Origin: an uncultured bacterium
Lineage (GTDB): Bacteria; Patescibacteriota; Minisyncoccia; Phycocordibacterales; UBA9973
DNA length: 52,708 nt
Assembly: GCA_903838985.1 (NCBI GenBank)
Contig: CAIMAO010000036.1
Span: forward strand, 1 to 52,708
Reading direction: 5' to 3'
Shown here: piece after piece, positions 1 to 52,708 of the stretch
Layout: the number at the start of each line of letters is the position of its first letter
Numbering within the stretch: position 1 is the stretch's first letter
Made by a program: the position numbers and the translations under genes
The notes under the pieces: model-generated
Told to the model about the DNA's origin: nothing
Databases searched by the model: none
The model's input: the letters and a program-made list of their open reading frames with translations, nothing else

Positions 1-345
1 GTTATAAAAAAATCAAAAATTCATGGTAAAGGTGTTTTTGCAAAAAGAAATTTTAAAAAAGGCGAAATAATTTTAAAATGGAATCCTAAAAAATTATCTA
101 AAAAAGAAGTAGATAACTTAACTGAAAAACAAAAGCATTATTTGGAGAAAGATAAAAATAATTATTTTCTTATGAAATTACCTGAGAAATATGTCAATCG
201 TTCTTGTAATGCAAATACAAAATCAAAAAATCTATGTGATGTAGCCATAAGAGATATTAAGAAAGGTGAAGAAATTACCTCGAGTTATAAAAATAATAGT
301 TTTAAATGTAAGTGTGGAGATAAAAATTGTGTAGGAAATGTTTAA
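1..345 (+). CDS. SET-domain protein, 5' end cut by window edge
   Basis: Reading frame 1 is open from base 1, before the track's ATG at 142, to the TAA at 343-345, so this is the 3' part of a longer gene. The translation has the order expected of a small bacterial SET-domain protein: IHGKGVFA near the beginning, VNRSCNAN in the middle, DIKKGEEITSSY, then a post-SET-like C-x-CG-x4-C tail. SET proteins methylate lysines using S-adenosylmethionine. The usual NHSC core motif reads NRSC here (His to Arg), so activity is uncertain. The substrate is unknown. The first residues and any promoter lie outside the window. Confidence 0.8.
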   Translation, partial: VIKKSKIHGKGVFAKRNFKKGEIILKWNPKKLSKKEVDNLTEKQKHYLEKDKNNYFLMKLPEKYVNRSCNANTKSKNLCDVAIRDIKKGEEITSSYKNNSFKCKCGDKNCVGNV

Positions 346-356
346 CATAATTTTTT

Positions 357-385
357 TTGACAAAAATAATATTTAGATGTAGTGT
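357..385 (+). promoter_or_regulatory. Sigma70-type promoter of the P-loop gene
   Basis: TTGACA at 357-362, a 17-nt spacer ending in TG, then TAGTGT at 380-385. Transcription would begin near 392, giving a leader of about 50 nt with an AGAAAGG SD-like motif before the ATG at 444. Confidence 0.5.
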
Positions 386-443
386 CTTTTATAGAAATAT
401 AATATTTAATTGTTTTTTGTAATTCTAAAAAAGAAAGGTTTTT

Positions 444-1082
444 ATGGAAAAATTCATTATAATCGGTGGGCCACAAGCCACTGGTAAATCTTCTTTTATT
501 ACAACATTAAAGGAAGAATATCAGAAAACTCCAGATCCTTTTGGTAAGGAATCTAGTCCAATTTTTCCTCTTCAGGAAAGCAGACAAGTCATTGCTCATC
601 AATACATGCTCCAAGGGGCAATCTTTATGAAAAGAAAACATGAGATTGAAGTTATAAATTGTGATTTCAATCGAATGGATACTATTTTGAAACGTTACAA
701 TAATCAAATAACTTATGTTGATGAATGTAATGTTTTTACATTAGCTCATGCGAGCGCACATGGTATTGTCGGTATGGAAAAATATCTTAATTCTTATATT
801 AAAAGACTTAAAAAGTTAAGAACCAGAATACTTTTTATTGACACACCTGTAGAGATTTCTTGGGAGAGAAGAAAAAGTAGTTATGAACAGAGATTAATTT
901 ATTTTCTCAAAAAAGACCGCGAAGGTATCATGCAAAGGTATCATGATTATCTTGAGAAAACTTATTTATTACTGATGAAAATGTATGAAGATATACCATT
1001 TCCAAAAGTAATGATAGATGGAAACCAAGAGAAATCGGAGGTTTACAAAAGGGCATTAAATGCTTTTTTAAAGTTATCATAA
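444..1082 (+). CDS. P-loop NTPase, kinase-like
   Basis: 212 aa. The N-terminus has a Walker A motif GGPQATGKSS directly after a hydrophobic strand, as in nucleotide or small-molecule kinases and the AAA_28-like ATPases. A second hydrophobic strand ending in VDECN near residue 94 could supply the Walker B acid. ILFIDTP near 130 followed by WERR is typical of kinase LID/arginine regions. The substrate cannot be named. It has its own promoter and an SD-like AGAAAGG, and is followed by a bidirectional terminator, so it appears monocistronic. No membrane segment is visible. Confidence 0.8.
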   Translation: MEKFIIIGGPQATGKSSFITTLKEEYQKTPDPFGKESSPIFPLQESRQVIAHQYMLQGAIFMKRKHEIEVINCDFNRMDTILKRYNNQITYVDECNVFTLAHASAHGIVGMEKYLNSYIKRLKKLRTRILFIDTPVEISWERRKSSYEQRLIYFLKKDREGIMQRYHDYLEKTYLLLMKMYEDIPFPKVMIDGNQEKSEVYKRALNAFLKLS

Positions 1083-1087
1083 ATAAA

Positions 1088-1117
1088 AAAAGGTCTGAAC
1101 GATTGTTCAGACCTTTT
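1088..1117. terminator. Bidirectional intrinsic terminator
   Basis: Perfect 13-bp inverted repeat AAAAGGTCTGAAC / GTTCAGACCTTTT with loop GATT, lying between the convergent stop codons at 1082 and 1122. A/T tracts on both sides allow termination in both directions. Confidence 0.9.
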
Positions 1118-1121
1118 CTGA

Positions 1122-2315
1122 TTATTTATCAAAAACAATTTCTCGATACCCTAATTGTCGGCTGTATCTTTTAGCCCAACGGTTGTCTTTATTCGCAAGC
1201 ATTAATGTTCCTCTCAACTTACTTGGGTTTGGCATTTGTAAGAGTTGATTGGTATCTATATAAAATAGACCATTATGCTCTTTGAATATTGAATAATTAG
1301 GAGGTGTGGACATTAATATCCCTTCTTTTGTCCACGGATTATTTTGGGAAATTTCATATAAAACAAGGGCTGGCTGGCTATCATCGGTGTCACTTTTAGC
1401 AAAACGAAGAAATGTCAGCCAATGAATCCACTCTCCGATTTTTTCTCCATTAGCCAATACAAAACCAACAGGTTTTTTCTTTGGTTGTAAGGAAGATAAA
1501 TAAAGTGCACGGCTAGGTCCACCTGGTTTGCCATAATGAATAAATTTATTCATTTCTTCTTTTGGTATAAAGCCGGAAGCGACAAAGTTTTCTTCATATC
1601 CGGCCTTACCAGTATCACCAAGAAAAGTTACAAACTTTTGCATGTTATCTTGGTTATTTAACCGGCTGTTGATTATTGGGAAGGAAAATGATTTGCCATT
1701 CTTTAATATAAAATCGAGATCAATCATTTTATCAGGACGACTTTCAGGTAAATCCAATATTCTATTTCCTGCTGCGCAGGAAATCATTAACTGTTGTGTA
1801 ATATAATTTATTATTACAGTGAATATTGGAAGACCTTTTCTAACACAACTGATGGCAGAAGTTGCTCCGGTAATAGCAGCAGGAGATCCGCAACTTTTTT
1901 CCCACTTTTTTATCGTTTCAGGATTTCTGATTATCTCACCAATTTCCATTTTTTTATTAGTAAAAAGTCGCAGGAAAGCTTTTAATTGGTTCGAGCGATC
2001 AGTCGGGTCGATAATAAACACAGTTATATGTTTCATAAAACGCAACAAATCGCTATAACTAAAAGATAATCTTGAACCGATCTCCTCTGTAATCACAGCA
2101 GCGCCTGAATCATAATGTGCGAGTTCTTCACAAATTGTGATTTCCGGACCAGAATCCATGCCTAAGGTGTCTTTTTTACCATAAGCACTTATTGGTCGAA
2201 GAGCTTCTTCAATCTTCATATGAAGAAGATCGTAGTAAGCGATTAACCCAGCTTTTAAAGCTGCATTAAAATGAGAAATTTCCACACCTTGCATTGGCAT
2301 AAAAGTACCTTTCAT
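1122..2315 (-). CDS. Divergent inositol-monophosphatase-superfamily-like protein
   Basis: About 397 aa from the ATG at 2315. The track's start at 2330 is a TTG that abuts the -10 box, so the downstream ATG is preferred. An acidic stretch ending AVITEEIG is followed about 35 residues later by FIIDPTDRSN. This resembles the metal-binding GEE and DPxDG(T/S) motifs of the Li-sensitive phosphatase fold (IMPase, FBPase), but DG has become DR and the C-terminal WDxAA motif is not evident. The second half is not recognised. It may be a phosphatase with another substrate or an inactive relative. It is monocistronic and converges on the gene at 444. Confidence 0.55.
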   Translation of the reverse strand: MKGTFMPMQGVEISHFNAALKAGLIAYYDLLHMKIEEALRPISAYGKKDTLGMDSGPEITICEELAHYDSGAAVITEEIGSRLSFSYSDLLRFMKHITVFIIDPTDRSNQLKAFLRLFTNKKMEIGEIIRNPETIKKWEKSCGSPAAITGATSAISCVRKGLPIFTVIINYITQQLMISCAAGNRILDLPESRPDKMIDLDFILKNGKSFSFPIINSRLNNQDNMQKFVTFLGDTGKAGYEENFVASGFIPKEEMNKFIHYGKPGGPSRALYLSSLQPKKKPVGFVLANGEKIGEWIHWLTFLRFAKSDTDDSQPALVLYEISQNNPWTKEGILMSTPPNYSIFKEHNGLFYIDTNQLLQMPNPSKLRGTLMLANKDNRWAKRYSRQLGYREIVFDK

Positions 2316-2330
2316 GTATTGATTTTTCAA

Positions 2331-2359
2331 TGTATATAATGAATTAGACTATTTGTCAA
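2331..2359 (-). promoter_or_regulatory. Promoter of the IMPase-like gene
   Basis: On the minus strand TTGACA (2359-2354), a 17-nt spacer, then TATACA (2336-2331). The predicted start of transcription is near 2324, which rules out the upstream TTG start and supports the ATG at 2315. Confidence 0.6.
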
Positions 2360-2463
2360 TTCTTCTAAATAAAATACTAATCCTTTAAATTTAAAAAGCA
2401 AGTGCATTATTTTTATAAAAGTATTGATTACTTTATTAATTTATGTTATTTTAATTTAAATCT

Positions 2464-2541
2464 GTAGTTTGAAAATAACTGTTGTAATAATCATAGTCAA
2501 AAGATGCTTATAGTATTTAGGCATTTTTTAACTATGATTAT
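2464..2541 (+). promoter_or_regulatory. Leader with boxA-like motif and long hairpin
   Basis: In the 256-bp gap before the gene at 2587, TAGTTTGAAAA (about 2465-2475) is followed by an inverted repeat ATAATCATAGT (2487-2497) / ACTATGATTAT (2531-2541). An inner pairing AAAAGATGC / GCATTTTTT lies inside it. No T-run follows, so it is not a simple terminator. The order, motif then hairpin then SD then ATG, matches the leaders at 35872 and 38965. A weak TTGATT/TTATTT promoter may start it near 2455. Confidence 0.45.
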
Positions 2542-2586
2542 CTTCTATGTTGAAGAATCCAATAGTAAAATATAAAAGGAGATTTT

Positions 2587-3144
2587 ATGTTAGTAGACGA
2601 AAAAACAGCAAAATGGTTCTTTGAAATAAGAAATATGGCTGAAAGATATCGTGCTTCTTGTTTTTTGGTCCCGGACATTTTTGTTGACTATTCTCTTCCA
2701 TATACAGTGGAAGAGCTTAAAAGCTCAAGAACATCTACTAAACATAGATGTCACTTTGACAAGGAATTAATTGACGCTTTTTCTTCCTGTGAAATATCAG
2801 ATGAAGGAAAAGTTAACAATTTTTATGTCCTCTTGGATTTTTTAAATGAAAAGAAAAAAATTGAAGAGATATTAGAAATTGGTAAGGTTCTCGGGCTAAA
2901 AATGACCAATCCGAGAGATCAATTGGAATTTAATTTCAATTATATTCAAGGAAATTTCGAGTTGGATACAAGGAGATTTTCGGAATCTTTTTATGTCTGT
3001 GCAACGACTGAAATTTTTTATCGAGAAACAAATCAAATTTTGCATTCATTTATTGATCATAGAAAAAAATTGGTTAGTTTCGATATTGAACCAACTTTTT
3101 CTTCAGTAGTAACTAGTGATGTGCTATGGCTCTTTAAAAAGTAA
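2587..3144 (+). CDS. Hypothetical protein
   Basis: 185 aa, not recognised. It is soluble-looking with mixed charge and no signal peptide or membrane segment. Its ATG follows one of the clearest Shine-Dalgarno sequences in the window (AAAGGAG), unlike the leaderless genes around it. It is preceded by a long hairpin leader and followed at once by an intrinsic terminator, so it is transcribed alone. Nothing in the sequence indicates a function. Confidence 0.75.
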   Translation: MLVDEKTAKWFFEIRNMAERYRASCFLVPDIFVDYSLPYTVEELKSSRTSTKHRCHFDKELIDAFSSCEISDEGKVNNFYVLLDFLNEKKKIEEILEIGKVLGLKMTNPRDQLEFNFNYIQGNFELDTRRFSESFYVCATTEIFYRETNQILHSFIDHRKKLVSFDIEPTFSSVVTSDVLWLFKK

Positions 3145-3152
3145 ATTTAGAA

Positions 3153-3187
3153 AATACTCGGGTCTTTATAACCCGAGTATTACTTTT
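3153..3187 (+). terminator. Intrinsic terminator overlapping the miaA stop codon
   Basis: AATACTCGGGT (3153-3163) / ACCCGAGTATT (3171-3181) with loop CTTTATA, followed by a T-rich run. The loop contains the minus-strand stop codon of miaA (3166-3168), so one hairpin serves both convergent genes. Confidence 0.9.
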
Positions 3188-4041
3188 TTAGATGCATCAA
3201 ACCATTTAATTTCTTTATCGCGCTTAAACCAAGTCATCTGGCGTTTTGTGTATTTAATAGTTTCTTTTATAACTTTTTCTATTGTCGGATCATTATATTC
3301 AAAACCGAATTCTTTTAATCTTTTTTCTGAAATGCCTGATTTTTTAAGTTTTTTAATTTCTTTTAATAACCCATTTTTAAACATTTGTTTTACTCTTTTT
3401 TCAATTTTTTCTTTAGATTTATCGGGAGGTAAATATAAGCCTATTTTTATAAATTTATACTTAGGATTTTTTTCTATAATTTTAGGGACATTACCTAAAT
3501 GTTTAGCTATTTCTATAGCTCTAATTAGCCTAACTTTATTATTTAATTCATTTTTTTCTTTAATATCTTTTGCACGCCTAGGGTCTAACTTCAGTAAAAT
3601 TTTAAAAAGTTCTTTTACTGATTTTTTTTCTAAAATTTTTCTCAACTTCATATTTGGTGGAACTTCTGGAAAAATTGTTCCTTTCGTAATGGCATCAATA
3701 TATAATCCTGTGCCACCACATATTATGGGTGTTTTACCACGTGAAATTATTTCTTTTATTTTTTCTTCAGTAAGTATCTTATATTCTGCGACAGTAAATT
3801 TGTGTTTAGGATTTGCAACATCAATTAAATAATGAGGAATACCCCTCATTTCTTTTTTAGTAATTTTTCCAGTACCAATATCAAGACCTTTATATACTTG
3901 TCTTGAGTCAGCAGAAATAATCTCTCCGCCCTTTTTTTTGGTCGAAGATCCTGAACGAAGTTGAAGGGCTATTTTGACAGCTAAATCGCTTTTCCCAGTG
4001 GCTGTCGGGCCTAATATTACTATAATTTTAGGTTTTGGCAT
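3166..4041 (-). CDS. miaA: tRNA dimethylallyltransferase
   Basis: 291 aa. MiaA transfers a dimethylallyl group to A37 of tRNAs reading UNN codons. The N-terminus has the P-loop GPTATGKSDLA, followed by GEIISADSRQVYKGLDIGTGK, the family hallmark, and GGTGLYIDA further on. Between the first helix and GEIIS there is an extra stretch LRSGSSTKKKG that the family normally lacks; it is encoded by a GC-richer, repeat-like segment (about 3935-3975). The start overlaps the murA stop by one base (TAATG), so translation is probably coupled. It is the last gene of the tRNA-Leu-murA-miaA unit. Confidence 0.95.
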   Translation of the reverse strand: MPKPKIIVILGPTATGKSDLAVKIALQLRSGSSTKKKGGEIISADSRQVYKGLDIGTGKITKKEMRGIPHYLIDVANPKHKFTVAEYKILTEEKIKEIISRGKTPIICGGTGLYIDAITKGTIFPEVPPNMKLRKILEKKSVKELFKILLKLDPRRAKDIKEKNELNNKVRLIRAIEIAKHLGNVPKIIEKNPKYKFIKIGLYLPPDKSKEKIEKRVKQMFKNGLLKEIKKLKKSGISEKRLKEFGFEYNDPTIEKVIKETIKYTKRQMTWFKRDKEIKWFDASKKVILGL

Positions 4042-5399
4042 TATTTTAAGATTTTTATATCTGCACCAATAGAATTTAAGCGTTCAGCTATTTCTTCATA
4101 TCCACGATTAATCATATATACATTGCGTAAAATTGAGGTTCCTGGGGCTGCAAGCATAGAAATGAGTATTACCATCGATGGACGTAATGCAGGTGGACAA
4201 ACGACTTGTGCAGCTTTTAATGGTATTCCGCCGGTGATATATACACGATGAGGATCAGCAAGAGTTATATTTGCACCCAATCTATTTAATTCAGTAAAGT
4301 ATATTGCTCGGTTTTCATAGAACCAGTCGTGGATCATTGTTTGACCTTTTGCTCGTATGGCGATAGGAACAAAGAACGGAAGGTTGTCTATATTTATTCC
4401 AGGATAAATATTCGCGTGTATTTTATCTTGAAGTGCTTTTAATTTACTTGGAAAGATTTCTATATCTGCAAGTTTTGTTCTTTCATTATACGAATAGTAT
4501 CTTTTTAATATTTTATATTTCAAACCCATTCTTTTCATTTTTTCAATTTCAAGAGAGAGGAAGTCTATTGGACAACGTGTAATAGTAATGTGTGAGTCAG
4601 TAACTATTCCAGCAGAAATAAACATCATAGATTCTATTGGATCTTCACTATTTGAATATTCAATATTTTTATTTATTTCTTTGACTCCATGAACAGTTAA
4701 TGTAGAAGTTCCTACTCCGTCAATTTTGACACCTAATTTTTCTAAAAAGAAACAAATTTCTTGCACCATATAATTATTACTCATGAAGCTTATGGTAGTA
4801 TCTCCTTCGATTAAAGCTGCGGCAAATAATACATTTTCACAAGCAGTTTCACCTGTCTCATACATAACAATATTTTTTGCAGGTTTTAATTTTTTTGCAC
4901 TTATTTCATAGCTCTTACTTGTAGTTTTTATTTTTACACCAAGTTCTTCTAACGCATAAATATGAGCGGCTATTGTACGTTTACCTAGATTACATCCTTG
5001 TGCATGTGGAAGAGAAAAAGATTTTAGAAAATGAATCATTGATCCCATTAACATTATAATAGAGCGTGTTTTTACTGCTGATTCAATATTCATGTTTTCT
5101 ATTTTAAATTTTTCTGGTGGGACTATTTTTATAGAGTTTTGATTAATCCAAGTTGTTTTGACTCCAATACTTTCTATCATTTCAACTACTCTATTTACTT
5201 CTTCAATTCTAGCTATCCCATGAAGTGTAGTAGTTCCTTTGTTTAATAGAGAAGCGCAAAGCAAACCAACAGAACCATTTTTAGAAAAATTTGTCTTTAT
5301 AGTTCCATTTAATTTTTTTCCACCATTAACTTGAAAATCAATAGAATCTAATTTTTGTATTTTTGCTATTTTAATATTTTTTTTCATATTTTTGGTCAC
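4041..5399 (-). CDS. murA: UDP-N-acetylglucosamine 1-carboxyvinyltransferase (MurA family)
   Basis: 452 aa. MurA catalyses the first committed step of peptidoglycan synthesis, adding enolpyruvate from PEP to UDP-GlcNAc in the cytoplasm. The N-terminus shows FQVNGGKKLNGTI and SKNGSV, matching the family's GGxxLxG and KN substrate-contact motif. The catalytic loop is PHAQGCNLGKR and keeps the PEP-binding cysteine. The repeated EPSP-synthase-like fold is consistent with the length. The track start is a GTG at 5399; an ATG at 5387 is an alternative, and neither has a convincing SD. It lies 26 nt downstream of tRNA-Leu on the same strand and is probably co-transcribed with it. Confidence 0.93.
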   Translation of the reverse strand: MTKNMKKNIKIAKIQKLDSIDFQVNGGKKLNGTIKTNFSKNGSVGLLCASLLNKGTTTLHGIARIEEVNRVVEMIESIGVKTTWINQNSIKIVPPEKFKIENMNIESAVKTRSIIMLMGSMIHFLKSFSLPHAQGCNLGKRTIAAHIYALEELGVKIKTTSKSYEISAKKLKPAKNIVMYETGETACENVLFAAALIEGDTTISFMSNNYMVQEICFFLEKLGVKIDGVGTSTLTVHGVKEINKNIEYSNSEDPIESMMFISAGIVTDSHITITRCPIDFLSLEIEKMKRMGLKYKILKRYYSYNERTKLADIEIFPSKLKALQDKIHANIYPGINIDNLPFFVPIAIRAKGQTMIHDWFYENRAIYFTELNRLGANITLADPHRVYITGGIPLKAAQVVCPPALRPSMVILISMLAAPGTSILRNVYMINRGYEEIAERLNSIGADIKILK

Positions 5400-5424
5400 A
5401 AATAATTTTCTTCTGAAAGTTTTG

Positions 5425-5508
5425 TGCCCGGGGAGAGAATCGAACTCTCATGTTGTTGCCAACAATAGATTTTGAGTCTATCGCGTCTACCAATTCCGCC
5501 ACCCGGGC
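5425..5508 (-). tRNA. tRNA-Leu (anticodon CAA)
   Basis: The minus strand folds with acceptor GCCCGGG/CCCGGGC, anticodon stem ATAGA/TCTAT with loop CTCAAAA (anticodon CAA, reading UUG), a long variable arm TTGTTGGCAACAA as expected for leucine, and T-loop GTTCGATTC. The discriminator is A. CCA is not encoded (ACA follows). Confidence 0.95.
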
Positions 5509-5537
5509 AAGTATAACTAAATAATGGTAATTCACAC

Positions 5538-5566
5538 ATTTTACACAAAAAAGGGCAGAAAATCAA
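5538..5566 (-). promoter_or_regulatory. Promoter of the tRNA-Leu/murA/miaA unit
   Basis: Minus strand TTGATT (5566-5561), exactly 17 nt, TAAAAT (5543-5538). The start of transcription would lie about 20 nt before the tRNA 5' end. It is adjacent to the divergent parB promoter. Confidence 0.6.
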
Positions 5567-5596
5567 TTATTAAAATAATTTTCTTTATGTTAAAAT
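5567..5596 (+). promoter_or_regulatory. Leaderless promoter of parB
   Basis: TTATTA (5567-5572), 18 nt, then TGTTAAAAT with the hexamer at 5591-5596. The ATG at 5603 begins 6 nt after the hexamer, so the transcript should start at or next to the start codon. Confidence 0.55.
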
Positions 5597-5602
5597 AGTT
5601 CT

Positions 5603-6586
5603 ATGTCTAACTTGTATTCCAACTCAATTTTTTGGATTGATACAGATAAAATCAAACCCAATCCATATCAGCCAAGACGAGATTTTGATGAGACTCGTTT
5701 ACGTGATTTAGCTGATTCAATAAAGCAATATGGAGTACTCCAACCTCTTACAGTTTCTCGTGTTGAAATAGAAAAAGAAGAAGGTGGACTCGCAACTGAA
5801 TATGAACTTATAGCAGGAGAAAGAAGACTTCGTGCTTCTAAAATGGCTGGAGTTTCTCAAGTGCCTGTAATAATCCGTGAAGGAGATACCTCAATGATGA
5901 AGCTTGAACTTGCTATTATAGAAAATTTGCAGAGAGAAGATCTAAATGTTGTTGACAGAGCTCGAGCCTTTTTTCAATTGGTAACTGAATTTAAATTTAC
6001 TCACGGTGAAGTTGCTAAAAAAATGGGAAGAAGTAGGGAATATGTTTCTAATTCTCTACGTATTTTATCTTTGCCAGAAGAAATTTTAAATGCATTATCA
6101 GAAGGAAAAATTACAGAAGGGCACACAAGACCAATATTGATGCTTGCAGATCATCCTGAAGAGCAAATGGTTTTGTTTAAAGAAATTTTATACAAAAAAA
6201 TTACAGTGCGTGAAGCAGAAAGGTTGGCTAGAAAAATAGCTTATGATCGTGTGCGTAAAAAAGAATTTATGCCTGATCCCGAAATAACAGAATTAGAAGA
6301 AGAATTTCAAGATAAATTGGGCACTCGTGTTCATATTGATAGAAAAGAATTAGGTGGGCAAATTAAGATTGATTTTTTTTCTACAGAAGATTTGAGAGCT
6401 ATTTTGGAATTGATAAATAAGTCTGGAGTTGAAAAGAAACCAGATGAAATGCTTGAGAATTATATTGCGAAAAATGTTGAGCCTGTAGAAGCAACACATT
6501 CAGAAGTACCTCTTGATGATAGAACAAAAGATGAAATAAAAGAAGACGATAGTAAACTATACGATATTTCTAATTTTAGTGTTTAG
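5603..6586 (+). CDS. parB: Chromosome-partitioning protein ParB/Spo0J family
   Basis: 327 aa. ParB binds parS centromere sites as a CTP-dependent clamp and loads the segregation machinery. The N-terminal domain has IKPNPYQPRRDF, then YELIAGERRLRASKMAG (the GERRxRA CTP-binding motif) and AIIENLQREDLN. The central helix-turn-helix region includes GEVAKKMGRSREYVSNSLRIL. The C-terminus is acidic and lower in complexity. No parA lies in the window, although ParA is usually a neighbour. It is transcribed from a leaderless promoter divergent from the tRNA-Leu unit. Confidence 0.95.
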   Translation: MSNLYSNSIFWIDTDKIKPNPYQPRRDFDETRLRDLADSIKQYGVLQPLTVSRVEIEKEEGGLATEYELIAGERRLRASKMAGVSQVPVIIREGDTSMMKLELAIIENLQREDLNVVDRARAFFQLVTEFKFTHGEVAKKMGRSREYVSNSLRILSLPEEILNALSEGKITEGHTRPILMLADHPEEQMVLFKEILYKKITVREAERLARKIAYDRVRKKEFMPDPEITELEEEFQDKLGTRVHIDRKELGGQIKIDFFSTEDLRAILELINKSGVEKKPDEMLENYIAKNVEPVEATHSEVPLDDRTKDEIKEDDSKLYDISNFSV

Positions 6587-6594
6587 ATTAAGAA

Positions 6595-6633
6595 CGGCCA
6601 AAAGCCTCGCCCGTAGGACGTTAGCTACGGCCG
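6595..6633. repeat. GC-rich palindromic element at the rel 3' end
   Basis: CCGTAG (6611-6616) / CTACGG (6625-6630) with flanking GGCC on both sides, much richer in GC than its surroundings. It covers the convergent parB-rel junction and supplies the last rel codons and stop. It may act as a terminator-like hairpin or be a dispersed repeat. Confidence 0.5.
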
Positions 6634-8090
6634 AAGGATTTTAATTTAGAAAGCAAACTATGTTTTTCTAAATACGTTTTTATATTCTTTTTTGCTGTAT
6701 TTGTTTTTACATGCTCTAACCATTTTGCCGAAGGGTGTGCATCTTTTTTTGTAGTTATTTCGACGATATCTCCATTTTTTAATTTAGAAAGAAGTTGTAC
6801 CATTTTTCCATTAACTTTTACTCCAGATATATGATCACCAATATCTGAGTGAATGGAATAAGCAAAATCAATTGGACTAGAATCTTCTGGTAAATCTACG
6901 ACATCACCTTTGGGTGTGAAGATAAAAATACGGTCATTAAAGAAATCCATTTTTAAATGTTCTAAATAATTTTTAGGATCATTTAGTTCATAATTAAAAT
7001 TCTTCAGTTCTTCAATCCATTTAAATTTAGATTTTTCATCTCCGTTCTTTTTATAATTTTTTTCTTTATATGCAAAGTGTGCAGCGACACCATAGGCAGC
7101 TTCAGCATGCATTTCTTTTGTTCTTATCTGAATTTCGGCAACTCCACCTTGCCCTGTAAAGATAGTAGTGTGTATTGATCTATATCCATTTGGTTTTGGT
7201 ACAGCAATATAATCCTTAATTCTGCCTGGTAATGGCTTCCAAATTGAGTGTATAATTCCTAAAACTCTATAACAATCTTCAATATTTTCTACGACGACAC
7301 GTAATGCGACTATGTCATAGACTTTCTTAATATCCATATCACGCTTAGCAAGCTTTTTCCATAAGCTATATTTATGTTTCATTCTGTAGTTTATCTCTAC
7401 AGCCTTGACGCCATTTTTTATTAATTCTTTTTCTAGTTCTTTATGTATTTCATCTAAATTTTTTTCATATGATTCTTTTTCTTCTTTAATTATTTCTTCC
7501 ATCTCTGCATATTCTTTAGGAAAAGCATATGGAAAAGCGGCATCTTCTATTTCTCCTTTTAATTTTCCCATTCCTAGACGATTTGCAAGAGGAGCATAAA
7601 CTTCAATTGATTCTAATGCTATTCTATGTTTTTTGTCTTCTCGTACGTGTTGTAAAGTGCGAAGATTGTGCAATCTATCAGCGAATTTAATAATGACTAC
7701 ACGCAAGTCATTCGTCATTGCCACGAAAAATTTTCTTAAACTTTCTACATGTCTTTCATGCCCATGATATTTTAAAGTTCCAAGCTTTGTCACACCATTT
7801 ACTAAAAATACAATATCTTCACCAAACTCTTTTTTCATTTCTTCTTCACTTGTTTTAGTATCTTCCAATACATCATGTAGAAGTCCGGCTACTATAGTTT
7901 GAACATCCATACCAAACTTGGCTAAAATTTTTGCAGTTTCAAAAACGTGTATAAAATAGGGTTCGCCACTCATTCTTTTTTGTCCTTCATGAGCGCGTAC
8001 AGCAAAAGCATAGGCTTTTTTGATAAGCTCTTCTTCTTTTTCTGTTATACCTCCTGATATTAAGTCTAATAGTTCTTTTATGTCAGGCAT
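6621..8090 (-). CDS. rel: RelA/SpoT-type (p)ppGpp synthetase/hydrolase, short form
   Basis: 489 aa. It is a bifunctional alarmone enzyme of the stringent response. The HD hydrolase domain is present (HVFETAKILA, GLLHDVLEDT, FADRLHNLRTL). It is followed by the synthetase domain (GRIKDYIAVPKPNGYRSIHTT, EIQIRTKEMHAEAAYG) and a TGS domain (IFIFTPKGDVVDLP, PIDFAYSIHSDIG). Full-length Rel proteins run to about 720-750 aa. This one ends soon after TGS and lacks the C-terminal zinc-finger/ACT region that senses the ribosome. The ATG lies 6 nt after a TATAAT that sits across the end of topA. Confidence 0.93.
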   Translation of the reverse strand: MPDIKELLDLISGGITEKEEELIKKAYAFAVRAHEGQKRMSGEPYFIHVFETAKILAKFGMDVQTIVAGLLHDVLEDTKTSEEEMKKEFGEDIVFLVNGVTKLGTLKYHGHERHVESLRKFFVAMTNDLRVVIIKFADRLHNLRTLQHVREDKKHRIALESIEVYAPLANRLGMGKLKGEIEDAAFPYAFPKEYAEMEEIIKEEKESYEKNLDEIHKELEKELIKNGVKAVEINYRMKHKYSLWKKLAKRDMDIKKVYDIVALRVVVENIEDCYRVLGIIHSIWKPLPGRIKDYIAVPKPNGYRSIHTTIFTGQGGVAEIQIRTKEMHAEAAYGVAAHFAYKEKNYKKNGDEKSKFKWIEELKNFNYELNDPKNYLEHLKMDFFNDRIFIFTPKGDVVDLPEDSSPIDFAYSIHSDIGDHISGVKVNGKMVQLLSKLKNGDIVEITTKKDAHPSAKWLEHVKTNTAKKNIKTYLEKHSLLSKLKSFGRS

Positions 8091-8096
8091 AGTTTG

Positions 8097-8102
8097 ATTA
8101 TA
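8097..8102 (-). promoter_or_regulatory. Leaderless promoter of rel
   Basis: Minus strand TGTTATAAT with the hexamer at 8102-8097, then exactly 6 nt to the ATG at 8090. It overlaps the topA stop codon (8100-8098). Confidence 0.55.
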
Positions 8103-10308
8103 ACATTTTATTTATTTTATGAGGATTGTGATTTGGGCAAGCTTTATTACTACATCTTTCACCAATAGTTTTTGTTCCCTCCATCATTAAAGAGCCACAT
8201 TTATCACAAATTCTTCCAGTTGGTTTTGCTTTTATAGCAAACTTACAATCTGGATAATTTGAACAAGAATAAAAAATTCCAAATCTTCCACGTCTCTCAG
8301 AAATGTCGCCCTTTTTACAAAGGGGACAAATTACCCCTGTTCTTTTTTTGGCTTCTTCAGCTTCATCTTTTTTTATGAATTTACATTTTGGATAACGTGA
8401 GCAAGATATAAAAGTACCTGTGCCATCACGTCTTTCACGTATTATTAATTTACCTCCACCAGATTTTCCTTTTTTTTCTCCACAGTCTGGGCACATTTCT
8501 CCTGTTTCTTTTGGCCCTTCTAGCTCTGTGCCATCCAACATAAGTGCTCCATCGCAATCTGGATATTTTGAACAAGAATAAAATTTACCACCACGAGAAA
8601 GTTTAATAATCATTTTACTTCCACATTTTGGACATTTAATATTTTCTGGTGCATCACCTAAGTTTGTGGCTTTTTCTAATTTTTCTTTTATTTTTATTTC
8701 TTTCAAAAACGGACCATAGAAATCTTTTAGGGTTTTTTCATATTCACGTTCACCTCTAGATATTTCATCTAATTCATCTTCCATTTCAGCAGTGAATGTA
8801 TCAGAAATATAATTTGCGAAATGAGTTTCTAAGAAATCAGATACTACTTCACCGACATCAGAAGGGAATAATGTTTTACCTTCTTTTTTTACGTATGTTC
8901 TGTCTTCAAGTGTTTTCATTATAGAAGCATAAGTAGAAGGTCTACCTATGTCTCTCGCTTCAAGTTCTTTAATTAAACCTGCTTCGCTATATCTATTTGG
9001 TGGTTCTGTAAATTTCTCTTCATTTACAAGATTAAGTAGGTTTAATTTTTCTCCAATTTTTACTTCAGGTAATTCTAAATCATCTCCAGCACTATCAGAA
9101 TCAACTTCAAGCCATCCTCTAAAAAGAATTCTTGAACCAGTTGCAGAAAAATCTGGAATTTCAGCACTTTTAATATTTGCAGTAATTTTTGTTTTTAATA
9201 ATTTAGCATCAGTCATTTGAGAAGATACTGCACGTTCCCAAATTAATCTGTATAGTCTTTTTTGCTCTTCTGTCCCAGCATTCATATTTTCAACATGAGT
9301 AGGACGAATAGCTTCGTGAGCTTCTTGTGCATTTTTTGATCTACTTTTATATATTCTTGCTTCTGCATACTTAGCTCCATATTTTTTTTCAATTAAGGAA
9401 ATTATTTGTTGTTGAGCAACAGTTGCTAAATTTGTGCTATCTGTTCTCATATATGTAATATGACCAGCTTCGTAAAGTTTCTGCGCCAATTGCATTGTTC
9501 TTGAAGGAGAATATCCAAGTCTTGAGCTGGCTGTTTGTTGCAATGTAGATGTCGTAAAAGGAGCACGAGGGACTCTTTTTTGTTCTGATTCTTTGATGTC
9601 TTTTACAAACCAATCTTCTTTTTTGCCCAAGGTCATTATTTTTTCAACTAGTTCTTGTTCTCTTGGTTCTTTTGAACAATATAAAGTTATTTTCCCTTTT
9701 TTAATTGTTTCAAAAAGTCCATATATGTTCCAATATTTTTCAGGAATGAATGCACGTATTTCTCTTTCACGTTCCATTATTATGCGAAGTGCAGGGGATT
9801 GAACTCTTCCTGCTGAAAGTCCATAACGTACTTTTTTCCAAATTAATCCAGAAAGGTCATAACCGACGAGTCTATCTAATACTCTTCGTGCTTCTTGAGC
9901 TTTTCTTAATGCTGTGTCTACTTCTCTAGGATTTTTTAATGCTTCGATAATTGCTTCTTTTGTTATTTCATAAAAAGCAACACGTTTGATCGGTGATTTT
10001 ATTTTTGGGTCTTTTTTCAAAAGTTCTTCTATGTGCCAAGCGATGGCTTCTCCTTCACGGTCAGGGTCTGTTGCTAGTAATATTTCTGTTGCTTTTTCTC
10101 CTAATGATTGTAGCTCGTGAACAACTTTTTCTTTTCCTTTAGAAATTTCGTAATGTGGAATGAAACCACCCTCTATGTCTATTGCTTGTTTGTTTGATTT
10201 AGGTAAATCACGAATATGTCCGACAGATGCACGGACGGTATATTCACCTTCGAGATACTTTTCAATAGTTTTTGCTTTTGATGGAGACTCAACAATTAAT
10301 AATTTCAT
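8098..10308 (-). CDS. topA: DNA topoisomerase I (type IA)
   Basis: About 736 aa from the ATG at 10308; the track's longer start at 10317 is a TTG three codons earlier. It relaxes negative supercoils. The Toprim domain begins MKLLIVESPSKAKTIEKYL with DPDREGEAIAWH downstream. The active-site tyrosine is in YMRTDSTNL, and RPSTYASIMKTLEDR follows. The C-terminus has four zinc-binding modules (CPKCG, CPDCG, CPLCK and CDKCG starts), the first three with the topoisomerase CS-x-YPxC ending. No SD is visible. It lies upstream of rel on the same strand with a 7-nt gap. Confidence 0.97.
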   Translation of the reverse strand: MKLLIVESPSKAKTIEKYLEGEYTVRASVGHIRDLPKSNKQAIDIEGGFIPHYEISKGKEKVVHELQSLGEKATEILLATDPDREGEAIAWHIEELLKKDPKIKSPIKRVAFYEITKEAIIEALKNPREVDTALRKAQEARRVLDRLVGYDLSGLIWKKVRYGLSAGRVQSPALRIIMEREREIRAFIPEKYWNIYGLFETIKKGKITLYCSKEPREQELVEKIMTLGKKEDWFVKDIKESEQKRVPRAPFTTSTLQQTASSRLGYSPSRTMQLAQKLYEAGHITYMRTDSTNLATVAQQQIISLIEKKYGAKYAEARIYKSRSKNAQEAHEAIRPTHVENMNAGTEEQKRLYRLIWERAVSSQMTDAKLLKTKITANIKSAEIPDFSATGSRILFRGWLEVDSDSAGDDLELPEVKIGEKLNLLNLVNEEKFTEPPNRYSEAGLIKELEARDIGRPSTYASIMKTLEDRTYVKKEGKTLFPSDVGEVVSDFLETHFANYISDTFTAEMEDELDEISRGEREYEKTLKDFYGPFLKEIKIKEKLEKATNLGDAPENIKCPKCGSKMIIKLSRGGKFYSCSKYPDCDGALMLDGTELEGPKETGEMCPDCGEKKGKSGGGKLIIRERRDGTGTFISCSRYPKCKFIKKDEAEEAKKRTGVICPLCKKGDISERRGRFGIFYSCSNYPDCKFAIKAKPTGRICDKCGSLMMEGTKTIGERCSNKACPNHNPHKINKML

Positions 10309-10369
10309 ATTTATCAAGTATTACACGAAATATATTTTTTTTGCAAATTTAGTTTAATAAAAAAATAAT

Positions 10370-11230
10370 TTAAGCCATCCTGATCTCGCCTAGTTCTTCT
10401 TTTATCAATTCTTTTATTTCCATTATAGAAAGTATCGCATTTGCATTAGGTGTAGGCATTTTCATTGCACGAATCAAATCATCCCGAGGCATTGGTTCAC
10501 GAAGCAAATCTTTTACTTTTTTCTCTTCAGGTGTCAGATCTGCAAAAAGTTGTGCTTGTTTTTCTTTATCTTTTTTTATTTCAAATCCTAACGCTTCCAA
10601 AACATCTTCTGCCGAAGTCACTGGTGTAGCCCCTTGTCGTATTAATTTATTTGTACCTTTTGCTGAAGGAGAAAAAATAGAACCAGGCACAGCGAGCACA
10701 TCTCTATTATATTCTGTTGCTAATCTTGCTGTGATGAGTGTGCCAGATTTTTCTTCGGCTTCTATTATAAGTACAGATTTAGAAATACCAGCCATAAGAC
10801 GGTTGCGCATAGGAAAGCTCCATTGTGTGGCTTTGAAATCTGGTTCAAATTCTGAAATCAAACATCCACCATTTTCTACTACTTCTCTCATCAAGCGAAC
10901 ATTTGTTTTCGGATAAATTGCTTCATCAGAAAGTCCTGATCCAGGGAAAACTAAAGTTGTTAGTCCAACTTGCATTGCCTTTTTGTGAGCTATCGTGTCT
11001 ATGCCTATTGCGAAACCAGAAACTATGGCTATAGGGTATCCTTTCAACCCTGCTATTATTTTTTCACAAGCCTCTTTTCCATAAGAAGTAAATTTGCGTG
11101 AACCGACGACAGAAAGATAAATTAAATTTTCTTTTGGTAATTCACCTATGATGTAAAGTTGCTCTGGTATTTGTGGAATTTCTAAAAGTGCTTTTGGAAA
11201 TTCTTTTTTTGATAATTTTCTAATTTTCAT
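10370..11230 (-). CDS. dprA: DNA-processing protein DprA
   Basis: 286 aa. DprA loads RecA onto incoming single-stranded DNA during natural transformation. The Rossmann-like core is complete: VVGSRKFTSYG, VSGFAIGIDTIAHKKA, FPGSGLSDEAIYP, FPMRNRLMAG and SGTLITARLATEYNR. A C-terminal winged-helix (DprA_WH-like) segment starts near residue 225 (LTPEEKKVKDLL). The N-terminal SAM-like domain of longer homologues is nearly absent. It suggests the cell can take up DNA. It is divergent from serS across a structured 164-bp gap. Confidence 0.95.
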   Translation of the reverse strand: MKIRKLSKKEFPKALLEIPQIPEQLYIIGELPKENLIYLSVVGSRKFTSYGKEACEKIIAGLKGYPIAIVSGFAIGIDTIAHKKAMQVGLTTLVFPGSGLSDEAIYPKTNVRLMREVVENGGCLISEFEPDFKATQWSFPMRNRLMAGISKSVLIIEAEEKSGTLITARLATEYNRDVLAVPGSIFSPSAKGTNKLIRQGATPVTSAEDVLEALGFEIKKDKEKQAQLFADLTPEEKKVKDLLREPMPRDDLIRAMKMPTPNANAILSIMEIKELIKEELGEIRMA

Positions 11231-11254
11231 AAAAATATTTTCAAAATTGTTGAA

Positions 11255-11349
11255 GGCATAACTTTTTTAGGGGGTTTTGAGTGTGACGACACGAAAACTT
11301 CAGAATTTTTTAAGCTTCAAAAAATTCGTACCCTAGAAAAAGATATGCC
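11255..11349. repeat. Palindromic element A (terminal inverted repeats, two internal hairpins)
   Basis: GGCATAACTTTTTTAGGG (11255-11272) pairs imperfectly with CCCTAGAAAAAGATATGCC (11331-11349). Inside are GTTTTgaGTGT-gacg-ACACgAAAAC (11274-11298) and GAATTTTTT/AAAAAATTC (11303-11327), so either strand can fold as a three-way junction. The same terminal sequence and architecture recur at 14736-14857. Confidence 0.6.
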
Positions 11350-11360
11350 AAATAAAAATT

Positions 11361-11388
11361 TTGAAAGAAACATATTATAGTATATAAT
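11361..11388 (+). promoter_or_regulatory. Leaderless promoter of serS
   Basis: TTGAAA (11361-11366), 16 nt, TATAAT (11383-11388). The ATG at 11395 begins 6 nt after the hexamer. Confidence 0.65.
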
Positions 11389-11394
11389 ATAGTT

Positions 11395-12702
11395 ATGTTA
11401 GACATCAAATTTATTCGTGAAAATAAAGAAATAGTGCAAGAAGGCGCAAAGAAAAAACGCGTAGATATTGATATTGGACAACTTATTGCCTTGGATGATG
11501 AACGTTTGAAGTTTTTAAAAGAAGTAGAAGAATTAAGAACTGAAGTTAATAAAGTTTCAAATGATATTGCTCGTGATCAAGATCCTGCTCTCAAAATACA
11601 GTTGATTGAAGAAATGCGTGCAGTTAAGGAAGATATAAAAACAAAAGAAGAAAAATTACAACAAATTATGGAAGAATGGCAGAAGATGATGTTGAAAATA
11701 CCAAACATACCTTCTGTCGATACACCTTTGGGGTCTGATGAAAGTGGCAACCAAGTTATTAAAAGTTGGGGAGAAAAACCACAATTTTCTTTTACACCAA
11801 AAGAACATTTTGAAATAGGTAAAGCTTTAGGAATTATTGACACAGAAACAGCTGCAAGTGTGTCTGGTTCTAGGTTTTCATATTTGAAAGGAGATTTAGT
11901 GCTTTTGCATTTTGCTGTCCTTCAAATGTGTTGGGATATTTTAACTAATGAAGAAATTCTTAAAAAAATAGCCGAAGAAGAAAATATTTCTATAAATGTT
12001 TTTAAGTTTATTCCAGTTTTACCTCCAGTTTTTGTTCGACCAATCGTGCAAGTAAAAATGGCAAGGTATATGACACCAGAAGAACATTATATGTTTCCAA
12101 ACGATGATTTAATGCTTATAGGTAGTGCTGAACACACTCTTGGTTCTATGCATATGAATAAAATTTTTGAAGAAAAAGATTTGCCTATTCGATATGCTGG
12201 ATACTCAACTGCTTTCAGAAGAGAAGCAGGAGCTGCGGGTAAAGATAGTAATGGTATATTACGTCAACATCAATTTGATAAATTAGAAATGGAAGTTTTT
12301 TCTTTACCTGAAAATGCTATTCAAGAGCAAAATTTCCTAGTGGCTATTCAAGAATATATTTTTCAAAAATTAGAAATACCTTATCAATTAGTAGCTGTCT
12401 GTACTGGAGATATGGGTTTTCCTGATACTAGACAAATAGATCTTGAAACTTGGATGCCTGGACAAAATAAATATAGAGAGACCAACAGTGCGGATTATAC
12501 TGGAGGTTTTCAAGCACGTAGATTAAACACAAGAGTAAGAAGAAGCGATGGTAAAATAGAACATGTACACATGAATGATGCTACAGTTATTTCTCAAAGG
12601 CCGTTAATTGCTATTTTAGAAAATTACCAACAAGCTGATGGTTCAGTAAAAGTTCCAGAAGTATTGAAAAAATATATGGGTGGTAGAGAGTTTATAAAGT
12701 AA
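11395..12702 (+). CDS. serS: Seryl-tRNA synthetase
   Basis: 435 aa, near the usual class II SerRS length. It charges tRNA-Ser with serine. The N-terminal 110 residues form the long antiparallel coiled-coil arm that holds the tRNA variable arm. Motif 2 is FRREAGAAGKDSNGILRQHQF and motif 3 lies at RPLIAILENYQ. The class II catalytic core between them includes LIGSAEHTLG. It is transcribed from a leaderless promoter with the ftsQ-like gene 27 nt downstream. Confidence 0.96.
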   Translation: MLDIKFIRENKEIVQEGAKKKRVDIDIGQLIALDDERLKFLKEVEELRTEVNKVSNDIARDQDPALKIQLIEEMRAVKEDIKTKEEKLQQIMEEWQKMMLKIPNIPSVDTPLGSDESGNQVIKSWGEKPQFSFTPKEHFEIGKALGIIDTETAASVSGSRFSYLKGDLVLLHFAVLQMCWDILTNEEILKKIAEEENISINVFKFIPVLPPVFVRPIVQVKMARYMTPEEHYMFPNDDLMLIGSAEHTLGSMHMNKIFEEKDLPIRYAGYSTAFRREAGAAGKDSNGILRQHQFDKLEMEVFSLPENAIQEQNFLVAIQEYIFQKLEIPYQLVAVCTGDMGFPDTRQIDLETWMPGQNKYRETNSADYTGGFQARRLNTRVRRSDGKIEHVHMNDATVISQRPLIAILENYQQADGSVKVPEVLKKYMGGREFIK

Positions 12703-12729
12703 AAATTTTTAAGGTTTAAAGTAATTAGA

Positions 12730-13599
12730 ATGAGAAACAAAATCGTTTTAAATTCTCCACGTTTACAAAAAATTAAAAAAGGAAGAAATAAAGTTTTAAG
12801 AAAAAAAATAGCCTTTTTTGTTTTATTTTTATTTATAATTTTTATTGCTTTTGTTTTTATCTCTAGGTGGCAAAAGTTAAATATTAATAATATACAGATA
12901 ACAGGAAATAAGGTCATAGAAAGTAAAACACTAGAAGAAATCGTCAAAAAAGATATCTCAGGATATTATCTTTGGGTTATACCGAAAACAAATTTTATAT
13001 TTTATCCTAAAAATCAAATTAAAAAAGAATTATCAGTGAAATTTAAAAGAATAAAAGATATTTCAATTAGCACAGAAAACTTAAATACATTGAAAGTTGA
13101 TCTCACAGAAAGAACAGCATTATATACATATTGTGGTGCCAATCTTGATGCAGAATTATTTTCTCAAGAGAAATGTTATTTCTTAGACAAAGAAGGATAT
13201 ATTTTTGACGAAGCTCCATTTTTTTCTGGAGAAATTTATACAAAGTTTTATGGCACAACAGATATAAATAGTGAGAACAATCCTTCGGATTCATATTTTT
13301 TTAAGACTGATTTTCAGAAATTAATATCATTAAAAGAAACATTGGGGAAAATGGGAATTAAATCAGTCATATTTTATTTACAAGATGATGGAAATGTTAA
13401 TGTATATCTTACTTCAAAGTCACAGCAATTAGGCCCAAAGATAATATTAAAGTTAGATTCTGATTTTGATAAAGCTATTGAAAATTTACAATCAATTTTA
13501 GCTACAGAACCTTTACAAACAGATTTTAAAACCAAGTACAATTCTCTTTTGTACATTGACCTTCGCTTCGGTAATAAGGTATATTACAAATTCAAGTAG
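12730..13599 (+). CDS. FtsQ/DivIB-like cell-division protein
   Basis: 289 aa. A basic cytoplasmic tail of about 25 residues is followed by one membrane helix (about 27-46) and an extracytoplasmic region. LNINNIQITGNKVIESKTLEEIV starts a POTRA-like domain as in FtsQ/DivIB, which recruits division proteins at the septum. The family is poorly conserved, so the call rests on topology plus the POTRA motif and LKVDLTERTAL. No ftsA or ftsZ neighbours are present. It follows serS closely and is probably co-transcribed. Confidence 0.75.
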   Translation: MRNKIVLNSPRLQKIKKGRNKVLRKKIAFFVLFLFIIFIAFVFISRWQKLNINNIQITGNKVIESKTLEEIVKKDISGYYLWVIPKTNFIFYPKNQIKKELSVKFKRIKDISISTENLNTLKVDLTERTALYTYCGANLDAELFSQEKCYFLDKEGYIFDEAPFFSGEIYTKFYGTTDINSENNPSDSYFFKTDFQKLISLKETLGKMGIKSVIFYLQDDGNVNVYLTSKSQQLGPKIILKLDSDFDKAIENLQSILATEPLQTDFKTKYNSLLYIDLRFGNKVYYKFK

Positions 13600-13605
13600 A
13601 ATTGG

Positions 13606-13697
13606 AAAATATAAAAATCAAAAATTTTTGAGCCTTCGCCCTCGGAGTCATAAGGACAGGGAACCCACGACTCTTAAAATTTTTATTTTTATATTTT
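13606..13697. repeat. Long AT-rich inverted repeat with GC-rich centre (element B)
   Basis: Arms of about 27 nt, AAAATATAAAAATC... (13606-13632) and ...TTTTTATATTTT (13671-13697), enclose a GC-richer core with GGAGTC/GACTC and CAGGG/CCC pairings. It fills the gap between the ftsQ-like gene and dus. It may terminate the first and carries the AT-rich promoter zone of the second. Confidence 0.5.
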
Positions 13698-13704
13698 AAA
13701 AAGT

Positions 13705-14715
13705 ATGTCAAATTTTTGGAAACAATTAGATAAACCTTTTTATTGTCTTGCCCCAATGTCAGATGTCACTGATATCGCTTTTCGTCGTATGTTGGCAAAA
13801 TATGGTAAAAATAGAGAAAATAAAAATAGCGTTGTTTTTTGGACTGAATTTGTGGCGGCAGATGGTTTATGTAACAAATTAGCTAAAAAGAAGCTATCTC
13901 ATATATTAAAATATTCTGAATCTGAGAGGCCTATAGTTGCTCAAGTTTTTGGTGCCAATGAAGATAATATGGAACAAGCTTGTAGATACATTGCTAGTCT
14001 TGGTTTTGATGGAATAGATATAAATATGGGTTGTCCTGATAAGTCAGTAGTAGCTCAAGGAGCTGGGGCAGGTTTGATTAAGACTCCACAACTTGCAAGA
14101 AAAATTATACAGGCAGCTCATAGAGGTATTGAATCTTCTGGAGCTAACATTCCATTATCAATTAAAACAAGAATTGGTTTTAACAAAGAAGAGATAGATG
14201 AGTGGATAGGAGAATTATTAAAAGAGGATTTTTCTGCTTTAACAATTCATTTGCGAACAAAAAAAGAATTATCGCTTGTTCCTGCTAATTGGGACTATAT
14301 AAAAAAGATAAAAGAAATTATTAAAAAAAGTGGTAAAGATGTTTTACTTATTGGTAATGGTGATGTTAAAGATTTAAATGATGCAGAGAGTAAAGCTAAA
14401 GAATATGGTTGTGATGGAGTAATGATAGGTCGGGGAGTTTTTGGTAATCCATGGTTTTTTGATAAAAATCATCATTTCTTAGAATCTTCAGAAAGGTCTA
14501 ATATTGAGGAACGGCTTTTAGTTTTAATAGAGCATACACAGATTTTTGAAAAAGAACTTTTGAAACCAAAATATAAAAATTTTGCTGTGATGAAAAAACA
14601 TTTTAAAGCTTATGTAAATGATTTTCCTGGAGCAAAAGAGTTAAGAATGAAATTAATGGAGACAAATAATTCTAAAGAAGTGGAAAATATAATAAAGAAA
14701 TTTTTAAAATCTTAA
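13705..14715 (+). CDS. dus: tRNA-dihydrouridine synthase
   Basis: 336 aa. It is an FMN enzyme that reduces uridines in the tRNA D-loop with NADPH. Family motifs are in order: LAPMSDVTDIAFR at the N-terminus, IVAQVFGANEDNM, GIDINMGCPDKSV containing the catalytic cysteine, IKTRIGFN, and IGNGDV with GVMIGRGVFGNPW for phosphate and FMN binding. Which uridine positions it modifies (DusA, B or C type) cannot be told from the sequence. It sits between two palindromic elements. Confidence 0.95.
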   Translation: MSNFWKQLDKPFYCLAPMSDVTDIAFRRMLAKYGKNRENKNSVVFWTEFVAADGLCNKLAKKKLSHILKYSESERPIVAQVFGANEDNMEQACRYIASLGFDGIDINMGCPDKSVVAQGAGAGLIKTPQLARKIIQAAHRGIESSGANIPLSIKTRIGFNKEEIDEWIGELLKEDFSALTIHLRTKKELSLVPANWDYIKKIKEIIKKSGKDVLLIGNGDVKDLNDAESKAKEYGCDGVMIGRGVFGNPWFFDKNHHFLESSERSNIEERLLVLIEHTQIFEKELLKPKYKNFAVMKKHFKAYVNDFPGAKELRMKLMETNNSKEVENIIKKFLKS

Positions 14716-14735
14716 AAATTCAAGAATAATGTTTT

Positions 14736-14857
14736 AAAAAACTTTTTCTTGGCATACTTTTTATAAAACACGCATAATTTTCTACTGAAAATTTGCTATG
14801 CTCGCGCCGTCGCGCTGTGCAATGTTTTCTAAAAAGTACGCCCGCGATAAGTTTTTT
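14736..14857. repeat. Palindromic element C, relative of element A
   Basis: GGCATACTTTTTA (14751-14763) pairs with TAAAAAGTACGCC (14830-14842), bordered by AAAAAACTT/AAGTTTTTT. Inside are GCATA/TATGC closing AATTTTC-tact-GAAAATT, and a CGCG-ccgt-CGCG hairpin. Termini and layout match the element at 11255-11349. Confidence 0.6.
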
Positions 14858-14883
14858 TTATTTTCTTTTATTGTAAAAAGATA

Positions 14884-14889
14884 TATAAT
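14884..14889 (+). promoter_or_regulatory. Leaderless promoter of dnaX
   Basis: TATAAT at 14884-14889, then 6 nt to the ATG at 14896. No convincing -35 was found. Confidence 0.55.
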
Positions 14890-14895
14890 AAATAT

Positions 14896-15960
14896 ATGCA
14901 TGATTTGGCTTTGTATCGTAAATATAGACCTAAAAGCTTCAAAGAAGTTATAGGACAAGACCATATAGTAAAAGTATTAGAGAGCTCTGTGGAGACCAAC
15001 AAAGTCTCTCATGCTTATCTTTTTGTTGGTTCTCGTGGTACAGGCAAGACATCTGTTGCTAGAATTTTTGCTAAGGAAATTGGTGTATCTACAAATGATT
15101 TATATGAGATAGATGCAGCTTCAAATAGAGGTATAGAAGATATTAGAGAGCTTCGTGATGGTGCTCGAGTATTACCATTTGATTCAAAATATAAAGTTTA
15201 CATAATAGATGAGGTTCATATGCTTTCGAAAGATGCTTGGGGCGCATTGCTGAAAATATTAGAGGAGCCTCCAAAACATGTTATTTTTATTTTGGCTACG
15301 ACAGAAGTTCATAAAGTTCCAGAGACGATTGTTTCTCGTTGTCAGGTTTTTACTTTTAGAAAGGCTTCTGAAATATCTTCTAAGAATATGATTTTGGAGA
15401 TAGCTAAAAAGGAAGGTTTTGAAATTGATGGTGGTGGGGCTGAACTTATTGCAATATTAGGAGATGGATCTTTCCGTGATGCCTTAGGCACATTGCAAAA
15501 AGTTTTAAATTTTGTAGGTAAAGATAAAAAAACCAACGCCAAGGCGTGGCAAGTAAAAAGAGAAGATATTGAAAAAATAACAGGGGCACCAAAAACAATC
15601 CTCGTGAATGATTTTATTTCTGCAATTGCTGAGAAAAAAATTGAAGATGGTATTTTGACTATTAGAAAAGCAGCTTCAGAAAATTTAGATATGAAACTTT
15701 ATTTCAAGCTCATTATTGAAAAGTTTCGTATGGCTGTGATTTTAAGATATGCTCCAAAATTAGAAAAAGAAATGGCAGGGGATTTAGGAGAAGAGGATTT
15801 AGTGTTTTTAAAAGGTTTAGTAAAGACAGACAAAGAAGGTTTACTTCGTTCTAAGGCATTGTCTATTTTACTTGAGTCATATAATGATATAGATCGTGCA
15901 TTTGTTTCAGAATTGCCATTAGAGCTTGCTTTGATAGAGATTTTGGGGCAAGATAAGTAA
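14896..15960 (+). CDS. dnaX: DNA polymerase III clamp-loader subunit gamma/tau-like, short form
   Basis: 354 aa. It is an AAA+ subunit of the replication clamp loader. LALYRKYRPKSFKEVIGQDHI starts the protein. Walker A is GSRGTGKTSVA, Walker B IIDEVHMLS, sensor 1 ILATTE and the arginine finger region VSRCQVF. DnaX normally has a four-cysteine zinc module of roughly 30 residues between Walker A and the IDAASN strand. Here GKTSVARIFAKEIG runs almost directly into DLYEIDAASNRG, so the module is gone. The tau-type C-terminus is also absent. It is followed 5 nt later by a DUF2007-like gene. Confidence 0.92.
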   Translation: MHDLALYRKYRPKSFKEVIGQDHIVKVLESSVETNKVSHAYLFVGSRGTGKTSVARIFAKEIGVSTNDLYEIDAASNRGIEDIRELRDGARVLPFDSKYKVYIIDEVHMLSKDAWGALLKILEEPPKHVIFILATTEVHKVPETIVSRCQVFTFRKASEISSKNMILEIAKKEGFEIDGGGAELIAILGDGSFRDALGTLQKVLNFVGKDKKTNAKAWQVKREDIEKITGAPKTILVNDFISAIAEKKIEDGILTIRKAASENLDMKLYFKLIIEKFRMAVILRYAPKLEKEMAGDLGEEDLVFLKGLVKTDKEGLLRSKALSILLESYNDIDRAFVSELPLELALIEILGQDK

Positions 15961-15965
15961 TAGTT

Positions 15966-16181
15966 ATGAGTTTTATACAAGTATATGTAGCTAAAGGTGA
16001 AATGGAAGCCTTAATTATAAAGGGTCTTTTTGAAGATGCAGGTATAAAATCAAAAATTAGTTTGATTGAAAATAATCTTCCTTCACGCTTTGGTGGGGTA
16101 AATACCATAAATGGTCCGCATGGAGTTTATGTAGAAGAGGAGAAAGCAGAAGAAGCAAAAAAAATTTTAGAAGAAAGATAA
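15966..16181 (+). CDS. DUF2007-like small protein
   Basis: 71 aa. The pattern VYVAKGEMEALIIKGLFEDAGI, then GVYVEEEKAEEAKKIL at the end, matches the DUF2007 'putative signal-transducing' family: a ferredoxin-like fold that often sits as a short stand-alone gene. No function is known. It starts 5 nt after dnaX and ends just before tRNA-Gln, so all three may share a transcript ending at the terminator at 16341. Confidence 0.75.
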   Translation: MSFIQVYVAKGEMEALIIKGLFEDAGIKSKISLIENNLPSRFGGVNTINGPHGVYVEEEKAEEAKKILEER

Positions 16182-16186
16182 TACAT

Positions 16187-16257
16187 TGGGAGATCGTCTA
16201 ACGGTAGGACAGAGGCCTTTGAAGCCTTTAATCTAGGTTCGATTCCTAGTCTCCCAG
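16187..16257 (+). tRNA. tRNA-Gln (anticodon TTG)
   Basis: Acceptor TGGGAGA/TCTCCCA with the U1-A72 pair typical of glutamine tRNAs, anticodon arm GAGGC-CTTTGAA-GCCTT (anticodon TTG), T-arm TAGGTTCGATTCCTA and discriminator G. CCA is not encoded (GCAG follows). It marks the left edge of the accessory island. Confidence 0.95.
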
Positions 16258-16264
16258 CAGTGCT

Positions 16265-16333
16265 ATGCTAAGTCAGGTGACTGATACGCATAGGACAAAC
16301 TATTCAGTCAAAGCATACCGCTGAGAGTGGTAT
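16265..16333 (+). other. Strongly paired segment directly after tRNA-Gln
   Basis: TATGCT (16265-16270) pairs with AGCATA (16312-16317). Inside, TGACTGA (16278-16284) pairs with TCAGTCA (16304-16310) and ATAG with CTAT. An alternative fold pairs CTATGC with GCATAG (16288-16293). A second hairpin, ATACCGCT-gag-AGTGGTAT, covers 16315-16333. It could be a structured RNA tail of the tRNA transcript or a recombination/attachment site. Confidence 0.4.
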
Positions 16334-16340
16334 TTAGAAC

Positions 16341-16368
16341 AAAAAACTACCCATATCGGTAGTTTTTT
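16341..16368 (+). terminator. Intrinsic terminator of the dnaX/tRNA-Gln transcript
   Basis: AAAAAACTACC (16341-16351) / GGTAGTTTTTT (16358-16368) with a 6-nt loop. The T-run is part of the stem. Confidence 0.85.
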
Positions 16369-16373
16369 GTTAG

Positions 16374-16379
16374 TATAAA
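16374..16379 (+). promoter_or_regulatory. Possible -10 of the Abi_C-like gene
   Basis: TATAAA ends 3 nt before the ATG at 16383, directly behind the terminator. The spacing is shorter than the 6 nt seen elsewhere. Confidence 0.3.
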
Positions 16380-16382
16380 TTT

Positions 16383-17504
16383 ATGGAAAATGAGGATATA
16401 AAAATTATAAAGAAACTGCTATTAACTCAAAAAAGAAAAGATTTGAGTGATTTTTTAACTGGATCAATTGGTGAAATAGAGCAAACTGGACAGTTTGGAA
16501 GCTATTGGAATTCCGTAATCTCTTTTTATAATATCTATCTGCCTTTAGATGCTTTTGTTAAAAGTAAAACTATTAATAAAGAAGATAAGAAAACAATTTT
16601 AGACGCAGTGCTTGATTTACATCCTCATGGTGATAGTGGTGTTGAAATTCAGGGAGTATTTTTTTACATACAAAGAGAAAATACAAGCGATAATATCTCT
16701 GAAGTAAAAAAGAATGATTTAGAATTAGGAGAACGTATCGAATTTGAAAAAAACATAGAAACACAATATAAGTTTCTAAATGAACAACTTGCAAAATCTC
16801 AAGAGCTTTTTGAAAAAGGTGATTTTCCGGGAGTTTTAACTTGCGTTCGATCCTCAGTAGAGGCTGCCACCTTTGATATTTTTAAAAGGATTACTGGTGA
16901 AGAGATATATGGCACAGGATCTCTTGGAGAAGATTATAAAAAAATACGAAACCTATTGAATTTGGCACCTGAAAATAAAACAAGTGCACACGCTAAAAAA
17001 CTGACTGCTTCACTTATAAGCATAATCGATGCAATTGATGAATTATCAAACCAAATGGGAGATAGGCATATTCAAAAGGTTGCTCCCGAAAGACATCATG
17101 CTTTATTATGCTTAAATTCAGGTAGGTCAGTTATTAGTTTTTTATACGCAAGTTTAATTTACCAATATAAAGAAAAAAATACCCTATATAAAGAAATTAC
17201 TGATTGCTTATATGAAGGTTCGAATCGTACCGAAATTCGAGAAGTTTTACTTGAAAAACCTAAACTGAAATTCATCTTTAATAGATGTGATGAATTTACA
17301 AAAGGATTGATTAAGAAAAAATTAATATCAGAATTTGAAATCAATCATTTTAAAGATAGTGATGTTTTCTTTAAAGCATTAGAACTTTTGGGAAATATTA
17401 ATAAAAAAGAAGATATTACTTTGGTAGAAAATAAATGTGCAGACAATAATCAAGCGTGTGGACTCAAAAACTTTTTAATAACATATAGCAACTTAACAAA
17501 CTAA
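16383..17504 (+). CDS. Abortive-infection C-terminal-domain (Abi_C)-like protein
   Basis: 373 aa. A central region (about 145-255) reads DFPGVLTCVRSSVEAATFDI, then ELSNQMGDRHIQKVAPERHHALLCLNSG in the order of the Abi_C domain: a helical module with RNxxGDxHG-like and RHAxLxxN motifs, seen at the C-terminus of phage-exclusion proteins and HEPN-related. Here the motif is NQMGDRH, without the usual Arg. About 110 further residues follow that are not recognised. The gene sits between tRNA-Gln and the serine recombinase and overlaps the recombinase 3' end by 12 bp, so it is probably defence cargo of the element. Confidence 0.6.
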   Translation: MENEDIKIIKKLLLTQKRKDLSDFLTGSIGEIEQTGQFGSYWNSVISFYNIYLPLDAFVKSKTINKEDKKTILDAVLDLHPHGDSGVEIQGVFFYIQRENTSDNISEVKKNDLELGERIEFEKNIETQYKFLNEQLAKSQELFEKGDFPGVLTCVRSSVEAATFDIFKRITGEEIYGTGSLGEDYKKIRNLLNLAPENKTSAHAKKLTASLISIIDAIDELSNQMGDRHIQKVAPERHHALLCLNSGRSVISFLYASLIYQYKEKNTLYKEITDCLYEGSNRTEIREVLLEKPKLKFIFNRCDEFTKGLIKKKLISEFEINHFKDSDVFFKALELLGNINKKEDITLVENKCADNNQACGLKNFLITYSNLTN

Positions 17505-18791
17505 CGAGACTTTCTTTTCCCTTAGTATTAATTTACTTTTCATACACGATAATAATTCTCGCTTTTCCATTAATGTTCCATCTTTTAGAAGATATTTTGC
17601 ATAATTTCTTGTATCTATATCTACAGGTATTTTTTCCTGCTGATGACCCAGTACTCCTGATCTAAATTTATTAAAACGTGCAATTTCGTCTTCAATTTTA
17701 GATTTGATTCCTAATTCATCTAAATCTATTTTATCCATAATTTCAGTCAATTCACTTATTAGATCTGATTCACTAATAGCAGGGTTTTTACAATCCACGT
17801 TTCTTCCTTTAGTACAATGATAATAAACATGTCTATTTGTACCACCATCTTTAAGTTTCTTGAATTTCTCATCTGCTGATATACCAGAACCACAATATCC
17901 GCAGTGTATTAATTTAGTAAAAGCAAACTCCTTACTCTCGGTTTTTGGAATGAAATGTTCTTTAATTGCTATTTGTGCTTTTTCAAAAAGTTCTTTATTT
18001 ATTATCGGTGTATGTCTTCCTGTATACCATTGTCCGCCATCTACTGGATATTCAAAGTCGCCATAATAAAATGGGTTTCTTAAGATTAAATATACATTAG
18101 CTAGTGCAAGTGGTTTACCTCGATGAGTTTTGAAATCTATTTCTCTGAGCCACTTATATACTTTTCTTCCACTCCATTGTTCGTCTGCCACTTTCTGGTA
18201 CATCTGTTTTATAACCATGCCTCGCTTTGGATCAACTCTGCATTGGCATTTTTTATCCACATGCTTTTCGTTTAAGTAGCCAGTTGGAGCCACTCCTGGT
18301 CTCCAACCCATCTCACATCTCGTTCGTAGTCCTCGCTTCACATTCACTGCCTTGTTGTCATTTTCGAGTTTTGCTTGTGATCCTAAAATCATCAGCAGGA
18401 ATTTTTCATTTGGGTTGTTGGTAAATTTCTGTCCGTATGTTTTTATCTCAATTAATTTTCCTTGATCCATTAAATCCACTATTGACCCCAAGTCGCCAGC
18501 ATTTCTACTTAACCTATCTGGTGCCCAAGTCAGAATGGCATTAAACTTGCCTTGTTTGATCTCAGCAAGCATCTCATTGTAAATAGGTCTTTGTCCGACT
18601 TCTTTTGATGAATGTGCTTCTCGCTTGATCTCTACTATGTGGAGATGGTCTCGCTCAGCTAAAGATTGCATTTCTTTTACTTGTGACTCTATTGAAAGAG
18701 CCTGTTTGTCCTCAGCCTCAGTGGATTTCCTAGAATACAGACAGTACTTAAGGGGTGCTACGGGGGCTTGTTCTGCTTGCTTATGTTTCAT
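17493..18791 (-). CDS. Large serine recombinase / integrase
   Basis: 432 aa. It catalyses site-specific DNA integration or excision. The resolvase domain has YSRKST with the nucleophilic serine near residue 22 and APDRLSRN. The 'recombinase' domain spans about 165-280, followed by a zinc-ribbon (CGYCG...CTKGRNVDC) and a short helical end. It is near the lower end of the large-serine-recombinase size range. It is the only recombinase seen in the island and sits close to the tRNA-Gln boundary, so it probably moved this DNA or part of it. The attachment sites were not identified. Confidence 0.93.
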   Translation of the reverse strand: MKHKQAEQAPVAPLKYCLYSRKSTEAEDKQALSIESQVKEMQSLAERDHLHIVEIKREAHSSKEVGQRPIYNEMLAEIKQGKFNAILTWAPDRLSRNAGDLGSIVDLMDQGKLIEIKTYGQKFTNNPNEKFLLMILGSQAKLENDNKAVNVKRGLRTRCEMGWRPGVAPTGYLNEKHVDKKCQCRVDPKRGMVIKQMYQKVADEQWSGRKVYKWLREIDFKTHRGKPLALANVYLILRNPFYYGDFEYPVDGGQWYTGRHTPIINKELFEKAQIAIKEHFIPKTESKEFAFTKLIHCGYCGSGISADEKFKKLKDGGTNRHVYYHCTKGRNVDCKNPAISESDLISELTEIMDKIDLDELGIKSKIEDEIARFNKFRSGVLGHQQEKIPVDIDTRNYAKYLLKDGTLMEKRELLSCMKSKLILREKKVSLVC

Positions 18792-18918
18792 CTTTTTTTC
18801 TTGTTATTGGTTGATAATTGACCTACATACAAGGAATGACGCAACGGCTCTTAGGAGTCTAGGAAGCATATGTTGGTAACTAATTTTTTGAAAAATCCTT
18901 TATTTTTAAGTCAAAAAA

Positions 18919-18927
18919 TGCTATATT
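18919..18927 (+). promoter_or_regulatory. Extended -10 promoter of hsdM
   Basis: TGCTATATT, 12 nt before the ATG at 18940. It lies in the 148-bp divergent gap between the recombinase and hsdM, where an attachment site could also be. Confidence 0.45.
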
Positions 18928-18939
18928 CTAAATAATTCT

Positions 18940-20517
18940 ATGTCAAACAACAACCGTAAACAACTCCATGAAAGACTTTGGTCCGCAGCAATACAGCTTC
19001 GAGCAAATTCTAGTCTCAAGCTTAATGAAATGTCAGAGCCTATTCTGGGTTTAATTTTTCTAAAATTCGCTGATGTACGATTCAAGCAAGCACAAAGAGA
19101 AATAGAAACTGATAGAAAAAATGCATCTGGAAGACAAGCTCCAGTCACGCCTGATCACTATAAATCAAAAGGTGTTTTGTTTTTGCCTGAAATATCTATT
19201 TACTCATATCTTATGAGTCTTCCAGAGAGTAAAAACATTGGCAAAGCTATAAATGATGCAATGAAAGAAATTGAAGCAAAGAATACTGACCTCTCTGGTG
19301 TATTACCACAAGACTATACCTCTCTTCATAAGACTCCGGGAGAAAATAGCAAAATACTTATTGCTCTTCTAAAAAACTTCAATCAAATTCCGGACGACAT
19401 AGAGGGCGATGCTTTTGGAGAAATTTATGAATTCTTTCTTGGTGAGTTCGCACGTTCCGAAGGTGCTAAAGGTGGAGAGTTCTTTACGCCACCATCTATA
19501 GTAAAATTATTAGTAGAAGTCATTGAACCCTACAATGGAAAGATTTTTGATCCTGCCTGCGGTAGCGGTGGCATGTTCGTGCAATCTGCAAATTTCGTAA
19601 AATCACATTCTCAAAACAAAACACAAATAATGAATGAAGTGGCTTTATATGGTCATGAGAAAGTAAGTAGCAATATTCGTACAGCAAAAATGAACTTGGC
19701 TATTCATGGCCTTTCTGGAAAAATAGCAGAAGCTAATTCTTTTTATGAAGATCCATTTAAAAGTGTAGGAAAATTCTCGTATGTTCTGGCGAACCCCCCA
19801 TTCAATGTAAAAGGCAAAGATAAACATGGCCAAATAGTAATCGATCCAGCACGTATCAAGGGTGATCCACGCTTTTCTCTTGGACTACCTATCACAGGCA
19901 AAGGTGAAATTTCAAATGCCAATTATCTTTGGATGCAAATATTCATGAGTGCTTTAGATTCAAAAGGTAGAGCAGGTTTTGTCATGGCAAACTCAGCCAG
20001 TGATGCTGGTAATGCGGAAAAAGAAATCCGCAGAAAGATGATTGATGCAGGAATGGTAGATGTGATTATTTCTGTAGGCAATAATATGTTTATGAATGCG
20101 ACTCTTTCCTGTACGCTATGGTTTTTTGATAAAAGAAAAGTAGGTACTAATAGACAAAACAAAATTCTTTTTATAAATGTTCAGGATATTTTTACAGAGA
20201 TTGATAAAGCTCATAATGAGTGGACTCCGGAGCAAATACAAGAAATTGCTTCTATTGTTCGTAGATATCGGGAGGAAAAAGGCGAAGAAAAATACAAAGA
20301 CATAAAAGGCAGATGTAAAATGGCAACTCTAAAAGAAATAGAAGCCAATGATTATTCTCTCAATCCTGGACGTTATGTTGAGATTATAGAAAAAGAAATG
20401 AGTGATGTTGATTTTGATGAACGAATGAAAGAGTTGATGGATGAATTTACTGGTCTGACTACCGAAGCGCATAAACTAGAAAAGAAAATCACAAATGATT
20501 GGAAAACTATTTTATAA
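18940..20517 (+). CDS. hsdM: Type I restriction-modification methyltransferase subunit
   Basis: 525 aa. HsdM methylates adenine N6 as part of an M2S complex. The N-terminal helical domain (LHERLWSAAIQLRANSSLK) is followed by the catalytic domain with FFTPPSIVKLLVE, motif I DPACGSGGMF and motif IV NPPF. The C-terminal helical region contacts HsdS. Length and motif order are typical and nothing looks broken. First gene of the hsdM-hsdS-DUF4145-Shedu-hsdR run. The hsdS ATG follows the stop by 2 nt. Confidence 0.96.
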   Translation: MSNNNRKQLHERLWSAAIQLRANSSLKLNEMSEPILGLIFLKFADVRFKQAQREIETDRKNASGRQAPVTPDHYKSKGVLFLPEISIYSYLMSLPESKNIGKAINDAMKEIEAKNTDLSGVLPQDYTSLHKTPGENSKILIALLKNFNQIPDDIEGDAFGEIYEFFLGEFARSEGAKGGEFFTPPSIVKLLVEVIEPYNGKIFDPACGSGGMFVQSANFVKSHSQNKTQIMNEVALYGHEKVSSNIRTAKMNLAIHGLSGKIAEANSFYEDPFKSVGKFSYVLANPPFNVKGKDKHGQIVIDPARIKGDPRFSLGLPITGKGEISNANYLWMQIFMSALDSKGRAGFVMANSASDAGNAEKEIRRKMIDAGMVDVIISVGNNMFMNATLSCTLWFFDKRKVGTNRQNKILFINVQDIFTEIDKAHNEWTPEQIQEIASIVRRYREEKGEEKYKDIKGRCKMATLKEIEANDYSLNPGRYVEIIEKEMSDVDFDERMKELMDEFTGLTTEAHKLEKKITNDWKTIL

Positions 20518-20519
20518 TT

Positions 20520-21698
20520 ATGCAAAAAGTAGCATTTAAAACTGAAAAAGTTAAGAACCTACTTGAAAAAGTTAAAGGTCAAAGAAAAGTTCCAAAAGGT
20601 TCTTATTTTGAACTTGGAAAATATAAAATTGTTGATCAAGGAGAGGGTTTTATAAATGGATACACTAATGATGAATCACTTTTATATAAAGGTCCGATGC
20701 CAGTAGTGGTATTTGGTGATCATACTTGTAGACTAAAGTTTTTAAAACATTCATTTTGTTTAGGAGCAGACGGAACACAATTAATGTTTACAAAAAAACT
20801 TAATCAAACATATTTTTATTATGCACTTAAAAGTTTGGATTTTAAAATAAGTGCCTATCAAAGACATTATAAATTAATAAAAGAGAAATCAATTTTATAT
20901 CCAGAAAATAAAGAAACTCAAACTCGTATTGCATCTGTGCTTTCTTCCTATGACGATCTGATTGAAAAAAACGAAAAGCGAATCAAGATATTGGGAGAAA
21001 TGGCTCAACTTCTTTATATGGAGTGGTTTGTAAAATTTAAATTCCCAGGATACGAAAAGGTTAAAATGGTTGATAGTGGCACTGACTACGGGATGATACC
21101 AGTAGGATGGAAAGTGGTAGAGATGCGTTCAGTTGCAAAAATTATTGATTGTTTGCATACAAAAAAACCAAAACAAATTGAAACTGGGAGAAACTTATTT
21201 TTACAACTAGAAAATATTTTAGATAATGGAATGATTAATTTTTCTTCAACTTATTACATAAGTGACGAAGATTATAAGAAATGGACAAGTAATATCGAAT
21301 TACGAGAGGGTGATTGTGTTGTTACTAATGTAGGTCGCATTGCAGCTTCAGCTCAAATACCTAATGGTGTAATCGCAGCTGCAGGTAGAAACATGACTGT
21401 TATACGTCCAGAAAAAATACCAGCTAGTTTTCTAATCCAGTATTTACACTCTAGACATATGGAAAAAGAAGTATCTAGAAAAACTGACGCAGGAGCAATA
21501 ATGGGAAGTTTGAATGTTAAAAATATTTACTTACTTAAGGTATTAATTCCTGATAATTCTCTACTTGAAAATTATTCAAATTTAGTATCTATATGGAGAA
21601 ATGAAGCAAACACTCTTCATAAAGATAATTTTATCTTATCCCAAACCCGAGACCTTTTAATTCCACAATTAGTCACTGGAAAACGAGAATTGAAGTAA
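20520..21698 (+). CDS. hsdS: Type I restriction specificity subunit
   Basis: 392 aa from the ATG at 20520. The track start at 20499 is a TTG inside hsdM, so the ATG just after the hsdM stop is preferred. HsdS selects the two half-sites of the recognition sequence. Two target-recognition regions (about 20-130 and 195-330) are each followed by a helical spacer: TRIASVLSSYDDLIEKNEKR with LLYMEWFVKFKFPG, and LLIPQLVTGKREL at the end. The first TRD is short. The recognition sequence cannot be predicted. Confidence 0.92.
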   Translation: MQKVAFKTEKVKNLLEKVKGQRKVPKGSYFELGKYKIVDQGEGFINGYTNDESLLYKGPMPVVVFGDHTCRLKFLKHSFCLGADGTQLMFTKKLNQTYFYYALKSLDFKISAYQRHYKLIKEKSILYPENKETQTRIASVLSSYDDLIEKNEKRIKILGEMAQLLYMEWFVKFKFPGYEKVKMVDSGTDYGMIPVGWKVVEMRSVAKIIDCLHTKKPKQIETGRNLFLQLENILDNGMINFSSTYYISDEDYKKWTSNIELREGDCVVTNVGRIAASAQIPNGVIAAAGRNMTVIRPEKIPASFLIQYLHSRHMEKEVSRKTDAGAIMGSLNVKNIYLLKVLIPDNSLLENYSNLVSIWRNEANTLHKDNFILSQTRDLLIPQLVTGKRELK

Positions 21699-21706
21699 AA
21701 AATAAT

Positions 21707-22414
21707 ATGTCAAACAATAATTTTAAATGTAAATACTGTTCACACCATTCAACGATTACAAGTCCCGACCAATTTTCGCACTGGGAACAGATTGTTATAA
21801 ACGAATCAAAGCACGGATCAATTGGATTTCACTTGTATGCGATTACTTGTCCAAACCCCGATTGTAAAAAATTAACGCTAAAAGTATTATTGACCGACGC
21901 TGTTAGAAATCAAAGCACTGATTGGAATTGGAAAGCTAAACAAGTTCATCAGGAATGGCAATTACTTCCAGAATCAGAGGCGATAGTACTTCCTGAATAT
22001 ATACCGGAACCTGTACAGCAAGATTATTATGAAGCTTGTCGGATTAGGGATTTGAGTCCAAAGGCATCAGCAACTCTAGCTAGGAGATGTCTACAGGGAA
22101 TGATCAGAGATTTTTTCGGTATCAGTAAAAATAGATTAAAAGATGAGATTGATGCTATAGAAGATAAGGTAGAAGCCGATGTTTTCGCTGCTATTGATGC
22201 CGTACGAAATGTTGGAAATATTGGTGCTCACATGGAAAAAGACATCAACTTGATTATTGACGTAGAACCAAATGAAGAGAAATTGTTGATTGAATTGATC
22301 GAACAACTTGTTGAAGATTGGTATGTTTCCAGAAAAGGAAAACAAGATCGTCTATCAAAAATTACAGCACTCGCTAAATCAAAAGAAGATCAGAAGAAAA
22401 ATGAAGCAAATTAA
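21707..22414 (+). CDS. DUF4145-domain protein (HEPN-like), R-M associated
   Basis: 235 aa. An N-terminal zinc-binding-like part has CKYCSHH and CPNPDCKK. The C-terminal helical domain contains LARRCLQGMIRDFFG and VRNVGNIGAHM, the R-x4-6-H arrangement of HEPN-related DUF4145 domains, which often sit between type I R-M genes. HEPN proteins are frequently ribonucleases, but activity here is only a possibility. Its position between hsdS and the Shedu gene suggests an accessory role in the same defence operon. Confidence 0.8.
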   Translation: MSNNNFKCKYCSHHSTITSPDQFSHWEQIVINESKHGSIGFHLYAITCPNPDCKKLTLKVLLTDAVRNQSTDWNWKAKQVHQEWQLLPESEAIVLPEYIPEPVQQDYYEACRIRDLSPKASATLARRCLQGMIRDFFGISKNRLKDEIDAIEDKVEADVFAAIDAVRNVGNIGAHMEKDINLIIDVEPNEEKLLIELIEQLVEDWYVSRKGKQDRLSKITALAKSKEDQKKNEAN

Positions 22415-22417
22415 TTT

Positions 22418-23566
22418 ATGAAAAATTTAAATAAAATACATATTAAGAATAAGACTTTTGAAATAGATGTATTTTTATTTGATGATGTTTTAAGTAATTT
22501 AAAAAATAAGAAAAATAAGAAAAGTGGAGAGACCCATTTATCATTATTGCAATCAGGTAGAATAGCTAGAGGACTTAAACACTTACTACAGACACTGCAA
22601 GCAAAGGATAAAAATAAAAAAATTGTTCTTTTCACAAATGAAACAAAAACTGACGATGATTGCTGGTATATAAATCTGGATGAATATTCTGGTATTGTTA
22701 CAGGAAGATTTTACTCATTATATAGAGAAACTGGATTAGATGGAGCTTCTTTTTATCTTAACCAAAAAATTCCTGAACATTTTGATTATATTAAAAATAA
22801 AGTTAGTGAAAATCAATTAAAAAAAATTGGTTCTAATTTACCACAAACATTAGAAGATTTAGAAAAAAAAGCTAAAAACAAAAAAGTAATTTTAAAACAT
22901 ACTGCTGAATCTATAAAAAATTTAAAAGATCAAAAAGATGAATTAGCAAAATCAATTAATGAATTGAAAACTATACAGAATGAATCTACCTCAGCTGTGA
23001 TGAGGGTAAGTCTCAATCAATTAGACGAAAGACTTACTGGAGAGAAAAAATACAAAGAAACGAGTGGAAAAAATAATTGGCAAGACTGGATAAAAGAAAA
23101 TTCATGGATGATGGGTGTTAATTATCAGGAACCTATTGAAAAAACAAAAATTGGGTTTGATAATATACCTGATTATATGTTTCCAACTATTGATGGGTTT
23201 TTAGATCTTGTTGAAATAAAACTGCCTCAACATGAATGTATAAAAGAAGATGAACATCACCCTGGTTCGTTTATGTGGTCAGGAAAAACAAGCGAAGCAA
23301 TCGGGCAAGTTGTAAATTATTTATCTGAAATAGACAAAAATCACTACCAAATACAGGAAAGGATAAAAGAAAAATATAATATAGATTTAATTGCTATAAA
23401 ACCTAGATCATATATTATTGTTGGAAATTCTAATAATTGGGAACCAAAATTTAAAAAAGCTCTTAGAAAGTTAAATTACTCTCTACACGGAATAGAAGTA
23501 CTAACATACTATGATCTAAAATTAAGAGGAGAACAGATAGTTAAAATTTACGAGAAAAAATCATGA
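22418..23566 (+). CDS. sduA: Shedu-type anti-phage nuclease (SduA, DUF4263-like)
   Basis: 382 aa. Shedu is a single-gene defence system with a C-terminal PD-(D/E)XK-like nuclease. The C-terminal third matches its pattern: WQDWIKENSWMMG, IPDYMFPTIDGFLDLVEIKLP (catalytic D and ExK), then MWSGKTSEAIGQVVNYLSE. The N-terminal part is unrecognised, with a coiled-coil stretch at about 135-195. Its TGA overlaps the hsdR ATG (ATGA), so it is translationally coupled to the restriction subunit and not an independent cassette. Confidence 0.85.
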   Translation: MKNLNKIHIKNKTFEIDVFLFDDVLSNLKNKKNKKSGETHLSLLQSGRIARGLKHLLQTLQAKDKNKKIVLFTNETKTDDDCWYINLDEYSGIVTGRFYSLYRETGLDGASFYLNQKIPEHFDYIKNKVSENQLKKIGSNLPQTLEDLEKKAKNKKVILKHTAESIKNLKDQKDELAKSINELKTIQNESTSAVMRVSLNQLDERLTGEKKYKETSGKNNWQDWIKENSWMMGVNYQEPIEKTKIGFDNIPDYMFPTIDGFLDLVEIKLPQHECIKEDEHHPGSFMWSGKTSEAIGQVVNYLSEIDKNHYQIQERIKEKYNIDLIAIKPRSYIIVGNSNNWEPKFKKALRKLNYSLHGIEVLTYYDLKLRGEQIVKIYEKKS

Positions 23567-26500
23567 ACCCATTTAATGAAGACAATTTGGTAGAAAAGAC
23601 AGTCATCAAACTCATAAAGGAAATATGGGGTGATTCGAAGTGTCATATCAATGCATACAAAGACGAAGACGATTTGTTACTTGGACGAGACAATCAAGGT
23701 GAAGTGGTACTAAAAAAGTATTTATTGCCAGCATTACAGAAAATAAATCCCACCTTACCGGATGATGCACTAGCGCAAGCGATTGATGCTATTACTCGCG
23801 ATAGATCCAATTTGAGCTTAGTAAAAGCCAATCAAGAGGTTTATAAGCTCTTGCGTGATGGTGTAAATGTAAATGTTATACAAAGTAACGGAGATACGAC
23901 AAGCGAACGTGCGCGATTCTTTGATTTTGAAAAAGTAGAAAATAATGATTTTTTAATAGTGTCCCAATTGTGGGTAGTTGGAGAAATGTATCCTCGTCGC
24001 CCAGATATAGTGCTTTTTGTGAATGGTATACCTATTGTTTTATTTGAACTAAAAGCTTCACACAAAAGTTTAGTGGATGCATATCACGATAATTTGCGAG
24101 ATTATAAAGACACAATACCAAAACTGTTTTGGTATAACATGGGAATTATTATTAGCAATGGAATAGAAAACAAATTCGGCTCACTGACTGCTCCATTTGA
24201 ATTTTTTAATGAATGGAAGAAAATTGAAAAAGAAGAAGACAAGCCAAAAACTCATTTATCTACAATCCTTCATGGAATATGCAACAAAACACGACTACTG
24301 GATATTTTTGAAAACTTTATTTTATTTGAAGAATCAAAAGGTGGAATAAAAAAGATTGTTCCACGATACTTCCAATATCTAGGTGTAAATCTTGCTTTTA
24401 ACAATGTAGTGCGTCGCAAAGACTTGGATGGAAAGCTCGGTGTTTTTTGGCATACACAAGGCTCGGGCAAATCGTACTCTATGGTATGGCTCTCACAAAA
24501 AGTCTTGCGTAAAGTTACCGGTAATTTTACTTTCGTAATTGTGACAGATAGGACACAGCTAGATGGGCAAGCATATGACAACTTTGCCAATGTTGGAGTC
24601 ATCAACGAGACAGAGGTCCATGCTGAAAGCATTTCACATCTAAAAGAATTATTAGCACAAGATCATCGTCAGATTTTTACTACTATTCAAAAGTTTCAAG
24701 ATATTTCCGGTCCTATTTCAGAGCGTGAAGATATAATTGTGATGACCGATGAAGCACATAGAACACAATATGACCGTATGGCTTTGAATATGCGCAAAGC
24801 TTTACCAAAAGCATCGTTTATTGGATTCACCGGTACACCCCTTATGGCAGATGGTGAAGCTGAAACAGTAAAAACTTTTGGTACTTATGTATCAAAATAT
24901 AATTTCAGCGATTCAGTGCGTGATGGTGCTACTGTGCCCTTGTATTATGAAAATCGAGTGCCACGACTAAAAAATGTTAATGCCGATCTTGAGCAACAAC
25001 TGGGGCAATTGATGGATAAATATGATCTTGATGAAGATGAAGAAGAAAAATTGGAACGGGAGTATTCTAATTTTTATGAAATTATTACCCGAGAAGACAG
25101 ACTTGATACTATCGCTCGTGACATTGTGGAGCATTATGTAGGGCGAGGTTATGATGGAAAGGCAATGGTAGTTTCTATTGATAAGAAAACTACTTTCAGA
25201 ATGTATGACAAAGTAAAAAAAGAATGGGACCGTTATATAGCAAAACTCCGAATGGATCTTTCTCGTACCACAAACGAATACGAACATGAAAAGATTTTAG
25301 TAAAATTAGAACAACACGAAAAAGTAGATATGGCAGTAATGGTGAGCTTGGGTGGTAATCAAAATGAAATTGCTGATATGGCAGAATTCGGAATTGATGT
25401 ATTACCAATTCGTGAAAGAATTATTAAAGGAAATTTAGAAGAAGAATTCAAAAAGCCAAACAGCAACCTACGTATTATTTTTGTGTGTGCCATGTGGATG
25501 ACCGGCTTTGATGTGCCTAATCTTTCTACTTTATATTTAGACAAGCCATTAAAAAATCATACTTTAATGCAAACTATTGCTCGCGCAAACCGTGTAGCTG
25601 ACGAAGGCAAGAAGAATGGGTTAATTGTAGATTACATCGGTGTGTTCAAGAACATTGAGCGTGCCTTAGCATTATATGCGGCCAATGGAGTAGATGAAGA
25701 CGATATAATCAAAAGCAAAGACGAGCTTTTGAATGATTTAAAACACTCACTCAAAAAAGTAAAAGAATTTTTGAAAGTTGAAGAGATAGAATTAGATCCT
25801 CTACTCGAAGCTCCAAGTGAACAAAAATTATTACTCTTAGAAAAATATGCCAACACAATAATAGACCAGCAAGAAAAGAAAAAGGAGTTTTTAAATCTTG
25901 CAAGCGATTTACAAGGTGTTTATCGTTCAGTACTACCCGATCCAAATGCAGAAGATTACTACAAAGAAGTGACAGCTATCCGTGTATTAGCTTCACGTAT
26001 TCGTGATGTAGGGTCACAAAGCATAGATGTTTCTCAAGTAAAAAAAGATTTGGAAGATTTGCTCGATAAGTCAATTCAGACCGGTGAATATATCATTTCT
26101 GTACATAAAAAGATAAAAGACTTGAGCGTCCTTGATGCTGATGCATTGCATACTTTTTTTGCAGGTTTAGACAATAAAAATCTACAAGTAGAAGCAATGT
26201 CGGCTGAACTTGAACAAAAAATAACGGAAATGGTAAAGAGAAACAAAAAGCGCGCAAAATTTATGGAAAGACTTGTGTCGCTGTTACAAGAATATAATAC
26301 TGGTGCTCACGACGTGGACCAGCTATTTGATGACCTTGTTTCGCTTGCAAAAGATCTGAGTGAAGAAGAGCAAAGATCGGTAAAAGAGAATTTGAGTGAA
26401 GACGAATTAGCAATTTTTGACTTGTTAGTGAAAGAAAATTTGAATCCAGAAGAAGTGGCCAGTATTAAAGGGGCAACACACGAATTACTAATAAACCTTA

Positions 26501-26694
26501 AACCATTACTTGTACCGCACTGGAGGGACTTTGAAACAAACCGTGCTGGAGTAAAGATCGCTATATCAGATTTATTATTTACAAAATTACCAGAGCCAAC
26601 TTATACAGAAAAAGAATGTGAGCTAAAAGGATTTGAAATTTATAATTTTGTTTATGAACATTTCCAAGACGTAGGTAGATTGGATTATGCTTAA
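23563..26694 (+). CDS. hsdR: Type I restriction endonuclease subunit
   Basis: 1043 aa. HsdR cleaves DNA after ATP-driven translocation when bound to HsdM/HsdS. The N-terminal nuclease domain has RRPDIVLFVNG followed by LFELKAS (PD...ExK). The helicase motor has Walker A HTQGSGKSYSM, DEAH and GFTGTPL, with motif VI-like QTIARANRV. The long helical C-terminus is intact. Full length with no frameshift, so the R-M system appears functional. The start overlaps the Shedu stop. Confidence 0.96.
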   Translation: MNPFNEDNLVEKTVIKLIKEIWGDSKCHINAYKDEDDLLLGRDNQGEVVLKKYLLPALQKINPTLPDDALAQAIDAITRDRSNLSLVKANQEVYKLLRDGVNVNVIQSNGDTTSERARFFDFEKVENNDFLIVSQLWVVGEMYPRRPDIVLFVNGIPIVLFELKASHKSLVDAYHDNLRDYKDTIPKLFWYNMGIIISNGIENKFGSLTAPFEFFNEWKKIEKEEDKPKTHLSTILHGICNKTRLLDIFENFILFEESKGGIKKIVPRYFQYLGVNLAFNNVVRRKDLDGKLGVFWHTQGSGKSYSMVWLSQKVLRKVTGNFTFVIVTDRTQLDGQAYDNFANVGVINETEVHAESISHLKELLAQDHRQIFTTIQKFQDISGPISEREDIIVMTDEAHRTQYDRMALNMRKALPKASFIGFTGTPLMADGEAETVKTFGTYVSKYNFSDSVRDGATVPLYYENRVPRLKNVNADLEQQLGQLMDKYDLDEDEEEKLEREYSNFYEIITREDRLDTIARDIVEHYVGRGYDGKAMVVSIDKKTTFRMYDKVKKEWDRYIAKLRMDLSRTTNEYEHEKILVKLEQHEKVDMAVMVSLGGNQNEIADMAEFGIDVLPIRERIIKGNLEEEFKKPNSNLRIIFVCAMWMTGFDVPNLSTLYLDKPLKNHTLMQTIARANRVADEGKKNGLIVDYIGVFKNIERALALYAANGVDEDDIIKSKDELLNDLKHSLKKVKEFLKVEEIELDPLLEAPSEQKLLLLEKYANTIIDQQEKKKEFLNLASDLQGVYRSVLPDPNAEDYYKEVTAIRVLASRIRDVGSQSIDVSQVKKDLEDLLDKSIQTGEYIISVHKKIKDLSVLDADALHTFFAGLDNKNLQVEAMSAELEQKITEMVKRNKKRAKFMERLVSLLQEYNTGAHDVDQLFDDLVSLAKDLSEEEQRSVKENLSEDELAIFDLLVKENLNPEEVASIKGATHELLINLKPLLVPHWRDFETNRAGVKIAISDLLFTKLPEPTYTEKECELKGFEIYNFVYEHFQDVGRLDYA

Positions 26695-26703
26695 TGAATA
26701 ATT

Positions 26704-27045
26704 ATGGAAAATAAAGATCTAGAAAAAATAATAAGTAAAAACAAGTTGGTTGGAAAAATTCACTTCGCAATTATTTTAGTAGATAAAAATATAATGTTTC
26801 GTGTTTTTCCTTTGTATATAAGATATTCAAAAAATGACAAGGTAATAGCTATTTTATTTTTTAGTGGTAAATTTGTAAACTCAGGTGAGTTAGTCATGGG
26901 ACTAAATTTAGATAAAAAACCCAAACTAACAGGATTTAAGGATGCTAAATTTATGAAGGATTCTAATCTAACTTATAGTTACATTTTTAAAGAAACAGCA
27001 GTTTCTAATAATTTTATTTCTAAAATAATTAAATTAATTAAATAA
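26704..27045 (+). CDS. Hypothetical protein, defence-operon associated
   Basis: 113 aa, basic, with several beta-prone hydrophobic stretches (HFAIILVDKNIMFRVFPLYI) and no clear membrane helix. It is not confidently recognised; a DUF5655-like fold is a weak possibility. It begins 9 nt after hsdR and ends 4 nt before the nuclease at 27050, so it belongs to the same transcription unit. Confidence 0.65.
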   Translation: MENKDLEKIISKNKLVGKIHFAIILVDKNIMFRVFPLYIRYSKNDKVIAILFFSGKFVNSGELVMGLNLDKKPKLTGFKDAKFMKDSNLTYSYIFKETAVSNNFISKIIKLIK

Positions 27046-27049
27046 TTTT

Positions 27050-27805
27050 ATGTCTGAATACTACAAACCAAATAGAGGATCAGCTTGGAATTATGGAGGC
27101 AAACAATGGAAACTGAGTCGTTCCAAAATTGATTTGTTTTTACAGTGCCCTCGATGTTTTTATATAGACAACAAACTAGGTACAAAGCGTGTACCAGGGT
27201 TTCCTTTTAATATAAACACTGCCGTTGATACATTGTTAAAAAAAGAATTTGATATTCATCGTGCAAAGGGAGAACAACACCCGTTACAGAAAGAATACAA
27301 GATAGATGCTAAGCCTGCACCTCATGAAGAACTAGATGAGTGGAGGAGAAATTTTGGAGGTATCAGACACGAACATGAAGCAACTGGATTGATAGTCACT
27401 GGTGCAATTGATGACTTATGGATAAATAGCAAAGGAGAATATATTGTTGTGGATTATAAAGCAACTGCTGGTGAAAATGCTATTAAAGAACTTAGCGACG
27501 AAAAAGAACATCACAAGGGATATAAGCGACAAATGGAAGTTTATCAATGGCTACTTCGGCAGAATGGTTTGAAAGTTTCTGATATTGGGTATTTTGTTTA
27601 TTGTACAGGAACAACAGATCGAGAGGCTTTTGATAAAAAAATTGATTTTGATGTAAATCTTATTGAATATAAAGGAAAGGATTCCTGGGTAGAAAAAACT
27701 TTATTCAAAATTAAAGAATGTTTAGAGAAAGACACTATCCCAAAGACAGGAAAAGACTGTGATTGGTGTGCCTATTGGAACGCTAGAAAGGAATTGGAAA
27801 AATAA
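27050..27805 (+). CDS. PD-(D/E)XK nuclease, Cas4/RecB-like
   Basis: 251 aa. LSRSKIDLFLQCPRCFY near residue 25 is the N-terminal cysteine-containing motif of Cas4/AddB-type nucleases. Asp in GAIDDLW, then EYIVVDYKAT, supply the D and (D/E)xK catalytic residues, and QMEVYQWLLRQNG is motif IV. The C-terminus has DCDWCAYW, which with the N-terminal cysteines could hold an Fe-S cluster. No CRISPR array or cas1/cas2 lies nearby, so a stand-alone defence or repair nuclease is more likely than a Cas4. Confidence 0.85.
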   Translation: MSEYYKPNRGSAWNYGGKQWKLSRSKIDLFLQCPRCFYIDNKLGTKRVPGFPFNINTAVDTLLKKEFDIHRAKGEQHPLQKEYKIDAKPAPHEELDEWRRNFGGIRHEHEATGLIVTGAIDDLWINSKGEYIVVDYKATAGENAIKELSDEKEHHKGYKRQMEVYQWLLRQNGLKVSDIGYFVYCTGTTDREAFDKKIDFDVNLIEYKGKDSWVEKTLFKIKECLEKDTIPKTGKDCDWCAYWNARKELEK

Positions 27806-27807
27806 TT

Positions 27808-28428
27808 ATGAAAAATAAAGAGGAAATGTTAAAAACATTTAAAGAAAATATATCTATAAATAAAATCTTTACAGATGAAAGCACCATTGATATTCCAAAG
27901 GATCGTTCAGACTTTATTTCTTATGTTGAGTTTATAAAATATTTTAGTGATTTAAAAACAATTACAAAGCATAATGTAATTATTGGAATTAATTTTACTT
28001 ATGGCTGGATGCCAACAATTTTTGACTTTCGATCTAATGATATAGAGTTAGTAACAAATATCTTAAATAAAGCAAAACTTGGAAAAATTCCACATGAAAA
28101 CGAATTAGAAATACTTAGGAAATGTTTTAATAATTCACTAGTTGGAACATCTAAGCTTTTACATTTTATAAATCCTAACATCTTTGCAATATGGGATAGT
28201 CGTGTTTTTCGTTATTTAACAAATCAAGAACCCCATTCTTATAGATTAGATAATTGTAAATCTTATTTAGATTATCTTGAATTTCTTAAATACTTAACAG
28301 AGCAACTAGAATATAATAGAATTCATAATTCTATTATTAAAAAAATTGGATATGAAATGACTAAATTTAGAACAGTTGAATTAATTATGTATTTAAAAGG
28401 GAGTAAAGATAATAGTTTAATAAAATAA
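27808..28428 (+). CDS. Hypothetical protein, defence-island type
   Basis: 206 aa, helical and soluble. The stretch LVGTSKLLHFINPNIFAIWDSRVFRYL recalls a helical motif seen in several uncharacterised defence-island proteins, but I cannot assign a family. It follows the PD-(D/E)XK gene by 2 nt and precedes the acidic microprotein gene by 3 nt, so the three are probably co-translated. Confidence 0.65.
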   Translation: MKNKEEMLKTFKENISINKIFTDESTIDIPKDRSDFISYVEFIKYFSDLKTITKHNVIIGINFTYGWMPTIFDFRSNDIELVTNILNKAKLGKIPHENELEILRKCFNNSLVGTSKLLHFINPNIFAIWDSRVFRYLTNQEPHSYRLDNCKSYLDYLEFLKYLTEQLEYNRIHNSIIKKIGYEMTKFRTVELIMYLKGSKDNSLIK

Positions 28429-28431
28429 TTT

Positions 28432-28563
28432 ATGGATGAAGAAACTTTTGAAATAGCTAAAGATAATGATTTAAGCTTTGAAGAGGCAGAACAGCTTCAA
28501 GAAGTTATTGACGATACAGGACTTGATGCGGAAGATGCATTAGAAATTTCGCAAGATTTATAA
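28432..28563 (+). CDS. Acidic 43-aa microprotein (copy 1)
   Basis: Too short for the ORF track. ATG at 28432, TAA at 28561-28563, starting MDEETFEIAKDNDLSF and ending ALEISQDL. It has 17 Asp/Glu and one Lys in 43 residues. A paralogue at 32549-32680 is identical at 31 of 43 positions with mostly conservative changes, so the frame is under protein-level selection. Three short helices are likely. Possible roles are DNA mimic, antitoxin-like partner or adaptor; the sequence does not decide. Confidence 0.8.
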   Translation: MDEETFEIAKDNDLSFEEAEQLQEVIDDTGLDAEDALEISQDL

Positions 28564-28574
28564 TAATATAGCTG

Positions 28575-28604
28575 TTGATAACTCGACTACACAAATTTTA
28601 TGAT
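28575..28604 (+). promoter_or_regulatory. Candidate promoter of the structured RNA
   Basis: TTGATA (28575-28580), 18 nt, TATGAT (28599-28604). A second possible -10, TATAAT, lies at 28639-28644, just after a CCTCT/AGAGG hairpin (28624-28638). Either would start a transcript upstream of the RNA fold. Confidence 0.4.
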
Positions 28605-28660
28605 CTAAGCTAGGATGGCAGAACCTCTAAAAAAGAGGTATAATTTCTTTACAAATTAAT

Positions 28661-28834
28661 AGACGACCTAACCCCTTAGAATTTCTAAGGATATGGTCGA
28701 AAGTCCTATCAAGCGTAAAAACCCCGTCATGGGTTCGCTTGATAGGCCATATTGGGAAACCAATATGAGAGGCTTCGGTCTCTGCCCGTGATGGGATTTT
28801 GCGTCTCTATCGGTAATTATTAAGACCTATCAAG
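28661..28834 (+). ncRNA. Unassigned structured RNA with pseudoknot
   Basis: A 5' hairpin: CGACC/GGTCG (28664-28668/28695-28699) around CCTTAGA/TCTAAGG. Helix a: CCTATCAAGCG (28705-28715) / CGCTTGATAGG (28736-28746), 11 bp. Helix b: GTCATGGG and the upstream CCC and AAAA pair with CCCGTGATGGG-A-TTTT (28785-28800), crossing helix a as an H-type pseudoknot. Two hairpins lie between: CATATTGG-GAAA-CCAATATG (28748-28767) and AGAGGC-TTCG-GTCTCT (28768-28783). GNRA and cUUCGg loops show the plus strand is the RNA. CCTATCAAG recurs at 28826-28834 before the next ATG. It matches no RNA class I know. Confidence 0.7.
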
Positions 28835-28840
28835 TACCTT

Positions 28841-29305
28841 ATGAACCCAGCAGAAGAAATAGTAAAATTTTGGTTACAAAATAAAGGGTGTTTTATGCAG
28901 TCTTCTATTCGCTTACCCAAAAACAAGGAGATAGACATTTTAGCTGTTGATGAGAATGGAAATAAAAGTCACATAGAGGTATCCGTTTCTGTGAGAATGG
29001 CTAATTACACATTAAATGCAACACAAAAGGCTAGAGAAGTTTATGAACATAAATTTAACTCTGTAAAAGAGGAGGTGAAAAATAGAATTGGCAAAAAGTA
29101 CCAAAAGAAATTCATTGCTGGTAATGTATCGTATAAAAATAAAGATATAACATTAGAGTTTACGGAGGAATGTAAAAAATTAGATATTGAAGTGATTCTT
29201 TTTAAAAACATTCTCAATGAAATTAGACCTTTATTGGGAACAAATTCTCATTTGAATTCAACGATTAAAGCTGTTCAACTAACAGAAGTTTTTGAAAGAA
29301 AATAA
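28841..29305 (+). CDS. Small restriction-endonuclease-like protein
   Basis: 154 aa. KEIDILAVDENGNKSHIEVSVSVR near residues 27-50 looks like a PD-(D/E)XK core (ExD...ExS), with the usual catalytic lysine of ExK replaced by serine. The nuclease call is therefore structural rather than certain. NEIRPLL with a helical tail ends the protein. It starts 7 nt after the CCTATCAAG repeat of the structured RNA and converges on the terL-like gene with a 1-bp gap. The RNA could be its 5' regulator, guide or antitoxin. Confidence 0.65.
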   Translation: MNPAEEIVKFWLQNKGCFMQSSIRLPKNKEIDILAVDENGNKSHIEVSVSVRMANYTLNATQKAREVYEHKFNSVKEEVKNRIGKKYQKKFIAGNVSYKNKDITLEFTEECKKLDIEVILFKNILNEIRPLLGTNSHLNSTIKAVQLTEVFERK

Positions 29306-29306
29306 A

Positions 29307-30371
29307 TTATTCAAACACATTTCGATTTGAATTATTAATGACGATCGTTTTTAAGTTAGTATCGTTAACAGTTGGTACGCTTATATGATATCCAAGTAAT
29401 CCAGCATGGATTCTATCTGCTTTTTCTTTTTTCTGCCTTATCTTTTTGTTTTGTTTTTTTACTTCTATATTTTCCGAATTATCATAATTCTTAATAATAT
29501 TAATAACTCTATTTTCTCCAATAGTTAATAAATATTCTCGTTTCCAAACAGCCTCGTCTGATATTGTTTTCTTAAGTTTTCCGATATTCGCCATTGTTTT
29601 AAACTTTTCTAGCCACATAATTTTTTCATTATCATCCAACAATGGATATGCTCTAAAAATACCATTCATCTTTTTTTCTTTAATTTGTTCTTTGAGTTTT
29701 ACAAGCAATGAATCTCCACTAATTAGATTTCCTAGGACAATTATTCTAGTATCTTCATTACCTAATGGAAGGATTTCACTCACAAAGCGGTTGTACATAT
29801 TTTCACTTATCTTTTTATCTTCAAATGAAAAACTATCTTCTAGATCATCACAGATAATTAGATCTGGTCTGTTAGCTCCGTATTTAAAACCACGTACACT
29901 TTGTTCTCGCGAAACACAAACAATCTTTGACCCATGATATTCAAGTTCCAAGGATAATTTTTTCCAAACTGATTCATTCCCATGAAAAGGTCCGAAGTCT
30001 TCTTTTAGTAAAGGGTTGTGTTCCAGTTCTTCTTTGATGTTTGCAAAGTGAGTTTTGGCTTGCTCTTGGGTTTGCCCAACAATAACAATAAATTTATTTT
30101 GTCTGGTACCTAAAATTGACCACAGAGTGTTTGTAGTATTCATTATTGTAGATTTTCCAGAATTTCTGAAAGCCATAATTGTTATTAATTTGTTTCTTGA
30201 ATCACGCAACAATTTAAACATATCTTTCTGAAAAGGTGCTAAAGGAAACTCCATATACTTACGCATATATATTAGGAAAAACCATAACGGATCTTCGTAT
30301 GCCAATTTTTGTCTCAATTTTTTATTCTGAACAATTAAGTCTAATTCTTTTTTACTTATTTCTTTTCCCAT
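29307..30371 (-). CDS. Phage terminase large-subunit-like ATPase, C-terminally short
   Basis: 354 aa. TerL proteins pump phage DNA into capsids. Here FQKDMFKLL, Walker A-like AFRNSGKST, Walker B DLIICDDLED and the coupling stretch RIIVLGNL mark the terminase ATPase domain. Typical TerL proteins have 450-600 aa with an RNase-H-like nuclease domain at the end. This one ends in a lysine-rich stretch and an unrelated tail with no visible nuclease acids. It is the last gene of a minus-strand trio and overlaps the TerS-like gene by 20 bp. No capsid or portal genes are nearby. Confidence 0.82.
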   Translation of the reverse strand: MGKEISKKELDLIVQNKKLRQKLAYEDPLWFFLIYMRKYMEFPLAPFQKDMFKLLRDSRNKLITIMAFRNSGKSTIMNTTNTLWSILGTRQNKFIVIVGQTQEQAKTHFANIKEELEHNPLLKEDFGPFHGNESVWKKLSLELEYHGSKIVCVSREQSVRGFKYGANRPDLIICDDLEDSFSFEDKKISENMYNRFVSEILPLGNEDTRIIVLGNLISGDSLLVKLKEQIKEKKMNGIFRAYPLLDDNEKIMWLEKFKTMANIGKLKKTISDEAVWKREYLLTIGENRVINIIKNYDNSENIEVKKQNKKIRQKKEKADRIHAGLLGYHISVPTVNDTNLKTIVINNSNRNVFE

Positions 30372-30777
30372 AATTTTTTATACCTCCAGTAGAAAAAGTC
30401 AAAGCTTTCCTAAAGAGCTTTTCTTCTCGAGGATTTAGATCAACATCAATAGGTCTAACTGTGTCAATTTTATACTTACTACCATAGATTGGGTGGTGAT
30501 GTTTTAACCATGTGGTAATAGCTGGCATTTTCTTTTCTCTAATAAGCTGGATAATTTGCGATTCACTCATGTCATTGATAAATTCAAAACCTTGAGCAAG
30601 TGAAGCTTCAGTTTGTCGAAGAAAATTAATATCTTCTTTTCTCCAACGGTAATATGTAGCTCTGCTAACACCAGCTTTCTTGCAAGCTACTTGGATAATC
30701 GGCATCTCCTTGAGAGTTTCAAGGAGTGCCAATTTATCTTTTTCAGTTCTCTCTTCAATAGTTGGATCAGTTTCCAT
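30352..30777 (-). CDS. Terminase small-subunit-like HTH protein
   Basis: 141 aa. The helix-turn-helix ACKKAGVSRATYYRWRKED near residues 32-50, then a helical middle and a basic tail, resemble small terminase or phBC6A51-like DNA-binding proteins encoded before terL. It overlaps both neighbours (11 bp with the methyltransferase, 20 bp with terL), which suggests coupled translation as in phage packaging operons. A transposase-type regulator with a similar HTH is the alternative. Confidence 0.75.
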   Translation of the reverse strand: METDPTIEERTEKDKLALLETLKEMPIIQVACKKAGVSRATYYRWRKEDINFLRQTEASLAQGFEFINDMSESQIIQLIREKKMPAITTWLKHHHPIYGSKYKIDTVRPIDVDLNPREEKLFRKALTFSTGGIKNYGKRNK

Positions 30778-32098
30778 ATATTTTCTTTGCAGTTAATCCT
30801 GTAAATTTTTCCCATCTTTTTAGAATAACTTCTGTGTAGACTGGAGACTTTTCCATAAGATAACAACGGCGATGCATCTTAATTGAGGCAATTAAAGTGG
30901 ATCCTGAGCCTCCAAATGGCTCAACAATGAGATCATCTCGTTTGGTGAGTACTTTGATATATGGGATGAGAATTTCAAGGGGTTTGGTGCCGAAAATAAT
31001 TGCTTGACCAGAACTTTTTTCATCGGATGCTTTAAATTCGATAAAGTCAGTTGGACAATACTTTTTTCCTTTACCATAGCTTTCCCAATGTGGACGACCT
31101 GAAGTTGCAAATAAAGCTGTTTCATAATCTGTCTGCAATAACTCATCTGATTCAGGTTCTTCGTTCAATTCGATCTTTCCCGAAGTACCAAGCATAGCAA
31201 AATCATATTTGTTGAAGAATTTATATTTTGCTGAGAAACCTTGAACACGATTAGGTAGATGCCACACAACTGTGTTTCTATACTTCCAGTGTTTTTCCAA
31301 TTCATTCCAAATAGTACGAAGATTTTTAGGATTTTCGTATATCATGATTGAAAAATCTTCTTTCTGAATTTTTGCAATATTTGCCATCCATAATTCAGTA
31401 AAGTTATCAGGTAAAGATTCTGTACCTAAATAAATACGATCACGCTTTAATCCAAATCCTTCAGTTACTTTTCCATTTTTTTTCTTTTTACCGTTAAGGT
31501 AATCAAGAATGTAAGGCGGATCAGTTAGACACATATCTGCTTTTTCATTTTCCATTAGTTTAATGATGTCTGTTTCGGACATTGAGTCTCCACACATCAC
31601 TCTTGACCCATCAAGTTCATAAACATCGCCCTCTTTCACATTTATCTGATCTATCTTCAACTTTTTCAATTCGTTGTTGAGATCAAATTCTTCTGGTGTA
31701 GGTTCTAACTCAAAAATTGAATCAAGGTCTTCGCTAGAAAAACCAATATCTGATAAGAATGTCTCATCAAACGTTTTAAGAATATCCCAATCAAATTCGC
31801 CAGTGTTTTTGTTTAAACGAATATTCAATTCTTTCTCTTTTTCAATATCGGGAATATTAATATAGACTACTGGTACATTTTCTATACCTAGTTCTTTTAT
31901 TACCGACAACCTAAAGTGTCCACCGATAACAATATTTTTTCTTTCTTCTGCAGAGTTTACTAGAAGCGGATCAACGATTCCATATTTTCTAATACTTTCT
32001 TTTAATTGATTTTCTGCTTCTTTATCCCACTTGCGGGGATTGTAATCTGAGGCTTGGAGATCGTTTACAGATACGTACACAATATTTAATTTATCCAT
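30767..32098 (-). CDS. ParB-nuclease-domain/DNA methyltransferase fusion
   Basis: 443 aa. The N-terminal ParB-like domain (LQASDYNPRKWD, IVIGGHFRLSVIKELG; residues about 1-110) is fused to a beta-class amino-methyltransferase with catalytic motif DPPY near residue 193 and SAM-binding EPFGGSGSTLIA near the C-terminus. Such ParB-MTases are common in phages and integrated elements, usually next to terminase genes as here. It is the first gene of the minus-strand trio, behind a 450-bp regulatory gap with a minus-strand terminator hairpin. No partner restriction enzyme is evident, so it may protect the element or mark DNA. Confidence 0.93.
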   Translation of the reverse strand: MDKLNIVYVSVNDLQASDYNPRKWDKEAENQLKESIRKYGIVDPLLVNSAEERKNIVIGGHFRLSVIKELGIENVPVVYINIPDIEKEKELNIRLNKNTGEFDWDILKTFDETFLSDIGFSSEDLDSIFELEPTPEEFDLNNELKKLKIDQINVKEGDVYELDGSRVMCGDSMSETDIIKLMENEKADMCLTDPPYILDYLNGKKKKNGKVTEGFGLKRDRIYLGTESLPDNFTELWMANIAKIQKEDFSIMIYENPKNLRTIWNELEKHWKYRNTVVWHLPNRVQGFSAKYKFFNKYDFAMLGTSGKIELNEEPESDELLQTDYETALFATSGRPHWESYGKGKKYCPTDFIEFKASDEKSSGQAIIFGTKPLEILIPYIKVLTKRDDLIVEPFGGSGSTLIASIKMHRRCYLMEKSPVYTEVILKRWEKFTGLTAKKIYGN

Positions 32099-32123
32099 AA
32101 TTTTAAATTATAAATTAGCTATT

Positions 32124-32161
32124 AAAAAAACAGACCATTCACATACGTGTTGGTCTGTTTT
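32124..32161 (-). terminator. Terminator or attenuator in front of the ParB-methyltransferase gene
   Basis: AAAACAGACC (32127-32136) / GGTCTGTTTT (32152-32161). On the minus strand the stem is followed by seven T, so RNA coming from the right would stop just before the methyltransferase start at 32098. Its loop contains CACATACGTG, close to the palindrome at 32198-32209. Confidence 0.65.
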
Positions 32162-32465
32162 AGGAGAATTAAAAACTCAACTAAAATAACAAACTAATCA
32201 CATATGTGAAATGTTTATTACTTCAGCAAAATTTTTATCTTCACCTGATTCGCTTTTAGTGTCTACCGTTAAATTCAGATAGCCTTTACGAATTTTTGAT
32301 AATAGAATTTAAAAAAGTGCTTGACTCTACGATTGTTGGAGAGTGAGAATTATTCAGCTCATTACTTTTCCTTCAGTTGGACGTGTACGGGCTTGTTCAC
32401 ACCTACAAAGCCAAAGTGAGACTGTAATAGATTTCTCAAGATACTTATTAATTAATTGGTGCTAT

Positions 32466-32486
32466 TTACAGTAATATTTACTGTAA
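32466..32486. promoter_or_regulatory. Operator-like perfect inverted repeat
   Basis: TTACAGTAA-tat-TTACTGTAA, two 9-bp arms, between the divergent promoters. It would lie just inside the minus-strand transcript and upstream of the plus-strand one, a good place for a dimeric repressor. Confidence 0.5.
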
Positions 32487-32535
32487 TATACCTGTAGTAT
32501 ATCACATTTTTGACTCTTTTTCAACAAAAGAGTGG

Positions 32536-32541
32536 TAAAAT
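32536..32541 (+). promoter_or_regulatory. Leaderless promoter of microprotein copy 2
   Basis: TGGTAAAAT with the hexamer at 32536-32541, 7 nt before the ATG at 32549. An overlapping TATAAT follows. Confidence 0.5.
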
Positions 32542-32548
32542 ATAATAT

Positions 32549-32680
32549 ATGGATGAAGAAACATTTGAGCTGGCTAAAGAAAATGATTTAAGTTTAGGTG
32601 AAGCAGAAGAGCTTCAAGAATTTATAGATGACACTGGGCTTGAAGGTGATGAGGCTTTGGAAGTTTGGCAAGATTTATAA
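32549..32680 (+). CDS. Acidic 43-aa microprotein (copy 2)
   Basis: Below track length. ATG at 32549, TAA at 32678-32680, starting MDEETFELAKENDLSL and ending ALEVWQDL. It has 17 acidic and one basic residue and 31 of 43 identities to copy 1 at 28432. Differences such as I/L, D/E and V/F keep the physical character. Unlike copy 1, which is embedded in the defence operon, this copy has its own promoter downstream of an operator-like palindrome and sits before the FtsK-gamma gene. It could be a regulator or inhibitor of the element. Confidence 0.8.
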   Translation: MDEETFELAKENDLSLGEAEELQEFIDDTGLEGDEALEVWQDL

Positions 32681-32705
32681 GATAGTACTTTTTATTAGGT
32701 GTTGA

Positions 32706-32711
32706 TATAAT
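32706..32711 (+). promoter_or_regulatory. Leaderless promoter of the FtsK-gamma gene
   Basis: TATAAT followed by exactly 6 nt and the ATG at 32718. Confidence 0.55.
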
Positions 32712-32717
32712 AAAAAT

Positions 32718-33089
32718 ATGTTTAACAAAAAAGATATAAAAGGACTGGAGAATAAAATTGATGAATTAACTGAAAAAATTAAGTTAATTTATGAGCGTCA
32801 AAATTCACAATATACAGATATTATGCTGAAGTTAAAAGAACTAGAAGATGTAATACAAGAAGGAAAAACAGAACCAGAAGATAATCGCTCAATGGAGGAG
32901 TTATATGATCTTGCACTAAAGACAGTTTCAAAAGCAGGCAAAGCATCGACTTCGTATATTCAGCGAGTTCTTAAAATTGGATATATTCGTGCAACTAGAA
33001 TTATAGATTTACTTGAAAAGAAGGGAGTCATAGGGCCAGCAATTGGTGCTAAGCCAAGAAAGGTTTTAGTTAGGCCTGAAAGGGAATAA
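32718..33089 (+). CDS. Stand-alone FtsK gamma-domain protein
   Basis: 123 aa. Residues 1-55 are a charged, coiled-coil-like helix. Residues about 60-120 (EELYDLALKTVSKAGKASTSYIQ, YIRATRIIDLLEKKGVIGP, then GAKPRKVLV) match the winged-helix gamma domain that ends FtsK/SpoIIIE translocases and reads the KOPS orientation sequences. No motor domain is attached. As a separate small protein it could bind KOPS-like sites, act as a decoy or regulate the element. A leaderless promoter lies directly upstream. Confidence 0.85.
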   Translation: MFNKKDIKGLENKIDELTEKIKLIYERQNSQYTDIMLKLKELEDVIQEGKTEPEDNRSMEELYDLALKTVSKAGKASTSYIQRVLKIGYIRATRIIDLLEKKGVIGPAIGAKPRKVLVRPERE

Positions 33090-33101
33090 TCTACTTAGCA
33101 T

Positions 33102-33410
33102 ATGGAAAATCCTTATCATATAATATTTAGAAGAATATCTTGTGGTACAAAATGTGGTACGCCTTTTATTCAAATGGCACAAGCGAGAAGAGAAGCTTAT
33201 CTTGCTTTAAGTAAAGAAGAAAAATTAAAATGGTTAGAAGAAAAGGAGAAACGGTTAGAAGAAGAGAAAATTTATCAAAAGAAAGAGAATTTTTTAAATA
33301 TAATTAGGACTATTTTACTTGTTATGATAATCATTGGAATTATTTTAATTTGCACCCAAAGATTTTGGGTAGATTCTCTGGTGAATTTCATCCTAAAATA
33401 TAATATTTAA
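33102..33410 (+). CDS. Small membrane-anchored hypothetical protein
   Basis: 102 aa. CGTKCGT near residue 14 is followed by a highly charged helix (KEEKLKWLEEKEKRLEEEK) and one membrane helix near residues 68-86, giving a tail-anchor-like topology. The family is not recognised. It lies 12 nt after the FtsK-gamma gene and is probably co-expressed with it. Confidence 0.6.
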   Translation: MENPYHIIFRRISCGTKCGTPFIQMAQARREAYLALSKEEKLKWLEEKEKRLEEEKIYQKKENFLNIIRTILLVMIIIGIILICTQRFWVDSLVNFILKYNI

Positions 33411-33413
33411 ATA

Positions 33414-33476
33414 ATGATGTATTATCTCTATATTCTTAAATGTGCTGATGATACTTTATACACTGGAATTACTTAA
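33414..33476 (+). pseudogene. Truncated GIY-YIG endonuclease gene
   Basis: ATG at 33414 opens a frame of 20 codons, MMYYLYILKCADDTLYTGIT, then TAA. This is the exact N-terminal motif of small UvrC-type GIY-YIG proteins (COG2827-like), normally about 80-100 aa and continuing with a helix rich in Arg. The rest is missing and not found elsewhere in the window. It looks like a gene cut by insertion or deletion and may mark the right edge of the island. Confidence 0.75.
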
Positions 33477-33501
33477 GTATAATATAACTTTCATAGGTTT
33501 T

Positions 33502-33936
33502 TTATATCTTAATGCCTTCATAAAAACTTCCATTCAAATAACACTTTACGCCTAAAGTACTTGCGTCAAAATGAGGATGTGGTAATTCTTTTGGATTTAC
33601 CCAATTCCAACCCTCACACTTTTCTGGCTCCATATTTTTTAATTCACCAGAGTATTTTGTTACCAACAATATGATAGATATATAATGTTTTCCTTCTTCT
33701 TTGAATGTTTCTAGATTATTGGTGATGGCGATTACCTTTGGTTCCAAAATATCTAAATCAGTTTCCTCTTTAATTTCTCGAATGGCTCCTTGTTCAAATG
33801 TTTCTCCCAAATCTAAATGACCACCTGGAATTGAATACTTCTGTGCGTGACTGCCTTTTCTTTTACCAATCAAAATATTGCCATCTTTATTGACAATGAT
33901 TATTCCTAGACCTACTTTTGGATGATTTGTTTCCAT
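33502..33936 (-). CDS. NUDIX hydrolase
   Basis: 144 aa. The NUDIX box GGHLDLGETFEQGAIREIKEETDL is complete (G-x5-E-x7-REUxEExGU with Asp for the second Gly), giving the metal-binding acids. ILIGKRKGSHAQKYSIPGG before it is typical of MutT-like nucleotide-diphosphate hydrolases. Substrate (oxidised dNTP, CTP or other) not determinable. Third of a minus-strand group after dinB and a C39-like gene, with an 8-nt gap, so possibly linked to nucleotide-pool or damage response. Confidence 0.92.
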   Translation of the reverse strand: METNHPKVGLGIIIVNKDGNILIGKRKGSHAQKYSIPGGHLDLGETFEQGAIREIKEETDLDILEPKVIAITNNLETFKEEGKHYISIILLVTKYSGELKNMEPEKCEGWNWVNPKELPHPHFDASTLGVKCYLNGSFYEGIKI

Positions 33937-33944
33937 AAATTAAT

Positions 33945-34535
33945 TCATATTTTTTCTAATTCTAAAAATCTACCATCACCAGTCGGATGAAGTTTAATCG
34001 CTTTAATAAACTTATTGATCTTAAATTCTCTCCATTTAGCTTGTACAGCAGAAGGATCTATCAACCTTATTATGTCTTTTGTTGGATAAATTCTATCTAT
34101 AACACATGCATGCCCATTGTTATTTTTAGTATTATTCAAAACATCACTATTTAAAAGAACAATAATATTTCTGTCTTTTTTTACACTCTTAGAAAGATAG
34201 GAAACTATCCCATTTTTTGTCTTAAAATTTTTGATTGGATAAGCATTTACTTTAAGAGGAATTTTTAATTTTTTAAAAACTGAATTAATCTCATATTGTT
34301 TTTTACTTAACTGGGTTCCATAGCCAGCTCCTGGTCTTTTGCCAGTTCTGACATTCCAAAATAGATTCTTCTTTTCTTTGTCTAAAATAAGGCCAAGATA
34401 ATAGCCCAATAGTTCTTGTGGTATAAGGGGTATACCTAATTTGTACATAACGACACTTATGCTGGTTGGTACACAACAAGAGTTCTGTTGGGTTAATGGC
34501 ATATACCTTGTGTCTTTTGGTATGACATTTTTCAT
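33945..34535 (-). CDS. C39/papain-like cysteine peptidase-like protein
   Basis: 196 aa. QQNSCCVPTSISVVMYKLG near residue 16 places a Gln and a Cys as in C39-type papain-fold peptidases. GHACVIDRIYP near 140 provides the His, and IRLIDPS the third polar residue. No signal peptide is visible, so it would act in the cytoplasm or as a pseudo-peptidase. It has its own leaderless promoter in the 19-nt gap after dinB. Confidence 0.7.
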   Translation of the reverse strand: MKNVIPKDTRYMPLTQQNSCCVPTSISVVMYKLGIPLIPQELLGYYLGLILDKEKKNLFWNVRTGKRPGAGYGTQLSKKQYEINSVFKKLKIPLKVNAYPIKNFKTKNGIVSYLSKSVKKDRNIIVLLNSDVLNNTKNNNGHACVIDRIYPTKDIIRLIDPSAVQAKWREFKINKFIKAIKLHPTGDGRFLELEKI

Positions 34536-34541
34536 ATTTTT

Positions 34542-34547
34542 ATTATA
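34542..34547 (-). promoter_or_regulatory. Leaderless promoter of the C39-like gene
   Basis: Minus strand TGTTATAAT with the hexamer at 34547-34542, then exactly 6 nt to the ATG at 34535. Confidence 0.6.
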
Positions 34548-34554
34548 ACAAATT

Positions 34555-35760
34555 TTACTTTTTATTTTTAGTCTCTCTTTTCCTTAACGAAGAAGCACGT
34601 TTAATTATATCTTCACCATACTTTTTCCTTATCTTATCTGCTGCTTCTTCTACAACAAGATTGCTAAGTTTCTTTTTTTGCCTTCCAAATAAATCCAATG
34701 GAACTTCTTCCTCACGTATTAGATTATGTAATATCACTCCTGTTGACCTTATTCTTTTCTTTGCTCTTAAAAGTTTTAAAAATTTTGGCTCAAGTGCATC
34801 TAAAATTACTCCCGGATCAGCTGTATATTCTGTTAACTTAACTTCATCAATATAATACTTAAATTCACTAGTCTTTACAAAAAATGATACTTTGTTACTT
34901 ACAAGTTTAATTTTTCTTACGTTTCTACATGCATGTTCTGCATTTTCTGATATTTCTCTCCAAATTATCTTTGGATCAGTGGAAGCAGGATGAAAAGTAG
35001 AAGTTGATTGAATGGATTTTTGATCACGGGGATTGATGTTACTTTCTACTTCTAGTATTGGTTCTCCGCCAAGTTCTTTTTGTAAAACAAGAAGTGGTTT
35101 ACTAAACTTCTTTTCAATTTCTTTTTCAGGATAATTAACAAAATCATATGCGTTTTTAATTCCAAGCCTACGAAGATCCGGAACTGTCTTTCTACCAATA
35201 CCCCAAATATTATCTATCAGTGTAGCTTTGAGAGCTTTTACTTCATCTTCTTTTGAAAGTAACATTACTAACCCATTTGGTTTTTCAAGTTTAGATGCTT
35301 GCTTGGCAAGAGCTTTAGTTTTAGCAAGTCCAATAGAGTATGTTACATGTAATGTTTCTTCTATTTCTTTTTTTAATGCAGTTAATAACTTTTTTTCTCC
35401 ACCAAAATATTTAACTTCAGAAGGTTCTACTAGAGCAAAACATTCGTCAATACTATATTCTTCAATTGTGCAAAAATATTTTAAAAGAATCTCGTGCATT
35501 CTCCTTTGAATATCATGATATAGATCAAAGTGATGAGAAAGAATTACAACCTGTGGAAATAGTTTCTTTATTTGAAAAATTGGCATTCCTCTGGTTACTC
35601 CAAGTGCCTTAGCTTCAGAGCTCATAGCAACAGCAATTCCTCGATCTCCGCCTACAATTACCGGAAGGCCTTTTAGTTCAGGATGAACTGATATTTCGCA
35701 TGCAACAAAGAATGAATCTCCGTCGGCGTGTAGATATAGGTTTTTTGATTGTTTTATCAC
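34555..35760 (-). CDS. dinB: Y-family DNA polymerase (DinB/UmuC-like)
   Basis: 401 aa. It is a translesion polymerase. LYLHADGDSFFVACEI gives the first metal acid, YSIDECF the catalytic acids, and SIGLAKTKALAKQASKLEKPNG and GIGRKT the palm/thumb motifs. The little-finger domain starts near residue 245. Starts with GTG at 35760, 6 nt behind a TACAAT hexamer. It is divergent from the gene at 35987 across a gap with an ATAGTA/TACTAT inverted repeat that could be a shared operator. Confidence 0.94.
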   Translation of the reverse strand: MIKQSKNLYLHADGDSFFVACEISVHPELKGLPVIVGGDRGIAVAMSSEAKALGVTRGMPIFQIKKLFPQVVILSHHFDLYHDIQRRMHEILLKYFCTIEEYSIDECFALVEPSEVKYFGGEKKLLTALKKEIEETLHVTYSIGLAKTKALAKQASKLEKPNGLVMLLSKEDEVKALKATLIDNIWGIGRKTVPDLRRLGIKNAYDFVNYPEKEIEKKFSKPLLVLQKELGGEPILEVESNINPRDQKSIQSTSTFHPASTDPKIIWREISENAEHACRNVRKIKLVSNKVSFFVKTSEFKYYIDEVKLTEYTADPGVILDALEPKFLKLLRAKKRIRSTGVILHNLIREEEVPLDLFGRQKKKLSNLVVEEAADKIRKKYGEDIIKRASSLRKRETKNKK

Positions 35761-35766
35761 TTAGCT

Positions 35767-35772
35767 ATTGTA
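35767..35772 (-). promoter_or_regulatory. Leaderless promoter of dinB
   Basis: Minus strand TGTACAAT with the hexamer at 35772-35767, then exactly 6 nt to the GTG at 35760. It supports GTG as the true start. Confidence 0.5.
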
Positions 35773-35836
35773 CAACTTTTTTTATTTATAAATTATTTTG
35801 TTATTTTTATTAAATTAATATAGTATTTTTATACTA

Positions 35837-35865
35837 TTTACAATTTATTATATATGTGCTATTAT
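35837..35865 (+). promoter_or_regulatory. Promoter of the boxA-hairpin leader before the gene at 35987
   Basis: TTTACA (35837-35842), 17 nt, TATTAT (35860-35865) preceded by TG as an extended -10. The start of transcription is expected near 35872. The leader at 38965 has the same TATTAT hexamer and 17-nt spacing. Confidence 0.6.
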
Positions 35866-35871
35866 GTATGG

Positions 35872-35986
35872 CAGTATTCTGCTCTTTGAAATTTGATTTT
35901 TCTTTGCTTGTAGGGACATTTTTGTTTCTTTTTGGAGATAAAAATGTCCCTAAAATCAAAATGTATCACAAATAAAAGGTTCTAAA
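35872..35986 (+). promoter_or_regulatory. 5' leader with boxA-like motif and hairpin (copy 1)
   Basis: TGCTCTTTGAAAT (35880-35892) resembles the boxA antitermination sequence of rRNA leaders. It is followed by a long stem: TTTGATTTT with AAAATCAAA outside, and TAGGGACATTTTT (35911-35923) with AAAAATGTCCCTA (35940-35952) inside. There is no T-run after the stem. A second copy with compensatory changes lies at 38965-39074. Confidence 0.6.
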
Positions 35987-37786
35987 ATGAATAGCTTGGG
36001 CTTTAAAATTGGTTCAACCATGGTATTTCTCGTTATTTGGTATTTCTTAACGGAATACTTTTTTATGCCGGCGTTTGCCTTTAACCTATCAACAGGTATC
36101 TATTGGAATATAGTTATACTGTCAGCCATATTAGCGTTAATATGGTCAGTAGATCTTGACTCCATTAGTCTTGAGATTGAGTTAAATCCAGCTTCAGGTG
36201 CTTTTTCTGGTATTGCAATTTTTGTATTTATCGGGATCATAATTATCGGTCAAATATTCTCAACTTCTGGATGTTTACATTCAGACAGTTATAGAAATCT
36301 AATCGGTAAAATTGAGGAAACAGAATTTACAGCAAATGTTCAGCCAATTGCAATAAATCAAATGTTGATCGTTGATGAAGAAATTGCAAAACGCGTTGGT
36401 GAAAAAGTTTTGGGTGCAGATCCAGGACTTGGTAGCCGCGCTGAACTCGGAGAGTTCACTCTTCAGGCGGTAAAAGGTCAATTGTATTGGATAGCTCCTC
36501 TTTTGCACAGTGGATTTTGGAAATGGAATACTTTTGGTGATCAGGGCACTCCCGGTTACGTAAAAGTGTCTGCAACAAATCAAGATGACTATTCTCTAGT
36601 CACAAATGTCGATGGTAAAGATTTGCACGTTGTATATCAACCAAAGGCGTGGTTCAGCCAAGATTTGGAACGTCACATTTATATAAATGGTTTTCGTTCC
36701 ATACTCTATGGTGATTACACCTTTGAAGTCGATGATAATTGGCATCCGTATTGGACGGTAACAGTTTATCAAACAAGAATTGGCTTTGGCGGAGATGATG
36801 CAGTCGGAGTACTGACAGTTGATCCTCAAACTGGTGAGGTGAAACAGTATGATATAAAGAATGCTCCAACGTGGATTGACAGGATTCAGCCAAAGCAATT
36901 TGTTTCAAAGCAAGTTGATGACTGGGGTAATTATGTTCATGGCTACTTTAATTGGTCAGGAAGCGACAAAATAAGAGTTGCAGAAGAAAGCTCGTTAGTT
37001 TTAGGTAGTGACGGGCATGCTTACTTTTATTTCGGTCTTACTTCCGAAGGAAATGACAATTCTACGGTAGGATTTGTAATGGTTGATACCAGAACAAAAA
37101 AGGCACATTGGTTCAAGCAATCAGGGGCTACTGAAAAAGCAGCAAGAAAATCTGCTGAAGGAAAAGTTCAGGAGAAAAAATATGTTGGATCCGACGGTGT
37201 AACATACAATGTTGACGGTCATCCTACATATGAATTTCTTTTGAAAGACGAAGGCGGATTGATGAAACTTGTTTCTCTGGTAAGTGTTCATGATCATACT
37301 ATTGTGGGTGTCGGAGAAAGCCGGCAAGAAGCCATACAAGATTATCGAAGTCAGATGACTAATCGTGGGAACAGTGTTTCTCTTGCAACAAGCGATATGG
37401 AACAAGTAACTGTTACTTCCAAAGTACTAAGAATTGCTCCGGAAATAATGAAAGGGAATACTTTTTATAGATTCATTCTTGAAAAGTGTCCCAATACATT
37501 GTTTATCGCAGGAACAACAGTATCGGAAGAGCTTCCTCTCACAAAAGAAGGAGATGTAGTGAAGGTTCACTACACATTGCTAAATTCTAATGGATCAATT
37601 TCTATTATGAATTTCGACAACCTGGCATTGTTGATACAAAAAGATCCAGTTCAGGTTCAAAATGAAACAAGACTGGATTCATTAAAGGAAAAATCGATAC
37701 AAGAAAAATCAACAAAGGTGGTTGATGATAAGATAAATAATCTTACAAATGAGCAAAAGAAAAGATTATTAAAACTTATTAAGTAA
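35987..37786 (+). CDS. Large membrane-anchored protein of unknown function
   Basis: 599 aa. Three hydrophobic helices in the first 95 residues are followed by a large extracytoplasmic region rich in beta strands, including YWIAPLLHSGFWKW, YWTVTVYQTRIGFGGDDA and VDPQTGEVKQYD. The last resembles propeptide/PepSY-like repeats. An OB-like part with VTSKVLRIAPEIM lies near 480, and a charged helical tail ends LTNEQKKRLLKLIK. The family is not recognised. It has a conventional promoter, a boxA-hairpin leader and a strong terminator, so it is a separate unit, and its base composition is less AT-biased than its neighbours'. Confidence 0.75.
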   Translation: MNSLGFKIGSTMVFLVIWYFLTEYFFMPAFAFNLSTGIYWNIVILSAILALIWSVDLDSISLEIELNPASGAFSGIAIFVFIGIIIIGQIFSTSGCLHSDSYRNLIGKIEETEFTANVQPIAINQMLIVDEEIAKRVGEKVLGADPGLGSRAELGEFTLQAVKGQLYWIAPLLHSGFWKWNTFGDQGTPGYVKVSATNQDDYSLVTNVDGKDLHVVYQPKAWFSQDLERHIYINGFRSILYGDYTFEVDDNWHPYWTVTVYQTRIGFGGDDAVGVLTVDPQTGEVKQYDIKNAPTWIDRIQPKQFVSKQVDDWGNYVHGYFNWSGSDKIRVAEESSLVLGSDGHAYFYFGLTSEGNDNSTVGFVMVDTRTKKAHWFKQSGATEKAARKSAEGKVQEKKYVGSDGVTYNVDGHPTYEFLLKDEGGLMKLVSLVSVHDHTIVGVGESRQEAIQDYRSQMTNRGNSVSLATSDMEQVTVTSKVLRIAPEIMKGNTFYRFILEKCPNTLFIAGTTVSEELPLTKEGDVVKVHYTLLNSNGSISIMNFDNLALLIQKDPVQVQNETRLDSLKEKSIQEKSTKVVDDKINNLTNEQKKRLLKLIK

Positions 37787-37808
37787 AAATATTTCGTTTG
37801 TTTAATTT

Positions 37809-37848
37809 TCGTCCGAGTGGTATTTTATCACTCGGACGATTTTTTTTT
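37809..37848 (+). terminator. Strong intrinsic terminator
   Basis: CGTCCGAGTG (37810-37819) / CACTCGGACG (37829-37838), then A and nine T. Confidence 0.95.
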
Positions 37849-37868
37849 ATCTAATTTTCTAAAAATGA

Positions 37869-37874
37869 TATAAT
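37869..37874 (+). promoter_or_regulatory. Leaderless promoter of the gene at 37881
   Basis: TATAAT followed by exactly 6 nt and the ATG at 37881. Confidence 0.55.
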
Positions 37875-37880
37875 AAAGTT

Positions 37881-38090
37881 ATGCAAAAAATAGCAACACG
37901 TGTTTTTATTTATTCATCAATCGTTTTTGGAATTATAGGTATTTTGGTTGTGATAACTGGTTCTGGGCCAGATTCGTCAGATTTAAAAATAAGTGAAATA
38001 TTAATTAGGCTCCTATTTGCAACTGTCTTTATTATATTACCTTCATTTGCGTTAAGTCTCGCTGGTAAGTATTTAAATGATAAATCTTAA
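37881..38090 (+). CDS. Small two-helix membrane protein
   Basis: 69 aa. Two membrane helices (about residues 9-27 and 43-62) are separated by a short polar stretch (GSGPDSSDLK). The family is not recognised. A precise TATAAT-6-ATG arrangement supports it as a real gene. It is followed 44 nt later by the IMPase gene, which has its own promoter. Confidence 0.6.
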   Translation: MQKIATRVFIYSSIVFGIIGILVVITGSGPDSSDLKISEILIRLLFATVFIILPSFALSLAGKYLNDKS

Positions 38091-38122
38091 CTTTGATTAA
38101 TAGTTTTTAATTGTGTTTTTGA

Positions 38123-38128
38123 TATAAT
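38123..38128 (+). promoter_or_regulatory. Leaderless promoter of the IMPase gene
   Basis: TATAAT followed by exactly 6 nt and the ATG at 38135. Confidence 0.55.
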
Positions 38129-38134
38129 CAAGAA

Positions 38135-38920
38135 ATGGAAGAATATTTAGAATTTGCAAAAAATTTAGCCGAAGAAGCCGAAAAAATAGCTTTAAAATAT
38201 TTTAGTTTTGAAACTGACACTACATGGAAAGAAGATAACACTCCTTTGACTATGGCAGATACAGAAATTAATGATTTAATTATTAAAAGAATAAATGAAA
38301 ATTATCCTGAACATAGTATTTATGGAGAAGAAAAAAGTGACAAGAAAGAAAATTCAAAATATATTTGGGTTTGTGATCCATTAGATGGAACTATTGGTTT
38401 TTCTTGTGGTTTACCAATATTTGTTTTTTCTATCGCATTAGTTGATCAATCAAATGGTCAACCAATTTTAGGTGTAATAAATGACCCCGTGATGAAAAAT
38501 ATGTATTGGGCAGATAGAGGTAGTGGTGCATATAGAAATGGTAAAAAAATATTTGTTTCAAAAGAAAACACTTTTAAAAATGGATATTTACTTACTGGTG
38601 CTTCAGGGAAAGATGTTGGTTTTTCTAATTTGCCAGTTCATAAATTATTAAATGAGAAGAAAGCTCATGTAATGAAATTTCCTTCTTTTATTTACGGTGC
38701 TATTCAAGTAGCTAACGGGAAATTTTTAGGAGGTGCACTTTATGGTAAATATGCTCATGATGTTGCAGCTCTAAAAATTATTACCGAGGAAGCTGGAGGA
38801 AAAGTTACTGATTTAAATGGAGAAGAAAGAAGATATGATCAAGATGGAATAGGATGTATTGTATCTAATGGAATATTACATAATGAAATTTTAGAATGTG
38901 TGCAGGCTGGTAAATTTTAA
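38135..38920 (+). CDS. Inositol monophosphatase family protein
   Basis: 261 aa, the usual length. It hydrolyses a sugar- or nucleotide-type phosphomonoester with Mg2+. Metal motifs are intact: YGEEKS near residue 68, WVCDPLDGTIGF near 88, and HDVAALKIITEEAGG near 208. SuhB-, CysQ- and histidinol-phosphatase-like proteins share this fold, and the substrate cannot be chosen from the sequence. Compare the degenerate relative at 1122-2315. Monocistronic with a leaderless promoter. Confidence 0.92.
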   Translation: MEEYLEFAKNLAEEAEKIALKYFSFETDTTWKEDNTPLTMADTEINDLIIKRINENYPEHSIYGEEKSDKKENSKYIWVCDPLDGTIGFSCGLPIFVFSIALVDQSNGQPILGVINDPVMKNMYWADRGSGAYRNGKKIFVSKENTFKNGYLLTGASGKDVGFSNLPVHKLLNEKKAHVMKFPSFIYGAIQVANGKFLGGALYGKYAHDVAALKIITEEAGGKVTDLNGEERRYDQDGIGCIVSNGILHNEILECVQAGKF

Positions 38921-38929
38921 ATAAAATAG

Positions 38930-38958
38930 TTGACTTTTTGTAAATAAAGTAGTATTAT
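38930..38958 (+). promoter_or_regulatory. Promoter of the boxA-hairpin leader before the gene at 39075
   Basis: TTGACT (38930-38935), 17 nt, TATTAT (38953-38958). Transcription should start near 38965. Confidence 0.6.
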
Positions 38959-38964
38959 ATATTT

Positions 38965-39074
38965 AGTTATATAGGTTCTTTGATATTGATTTGTTGGGTC
39001 ATTTTTGTTTATTTTGTAAGCAAAAATGGCTCAATAAACATAAATTAATTTAAAACAAAATTGAAAGTATAGAA
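38965..39074 (+). promoter_or_regulatory. 5' leader with boxA-like motif and hairpin (copy 2)
   Basis: GTTCTTTGATAT (38975-38986) is followed by an 18-bp stem, 38990-39007 with 39021-39038 (inner strand CATTTTTG / CAAAAATG, loop of 13 nt). Compared with copy 1 at 35911-35952 the stem keeps its pairing while bases change (A-U to U-G, G-C to G-U, A-U to U-A). Confidence 0.6.
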
Positions 39075-39581
39075 ATGAGAAAAGTTCAAATTTTTTTTGC
39101 AAAGGCACTGATTATTTTATCAGTGTTGCTTGTGGATATTTTGGGTTATTATTTTTCAAATGAAAAAAATGCGTTTGATTTTACATTTAATCATACGTAT
39201 TTCCCTGGATCGATGTTTGTTTTTTGTTTGTTGTCTTTTTTCGTATTTTTGAAAATAGATATGGCAAATTGGAAAAACAATAGTCTTTTGGGAAAGCCAT
39301 TTCTTCGCTCAGAAATTAATTGGAGAAAGGAGTACAAAAAACATCTTAAGGACAAGAATGCCGCTATCCCTTTTAGCCCTATATCTGGGAAAAATGAATG
39401 CTCTTGTTTGTTTTGTTTTTATCGCGATGGTAAGAATAATCCTGATAGGGACTGCCGAATGAAAAACAATGAAGCAAAAATCTTTTTTGGATATTTGAAA
39501 GAGGATTTTTTACCTCCAACAATTTACAATAAAGAGGTGGGGTATTATTGTCCTTATTGGAAATTCTTTCTTACAGAATAA
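39075..39581 (+). CDS. Membrane protein with cysteine-rich C-terminus
   Basis: 168 aa. Two hydrophobic helices (about 9-27 and 42-60) are followed by a soluble part with the cluster CSCLFCFYRDGK, then DC, and a final YYCPYW. These cysteines could bind a metal or form disulfides. The family is not recognised. It is controlled by a conventional promoter and a long hairpin leader, like the gene at 35987, and ends in a two-part terminator. Confidence 0.65.
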   Translation: MRKVQIFFAKALIILSVLLVDILGYYFSNEKNAFDFTFNHTYFPGSMFVFCLLSFFVFLKIDMANWKNNSLLGKPFLRSEINWRKEYKKHLKDKNAAIPFSPISGKNECSCLFCFYRDGKNNPDRDCRMKNNEAKIFFGYLKEDFLPPTIYNKEVGYYCPYWKFFLTE

Positions 39582-39586
39582 AATTT

Positions 39587-39637
39587 AAGGCTCGTTTGTT
39601 AGATGAGAAAAAGTCTCGTCTTACAACGAGCCTTTTT
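39587..39637 (+). terminator. Intrinsic terminator with stacked hairpins
   Basis: AAGGCTCGTT (39587-39596) / AACGAGCCTT (39625-39634) encloses AGATGAG/CTCGTCT, followed by a T-run. Confidence 0.9.
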
Positions 39638-39666
39638 CTTTTTATTTTAAATTTATAAAATTGTGG

Positions 39667-39672
39667 TAAAAT
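39667..39672 (+). promoter_or_regulatory. Leaderless promoter of the NUDIX gene at 39679
   Basis: TGGTAAAAT with the hexamer at 39667-39672, exactly 6 nt before the ATG. Confidence 0.5.
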
Positions 39673-39678
39673 GAAAAT

Positions 39679-40203
39679 ATGAACGACTCGGATATTATTT
39701 TAGAATTTGGGATAAAAAGAGAAAATGAAGAACGTAGGGATGGGGGATGTGCTGTTATTTTTGATCCCACTAGTCAAAAATATGCTGCATATAGACATCT
39801 TAAAAGTGGAATGCTGGGACTTTATGGTGGAGGTTTTAATGAAGGAGAAGATGAAATAGAAGGCACTTTGAGAGAATTAAAAGAGGAAAGTGGATTATAT
39901 GATTTTTTATATATTGAAAAAATAGATAGAGTTTTAGCTCATTATCATAATATAGGTAAAAACATAGATCGTGTAGCTTCAGCTACTTGTCTTTTAGTTA
40001 TATTAAAAAGTTCCAAATTACAACCTACACAATTAGAAGAACACGAAAAATATGAACTAGAATGGGCAACTCCAGAAGAGCTAATTTCAATTTGGGAATC
40101 TCGTAATGAAATAAAAAACTATGATCACTGGATTTATTTTTTGAAAAAAGCTGTGAATCGTGCAATTGAACTTGGTTATGACACTACAAGTTTAAAAATG
40201 TAA
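39679..40203 (+). CDS. NUDIX hydrolase
   Basis: 174 aa. The NUDIX box GGGFNEGEDEIEGTLRELKEESGL near residues 53-76 is complete. The N-terminal strand GGCAVIFDP and C-terminal YELEWATPEELI complete the fold. The substrate is unknown. A leaderless promoter lies directly upstream. The DUF2914 gene at 40217 follows after 13 nt with its own -10. Confidence 0.9.
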   Translation: MNDSDIILEFGIKRENEERRDGGCAVIFDPTSQKYAAYRHLKSGMLGLYGGGFNEGEDEIEGTLRELKEESGLYDFLYIEKIDRVLAHYHNIGKNIDRVASATCLLVILKSSKLQPTQLEEHEKYELEWATPEELISIWESRNEIKNYDHWIYFLKKAVNRAIELGYDTTSLKM

Positions 40204-40209
40204 TATAAT
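40204..40209 (+). promoter_or_regulatory. Leaderless promoter of the DUF2914 gene
   Basis: TATAAT, 7 nt before the ATG at 40217, overlapping the end of the NUDIX gene. Confidence 0.5.
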
Positions 40210-40216
40210 AATTACA

Positions 40217-41338
40217 ATGGATGAAATAGAAAAAATTAAAACTAAAAAAACTGTCTTTGAACATGCTAGGAATTGGTATGGCCGTTTTGAAAGACCTATC
40301 TCTTCAATTTCTCTTATTACTGGGTTCCTTTTTGATGCAATTACATTAAAGCGTGTTGATACTCTTTGGGAAAATTTATGGGTTTTAGGGCATCTTTTGA
40401 TAGTTGGAGTGTTTATTATACTAATACACGTGAAAGAGAAAGAAGAGGAAGATGAAAAGAATCCAAGTAAAGCACATTTTTGGTATGTAAACATTTTGCA
40501 ATTTTTCTTTGGAGGAATTCTCTCTACATATTTAGTCTTTTATTTTAGAAGTGCTGATATTTTTGTGACATGGCCATTTATAGCCATGTTGCTTGGAGCA
40601 TTTATCGCAAATGAATCTTTGAAAAGATATTATGTAAGACTTAGTTTTCAAATAAGTTTATTTTTCCTTTCTATATATGCTTTTGCGATTTTCATAATTC
40701 CAGTATTGATGCATAGAATTGGCGCAGATGTTTTTATACTTTCTGGTATAGTTAGTCTTATTTTTATAATTATATTTCTGTTAATTTTATTTCATTTCGC
40801 GAACGATAAATTTAATGAAAATAAAAAAGTAATTTGGTCTTTAGTAATTGGTATTTTTGCCGTTGTAAATTATTTATATTTTATAAATTTAATTCCGCCA
40901 ATACCTTTATCACTAAAAGATGCGGGAGTTTATCATTCAATTCAAAAAAATGGAGATGACAATTATACAGTAGAAGGCGAAAAACAAAGTTGGCAGAGTT
41001 TTTTTCAAATGTATCAAAGTTTTAAAGAGACAAGTTCTTCTCCTGTATATGCCTTTAGTGCAATTTTTTCTCCATCTGGTTTAAATATAAACATTATTCA
41101 TGAGTGGCAATATTTTGATGAAAAAACTAGTAAATGGATTAAGGATGCTTCCATAGATTTATCATTAGTTGGTGGCCGCGATGGTGGTTTTAGAACATAT
41201 TCTATGCGTCAAAATATTAGACCGGGGTTATGGCGTGTGAATGTTTTGACTACACAAGGACAACTCATCGGTAGAATAAGACTAAAAATTGAAAAAGTAG
41301 ATACAGAACCTATTTTGATAACTGAAACAAAAGAATAA
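40217..41338 (+). CDS. Multi-spanning membrane protein with DUF2914 domain
   Basis: 373 aa. About seven membrane helices lie between residues 25 and 230. A final extracytoplasmic domain follows in which HEWQYFDEKTSKWIK and GGRDGGFRTYS with PGLWRVNVLTTQGQLIGR match the DUF2914 pattern, a beta-sandwich of unknown role common in Patescibacteria and proteobacteria. It probably works at the envelope. It precedes the DUF1003/sigma genes by 41 nt. Confidence 0.85.
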   Translation: MDEIEKIKTKKTVFEHARNWYGRFERPISSISLITGFLFDAITLKRVDTLWENLWVLGHLLIVGVFIILIHVKEKEEEDEKNPSKAHFWYVNILQFFFGGILSTYLVFYFRSADIFVTWPFIAMLLGAFIANESLKRYYVRLSFQISLFFLSIYAFAIFIIPVLMHRIGADVFILSGIVSLIFIIIFLLILFHFANDKFNENKKVIWSLVIGIFAVVNYLYFINLIPPIPLSLKDAGVYHSIQKNGDDNYTVEGEKQSWQSFFQMYQSFKETSSSPVYAFSAIFSPSGLNINIIHEWQYFDEKTSKWIKDASIDLSLVGGRDGGFRTYSMRQNIRPGLWRVNVLTTQGQLIGRIRLKIEKVDTEPILITETKE

Positions 41339-41379
41339 AACATTATGAGTTTTTTTATTTTTGTAATACACTATTTTAT

Positions 41380-41772
41380 ATGATAAGAAATGTAAACAAA
41401 GAACATAAAGACAAATTAACATTATTAGATAAGGTGGCTATTTTTATTACAAAGATTGTCGGTACAATGTGGTGTGCAATAGCATTCACTATCTTAGCTT
41501 TGATAAGTTTTCCTGAAGCAATACACAATGGGACAGCGACAACTATCTCTTGGATTGCTCAGACATTTTTGCAACTTGTTTTACTATCAATCATAATGGT
41601 TGGACAAAATTTGCAAAATAGACATTCAGAAATTCGCGCAGATGCAGATTATGAAACAGATATGGATGCAAAAAAGGATGTTGAAACACTGATGAAACGC
41701 CTTGATAGTATTGAACAAAACAAACTTGATAAAATACTAGAAATTTTAGAGAAAGATGCAGGAAATAAATAA
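41380..41772 (+). CDS. DUF1003-like membrane protein
   Basis: 130 aa. Two membrane helices, with FPEAIHNGTATTISWIAQTFLQLVLLSIIMVGQNLQ as the family core, are followed by RHSEIRADADYETDMDAKKDVE and a short coiled tail, all typical of DUF1003 (function unknown). The 3' end overlaps the sigma factor gene by 17 bp, which implies coupled expression with the regulatory pair. Confidence 0.85.
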   Translation: MIRNVNKEHKDKLTLLDKVAIFITKIVGTMWCAIAFTILALISFPEAIHNGTATTISWIAQTFLQLVLLSIIMVGQNLQNRHSEIRADADYETDMDAKKDVETLMKRLDSIEQNKLDKILEILEKDAGNK

Positions 41773-42295
41773 AGAAATTTTACTTCGTGTCAAAAGCGGT
41801 GATGTGGAAGCTTTTGAATATTTACTATCTTTTTATGAAAAAGCTATTTTTAACTATTGCTTAAGAATAACAAAAAATTTACACGAAGCTGAAGATATAA
41901 CTCAGGAGACTTTTATAAAAGTTTATAAAAATAGAAAAAATATTGATACAGAAAAAAAGATAAAAACTTGGATTTTTACCATTGCCACAAACACAGCTTA
42001 TGATTTATTAAGAAGTAAAAAAAGAAAACAAGAGGTAAGTCTTGACGAAGAAGATGAAACAATCTCTAAGATTAAAGCGTATTATAGTGAAGAGGGCTTA
42101 AATTTTGATATAGAAAAAGCCTTATTAAAGATAAAAGAAGAATATAAAGAAATATTATTGCTTTATTACCAACAGGGTTTTGATTATAAAGAGATAGCCG
42201 AAATGCGCTTAATGCCTATAAATACCGTAAAAACACACTTAAGTAGAGGCAAGGAGCAATTAAAAGAAGTGTTAAAAGAATATGGAAAAAATTGA
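41756..42295 (+). CDS. ECF-type RNA polymerase sigma factor
   Basis: 179 aa. Region 2 reads EAEDITQETFIKVYKN with IKTWIFTIATNTAYDLLRSKKR (-10 recognition). Region 4 reads KEYKEILLLYYQQGFDYKEIAEM, then PINTVKTHLSRGKEQLKE (-35-binding HTH). Region 3 is absent, as in ECF sigmas. It overlaps the DUF1003 gene before it and a membrane protein after it, so DUF1003, sigma and anti-sigma-like genes form one operon. The targets are unknown. Confidence 0.95.
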   Translation: MQEINKEILLRVKSGDVEAFEYLLSFYEKAIFNYCLRITKNLHEAEDITQETFIKVYKNRKNIDTEKKIKTWIFTIATNTAYDLLRSKKRKQEVSLDEEDETISKIKAYYSEEGLNFDIEKALLKIKEEYKEILLLYYQQGFDYKEIAEMRLMPINTVKTHLSRGKEQLKEVLKEYGKN

Positions 42296-42671
42296 TCAAC
42301 AATTAAATAATCTAAAAAATGTAGAATTTCCAATACATTCTCATCGTCTTATTATGCGTAAAATAAATTACGAGAAAACAAAGCCATTCTTTTTTATAGT
42401 ACTTAGTTTGCTTGTTGTTAATTTTGTTTTAGTGACATGGCATATCAATAGTAAGCTTGTTGAAGCTGAATTTAGCGACATATTTTATGATTTTATAAAT
42501 AATTTTGCTTTGAGTTATGCATTTATAAATCCATTTGTGCAAAATTTCTTTGAAGTTATTTCACCTGTAGTGTGTGTTTCATTTTTGTTGAATCTTTTAG
42601 GGATAATTTATGTATGCAAAAAAATATTCGCTAGTTCTTTTAGATATAGAATAGGTTTTGAAACAAATTAA
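42282..42671 (+). CDS. Membrane protein, probable anti-sigma partner
   Basis: 129 aa. A short cytoplasmic segment (about 35 residues) is followed by two membrane helices (about 38-55 and 92-113). There is no zinc-binding HxxxCxxC motif of classical anti-sigma factors. The 14-bp overlap with the ECF sigma gene and the small cytoplasmic head plus membrane anchor are the reason for the call, which is inference from position. Confidence 0.6.
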   Translation: MEKIDQQLNNLKNVEFPIHSHRLIMRKINYEKTKPFFFIVLSLLVVNFVLVTWHINSKLVEAEFSDIFYDFINNFALSYAFINPFVQNFFEVISPVVCVSFLLNLLGIIYVCKKIFASSFRYRIGFETN

Positions 42672-42738
42672 ATACTTATGACGTATTACCATTAGATGAG
42701 GTCGAGAATTAATATTATTAAAATAATTTTAAAATAAA

Positions 42739-43140
42739 ATGACAAATAAAATCAAATTTTCTGTTTTAGTTTTAGTTTTTGGTCTTTTGCTAAGTTCAAC
42801 AGCATTTGCTCAATCAGCTACATCAACAGATCCTAGTACAGCACCAGCTGCTGTTACCAAAAAGGAATGTGTCGCTAATGCAGTAAGTGCAAAGAATGTT
42901 GCAGCAAAAGCTGCAAAAGATGCTTATGCTGCTGCAATTAGTGCTGCAAAAGCTACAAAAGCTTCTTCATTGAAAGATGCTAAAGCTCTTACAGACAAAG
43001 TCGCTGCTAAAGCCGCAAAGAAAGCTGCTAATGATGCTTATTCTACTGCATCCAAAGATGCAATGAAAGCAAAAACAGATGCTACTAAAGCTGCAAATGC
43101 TGCCTATAAAACAGCAAAAGCTGCTTGTCCAAAGAAATAA
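42739..43140 (+). CDS. Secreted alanine/lysine-rich protein
   Basis: 133 aa. A clear signal peptide (hydrophobic core about 7-20, cleavage after AFA) is followed by a low-complexity stretch of Ala/Lys repeats (AAKAAKDAYAAA, KAAKKAANDAY) with one Cys at each end (near 44 and 131). It is probably a helical, positively charged surface or periplasmic protein. It could bind DNA or acidic polymers, but this is not shown. It is followed by a terminator and precedes the exporter genes. Confidence 0.7.
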   Translation: MTNKIKFSVLVLVFGLLLSSTAFAQSATSTDPSTAPAAVTKKECVANAVSAKNVAAKAAKDAYAAAISAAKATKASSLKDAKALTDKVAAKAAKKAANDAYSTASKDAMKAKTDATKAANAAYKTAKAACPKK

Positions 43141-43158
43141 TCTTAAATTATTTTTGAT

Positions 43159-43197
43159 AAAAAACACCACAAATAAAATTATGTGGTGTTTTTTATT
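43159..43197 (+). terminator. Intrinsic terminator
   Basis: AAAACACCACA (43161-43171) / TGTGGTGTTTT (43182-43192) with a T-rich end, after the Ala/Lys-rich gene. Confidence 0.9.
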
Positions 43198-43214
43198 TTT
43201 TACTAAATTTGTGC

Positions 43215-43220
43215 TATTAT
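43215..43220 (+). promoter_or_regulatory. Extended -10 promoter of the exporter operon
   Basis: TGCTATTAT with the hexamer at 43215-43220, 9 nt before the ATG at 43230. It lies inside the track's longer ORF and so rules out the TTG start at 43209. Confidence 0.5.
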
Positions 43221-43229
43221 ATACATAAT

Positions 43230-44783
43230 ATGCAACAAATTAAAAAACTTATAGGAAATGTAAAATTATGGTCGCTCAGAAAAAAAATAATTTACGGAAT
43301 TATTTTTTTGGTTGTAGTTTTAATTTTATTTTTTATATTAAAACCAAAGAATAATAGCGCTAATATCACTACAGATATAGCCAAAATAATAAATTTAAAA
43401 CAGACAGTTTTAGCTACAGGCCAGGTCACTTCAAATACTGATTTAGACCTTTCTTTTTCTTCTAGTGGGGTAGTTCGTTCTGTAAAAGTAAAAGTGGGGG
43501 ATAAGGTAAGTTCTGGACAGATTTTAGCTACTCTTGATCAAGGAGATGAACTTGGAACATTGACTCAAGCTCGTGGAGCAGTAGCAGCAGCACAAGCTAG
43601 ATATCAAAGTATTTTAGATGGTGCATCTAGTGAAGAAATTAAACTCTCACAAGTAGCATTACAAAATGCAAAACTCGATTTTGATAGATTAAAATCTCAA
43701 CAAGAGTTATTAGTTTCAAATGCTTATCATAATTTTCTAAACTCCACCCCAGAAGCATTACCAACCAGCGGTCAAAGTGATTATGTAGCTCCCACAATAA
43801 GTGGTAATTATAATAAAGATACAGAAGGAGATATAAAGATATCAGTCTATTACACAGGTAATGGCCCTAGTTTTAATACGAGTGGTATAGCTTCAGGCAG
43901 TGGACTTGTCACTACTATTACACCTCAACCAATTGGAGATTCAGGATTATACATTAAATTCCCAAGTACTAGTTCCACCAACATTACTGATTGGACTATA
44001 ACTATACCTAATAAGAAAGCTCCAGATTATATAAATAATTACAATCTTTATCAAGCTGCATTAAAAACAAAAGATTCTGTATTAGGTTCTGCTCAAGCTG
44101 TGATTGATCAACGTCAAGCAGAATTATCTTTAAAACAAGCATCTGCGCGTCCTGCAGACATTGATCTTGCCAAAGCAAATATTTTGACAGCACAAGGTCA
44201 ATTGGAATTAGCCAGTGCAAATTATGAACACACGATTCTTCGTTCTCCTGCAAGTGGCACTATAACAAAAGTTGATATAAAAATTGGTGAAATTGCTCAA
44301 GCACAAAAAAATGTCATGACTGTTCAAGATATAAATAATGTCTACTTAGAAGCAAATATAAATGAGGCGAATATAACAAGTATTAAAGTTGGTGCACCCA
44401 TAGATATTACTTTTGATGCTTTTAGCACAGATCAGATTTATAAGGGTAGTGTGGTAAAAGTAGATCCAGCTTCTACTATTGTTTCTGGAGTAGTCAACTA
44501 TAAAATTACAGCAGATATAACAAATGCTCCACAGCTTCGTCCTGGAATGACAGCGAATATGACTATTTTAGTAGGGGAAAAAGATAATATTTTGACTATA
44601 CCTTCTCGTGCAATTATAAAAGACAATACTGGAAAGAAAACTATTCGCCTTGTCACAAATACTAAAACTAAAGATTACAAAGAAATTGAAATTGCTACAG
44701 GCATGGAAGGTGATGGAGGTTTGACTGAAGTGACTACAGGCTTAAATGTAAATGATGAAATTGTTGTTTTAATCAAAAAATAA
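43230..44783 (+). CDS. HlyD/MacA-type membrane-fusion protein
   Basis: About 517 aa from the ATG at 43230. It is the periplasmic adaptor of an ABC exporter. One membrane helix (about 20-38) is followed by a lipoyl-like half-motif (GVVRSVKVKVGDKVSSGQILA), a coiled-coil hairpin, the second half (TILRSPASGTITKVDIKIGE) and a beta-barrel with RPGMTANMTILV. An extra domain of about 85 residues (NISGNYNKDTEGDIKISVYY region) interrupts the hairpin. First of a four-gene MacAB-type operon, with the ATPase start 1 nt after its stop. Confidence 0.9.
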   Translation: MQQIKKLIGNVKLWSLRKKIIYGIIFLVVVLILFFILKPKNNSANITTDIAKIINLKQTVLATGQVTSNTDLDLSFSSSGVVRSVKVKVGDKVSSGQILATLDQGDELGTLTQARGAVAAAQARYQSILDGASSEEIKLSQVALQNAKLDFDRLKSQQELLVSNAYHNFLNSTPEALPTSGQSDYVAPTISGNYNKDTEGDIKISVYYTGNGPSFNTSGIASGSGLVTTITPQPIGDSGLYIKFPSTSSTNITDWTITIPNKKAPDYINNYNLYQAALKTKDSVLGSAQAVIDQRQAELSLKQASARPADIDLAKANILTAQGQLELASANYEHTILRSPASGTITKVDIKIGEIAQAQKNVMTVQDINNVYLEANINEANITSIKVGAPIDITFDAFSTDQIYKGSVVKVDPASTIVSGVVNYKITADITNAPQLRPGMTANMTILVGEKDNILTIPSRAIIKDNTGKKTIRLVTNTKTKDYKEIEIATGMEGDGGLTEVTTGLNVNDEIVVLIKK

Positions 44784-44784
44784 A

Positions 44785-45501
44785 ATGTTAATACAACTAA
44801 AAAATATTATAAAAGAATACGACAATGGTGGCGTTGTCACTCGGGTGTTGCGAAATATTTCTCTTGATGTTGAAGAAGGAGAATTTATTTCAATAATGGG
44901 CCCTTCTGGCTCTGGTAAATCTACGTTGATGCACATCATTGGTTTCCTTGATAGACCAACAAGTGGTAAATATTTTTTTGATAATGAAAATATTGAAACT
45001 TTTACTGATGATGAACTTGCACGAATTCGTAATGAAAGAATTGGTTTCGTTTTCCAGTCTTTCAATCTTCTTGCAAGAACGACAGTATTGGACAATGTCA
45101 TTCTTCCTTTGACGTATGGAAAAAAGAAAGATCACATCATGCTCGCGACAAAAGCATTAGAAGCGGTAGGCCTTGGAAATAGATTAAACTTTTTATCAAA
45201 TCAAATATCTGGTGGACAGAAACAACGTGTGGCTATTGCTCGTGCTCTTGTTTGTGATCCAAAAGTTATTTTTGCAGATGAACCTACAGGAAACTTAGAT
45301 TCTAAAAGTGGTGCAACTGTCATGAATATTTTAGGACGTTTAAATAGTGAAGGGCGTACTATCATACTCGTCACTCACGATAGAAATACAGCAGAGCATG
45401 CAAAAAGAATAATAACGATTAAAGATGGCACGATAATTTCAGACGAAAAAAATCATCACCAAAAGAAAAGTGAAATTATAGAAGATGATTTAGAACTATA
45501 A
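44785..45501 (+). CDS. ABC transporter ATP-binding protein (MacB/LolD-type)
   Basis: 238 aa. It powers the exporter formed with the two FtsX-like proteins downstream. Walker A is [10 protein letters not shown], the signature [15 protein letters not shown], Walker [13 protein letters not shown] and the H-loop [18 protein letters not shown] at the start is typical of the LolD/MacB group. The C-terminus is a short charged tail. It is separate from the permease, unlike E. coli MacB where both are fused. Confidence 0.96.
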
Positions 45502-45503
45502 AA

Positions 45504-46769
45504 ATGGTACATCTTTTTAAAAATATAAATACGATTACAAAAAATCTTCTTTCTAGAAAAGCGAGAAGTTTTTTGACTATTTTGGGAATCATTATAGGTG
45601 TAGCAGGGGTAATCATAATAATCTCTCTTGGTGCAGGTGCACAGGCTCTTGTATTGGGTCAAATTACAAAATTAGGAACTAATTTAATAGGTGTTTTACC
45701 AGGAAAAAGTAATGAAAAAGGTCCTCCAGCTTCTGTTTTTGGTGTGCAAATTAAGACATTAATAAATGATGATTTAGAAGCGATAAAAGATAAAAATAGA
45801 GTGCCACATGCGACAGAAGTGGCTGCATATGTTCGTGGTAGCGTGACACTTGTCTCTGGACATGAATCAGTAGATACGACTTTTACAGGTACTGATGGAA
45901 GTTATCCTCGTGTTCAAAACGTGCAAATGGATCGTGGTACTTTTTTTACAGATGAAGAAGGACGTACCGGAGCAAATGTAATGGTATTGGGATATGATGT
46001 AGCAAATCAATTATTTCCAAATGGTGGAGAACTTGGTTCTATTGTTAAAATACAAAATAGTGGAAATACCTTTGGTAGTATTCCATTTCGTGTGATAGGT
46101 GTACAAGAAAAATTAGGTACCGTTGCTTTTCAAAATCAAGACGATCAAGTTTATATACCATTTACTATAGGTCAAAGACAAATATTGGGAATAAATTATA
46201 TTCAATTTGTTAGAATAAAGACCGATACATCTGATAATGTTAGTAGCACTATAGCTGATGTAGAACGTGTTCTTCGAGAGCAACATCATATAAATAATAA
46301 AGACAACGATGATTTTTCTGTGAGAGATTTAGCAGATGCGATAAAGATACTCACAAGTATTACTGATGGACTTCGAATGTTTCTAGGTTTAATGGCAGGT
46401 ATCTCTTTAATTGTCGGAGGAATAGGAATAATGAACATAATGCTTGTCACTGTTTCTGAACGTACGAGAGAAATTGGCCTCCGAAAAGCATTAGGAGCTA
46501 CTCCAAAACAAATTCGTAATCAATTTTTAATTGAAGCTGTTTTGCTTACTGGAGTTGGCGGAATATTTGGTATTATCTTTGGAATATTAGTTTCATATAT
46601 TATAGCACTCGGCGCACGTTATGCTGGATATGATTGGTCTTTTGTAATATCACCACTTGCCATAATACTTGCAGTTTTTGTTTCTACTTTAACAGGTATT
46701 GTTTTTGGCCTTTTCCCAGCATTAAAAGCAGCAAAACTTAATCCAATAGATGCGTTGAGATACGAATAA
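45504..46769 (+). CDS. MacB-type FtsX-like permease
   Basis: 421 aa. The N-terminal helix (LTILGIIIGVAGVIIIISLGAG) is followed by a periplasmic MacB_PCD domain (about 45-275), then three helices forming the FtsX domain, with GGIGIMNIMLVTVSERTREIGLRKALGAT and the closing AAKLNPIDALRYE, both family hallmarks. It begins 2 nt after the ATPase and is followed 5 nt later by a second permease. The two may form a heterodimer. Confidence 0.95.
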   Translation: MVHLFKNINTITKNLLSRKARSFLTILGIIIGVAGVIIIISLGAGAQALVLGQITKLGTNLIGVLPGKSNEKGPPASVFGVQIKTLINDDLEAIKDKNRVPHATEVAAYVRGSVTLVSGHESVDTTFTGTDGSYPRVQNVQMDRGTFFTDEEGRTGANVMVLGYDVANQLFPNGGELGSIVKIQNSGNTFGSIPFRVIGVQEKLGTVAFQNQDDQVYIPFTIGQRQILGINYIQFVRIKTDTSDNVSSTIADVERVLREQHHINNKDNDDFSVRDLADAIKILTSITDGLRMFLGLMAGISLIVGGIGIMNIMLVTVSERTREIGLRKALGATPKQIRNQFLIEAVLLTGVGGIFGIIFGILVSYIIALGARYAGYDWSFVISPLAIILAVFVSTLTGIVFGLFPALKAAKLNPIDALRYE

Positions 46770-46774
46770 ATATT

Positions 46775-48025
46775 ATGAAAGCATATTTTTTACAAGCTAT
46801 AAGAGGAATAAAACACAACAAAAGTCGTACTTTTTTGACTACTTTAGGTATTATGATAGGCATAGGCACTGTCGTGCTTGTTCTTTCAGCCGGAGAAGGA
46901 TTTAAAAGTTATATAAATGCACAAGTAGAAATGTTTGGATCAAATACACTTTCTATTGAAACTGTTGTTCCTCCTTCCACAAAAGACAGAAATGCAAATA
47001 ATAATACTGGCGGAAATTCTGCAAATAATGCTGTTCCTATTACAACATTAAAAAACAAAGATATACAAGATATCAAAACTGTATCAAATGTAAAAAATGC
47101 TTATGGTGCGGCTCTTGGTCAAGAAGTGGTGACTTATGGTAATATTTCAAAAAATATATTTATATTTGGTGCTGATGCTTCACGTTTTGATATAGATAAA
47201 GGAGTGATTGCTTCTGGACGTCCATATACAGAAGAAGAAAATAGATCTTTGGCTCAGGTGGCTATTTTAGGACATGATATAGCTGTAGATTTATTTGGAG
47301 AAAATGATCCATTAGGTAAACTCATTCGTGTTGGTAATTATAATTTAGAAGTTATTGGTGTTTATGAACCAAGAGGAAGCTTGGGTGCAAATGATGATCA
47401 ACAGATTTTTATACCAATTACAACATTACAGAAAAAATTCCTAGGTATAGATTATCTTTTTTATGGAATAGTTGAACTGACTGATGGAAATAAAGCTGAT
47501 GCGACAGCCCTCGATGTCAGTGACTTGATTCGTCGCAATCATCACATAAATGATCCGACAAAAGATGATTTTAGTGTTAAAACTCAAGCCCAAAATTTAG
47601 ATACATTTAATACAATTTTAAGTGCTGTGACTTTTCTTCTTATAGCTATTGCACTTATTTCTCTCGTTGTCGGTGGTGTTGGTGTTATGAATATAATGTA
47701 TGTCGTTGTCACTGAACGTATAGGAGAAATAGGATTAAAAAAAGCACTTGGTGCACGCAATAAAGATATTTTATTTGAATTTTTAATTGAAGCTGTGCTT
47801 TTGACTTTACTAGGTGGAATAATTGGAATTTTAGGCGCGGCATTTTTTGCTTATATTATTGCTAAAATTGCACAAAGTTTTAATTTTGCTTGGAGTTTTA
47901 TCGTCCCTATTTATAGTGTCGTTTTAGCTGTATCTATCTCAATGATTACTGGAATAATATTTGGCGTTTTTCCAGCTCGTAGTGCTTCAAAACTTAACCC
48001 GATAGAAGCATTGAATAAGGAATGA
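46775..48025 (+). CDS. MacB-type FtsX-like permease, second copy
   Basis: 416 aa with the same plan as the preceding gene: TLGIMIGIGTVVLVLSAGEG helix, periplasmic domain with an Asn-rich insertion (NANNNTGGNSANNA), then VGGVGVMNIMYVVVTERIGEIGLKKALGA and SASKLNPIEALNKE at the end. The pair probably arose by duplication and diverged. The exported substrate is unknown. Last of the exporter operon; the next gene has its own leaderless promoter. Confidence 0.95.
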   Translation: MKAYFLQAIRGIKHNKSRTFLTTLGIMIGIGTVVLVLSAGEGFKSYINAQVEMFGSNTLSIETVVPPSTKDRNANNNTGGNSANNAVPITTLKNKDIQDIKTVSNVKNAYGAALGQEVVTYGNISKNIFIFGADASRFDIDKGVIASGRPYTEEENRSLAQVAILGHDIAVDLFGENDPLGKLIRVGNYNLEVIGVYEPRGSLGANDDQQIFIPITTLQKKFLGIDYLFYGIVELTDGNKADATALDVSDLIRRNHHINDPTKDDFSVKTQAQNLDTFNTILSAVTFLLIAIALISLVVGGVGVMNIMYVVVTERIGEIGLKKALGARNKDILFEFLIEAVLLTLLGGIIGILGAAFFAYIIAKIAQSFNFAWSFIVPIYSVVLAVSISMITGIIFGVFPARSASKLNPIEALNKE

Positions 48026-48054
48026 TTTTGTTTTGATAAATATATTTTAGAATG

Positions 48055-48060
48055 TATAAT
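48055..48060 (+). promoter_or_regulatory. Leaderless promoter of the gene at 48067
   Basis: TGTATAAT with the hexamer at 48055-48060, exactly 6 nt before the ATG at 48067. It lies inside the track's longer ORF (start 48052). Confidence 0.6.
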
Positions 48061-48066
48061 AAAAAT

Positions 48067-48867
48067 ATGACTTTTAAGAAAATTGGAATAATTTTATTTT
48101 TAATATTCTCTTTGTTTCCAATAAATAAAATACTTGCACAAAATTCTAACACTGGTTTTGTTTCAGGAAATATTTGGTATTCGAAAGATCCATTTGAGGA
48201 AGGGGATAAGATAAAAATATATACATTTGTTTTTAACCCTGATACTAAAGAATTATCTGGCACTGTAATTTTCTTTGATAAAACAATAATGTTGGGTAAA
48301 AAAGATTTCGTAATTCCTGCCAAAGGAGCAGATGATGTATCGATAGATTGGACAGTGACAGCTGGAGATCATACAATATTTGGAAAAATTGAAAATTCTA
48401 AATTTTTAGTTTCAAAAGGGAAGTATGAAGATGTTTACCTTCCAGATAATGAGACAGAAAAAAGCTCACATACTGTTTCTAAAAAAGTAGCTGCTGTCTC
48501 TGCAGATAAAACTATTGATTCTGCCGTTTCTTCTGTATCAAATATAGGAAAAACAATAGAAGAAGCGACGCCAGACTTTATTGCAAAGCCTCTGACTTCA
48601 ACGACGAATGTTTTAGAAAATTTTAGACAAGATACAAATATATCTTCAGAAAATAAAAAAATAGAGGTGCAAAAAGACATAGATTCTTTAAATAATGTTA
48701 AAAATCCAAGTACGAATTCAAATAATATTTTAAAACCATTTAAATATGTAGAATTATTTTTCTTGACCATATTTAATTTTATCTTAGGTAACAAAATAGT
48801 ATTTTATGTTATTTTAGTTCTCATACTTTTCTTTATACTACGTTTTGTTTGGAAAAAAATATTTTAA
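48067..48867 (+). CDS. Secreted/membrane-anchored envelope protein
   Basis: About 266 aa from the ATG at 48067; the earlier ATG at 48052 overlaps the -10 box. It has a signal peptide (about 5-22, ending ILAQN) and an Ig-like beta domain with WYSKDPFEEGDKIKIYTFVFN and VSIDWTVTAGDHTIFGKIE (CARDB/DUF-like). A Ser/Thr/Lys-rich linker and a C-terminal membrane helix near 240-262 follow. It is probably displayed at the cell surface. The family is not recognised with certainty. Confidence 0.72.
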   Translation: MTFKKIGIILFLIFSLFPINKILAQNSNTGFVSGNIWYSKDPFEEGDKIKIYTFVFNPDTKELSGTVIFFDKTIMLGKKDFVIPAKGADDVSIDWTVTAGDHTIFGKIENSKFLVSKGKYEDVYLPDNETEKSSHTVSKKVAAVSADKTIDSAVSSVSNIGKTIEEATPDFIAKPLTSTTNVLENFRQDTNISSENKKIEVQKDIDSLNNVKNPSTNSNNILKPFKYVELFFLTIFNFILGNKIVFYVILVLILFFILRFVWKKIF

Positions 48868-48899
48868 ATAAATTTATTTGTTTTTTAAATTTAAGTGTG

Positions 48900-48905
48900 T
48901 AAAAT
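48900..48905 (+). promoter_or_regulatory. Leaderless promoter of the gene at 48912
   Basis: TAAAAT followed by exactly 6 nt and the ATG at 48912. Confidence 0.45.
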
Positions 48906-48911
48906 AAGGTT

Positions 48912-49169
48912 ATGATACTTCGTATTTTAGCTTTTTTAGTTTTGGCACTTTCTATACTTTTTATGCCTTTTTGGATATCTCTTATATTGGCTCTTGCTGG
49001 TATAATTTATTTTGCGATATTTTGGGAAAGTGTATTTCTATTTTTTATTTCAGACTTACTTTTTGGAATGAAAGAAATCAAATTTCATAATATACTTTTT
49101 GTTTCTACAATAATGATTTTGATAATATTAGTTATAATTGAATTTTTGAAAAAGAAAATTAGAGTTTAA
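48912..49169 (+). CDS. Small hydrophobic membrane protein upstream of mrdA
   Basis: 85 aa, almost entirely hydrophobic with about three membrane helices and a basic KKKIRV end. It ends 3 nt before the PBP2 gene. Its position recalls the small MreD-like proteins encoded before mrdA in rod-shape operons, but it is shorter and not clearly homologous. No mreB or mreC is in the window. Confidence 0.6.
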   Translation: MILRILAFLVLALSILFMPFWISLILALAGIIYFAIFWESVFLFFISDLLFGMKEIKFHNILFVSTIMILIILVIIEFLKKKIRV

Positions 49170-49172
49170 ATA

Positions 49173-50867
49173 ATGATTAGAAAAATATTAATAAAACAAA
49201 AAATAAAAGACGCAAATTTTTTCGTAGAACCCGATGAGATTTTTCTTGACTCAAAAAATATACAAAATTTTGACCGTCAGCAATTTGAAGGCAGAATAGA
49301 AAAACCAATTTCTAAAAAAACTATATTTTTTATTGGTTCTTTTTTCTTAATAATATTTGTAGTTTTTTCTGCTAGACTTGGGTATCTTCAAATAAAAAAA
49401 GGTCAGCTTTATTTAAACAGGAGCAACAATAATACTTTGGAAAAACAAGTCATTTTTAGTGATAGGGGAATCATTTATGATAGGAATAAAGTAGAATTAG
49501 CTTGGAATAAAAAGGATGAAGAAGCTCCTACAGCCATTCGTACTTATATGTCACCTGGCTTTTCTCATCTTTTGGGTTATGTAAGCTACCCTAAACAAGA
49601 TGATTCAGGTAATTTTTGGCAAAGTGATTTTATAGGTAAAGATGGCTTAGAAAAACAACATAATGAAGAGCTTAAAGGTGAAAATGGTTCAAAAATAGTA
49701 GAAGTAGATGTGCGTGACAAAGTTCATTCAGAAAATATTGTAAATGCTCCTACACGTGGTGCTGATGTTGTGACGACGATTGACTCACGTATTCAGAAAC
49801 AATTATTTACATTTATTAAAAATTTATCACAAAGTAATGGTTTTGCTGGTGGAGCAGGTGTAATAATGAATGTTCAAAATGGTGAAGTCATAACGTCTAC
49901 AAGTTATCCAGAGTATGATTCTGAGGTTCTATCTTTAGGAAAAGATTCAGAAAAAATTAAAGGTTATTTTACTGATAAAAGAAAAGTTTTTATTGATAAA
50001 ACAATTTCAGGACTTTATACACCTGGATCAATCGTCAAACCATTTTTCGCTATTGGGGCGCTCGCCGAAGGTGTCATAGACCCATACAAAAAAATATTAT
50101 CTACAGGTTCAATTTCTATTCCAAACCCATATCTTCCAGGTCAAAAAACTGTCTTCAAAGATTGGAGGGCTCAAGGTTGGGTGGATATGCGTCAAGCATT
50201 GGCCGTGTCTAGTGACGTTTATTTTTATGAAATTGGTGGAGGTTTTGAAGGACAAAAAGGTTTGGGTATAGCTAATATTGAAAAATACGCCCGACTTTTT
50301 GATATTGGTCAAAAAACAGATATTGATTTACCAGATGAAAAAGGAGGCACAATTCCTAGCCCTGAATGGAAAATTAAAAACTTTAAAGGTGAGCAATGGC
50401 GCATAGGAGACACATATCACACTGCAATCGGGCAGTATGGTTTCCAAGTCACACCTATGGAAATGGCTCGTGCTATTTCTGCTGTCGCAAACTATGGCAC
50501 GCTCGTTTCTCCACATTATATATTGGGAGATACAGCAAAAGAAAAAGCAGTTTCAAAAATTGATTTGAAAAAAGAATATTTTGATGTTGTGCATGAAGGA
50601 ATGAGGCAAGGCGTTTTGAATGGAACTTCTGTTGCTTTAAACGTGCCTTATGTGCATGTCGCTTCTAAAACAGGAACAGCTCAACTTGGTGTAAATAAAA
50701 ATAAAGTTAACTCTTGGATAATTGGTTTTTTTCCTTATGAAAATCCAAAATATGCATACACAATAATGATGGAAGCTGGGCCTTCTACAAATGGAGTGGG
50801 AGCATCTTCTATAATGCGTCAACTTTTAGATTGGATGTCTATAAATACTCCAGAATATTTTAAGTAA
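49173..50867 (+). CDS. mrdA: Penicillin-binding protein 2 (peptidoglycan transpeptidase)
   Basis: 564 aa. It cross-links peptidoglycan at the outer side of the membrane. One membrane helix lies near 50-70. The pedestal domain follows with ISDRGIIYDRN-type sequence (FSDRGIIYDRN). The transpeptidase domain has the SxxK motif as GSIVKPF, SxN as SSDVYFYE, and KTG as ASKTGTAQ. GVGA near the end is typical of mrdA/ftsI. The substitution of SSD for SxN is seen in other class B PBPs. It is next to a small hydrophobic gene and upstream of an S41 protease. Confidence 0.93.
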   Translation: MIRKILIKQKIKDANFFVEPDEIFLDSKNIQNFDRQQFEGRIEKPISKKTIFFIGSFFLIIFVVFSARLGYLQIKKGQLYLNRSNNNTLEKQVIFSDRGIIYDRNKVELAWNKKDEEAPTAIRTYMSPGFSHLLGYVSYPKQDDSGNFWQSDFIGKDGLEKQHNEELKGENGSKIVEVDVRDKVHSENIVNAPTRGADVVTTIDSRIQKQLFTFIKNLSQSNGFAGGAGVIMNVQNGEVITSTSYPEYDSEVLSLGKDSEKIKGYFTDKRKVFIDKTISGLYTPGSIVKPFFAIGALAEGVIDPYKKILSTGSISIPNPYLPGQKTVFKDWRAQGWVDMRQALAVSSDVYFYEIGGGFEGQKGLGIANIEKYARLFDIGQKTDIDLPDEKGGTIPSPEWKIKNFKGEQWRIGDTYHTAIGQYGFQVTPMEMARAISAVANYGTLVSPHYILGDTAKEKAVSKIDLKKEYFDVVHEGMRQGVLNGTSVALNVPYVHVASKTGTAQLGVNKNKVNSWIIGFFPYENPKYAYTIMMEAGPSTNGVGASSIMRQLLDWMSINTPEYFK

Positions 50868-50876
50868 TTTTTTTAT

Positions 50877-50906
50877 TTGCACTTTTGGGTATTTATACGG
50901 TATAAT
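50877..50906 (+). promoter_or_regulatory. Leaderless promoter of the gene at 50913
   Basis: TTGCAC (50877-50882), 18 nt, TATAAT (50901-50906), exactly 6 nt before the ATG at 50913. The track's TTG start at 50877 is the -35 box itself. Confidence 0.65.
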
Positions 50907-50912
50907 GGACGA

Positions 50913-51206
50913 ATGAGTAAAGTAAAAATATTGTTAATATTAGGTATTTGGGTGGCGATATTGCCATATCTAGGTTTCTCATATTCATTTAAAAATAAGC
51001 TATTTTTCATTACGGGCTTAGGTATCATTTACTTTGCTTATGTAATGTATAAAAATTCAAAAGCAGGGGAGAAGAAGCAAAAAAAAGTTTGTGATAATTT
51101 TTCAGAAAATAGTGATTTTAAAGAAAAAGAAATTATAAAAGAAAGTGAAATAAAGCCAGAAGAAATTCAACAAGAAAATTATGATTCAATTAAAGAAGAA
51201 ATTTAA
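50913..51206 (+). CDS. Small membrane protein with acidic/charged tail
   Basis: 97 aa from the ATG at 50913. Two membrane helices (about 3-20 and 30-47) are followed by a charged cytoplasmic tail rich in Glu and Lys. The family is not recognised. Its 3' end overlaps the S41 protease gene by 26 bp, so the two are expressed together and it may be an accessory of the protease. Confidence 0.65.
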   Translation: MSKVKILLILGIWVAILPYLGFSYSFKNKLFFITGLGIIYFAYVMYKNSKAGEKKQKKVCDNFSENSDFKEKEIIKESEIKPEEIQQENYDSIKEEI

Positions 51207-52443
51207 CGAAATATTTTTTGCCATTTTAAAATATTTTAAAAATAGGCGAGCCACGACTACAGTATTGCTCGTAGCTATTTTTTTTGGTTTTGGTATTTAT
51301 GTCGGATATCACAATGGACCAGCAATAGACAAAGTTGTCAATGTTTCAAACAAAGAGACAGCTGTGACGACGACAGCTGACTTTGCACCATTTTGGAAAG
51401 TTTGGAATAGTATTAATGAGAAGAATCCAGGTGCAAACAAGATAAGTGACCAGGATAAGGTTTACGGGGCTATTTCAGGCCTTGTAGGCTCTTTAAATGA
51501 CCCATACAGTGTATTTTTCAAGCCAGATGAGGCTAAACTCTTTGAATCTGACATCCAAGGAAGCTTTGGCGGTATAGGTATGGAAGTCGGTATAAAAGAT
51601 AAAGTACTCACAGTTATTGCACCTCTTAAAAATACTCCTGCATATAAAGCAGATATCAGACCTGGTGATAAAATTTTAAAGATTGATAAAACAATTACTA
51701 CAAATTTGAGTATCGAAAAAGCGATAAAATTAATTCGTGGTGATGTCGGAACGACTGTAACGTTGACTATTTTCCGTGACGGCGATCAAGAACCACGTGA
51801 GGTAAAAATTGTCCGAGATAATATAAACATACCCACACTAGATACCGAATTAAGAAAGGACGGAGTTTTTGTAATTAAACTTTATAGTTTCTCTGCAAAC
51901 TCTGCTGAGCTTTTCCGTAATGCTCTTAAACAATTCACAACATCAAATACTGATAAATTATTATTAGATCTAAGGGGTAATCCTGGAGGATATTTAGATG
52001 CTGCTGTCAGTATGTCTAGTTGGTTCTTGGATGGAGGAAAAACTGTAGTCACAGAAGACTATGGAAATAATATAAAAGCAAAAGAATATCGCAGTCAAGG
52101 TTATAATATTTTTACTGATAAATTAAAATTTGCTATTTTAATAGACAGCGGTTCTGCTTCAGCTTCAGAAATCTTAGCTGGTGCAATGCAAGATTACAAG
52201 AAAGCAATACTCGTCGGAGATCAGAGTTATGGTAAGGGTTCTGTGCAAGAAGTCGTAAGTGTCACACCCGACACAATATTAAAGATTACAGTAGCAAAAT
52301 GGTTGACTCCAAATGGAAATTCTATTTCAGAAAAAGGTTTGACTCCTGATTATAAAGTACCATTTACCAAAAAAGATATTGAACAAAAGAAAGATCCTCA
52401 ATTAGATAAGGCAGTTAATTTACTAAACAATTGGTCTAAATAA
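51181..52443 (+). CDS. S41-family C-terminal processing peptidase (CtpA-like)
   Basis: 420 aa. It cleaves envelope proteins outside the membrane. An N-terminal membrane anchor (about 25-43) is followed by a PDZ domain (GSFGGIGMEVGIKD, PGDKILKIDK) and the tail-specific protease core with LLLDLRGNPGG, the nucleophile in GSASASEILAGA and the lysine in SYGKGSVQE. The Ser/Lys dyad is intact. It starts within the preceding small membrane gene. rplI begins 39 nt after its stop. Confidence 0.94.
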   Translation: MIQLKKKFNEIFFAILKYFKNRRATTTVLLVAIFFGFGIYVGYHNGPAIDKVVNVSNKETAVTTTADFAPFWKVWNSINEKNPGANKISDQDKVYGAISGLVGSLNDPYSVFFKPDEAKLFESDIQGSFGGIGMEVGIKDKVLTVIAPLKNTPAYKADIRPGDKILKIDKTITTNLSIEKAIKLIRGDVGTTVTLTIFRDGDQEPREVKIVRDNINIPTLDTELRKDGVFVIKLYSFSANSAELFRNALKQFTTSNTDKLLLDLRGNPGGYLDAAVSMSSWFLDGGKTVVTEDYGNNIKAKEYRSQGYNIFTDKLKFAILIDSGSASASEILAGAMQDYKKAILVGDQSYGKGSVQEVVSVTPDTILKITVAKWLTPNGNSISEKGLTPDYKVPFTKKDIEQKKDPQLDKAVNLLNNWSK

Positions 52444-52482
52444 TATTTAAAAATAATTACGAGCTTAACGCTACATAAAATT

Positions 52483-52708
52483 ATGAAAGTAATATTCTTA
52501 CAAGATGTGCCTAGAGTAGGCAAAAAATATGACATTAAAGAGCTGAATGATGGTTATGCTCTTAATTTTTTGTTTCCTAAAAAATGGGCAATGCTTGCAA
52601 CACCTAAGGCTATCGCAGAAGTTGAAAGACATAAAAAAGAAATTGTGATAGAAAGGGAAGTTCAAGAAGATCTTTTAGTAAAAAATTTAGAAGAAATAAA
52701 AGGTAAAA
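52483..52708 (+). CDS. rplI: Ribosomal protein bL9, 3' end cut by window edge
   Basis: The first 75 residues are visible. [21 protein letters not shown], then [20 protein letters not shown] matches the N-terminal rRNA-binding domain of L9 (normally KVILLxDVxxLGKKGDvveVkdGYaRNfLiPkglA), and the connecting helix has begun at the window end. Below track visibility because no stop is reached. The promoter is unclear. Confidence 0.93.

Follow-up and report, generated by a model that had tools for sequence, protein, structure and literature searches.

The LOOT RNA as a probable leader of cargo genes in prophages and related islands of Patescibacteria

The structured RNA directly upstream of a small nuclease-like gene in the 52,708-nucleotide stretch of DNA analysed here (the window) belongs to a known family, LOOT, and we consider it likely that LOOT acts in cis as a leader that controls how cargo genes of prophages and related islands in Patescibacteria are translated. 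Computational comparison of its copies suggests that it is probably a general switch for such genes and not the partner of one nuclease. We met no earlier report of the 3' strand of its pseudoknot, of its apparent role as an mRNA leader or of the putative switch pairing at the start region. Together, the leader placement, the missing pseudoknot strand and the expression platform make LOOT a directly testable switch and possibly a new riboswitch-like class. In Patescibacteria, a group without genetic tools, it would offer a candidate for an RNA that controls genes.

Identity and fold of the RNA

The original prediction placed the RNA in an unknown class, but a cmscan search against Rfam returned a known one: positions 28665-28783 of the plus strand matched RF03000, LOOT, with 89.3 bits (gathering score, 46.4; E-value, 1e-15). 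LOOT is entered in Rfam under the type Gene; sRNA, and a literature search, whose reach did not extend to the original description, found no function for it. It is therefore a family without an explained function, not an unclassified RNA. Both the E-value and the loop-tail helix described below, when set against partner-swapped controls, place the observed features far beyond chance. The source genome is patescibacterial: its DnaX-like protein has its best relative, at 75% identity, in a Candidatus Nomurabacteria. It carries three copies of LOOT, which was found in 67 of 149 relatives; in wider samples it occurred in 74 of 285 genomes of the class and 83 of 379 of the phylum, and a single genome could have as many as seven copies. 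None was detected in 14 well-known control genomes.

The predicted elements of the fold, namely an 11-bp helix (P2), a second long helix between its loop and the tail, and hairpins closed by GAAA and UUCG tetraloops, were all present (Table 1), and the strand had been read correctly from the tetraloops. Covariation also supports P1, P2 and P3. In an unconstrained scan of alignment columns from 26 diverse copies the pseudoknot was the best-covarying helix in LOOT, even though the Rfam model does not reach its 3' strand. Taken as a helix of 17 pairs, it was 92% paired and showed two-sided changes at 12 pairs, and the covariation signal was destroyed when the whole structure was slid by one to three columns. 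An alignment-free comparison of own with swapped partners gave z = -23 for 94 non-redundant relatives, z = -18 for 52 class and phylum loci and z = -22.7 for 90 copies with independent P2 sequences. The pseudoknot also contains conserved G-U pairs.

Similarly, the small hairpin P2b scored z values of about -10 to -13 against swapped partners, with z = -10 in both the relatives and the class and phylum set. P2b and the pseudoknot use the same strand of the loop and are mutually exclusive; that both are nevertheless supported suggests two states. There was no sign of a long-range helix that would close the 5' tail onto the downstream region (z = -0.3). An intrinsic terminator built on the U-run of the pseudoknot strand was considered and rejected, as these U's pair with A's and on inspection the run was absent from many phylum-level copies.

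Table 1. Features of the LOOT locus and its surroundings (positions in the window)
Feature	Position	Strand	Basis or remarks
Large serine recombinase	17493-18791	-	55% identity to the recombinase next to LOOT in an IMG/VR contig
-10 promoter box TATAAT	28639-28644	+	Alignment of the regions ahead of 129 LOOT copies
Putative transcript 5' end (about 28651) and conserved single-stranded ACAAnUUAAUA	28651-28661	+	
P1 hairpin	28665-28698	+	28665-28668 with 28695-28698; 28674-28679 with 28685-28690; cmscan alignment, covariation
P2 5' strand CCUAUCAAGCG	28705-28715	+	Pairs with 28736-28746
Pseudoknot 5' strand, in P2 loop	28716-28733	+	Core CCCGUCAUGGG 28723-28733; AAAA 28717-28720
P2b hairpin inside P2 loop	28720-28735	+	28720-28724 with 28731-28735; Rfam structure
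P2 3' strand CGCUUGAUAGG	28736-28746	+	28738-28746 can alternatively pair with start region 28826-28834
P3 hairpin, GAAA tetraloop (28756-28759)	28748-28767	+	cmscan alignment, covariation
P4 hairpin, UUCG tetraloop (28774-28777)	28768-28783	+	cmscan alignment
Pseudoknot 3' strand	28785-28801	+	Core CCCGUGAUGGG 28785-28795; UUUU 28797-28800; beyond the Rfam model
Copy of P2 5' strand, CCTATCAAG	28826-28834	+	Ends 6 nt before ATG 28841; proposed switch target
LOOT-led gene, 154-aa PD-(D/E)XK-like protein	28841-29305	+	Model pLDDT 77; weak Foldseek matches
TerL (short, 354 aa), TerS-like HTH protein and ParB-N/DNA methylase, facing the cargo gene	29307-32098	-	

Leader position and predicted pairing with the start region

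The gene that follows LOOT shares its strand in 97 of 100 copies from relatives and in all 52 from the class and phylum (149 of 152), its start codon a median of 57 nt downstream of the end of the LOOT model; the genes upstream are mixed. When the upstream regions of 129 copies were aligned on the motif ACAAnTTAATA, TATAAT appeared at -12 to -7 before it, an extended -10 box ending six bases ahead of the motif. Because such an alignment is partly self-selecting, a control with shuffled motifs was run: 115 of 154 copies had at least 8 of 11 matches to ACAAnUUAAUA no more than 30 nt upstream, as compared with at most 82 for shuffled motifs. The LOOT transcript probably begins at this motif. The 5' hairpin of the original prediction does exist (28623-28639), but it lies upstream of this putative start, and therefore it is probably not part of the LOOT RNA.

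From the order of promoter, RNA and ATG, LOOT would lie in a 5' UTR, as a riboswitch does, and would serve as an mRNA leader across Patescibacteria. This does not agree with the stand-alone sRNA implied by the Rfam type, a point that bears on annotation and not on family membership. Shine-Dalgarno-like 4-mers were rare in the last 20 nt before the ATG (1 of 43 loci with the start-region copy described below, 9 of 105 without), so that initiation seems not to use such a sequence. Attenuation through a leader peptide was rejected, since the open reading frames starting at the AUG of P1 span 2 to 322 codons and none is conserved.

In the window, CCTATCAAG occurs at 28705-28713, within the P2 5' strand, and again just before the nuclease ATG; a repeat at this place had been predicted, with a distance of 7 nt to the ATG instead of the actual 6. 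Outside LOOT's own P2, this 9-mer matches only one start codon in the whole genome. Exact repeats of the P2 5' strand of at least 7 nt precede the start codon in 44 of 152 copies, as compared with 58 of 5978 swapped combinations (about 1%), and are absent in the other 108; they end 0-7 nt before the start codon, and the direct repeats at LOOT loci are 9-16 nt long. Among copies with independent P2 sequences, 19 of 89 matched their own start region, against a mean of 0.5 after swapping. Since the P2 5' strand is repeated there, the P2 3' strand has two possible partners, its regular one and the start region. Pairing with the start region scored z = -16.5 in relatives and z = -10.3 in the class and phylum set, with negative controls near 0 (largest, z = -2.0). 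A wobble test of RNA pairing against DNA identity did not discriminate, as the copies match P2 by identity and hold too few internal differences.

The tail strand of the pseudoknot also has an alternative partner in the spacer (z = -8.8 and -10.9 in two groups of copies). For the 108 copies that lack the start-region copy this weaker pairing is a group statistic, and in the window itself the tail-spacer pairing was not above background (-11.0; median, -10.8). Pairing of the tail strand with the start region was weak where the copy is missing (z = -4.3). In an energy model that left out the pseudoknot, P2 and the alternative state were 2.5 ± 2.6 kcal/mol apart, a near-equality that follows in part from the start-region sequence being a copy of a P2 strand. 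The alternative helix in the window is predicted to extend over the start codon. Computationally, a conserved fold would compete with an expression platform in the manner of a riboswitch.

We propose that transcription begins at ACAAnUUAAUA and that, in the ON state, P1, P2, P3 and P4 would form, a pseudoknot of 12-17 bp would pin the P2 loop to the tail and the start codon would be left free. In the alternative, OFF state the tail strand would pair with the spacer, and P2b could form; in about one-third of the copies, the window's included, the P2 3' strand would also leave its partner and pair with the copy before the start codon. A ligand, a protein, temperature or the state of the phage might tip the balance. 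Within single genomes the P2 sequences are unrelated (0 of 65 pairs share 7 nt), which would keep the switches private. We also entertain, tentatively and as somewhat less probable than its opposite, that LOOT forms a new class of leader RNA that senses a signal, on temperate phages and their remnants throughout Patescibacteria, in which one common phage or host signal would gate any attached cargo gene, while the private pairing of P2 and start codon would avoid cross-interference within the cell.

Downstream genes and alternative explanations

The 148 proteins encoded downstream of LOOT formed 88 clusters and represented more than 40 Pfam families, none of which occurred in more than two clusters. 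They are unrelated to each other and mostly membrane or surface proteins; their genes encode methyltransferases, nucleases, superinfection immunity proteins, surface lipoproteins, zinc-ribbon membrane proteins and secreted proteins. The DNA-methyltransferase cluster is uniform, with the start-region copy in use in all seven members; other gene clusters are of mixed type. A shared theme pointing to a common ligand, as expected of genes under a riboswitch, was not found in these 88 clusters, so that no signal can be read from the genes, and one aptamer-like domain ahead of such diverse mobile genes would be unusual. The sequence of P2 ACTCGCTACAAG together with its start region recurred before different genes in several genomes (loci L055, L058, L076, L077 and L094, and nearly the same in L128), which suggests that the leader moves between cargo genes.

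With downstream genes so diverse, the nuclease of the window is one cargo among many. Its product had no Pfam match above the cutoff and is probably PD-(D/E)XK-like: the order of elements in the model fits the alpha-beta-beta-beta-alpha-beta core, and the Foldseek matches, all weak, fall in this superfamily (SfsA, EndoMS, Card1 and restriction enzymes). In the D...ExK motif D and E are conserved, and the usual K is replaced by S (ExS) in all three homologues. A search for relatives by peptide patterns found none in viral and genome contigs.

It had been suggested that the RNA guides, inhibits or regulates this protein. Regulation stands in the sense of cis-control of the translation of whichever gene follows, not as a partnership with this nuclease. 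A guide, antitoxin or inhibitor of the adjacent protein would account for the adjacency, and the pairing is not meaningless, because a homologue with 50% identity in another genome also lies behind LOOT, there without the P2 copy. A more distant homologue has no LOOT, however; nuclease homologues are rare and LOOT is common, most copies precede unrelated, often membrane, proteins, and LOOT stands as a single copy, not in tandem repeats. We therefore regard this explanation as hardly credible. A free small RNA acting in trans, perhaps as an antisense RNA through the P2 3' strand, would agree with the Rfam type, the RNA's own promoter and its self-contained fold, but is quite improbable given the same-strand gene directly behind nearly every copy. 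In addition, the P2 sequence of the window precedes only LOOT's own ATG, that of the C6 copy precedes none, so that for the two copies tested no target beyond their own gene was found in their genome, and cross-matches between LOOT copies of one genome amounted to 1 of 129.

The great heterogeneity of the downstream genes, their lack of a common metabolic theme and the clear promoter would also suit a passive leader, one that makes the mRNAs of mobile genes more stable or insulates them and whose alternative pairings are folding intermediates that answer to no signal. For such a leader it would be costly to keep exact start-region copies in many lineages, as well as a P2b and a pseudoknot that exclude each other yet covary separately, and we give it a small though real chance. 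That LOOT acts instead as DNA, as a site of prophage recombination, packaging or deletion with short direct repeats as its ends, might be read from the repeats themselves and from the many loci at which it stands between a recombinase gene and a terminase gene. It seems very unlikely: the GNRA and UUCG tetraloops and the conserved G-U pairs point to RNA, the repeats always end just before the start codon and the promoter has a fixed place.

The preferred reading, a cis-acting translational switch, can be compared with known systems. The loci analysed here share the P1-P4 architecture and sequence of the Rfam family, whose model stops before the pseudoknot strand and the expression platform; they have both, and lead a gene. 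With translational riboswitches and other 5' leader switches LOOT shares the position in the 5' UTR, a compact pseudoknotted fold, mutually exclusive helices and the sequestration of the start region. It differs in that no ligand is on record, the genes have no common pathway and the sequestering strand belongs to a stem of the fold itself, with a second copy of its partner at the start codon. In erm-type translational attenuators, alternative pairings form a chain, and a strand that is not paired upstream blocks the start region; a similar chain is proposed for LOOT, which in contrast has no conserved leader peptide. Type III toxin-antitoxin RNAs (ToxI-like) likewise place a pseudoknotted RNA directly upstream of a nuclease gene, but LOOT occurs once per gene, without tandem pseudoknot repeats or a fixed toxin partner, and unlike the RNAs of CRISPR and OMEGA systems it has no dedicated effector nuclease as a constant partner. 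GOLLD and ROOL are also structured, prophage-encoded RNAs without known function (PMC12286853); they are much larger, often lie near tRNA islands and form RNA-only nanocages, whereas LOOT has about 140 nt and leads an mRNA.

Prophage-like context

A phage-marker gene was present within about 5 kb in 70 of 100 LOOT loci, whereas among 40 control stretches taken from these genomes only 2 had one (p = 4e-13); the markers were found by similarity to a few queries, so that 70% probably understates the share, and "prophage-like" is the cautious term for these surroundings. In three IMG/VR viral contigs LOOT lies beside genes for terminase, a ParB-methylase and a large serine recombinase; one viral pattern match, L190, had no LOOT. 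The usual layout has the recombinase upstream and divergent, and TerL and mostly TerS downstream, facing the cargo gene.

In the window this layout is accompanied by a short TerL and by type I restriction genes, and therefore the region may be a decayed prophage. The genes of this type I restriction system, followed by a Cas4/PDDEXK_1-like nuclease, occupy 18940-27802, between the serine recombinase and LOOT. TerL (29307-30371) has 354 aa, whereas that of viral contig L192 has 481 aa. The stops of TerL and the nuclease are 2 nt apart, an arrangement that looks like replacement of the C-terminal end of TerL by the cargo gene. Between a 206-aa protein and the LOOT promoter there is a very acidic open reading frame of about 43 aa (28433-28563, MDEETFEIAKDNDLSFEEAEQLQEVIDDTGLDAEDALEISQDL), which could encode an antitoxin or an anti-restriction peptide. 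At the third LOOT copy of the source genome (L036, 5226-6077) the divergent upstream neighbour encodes a 283-aa protein without assignment, and a second type of large serine recombinase lies further upstream.
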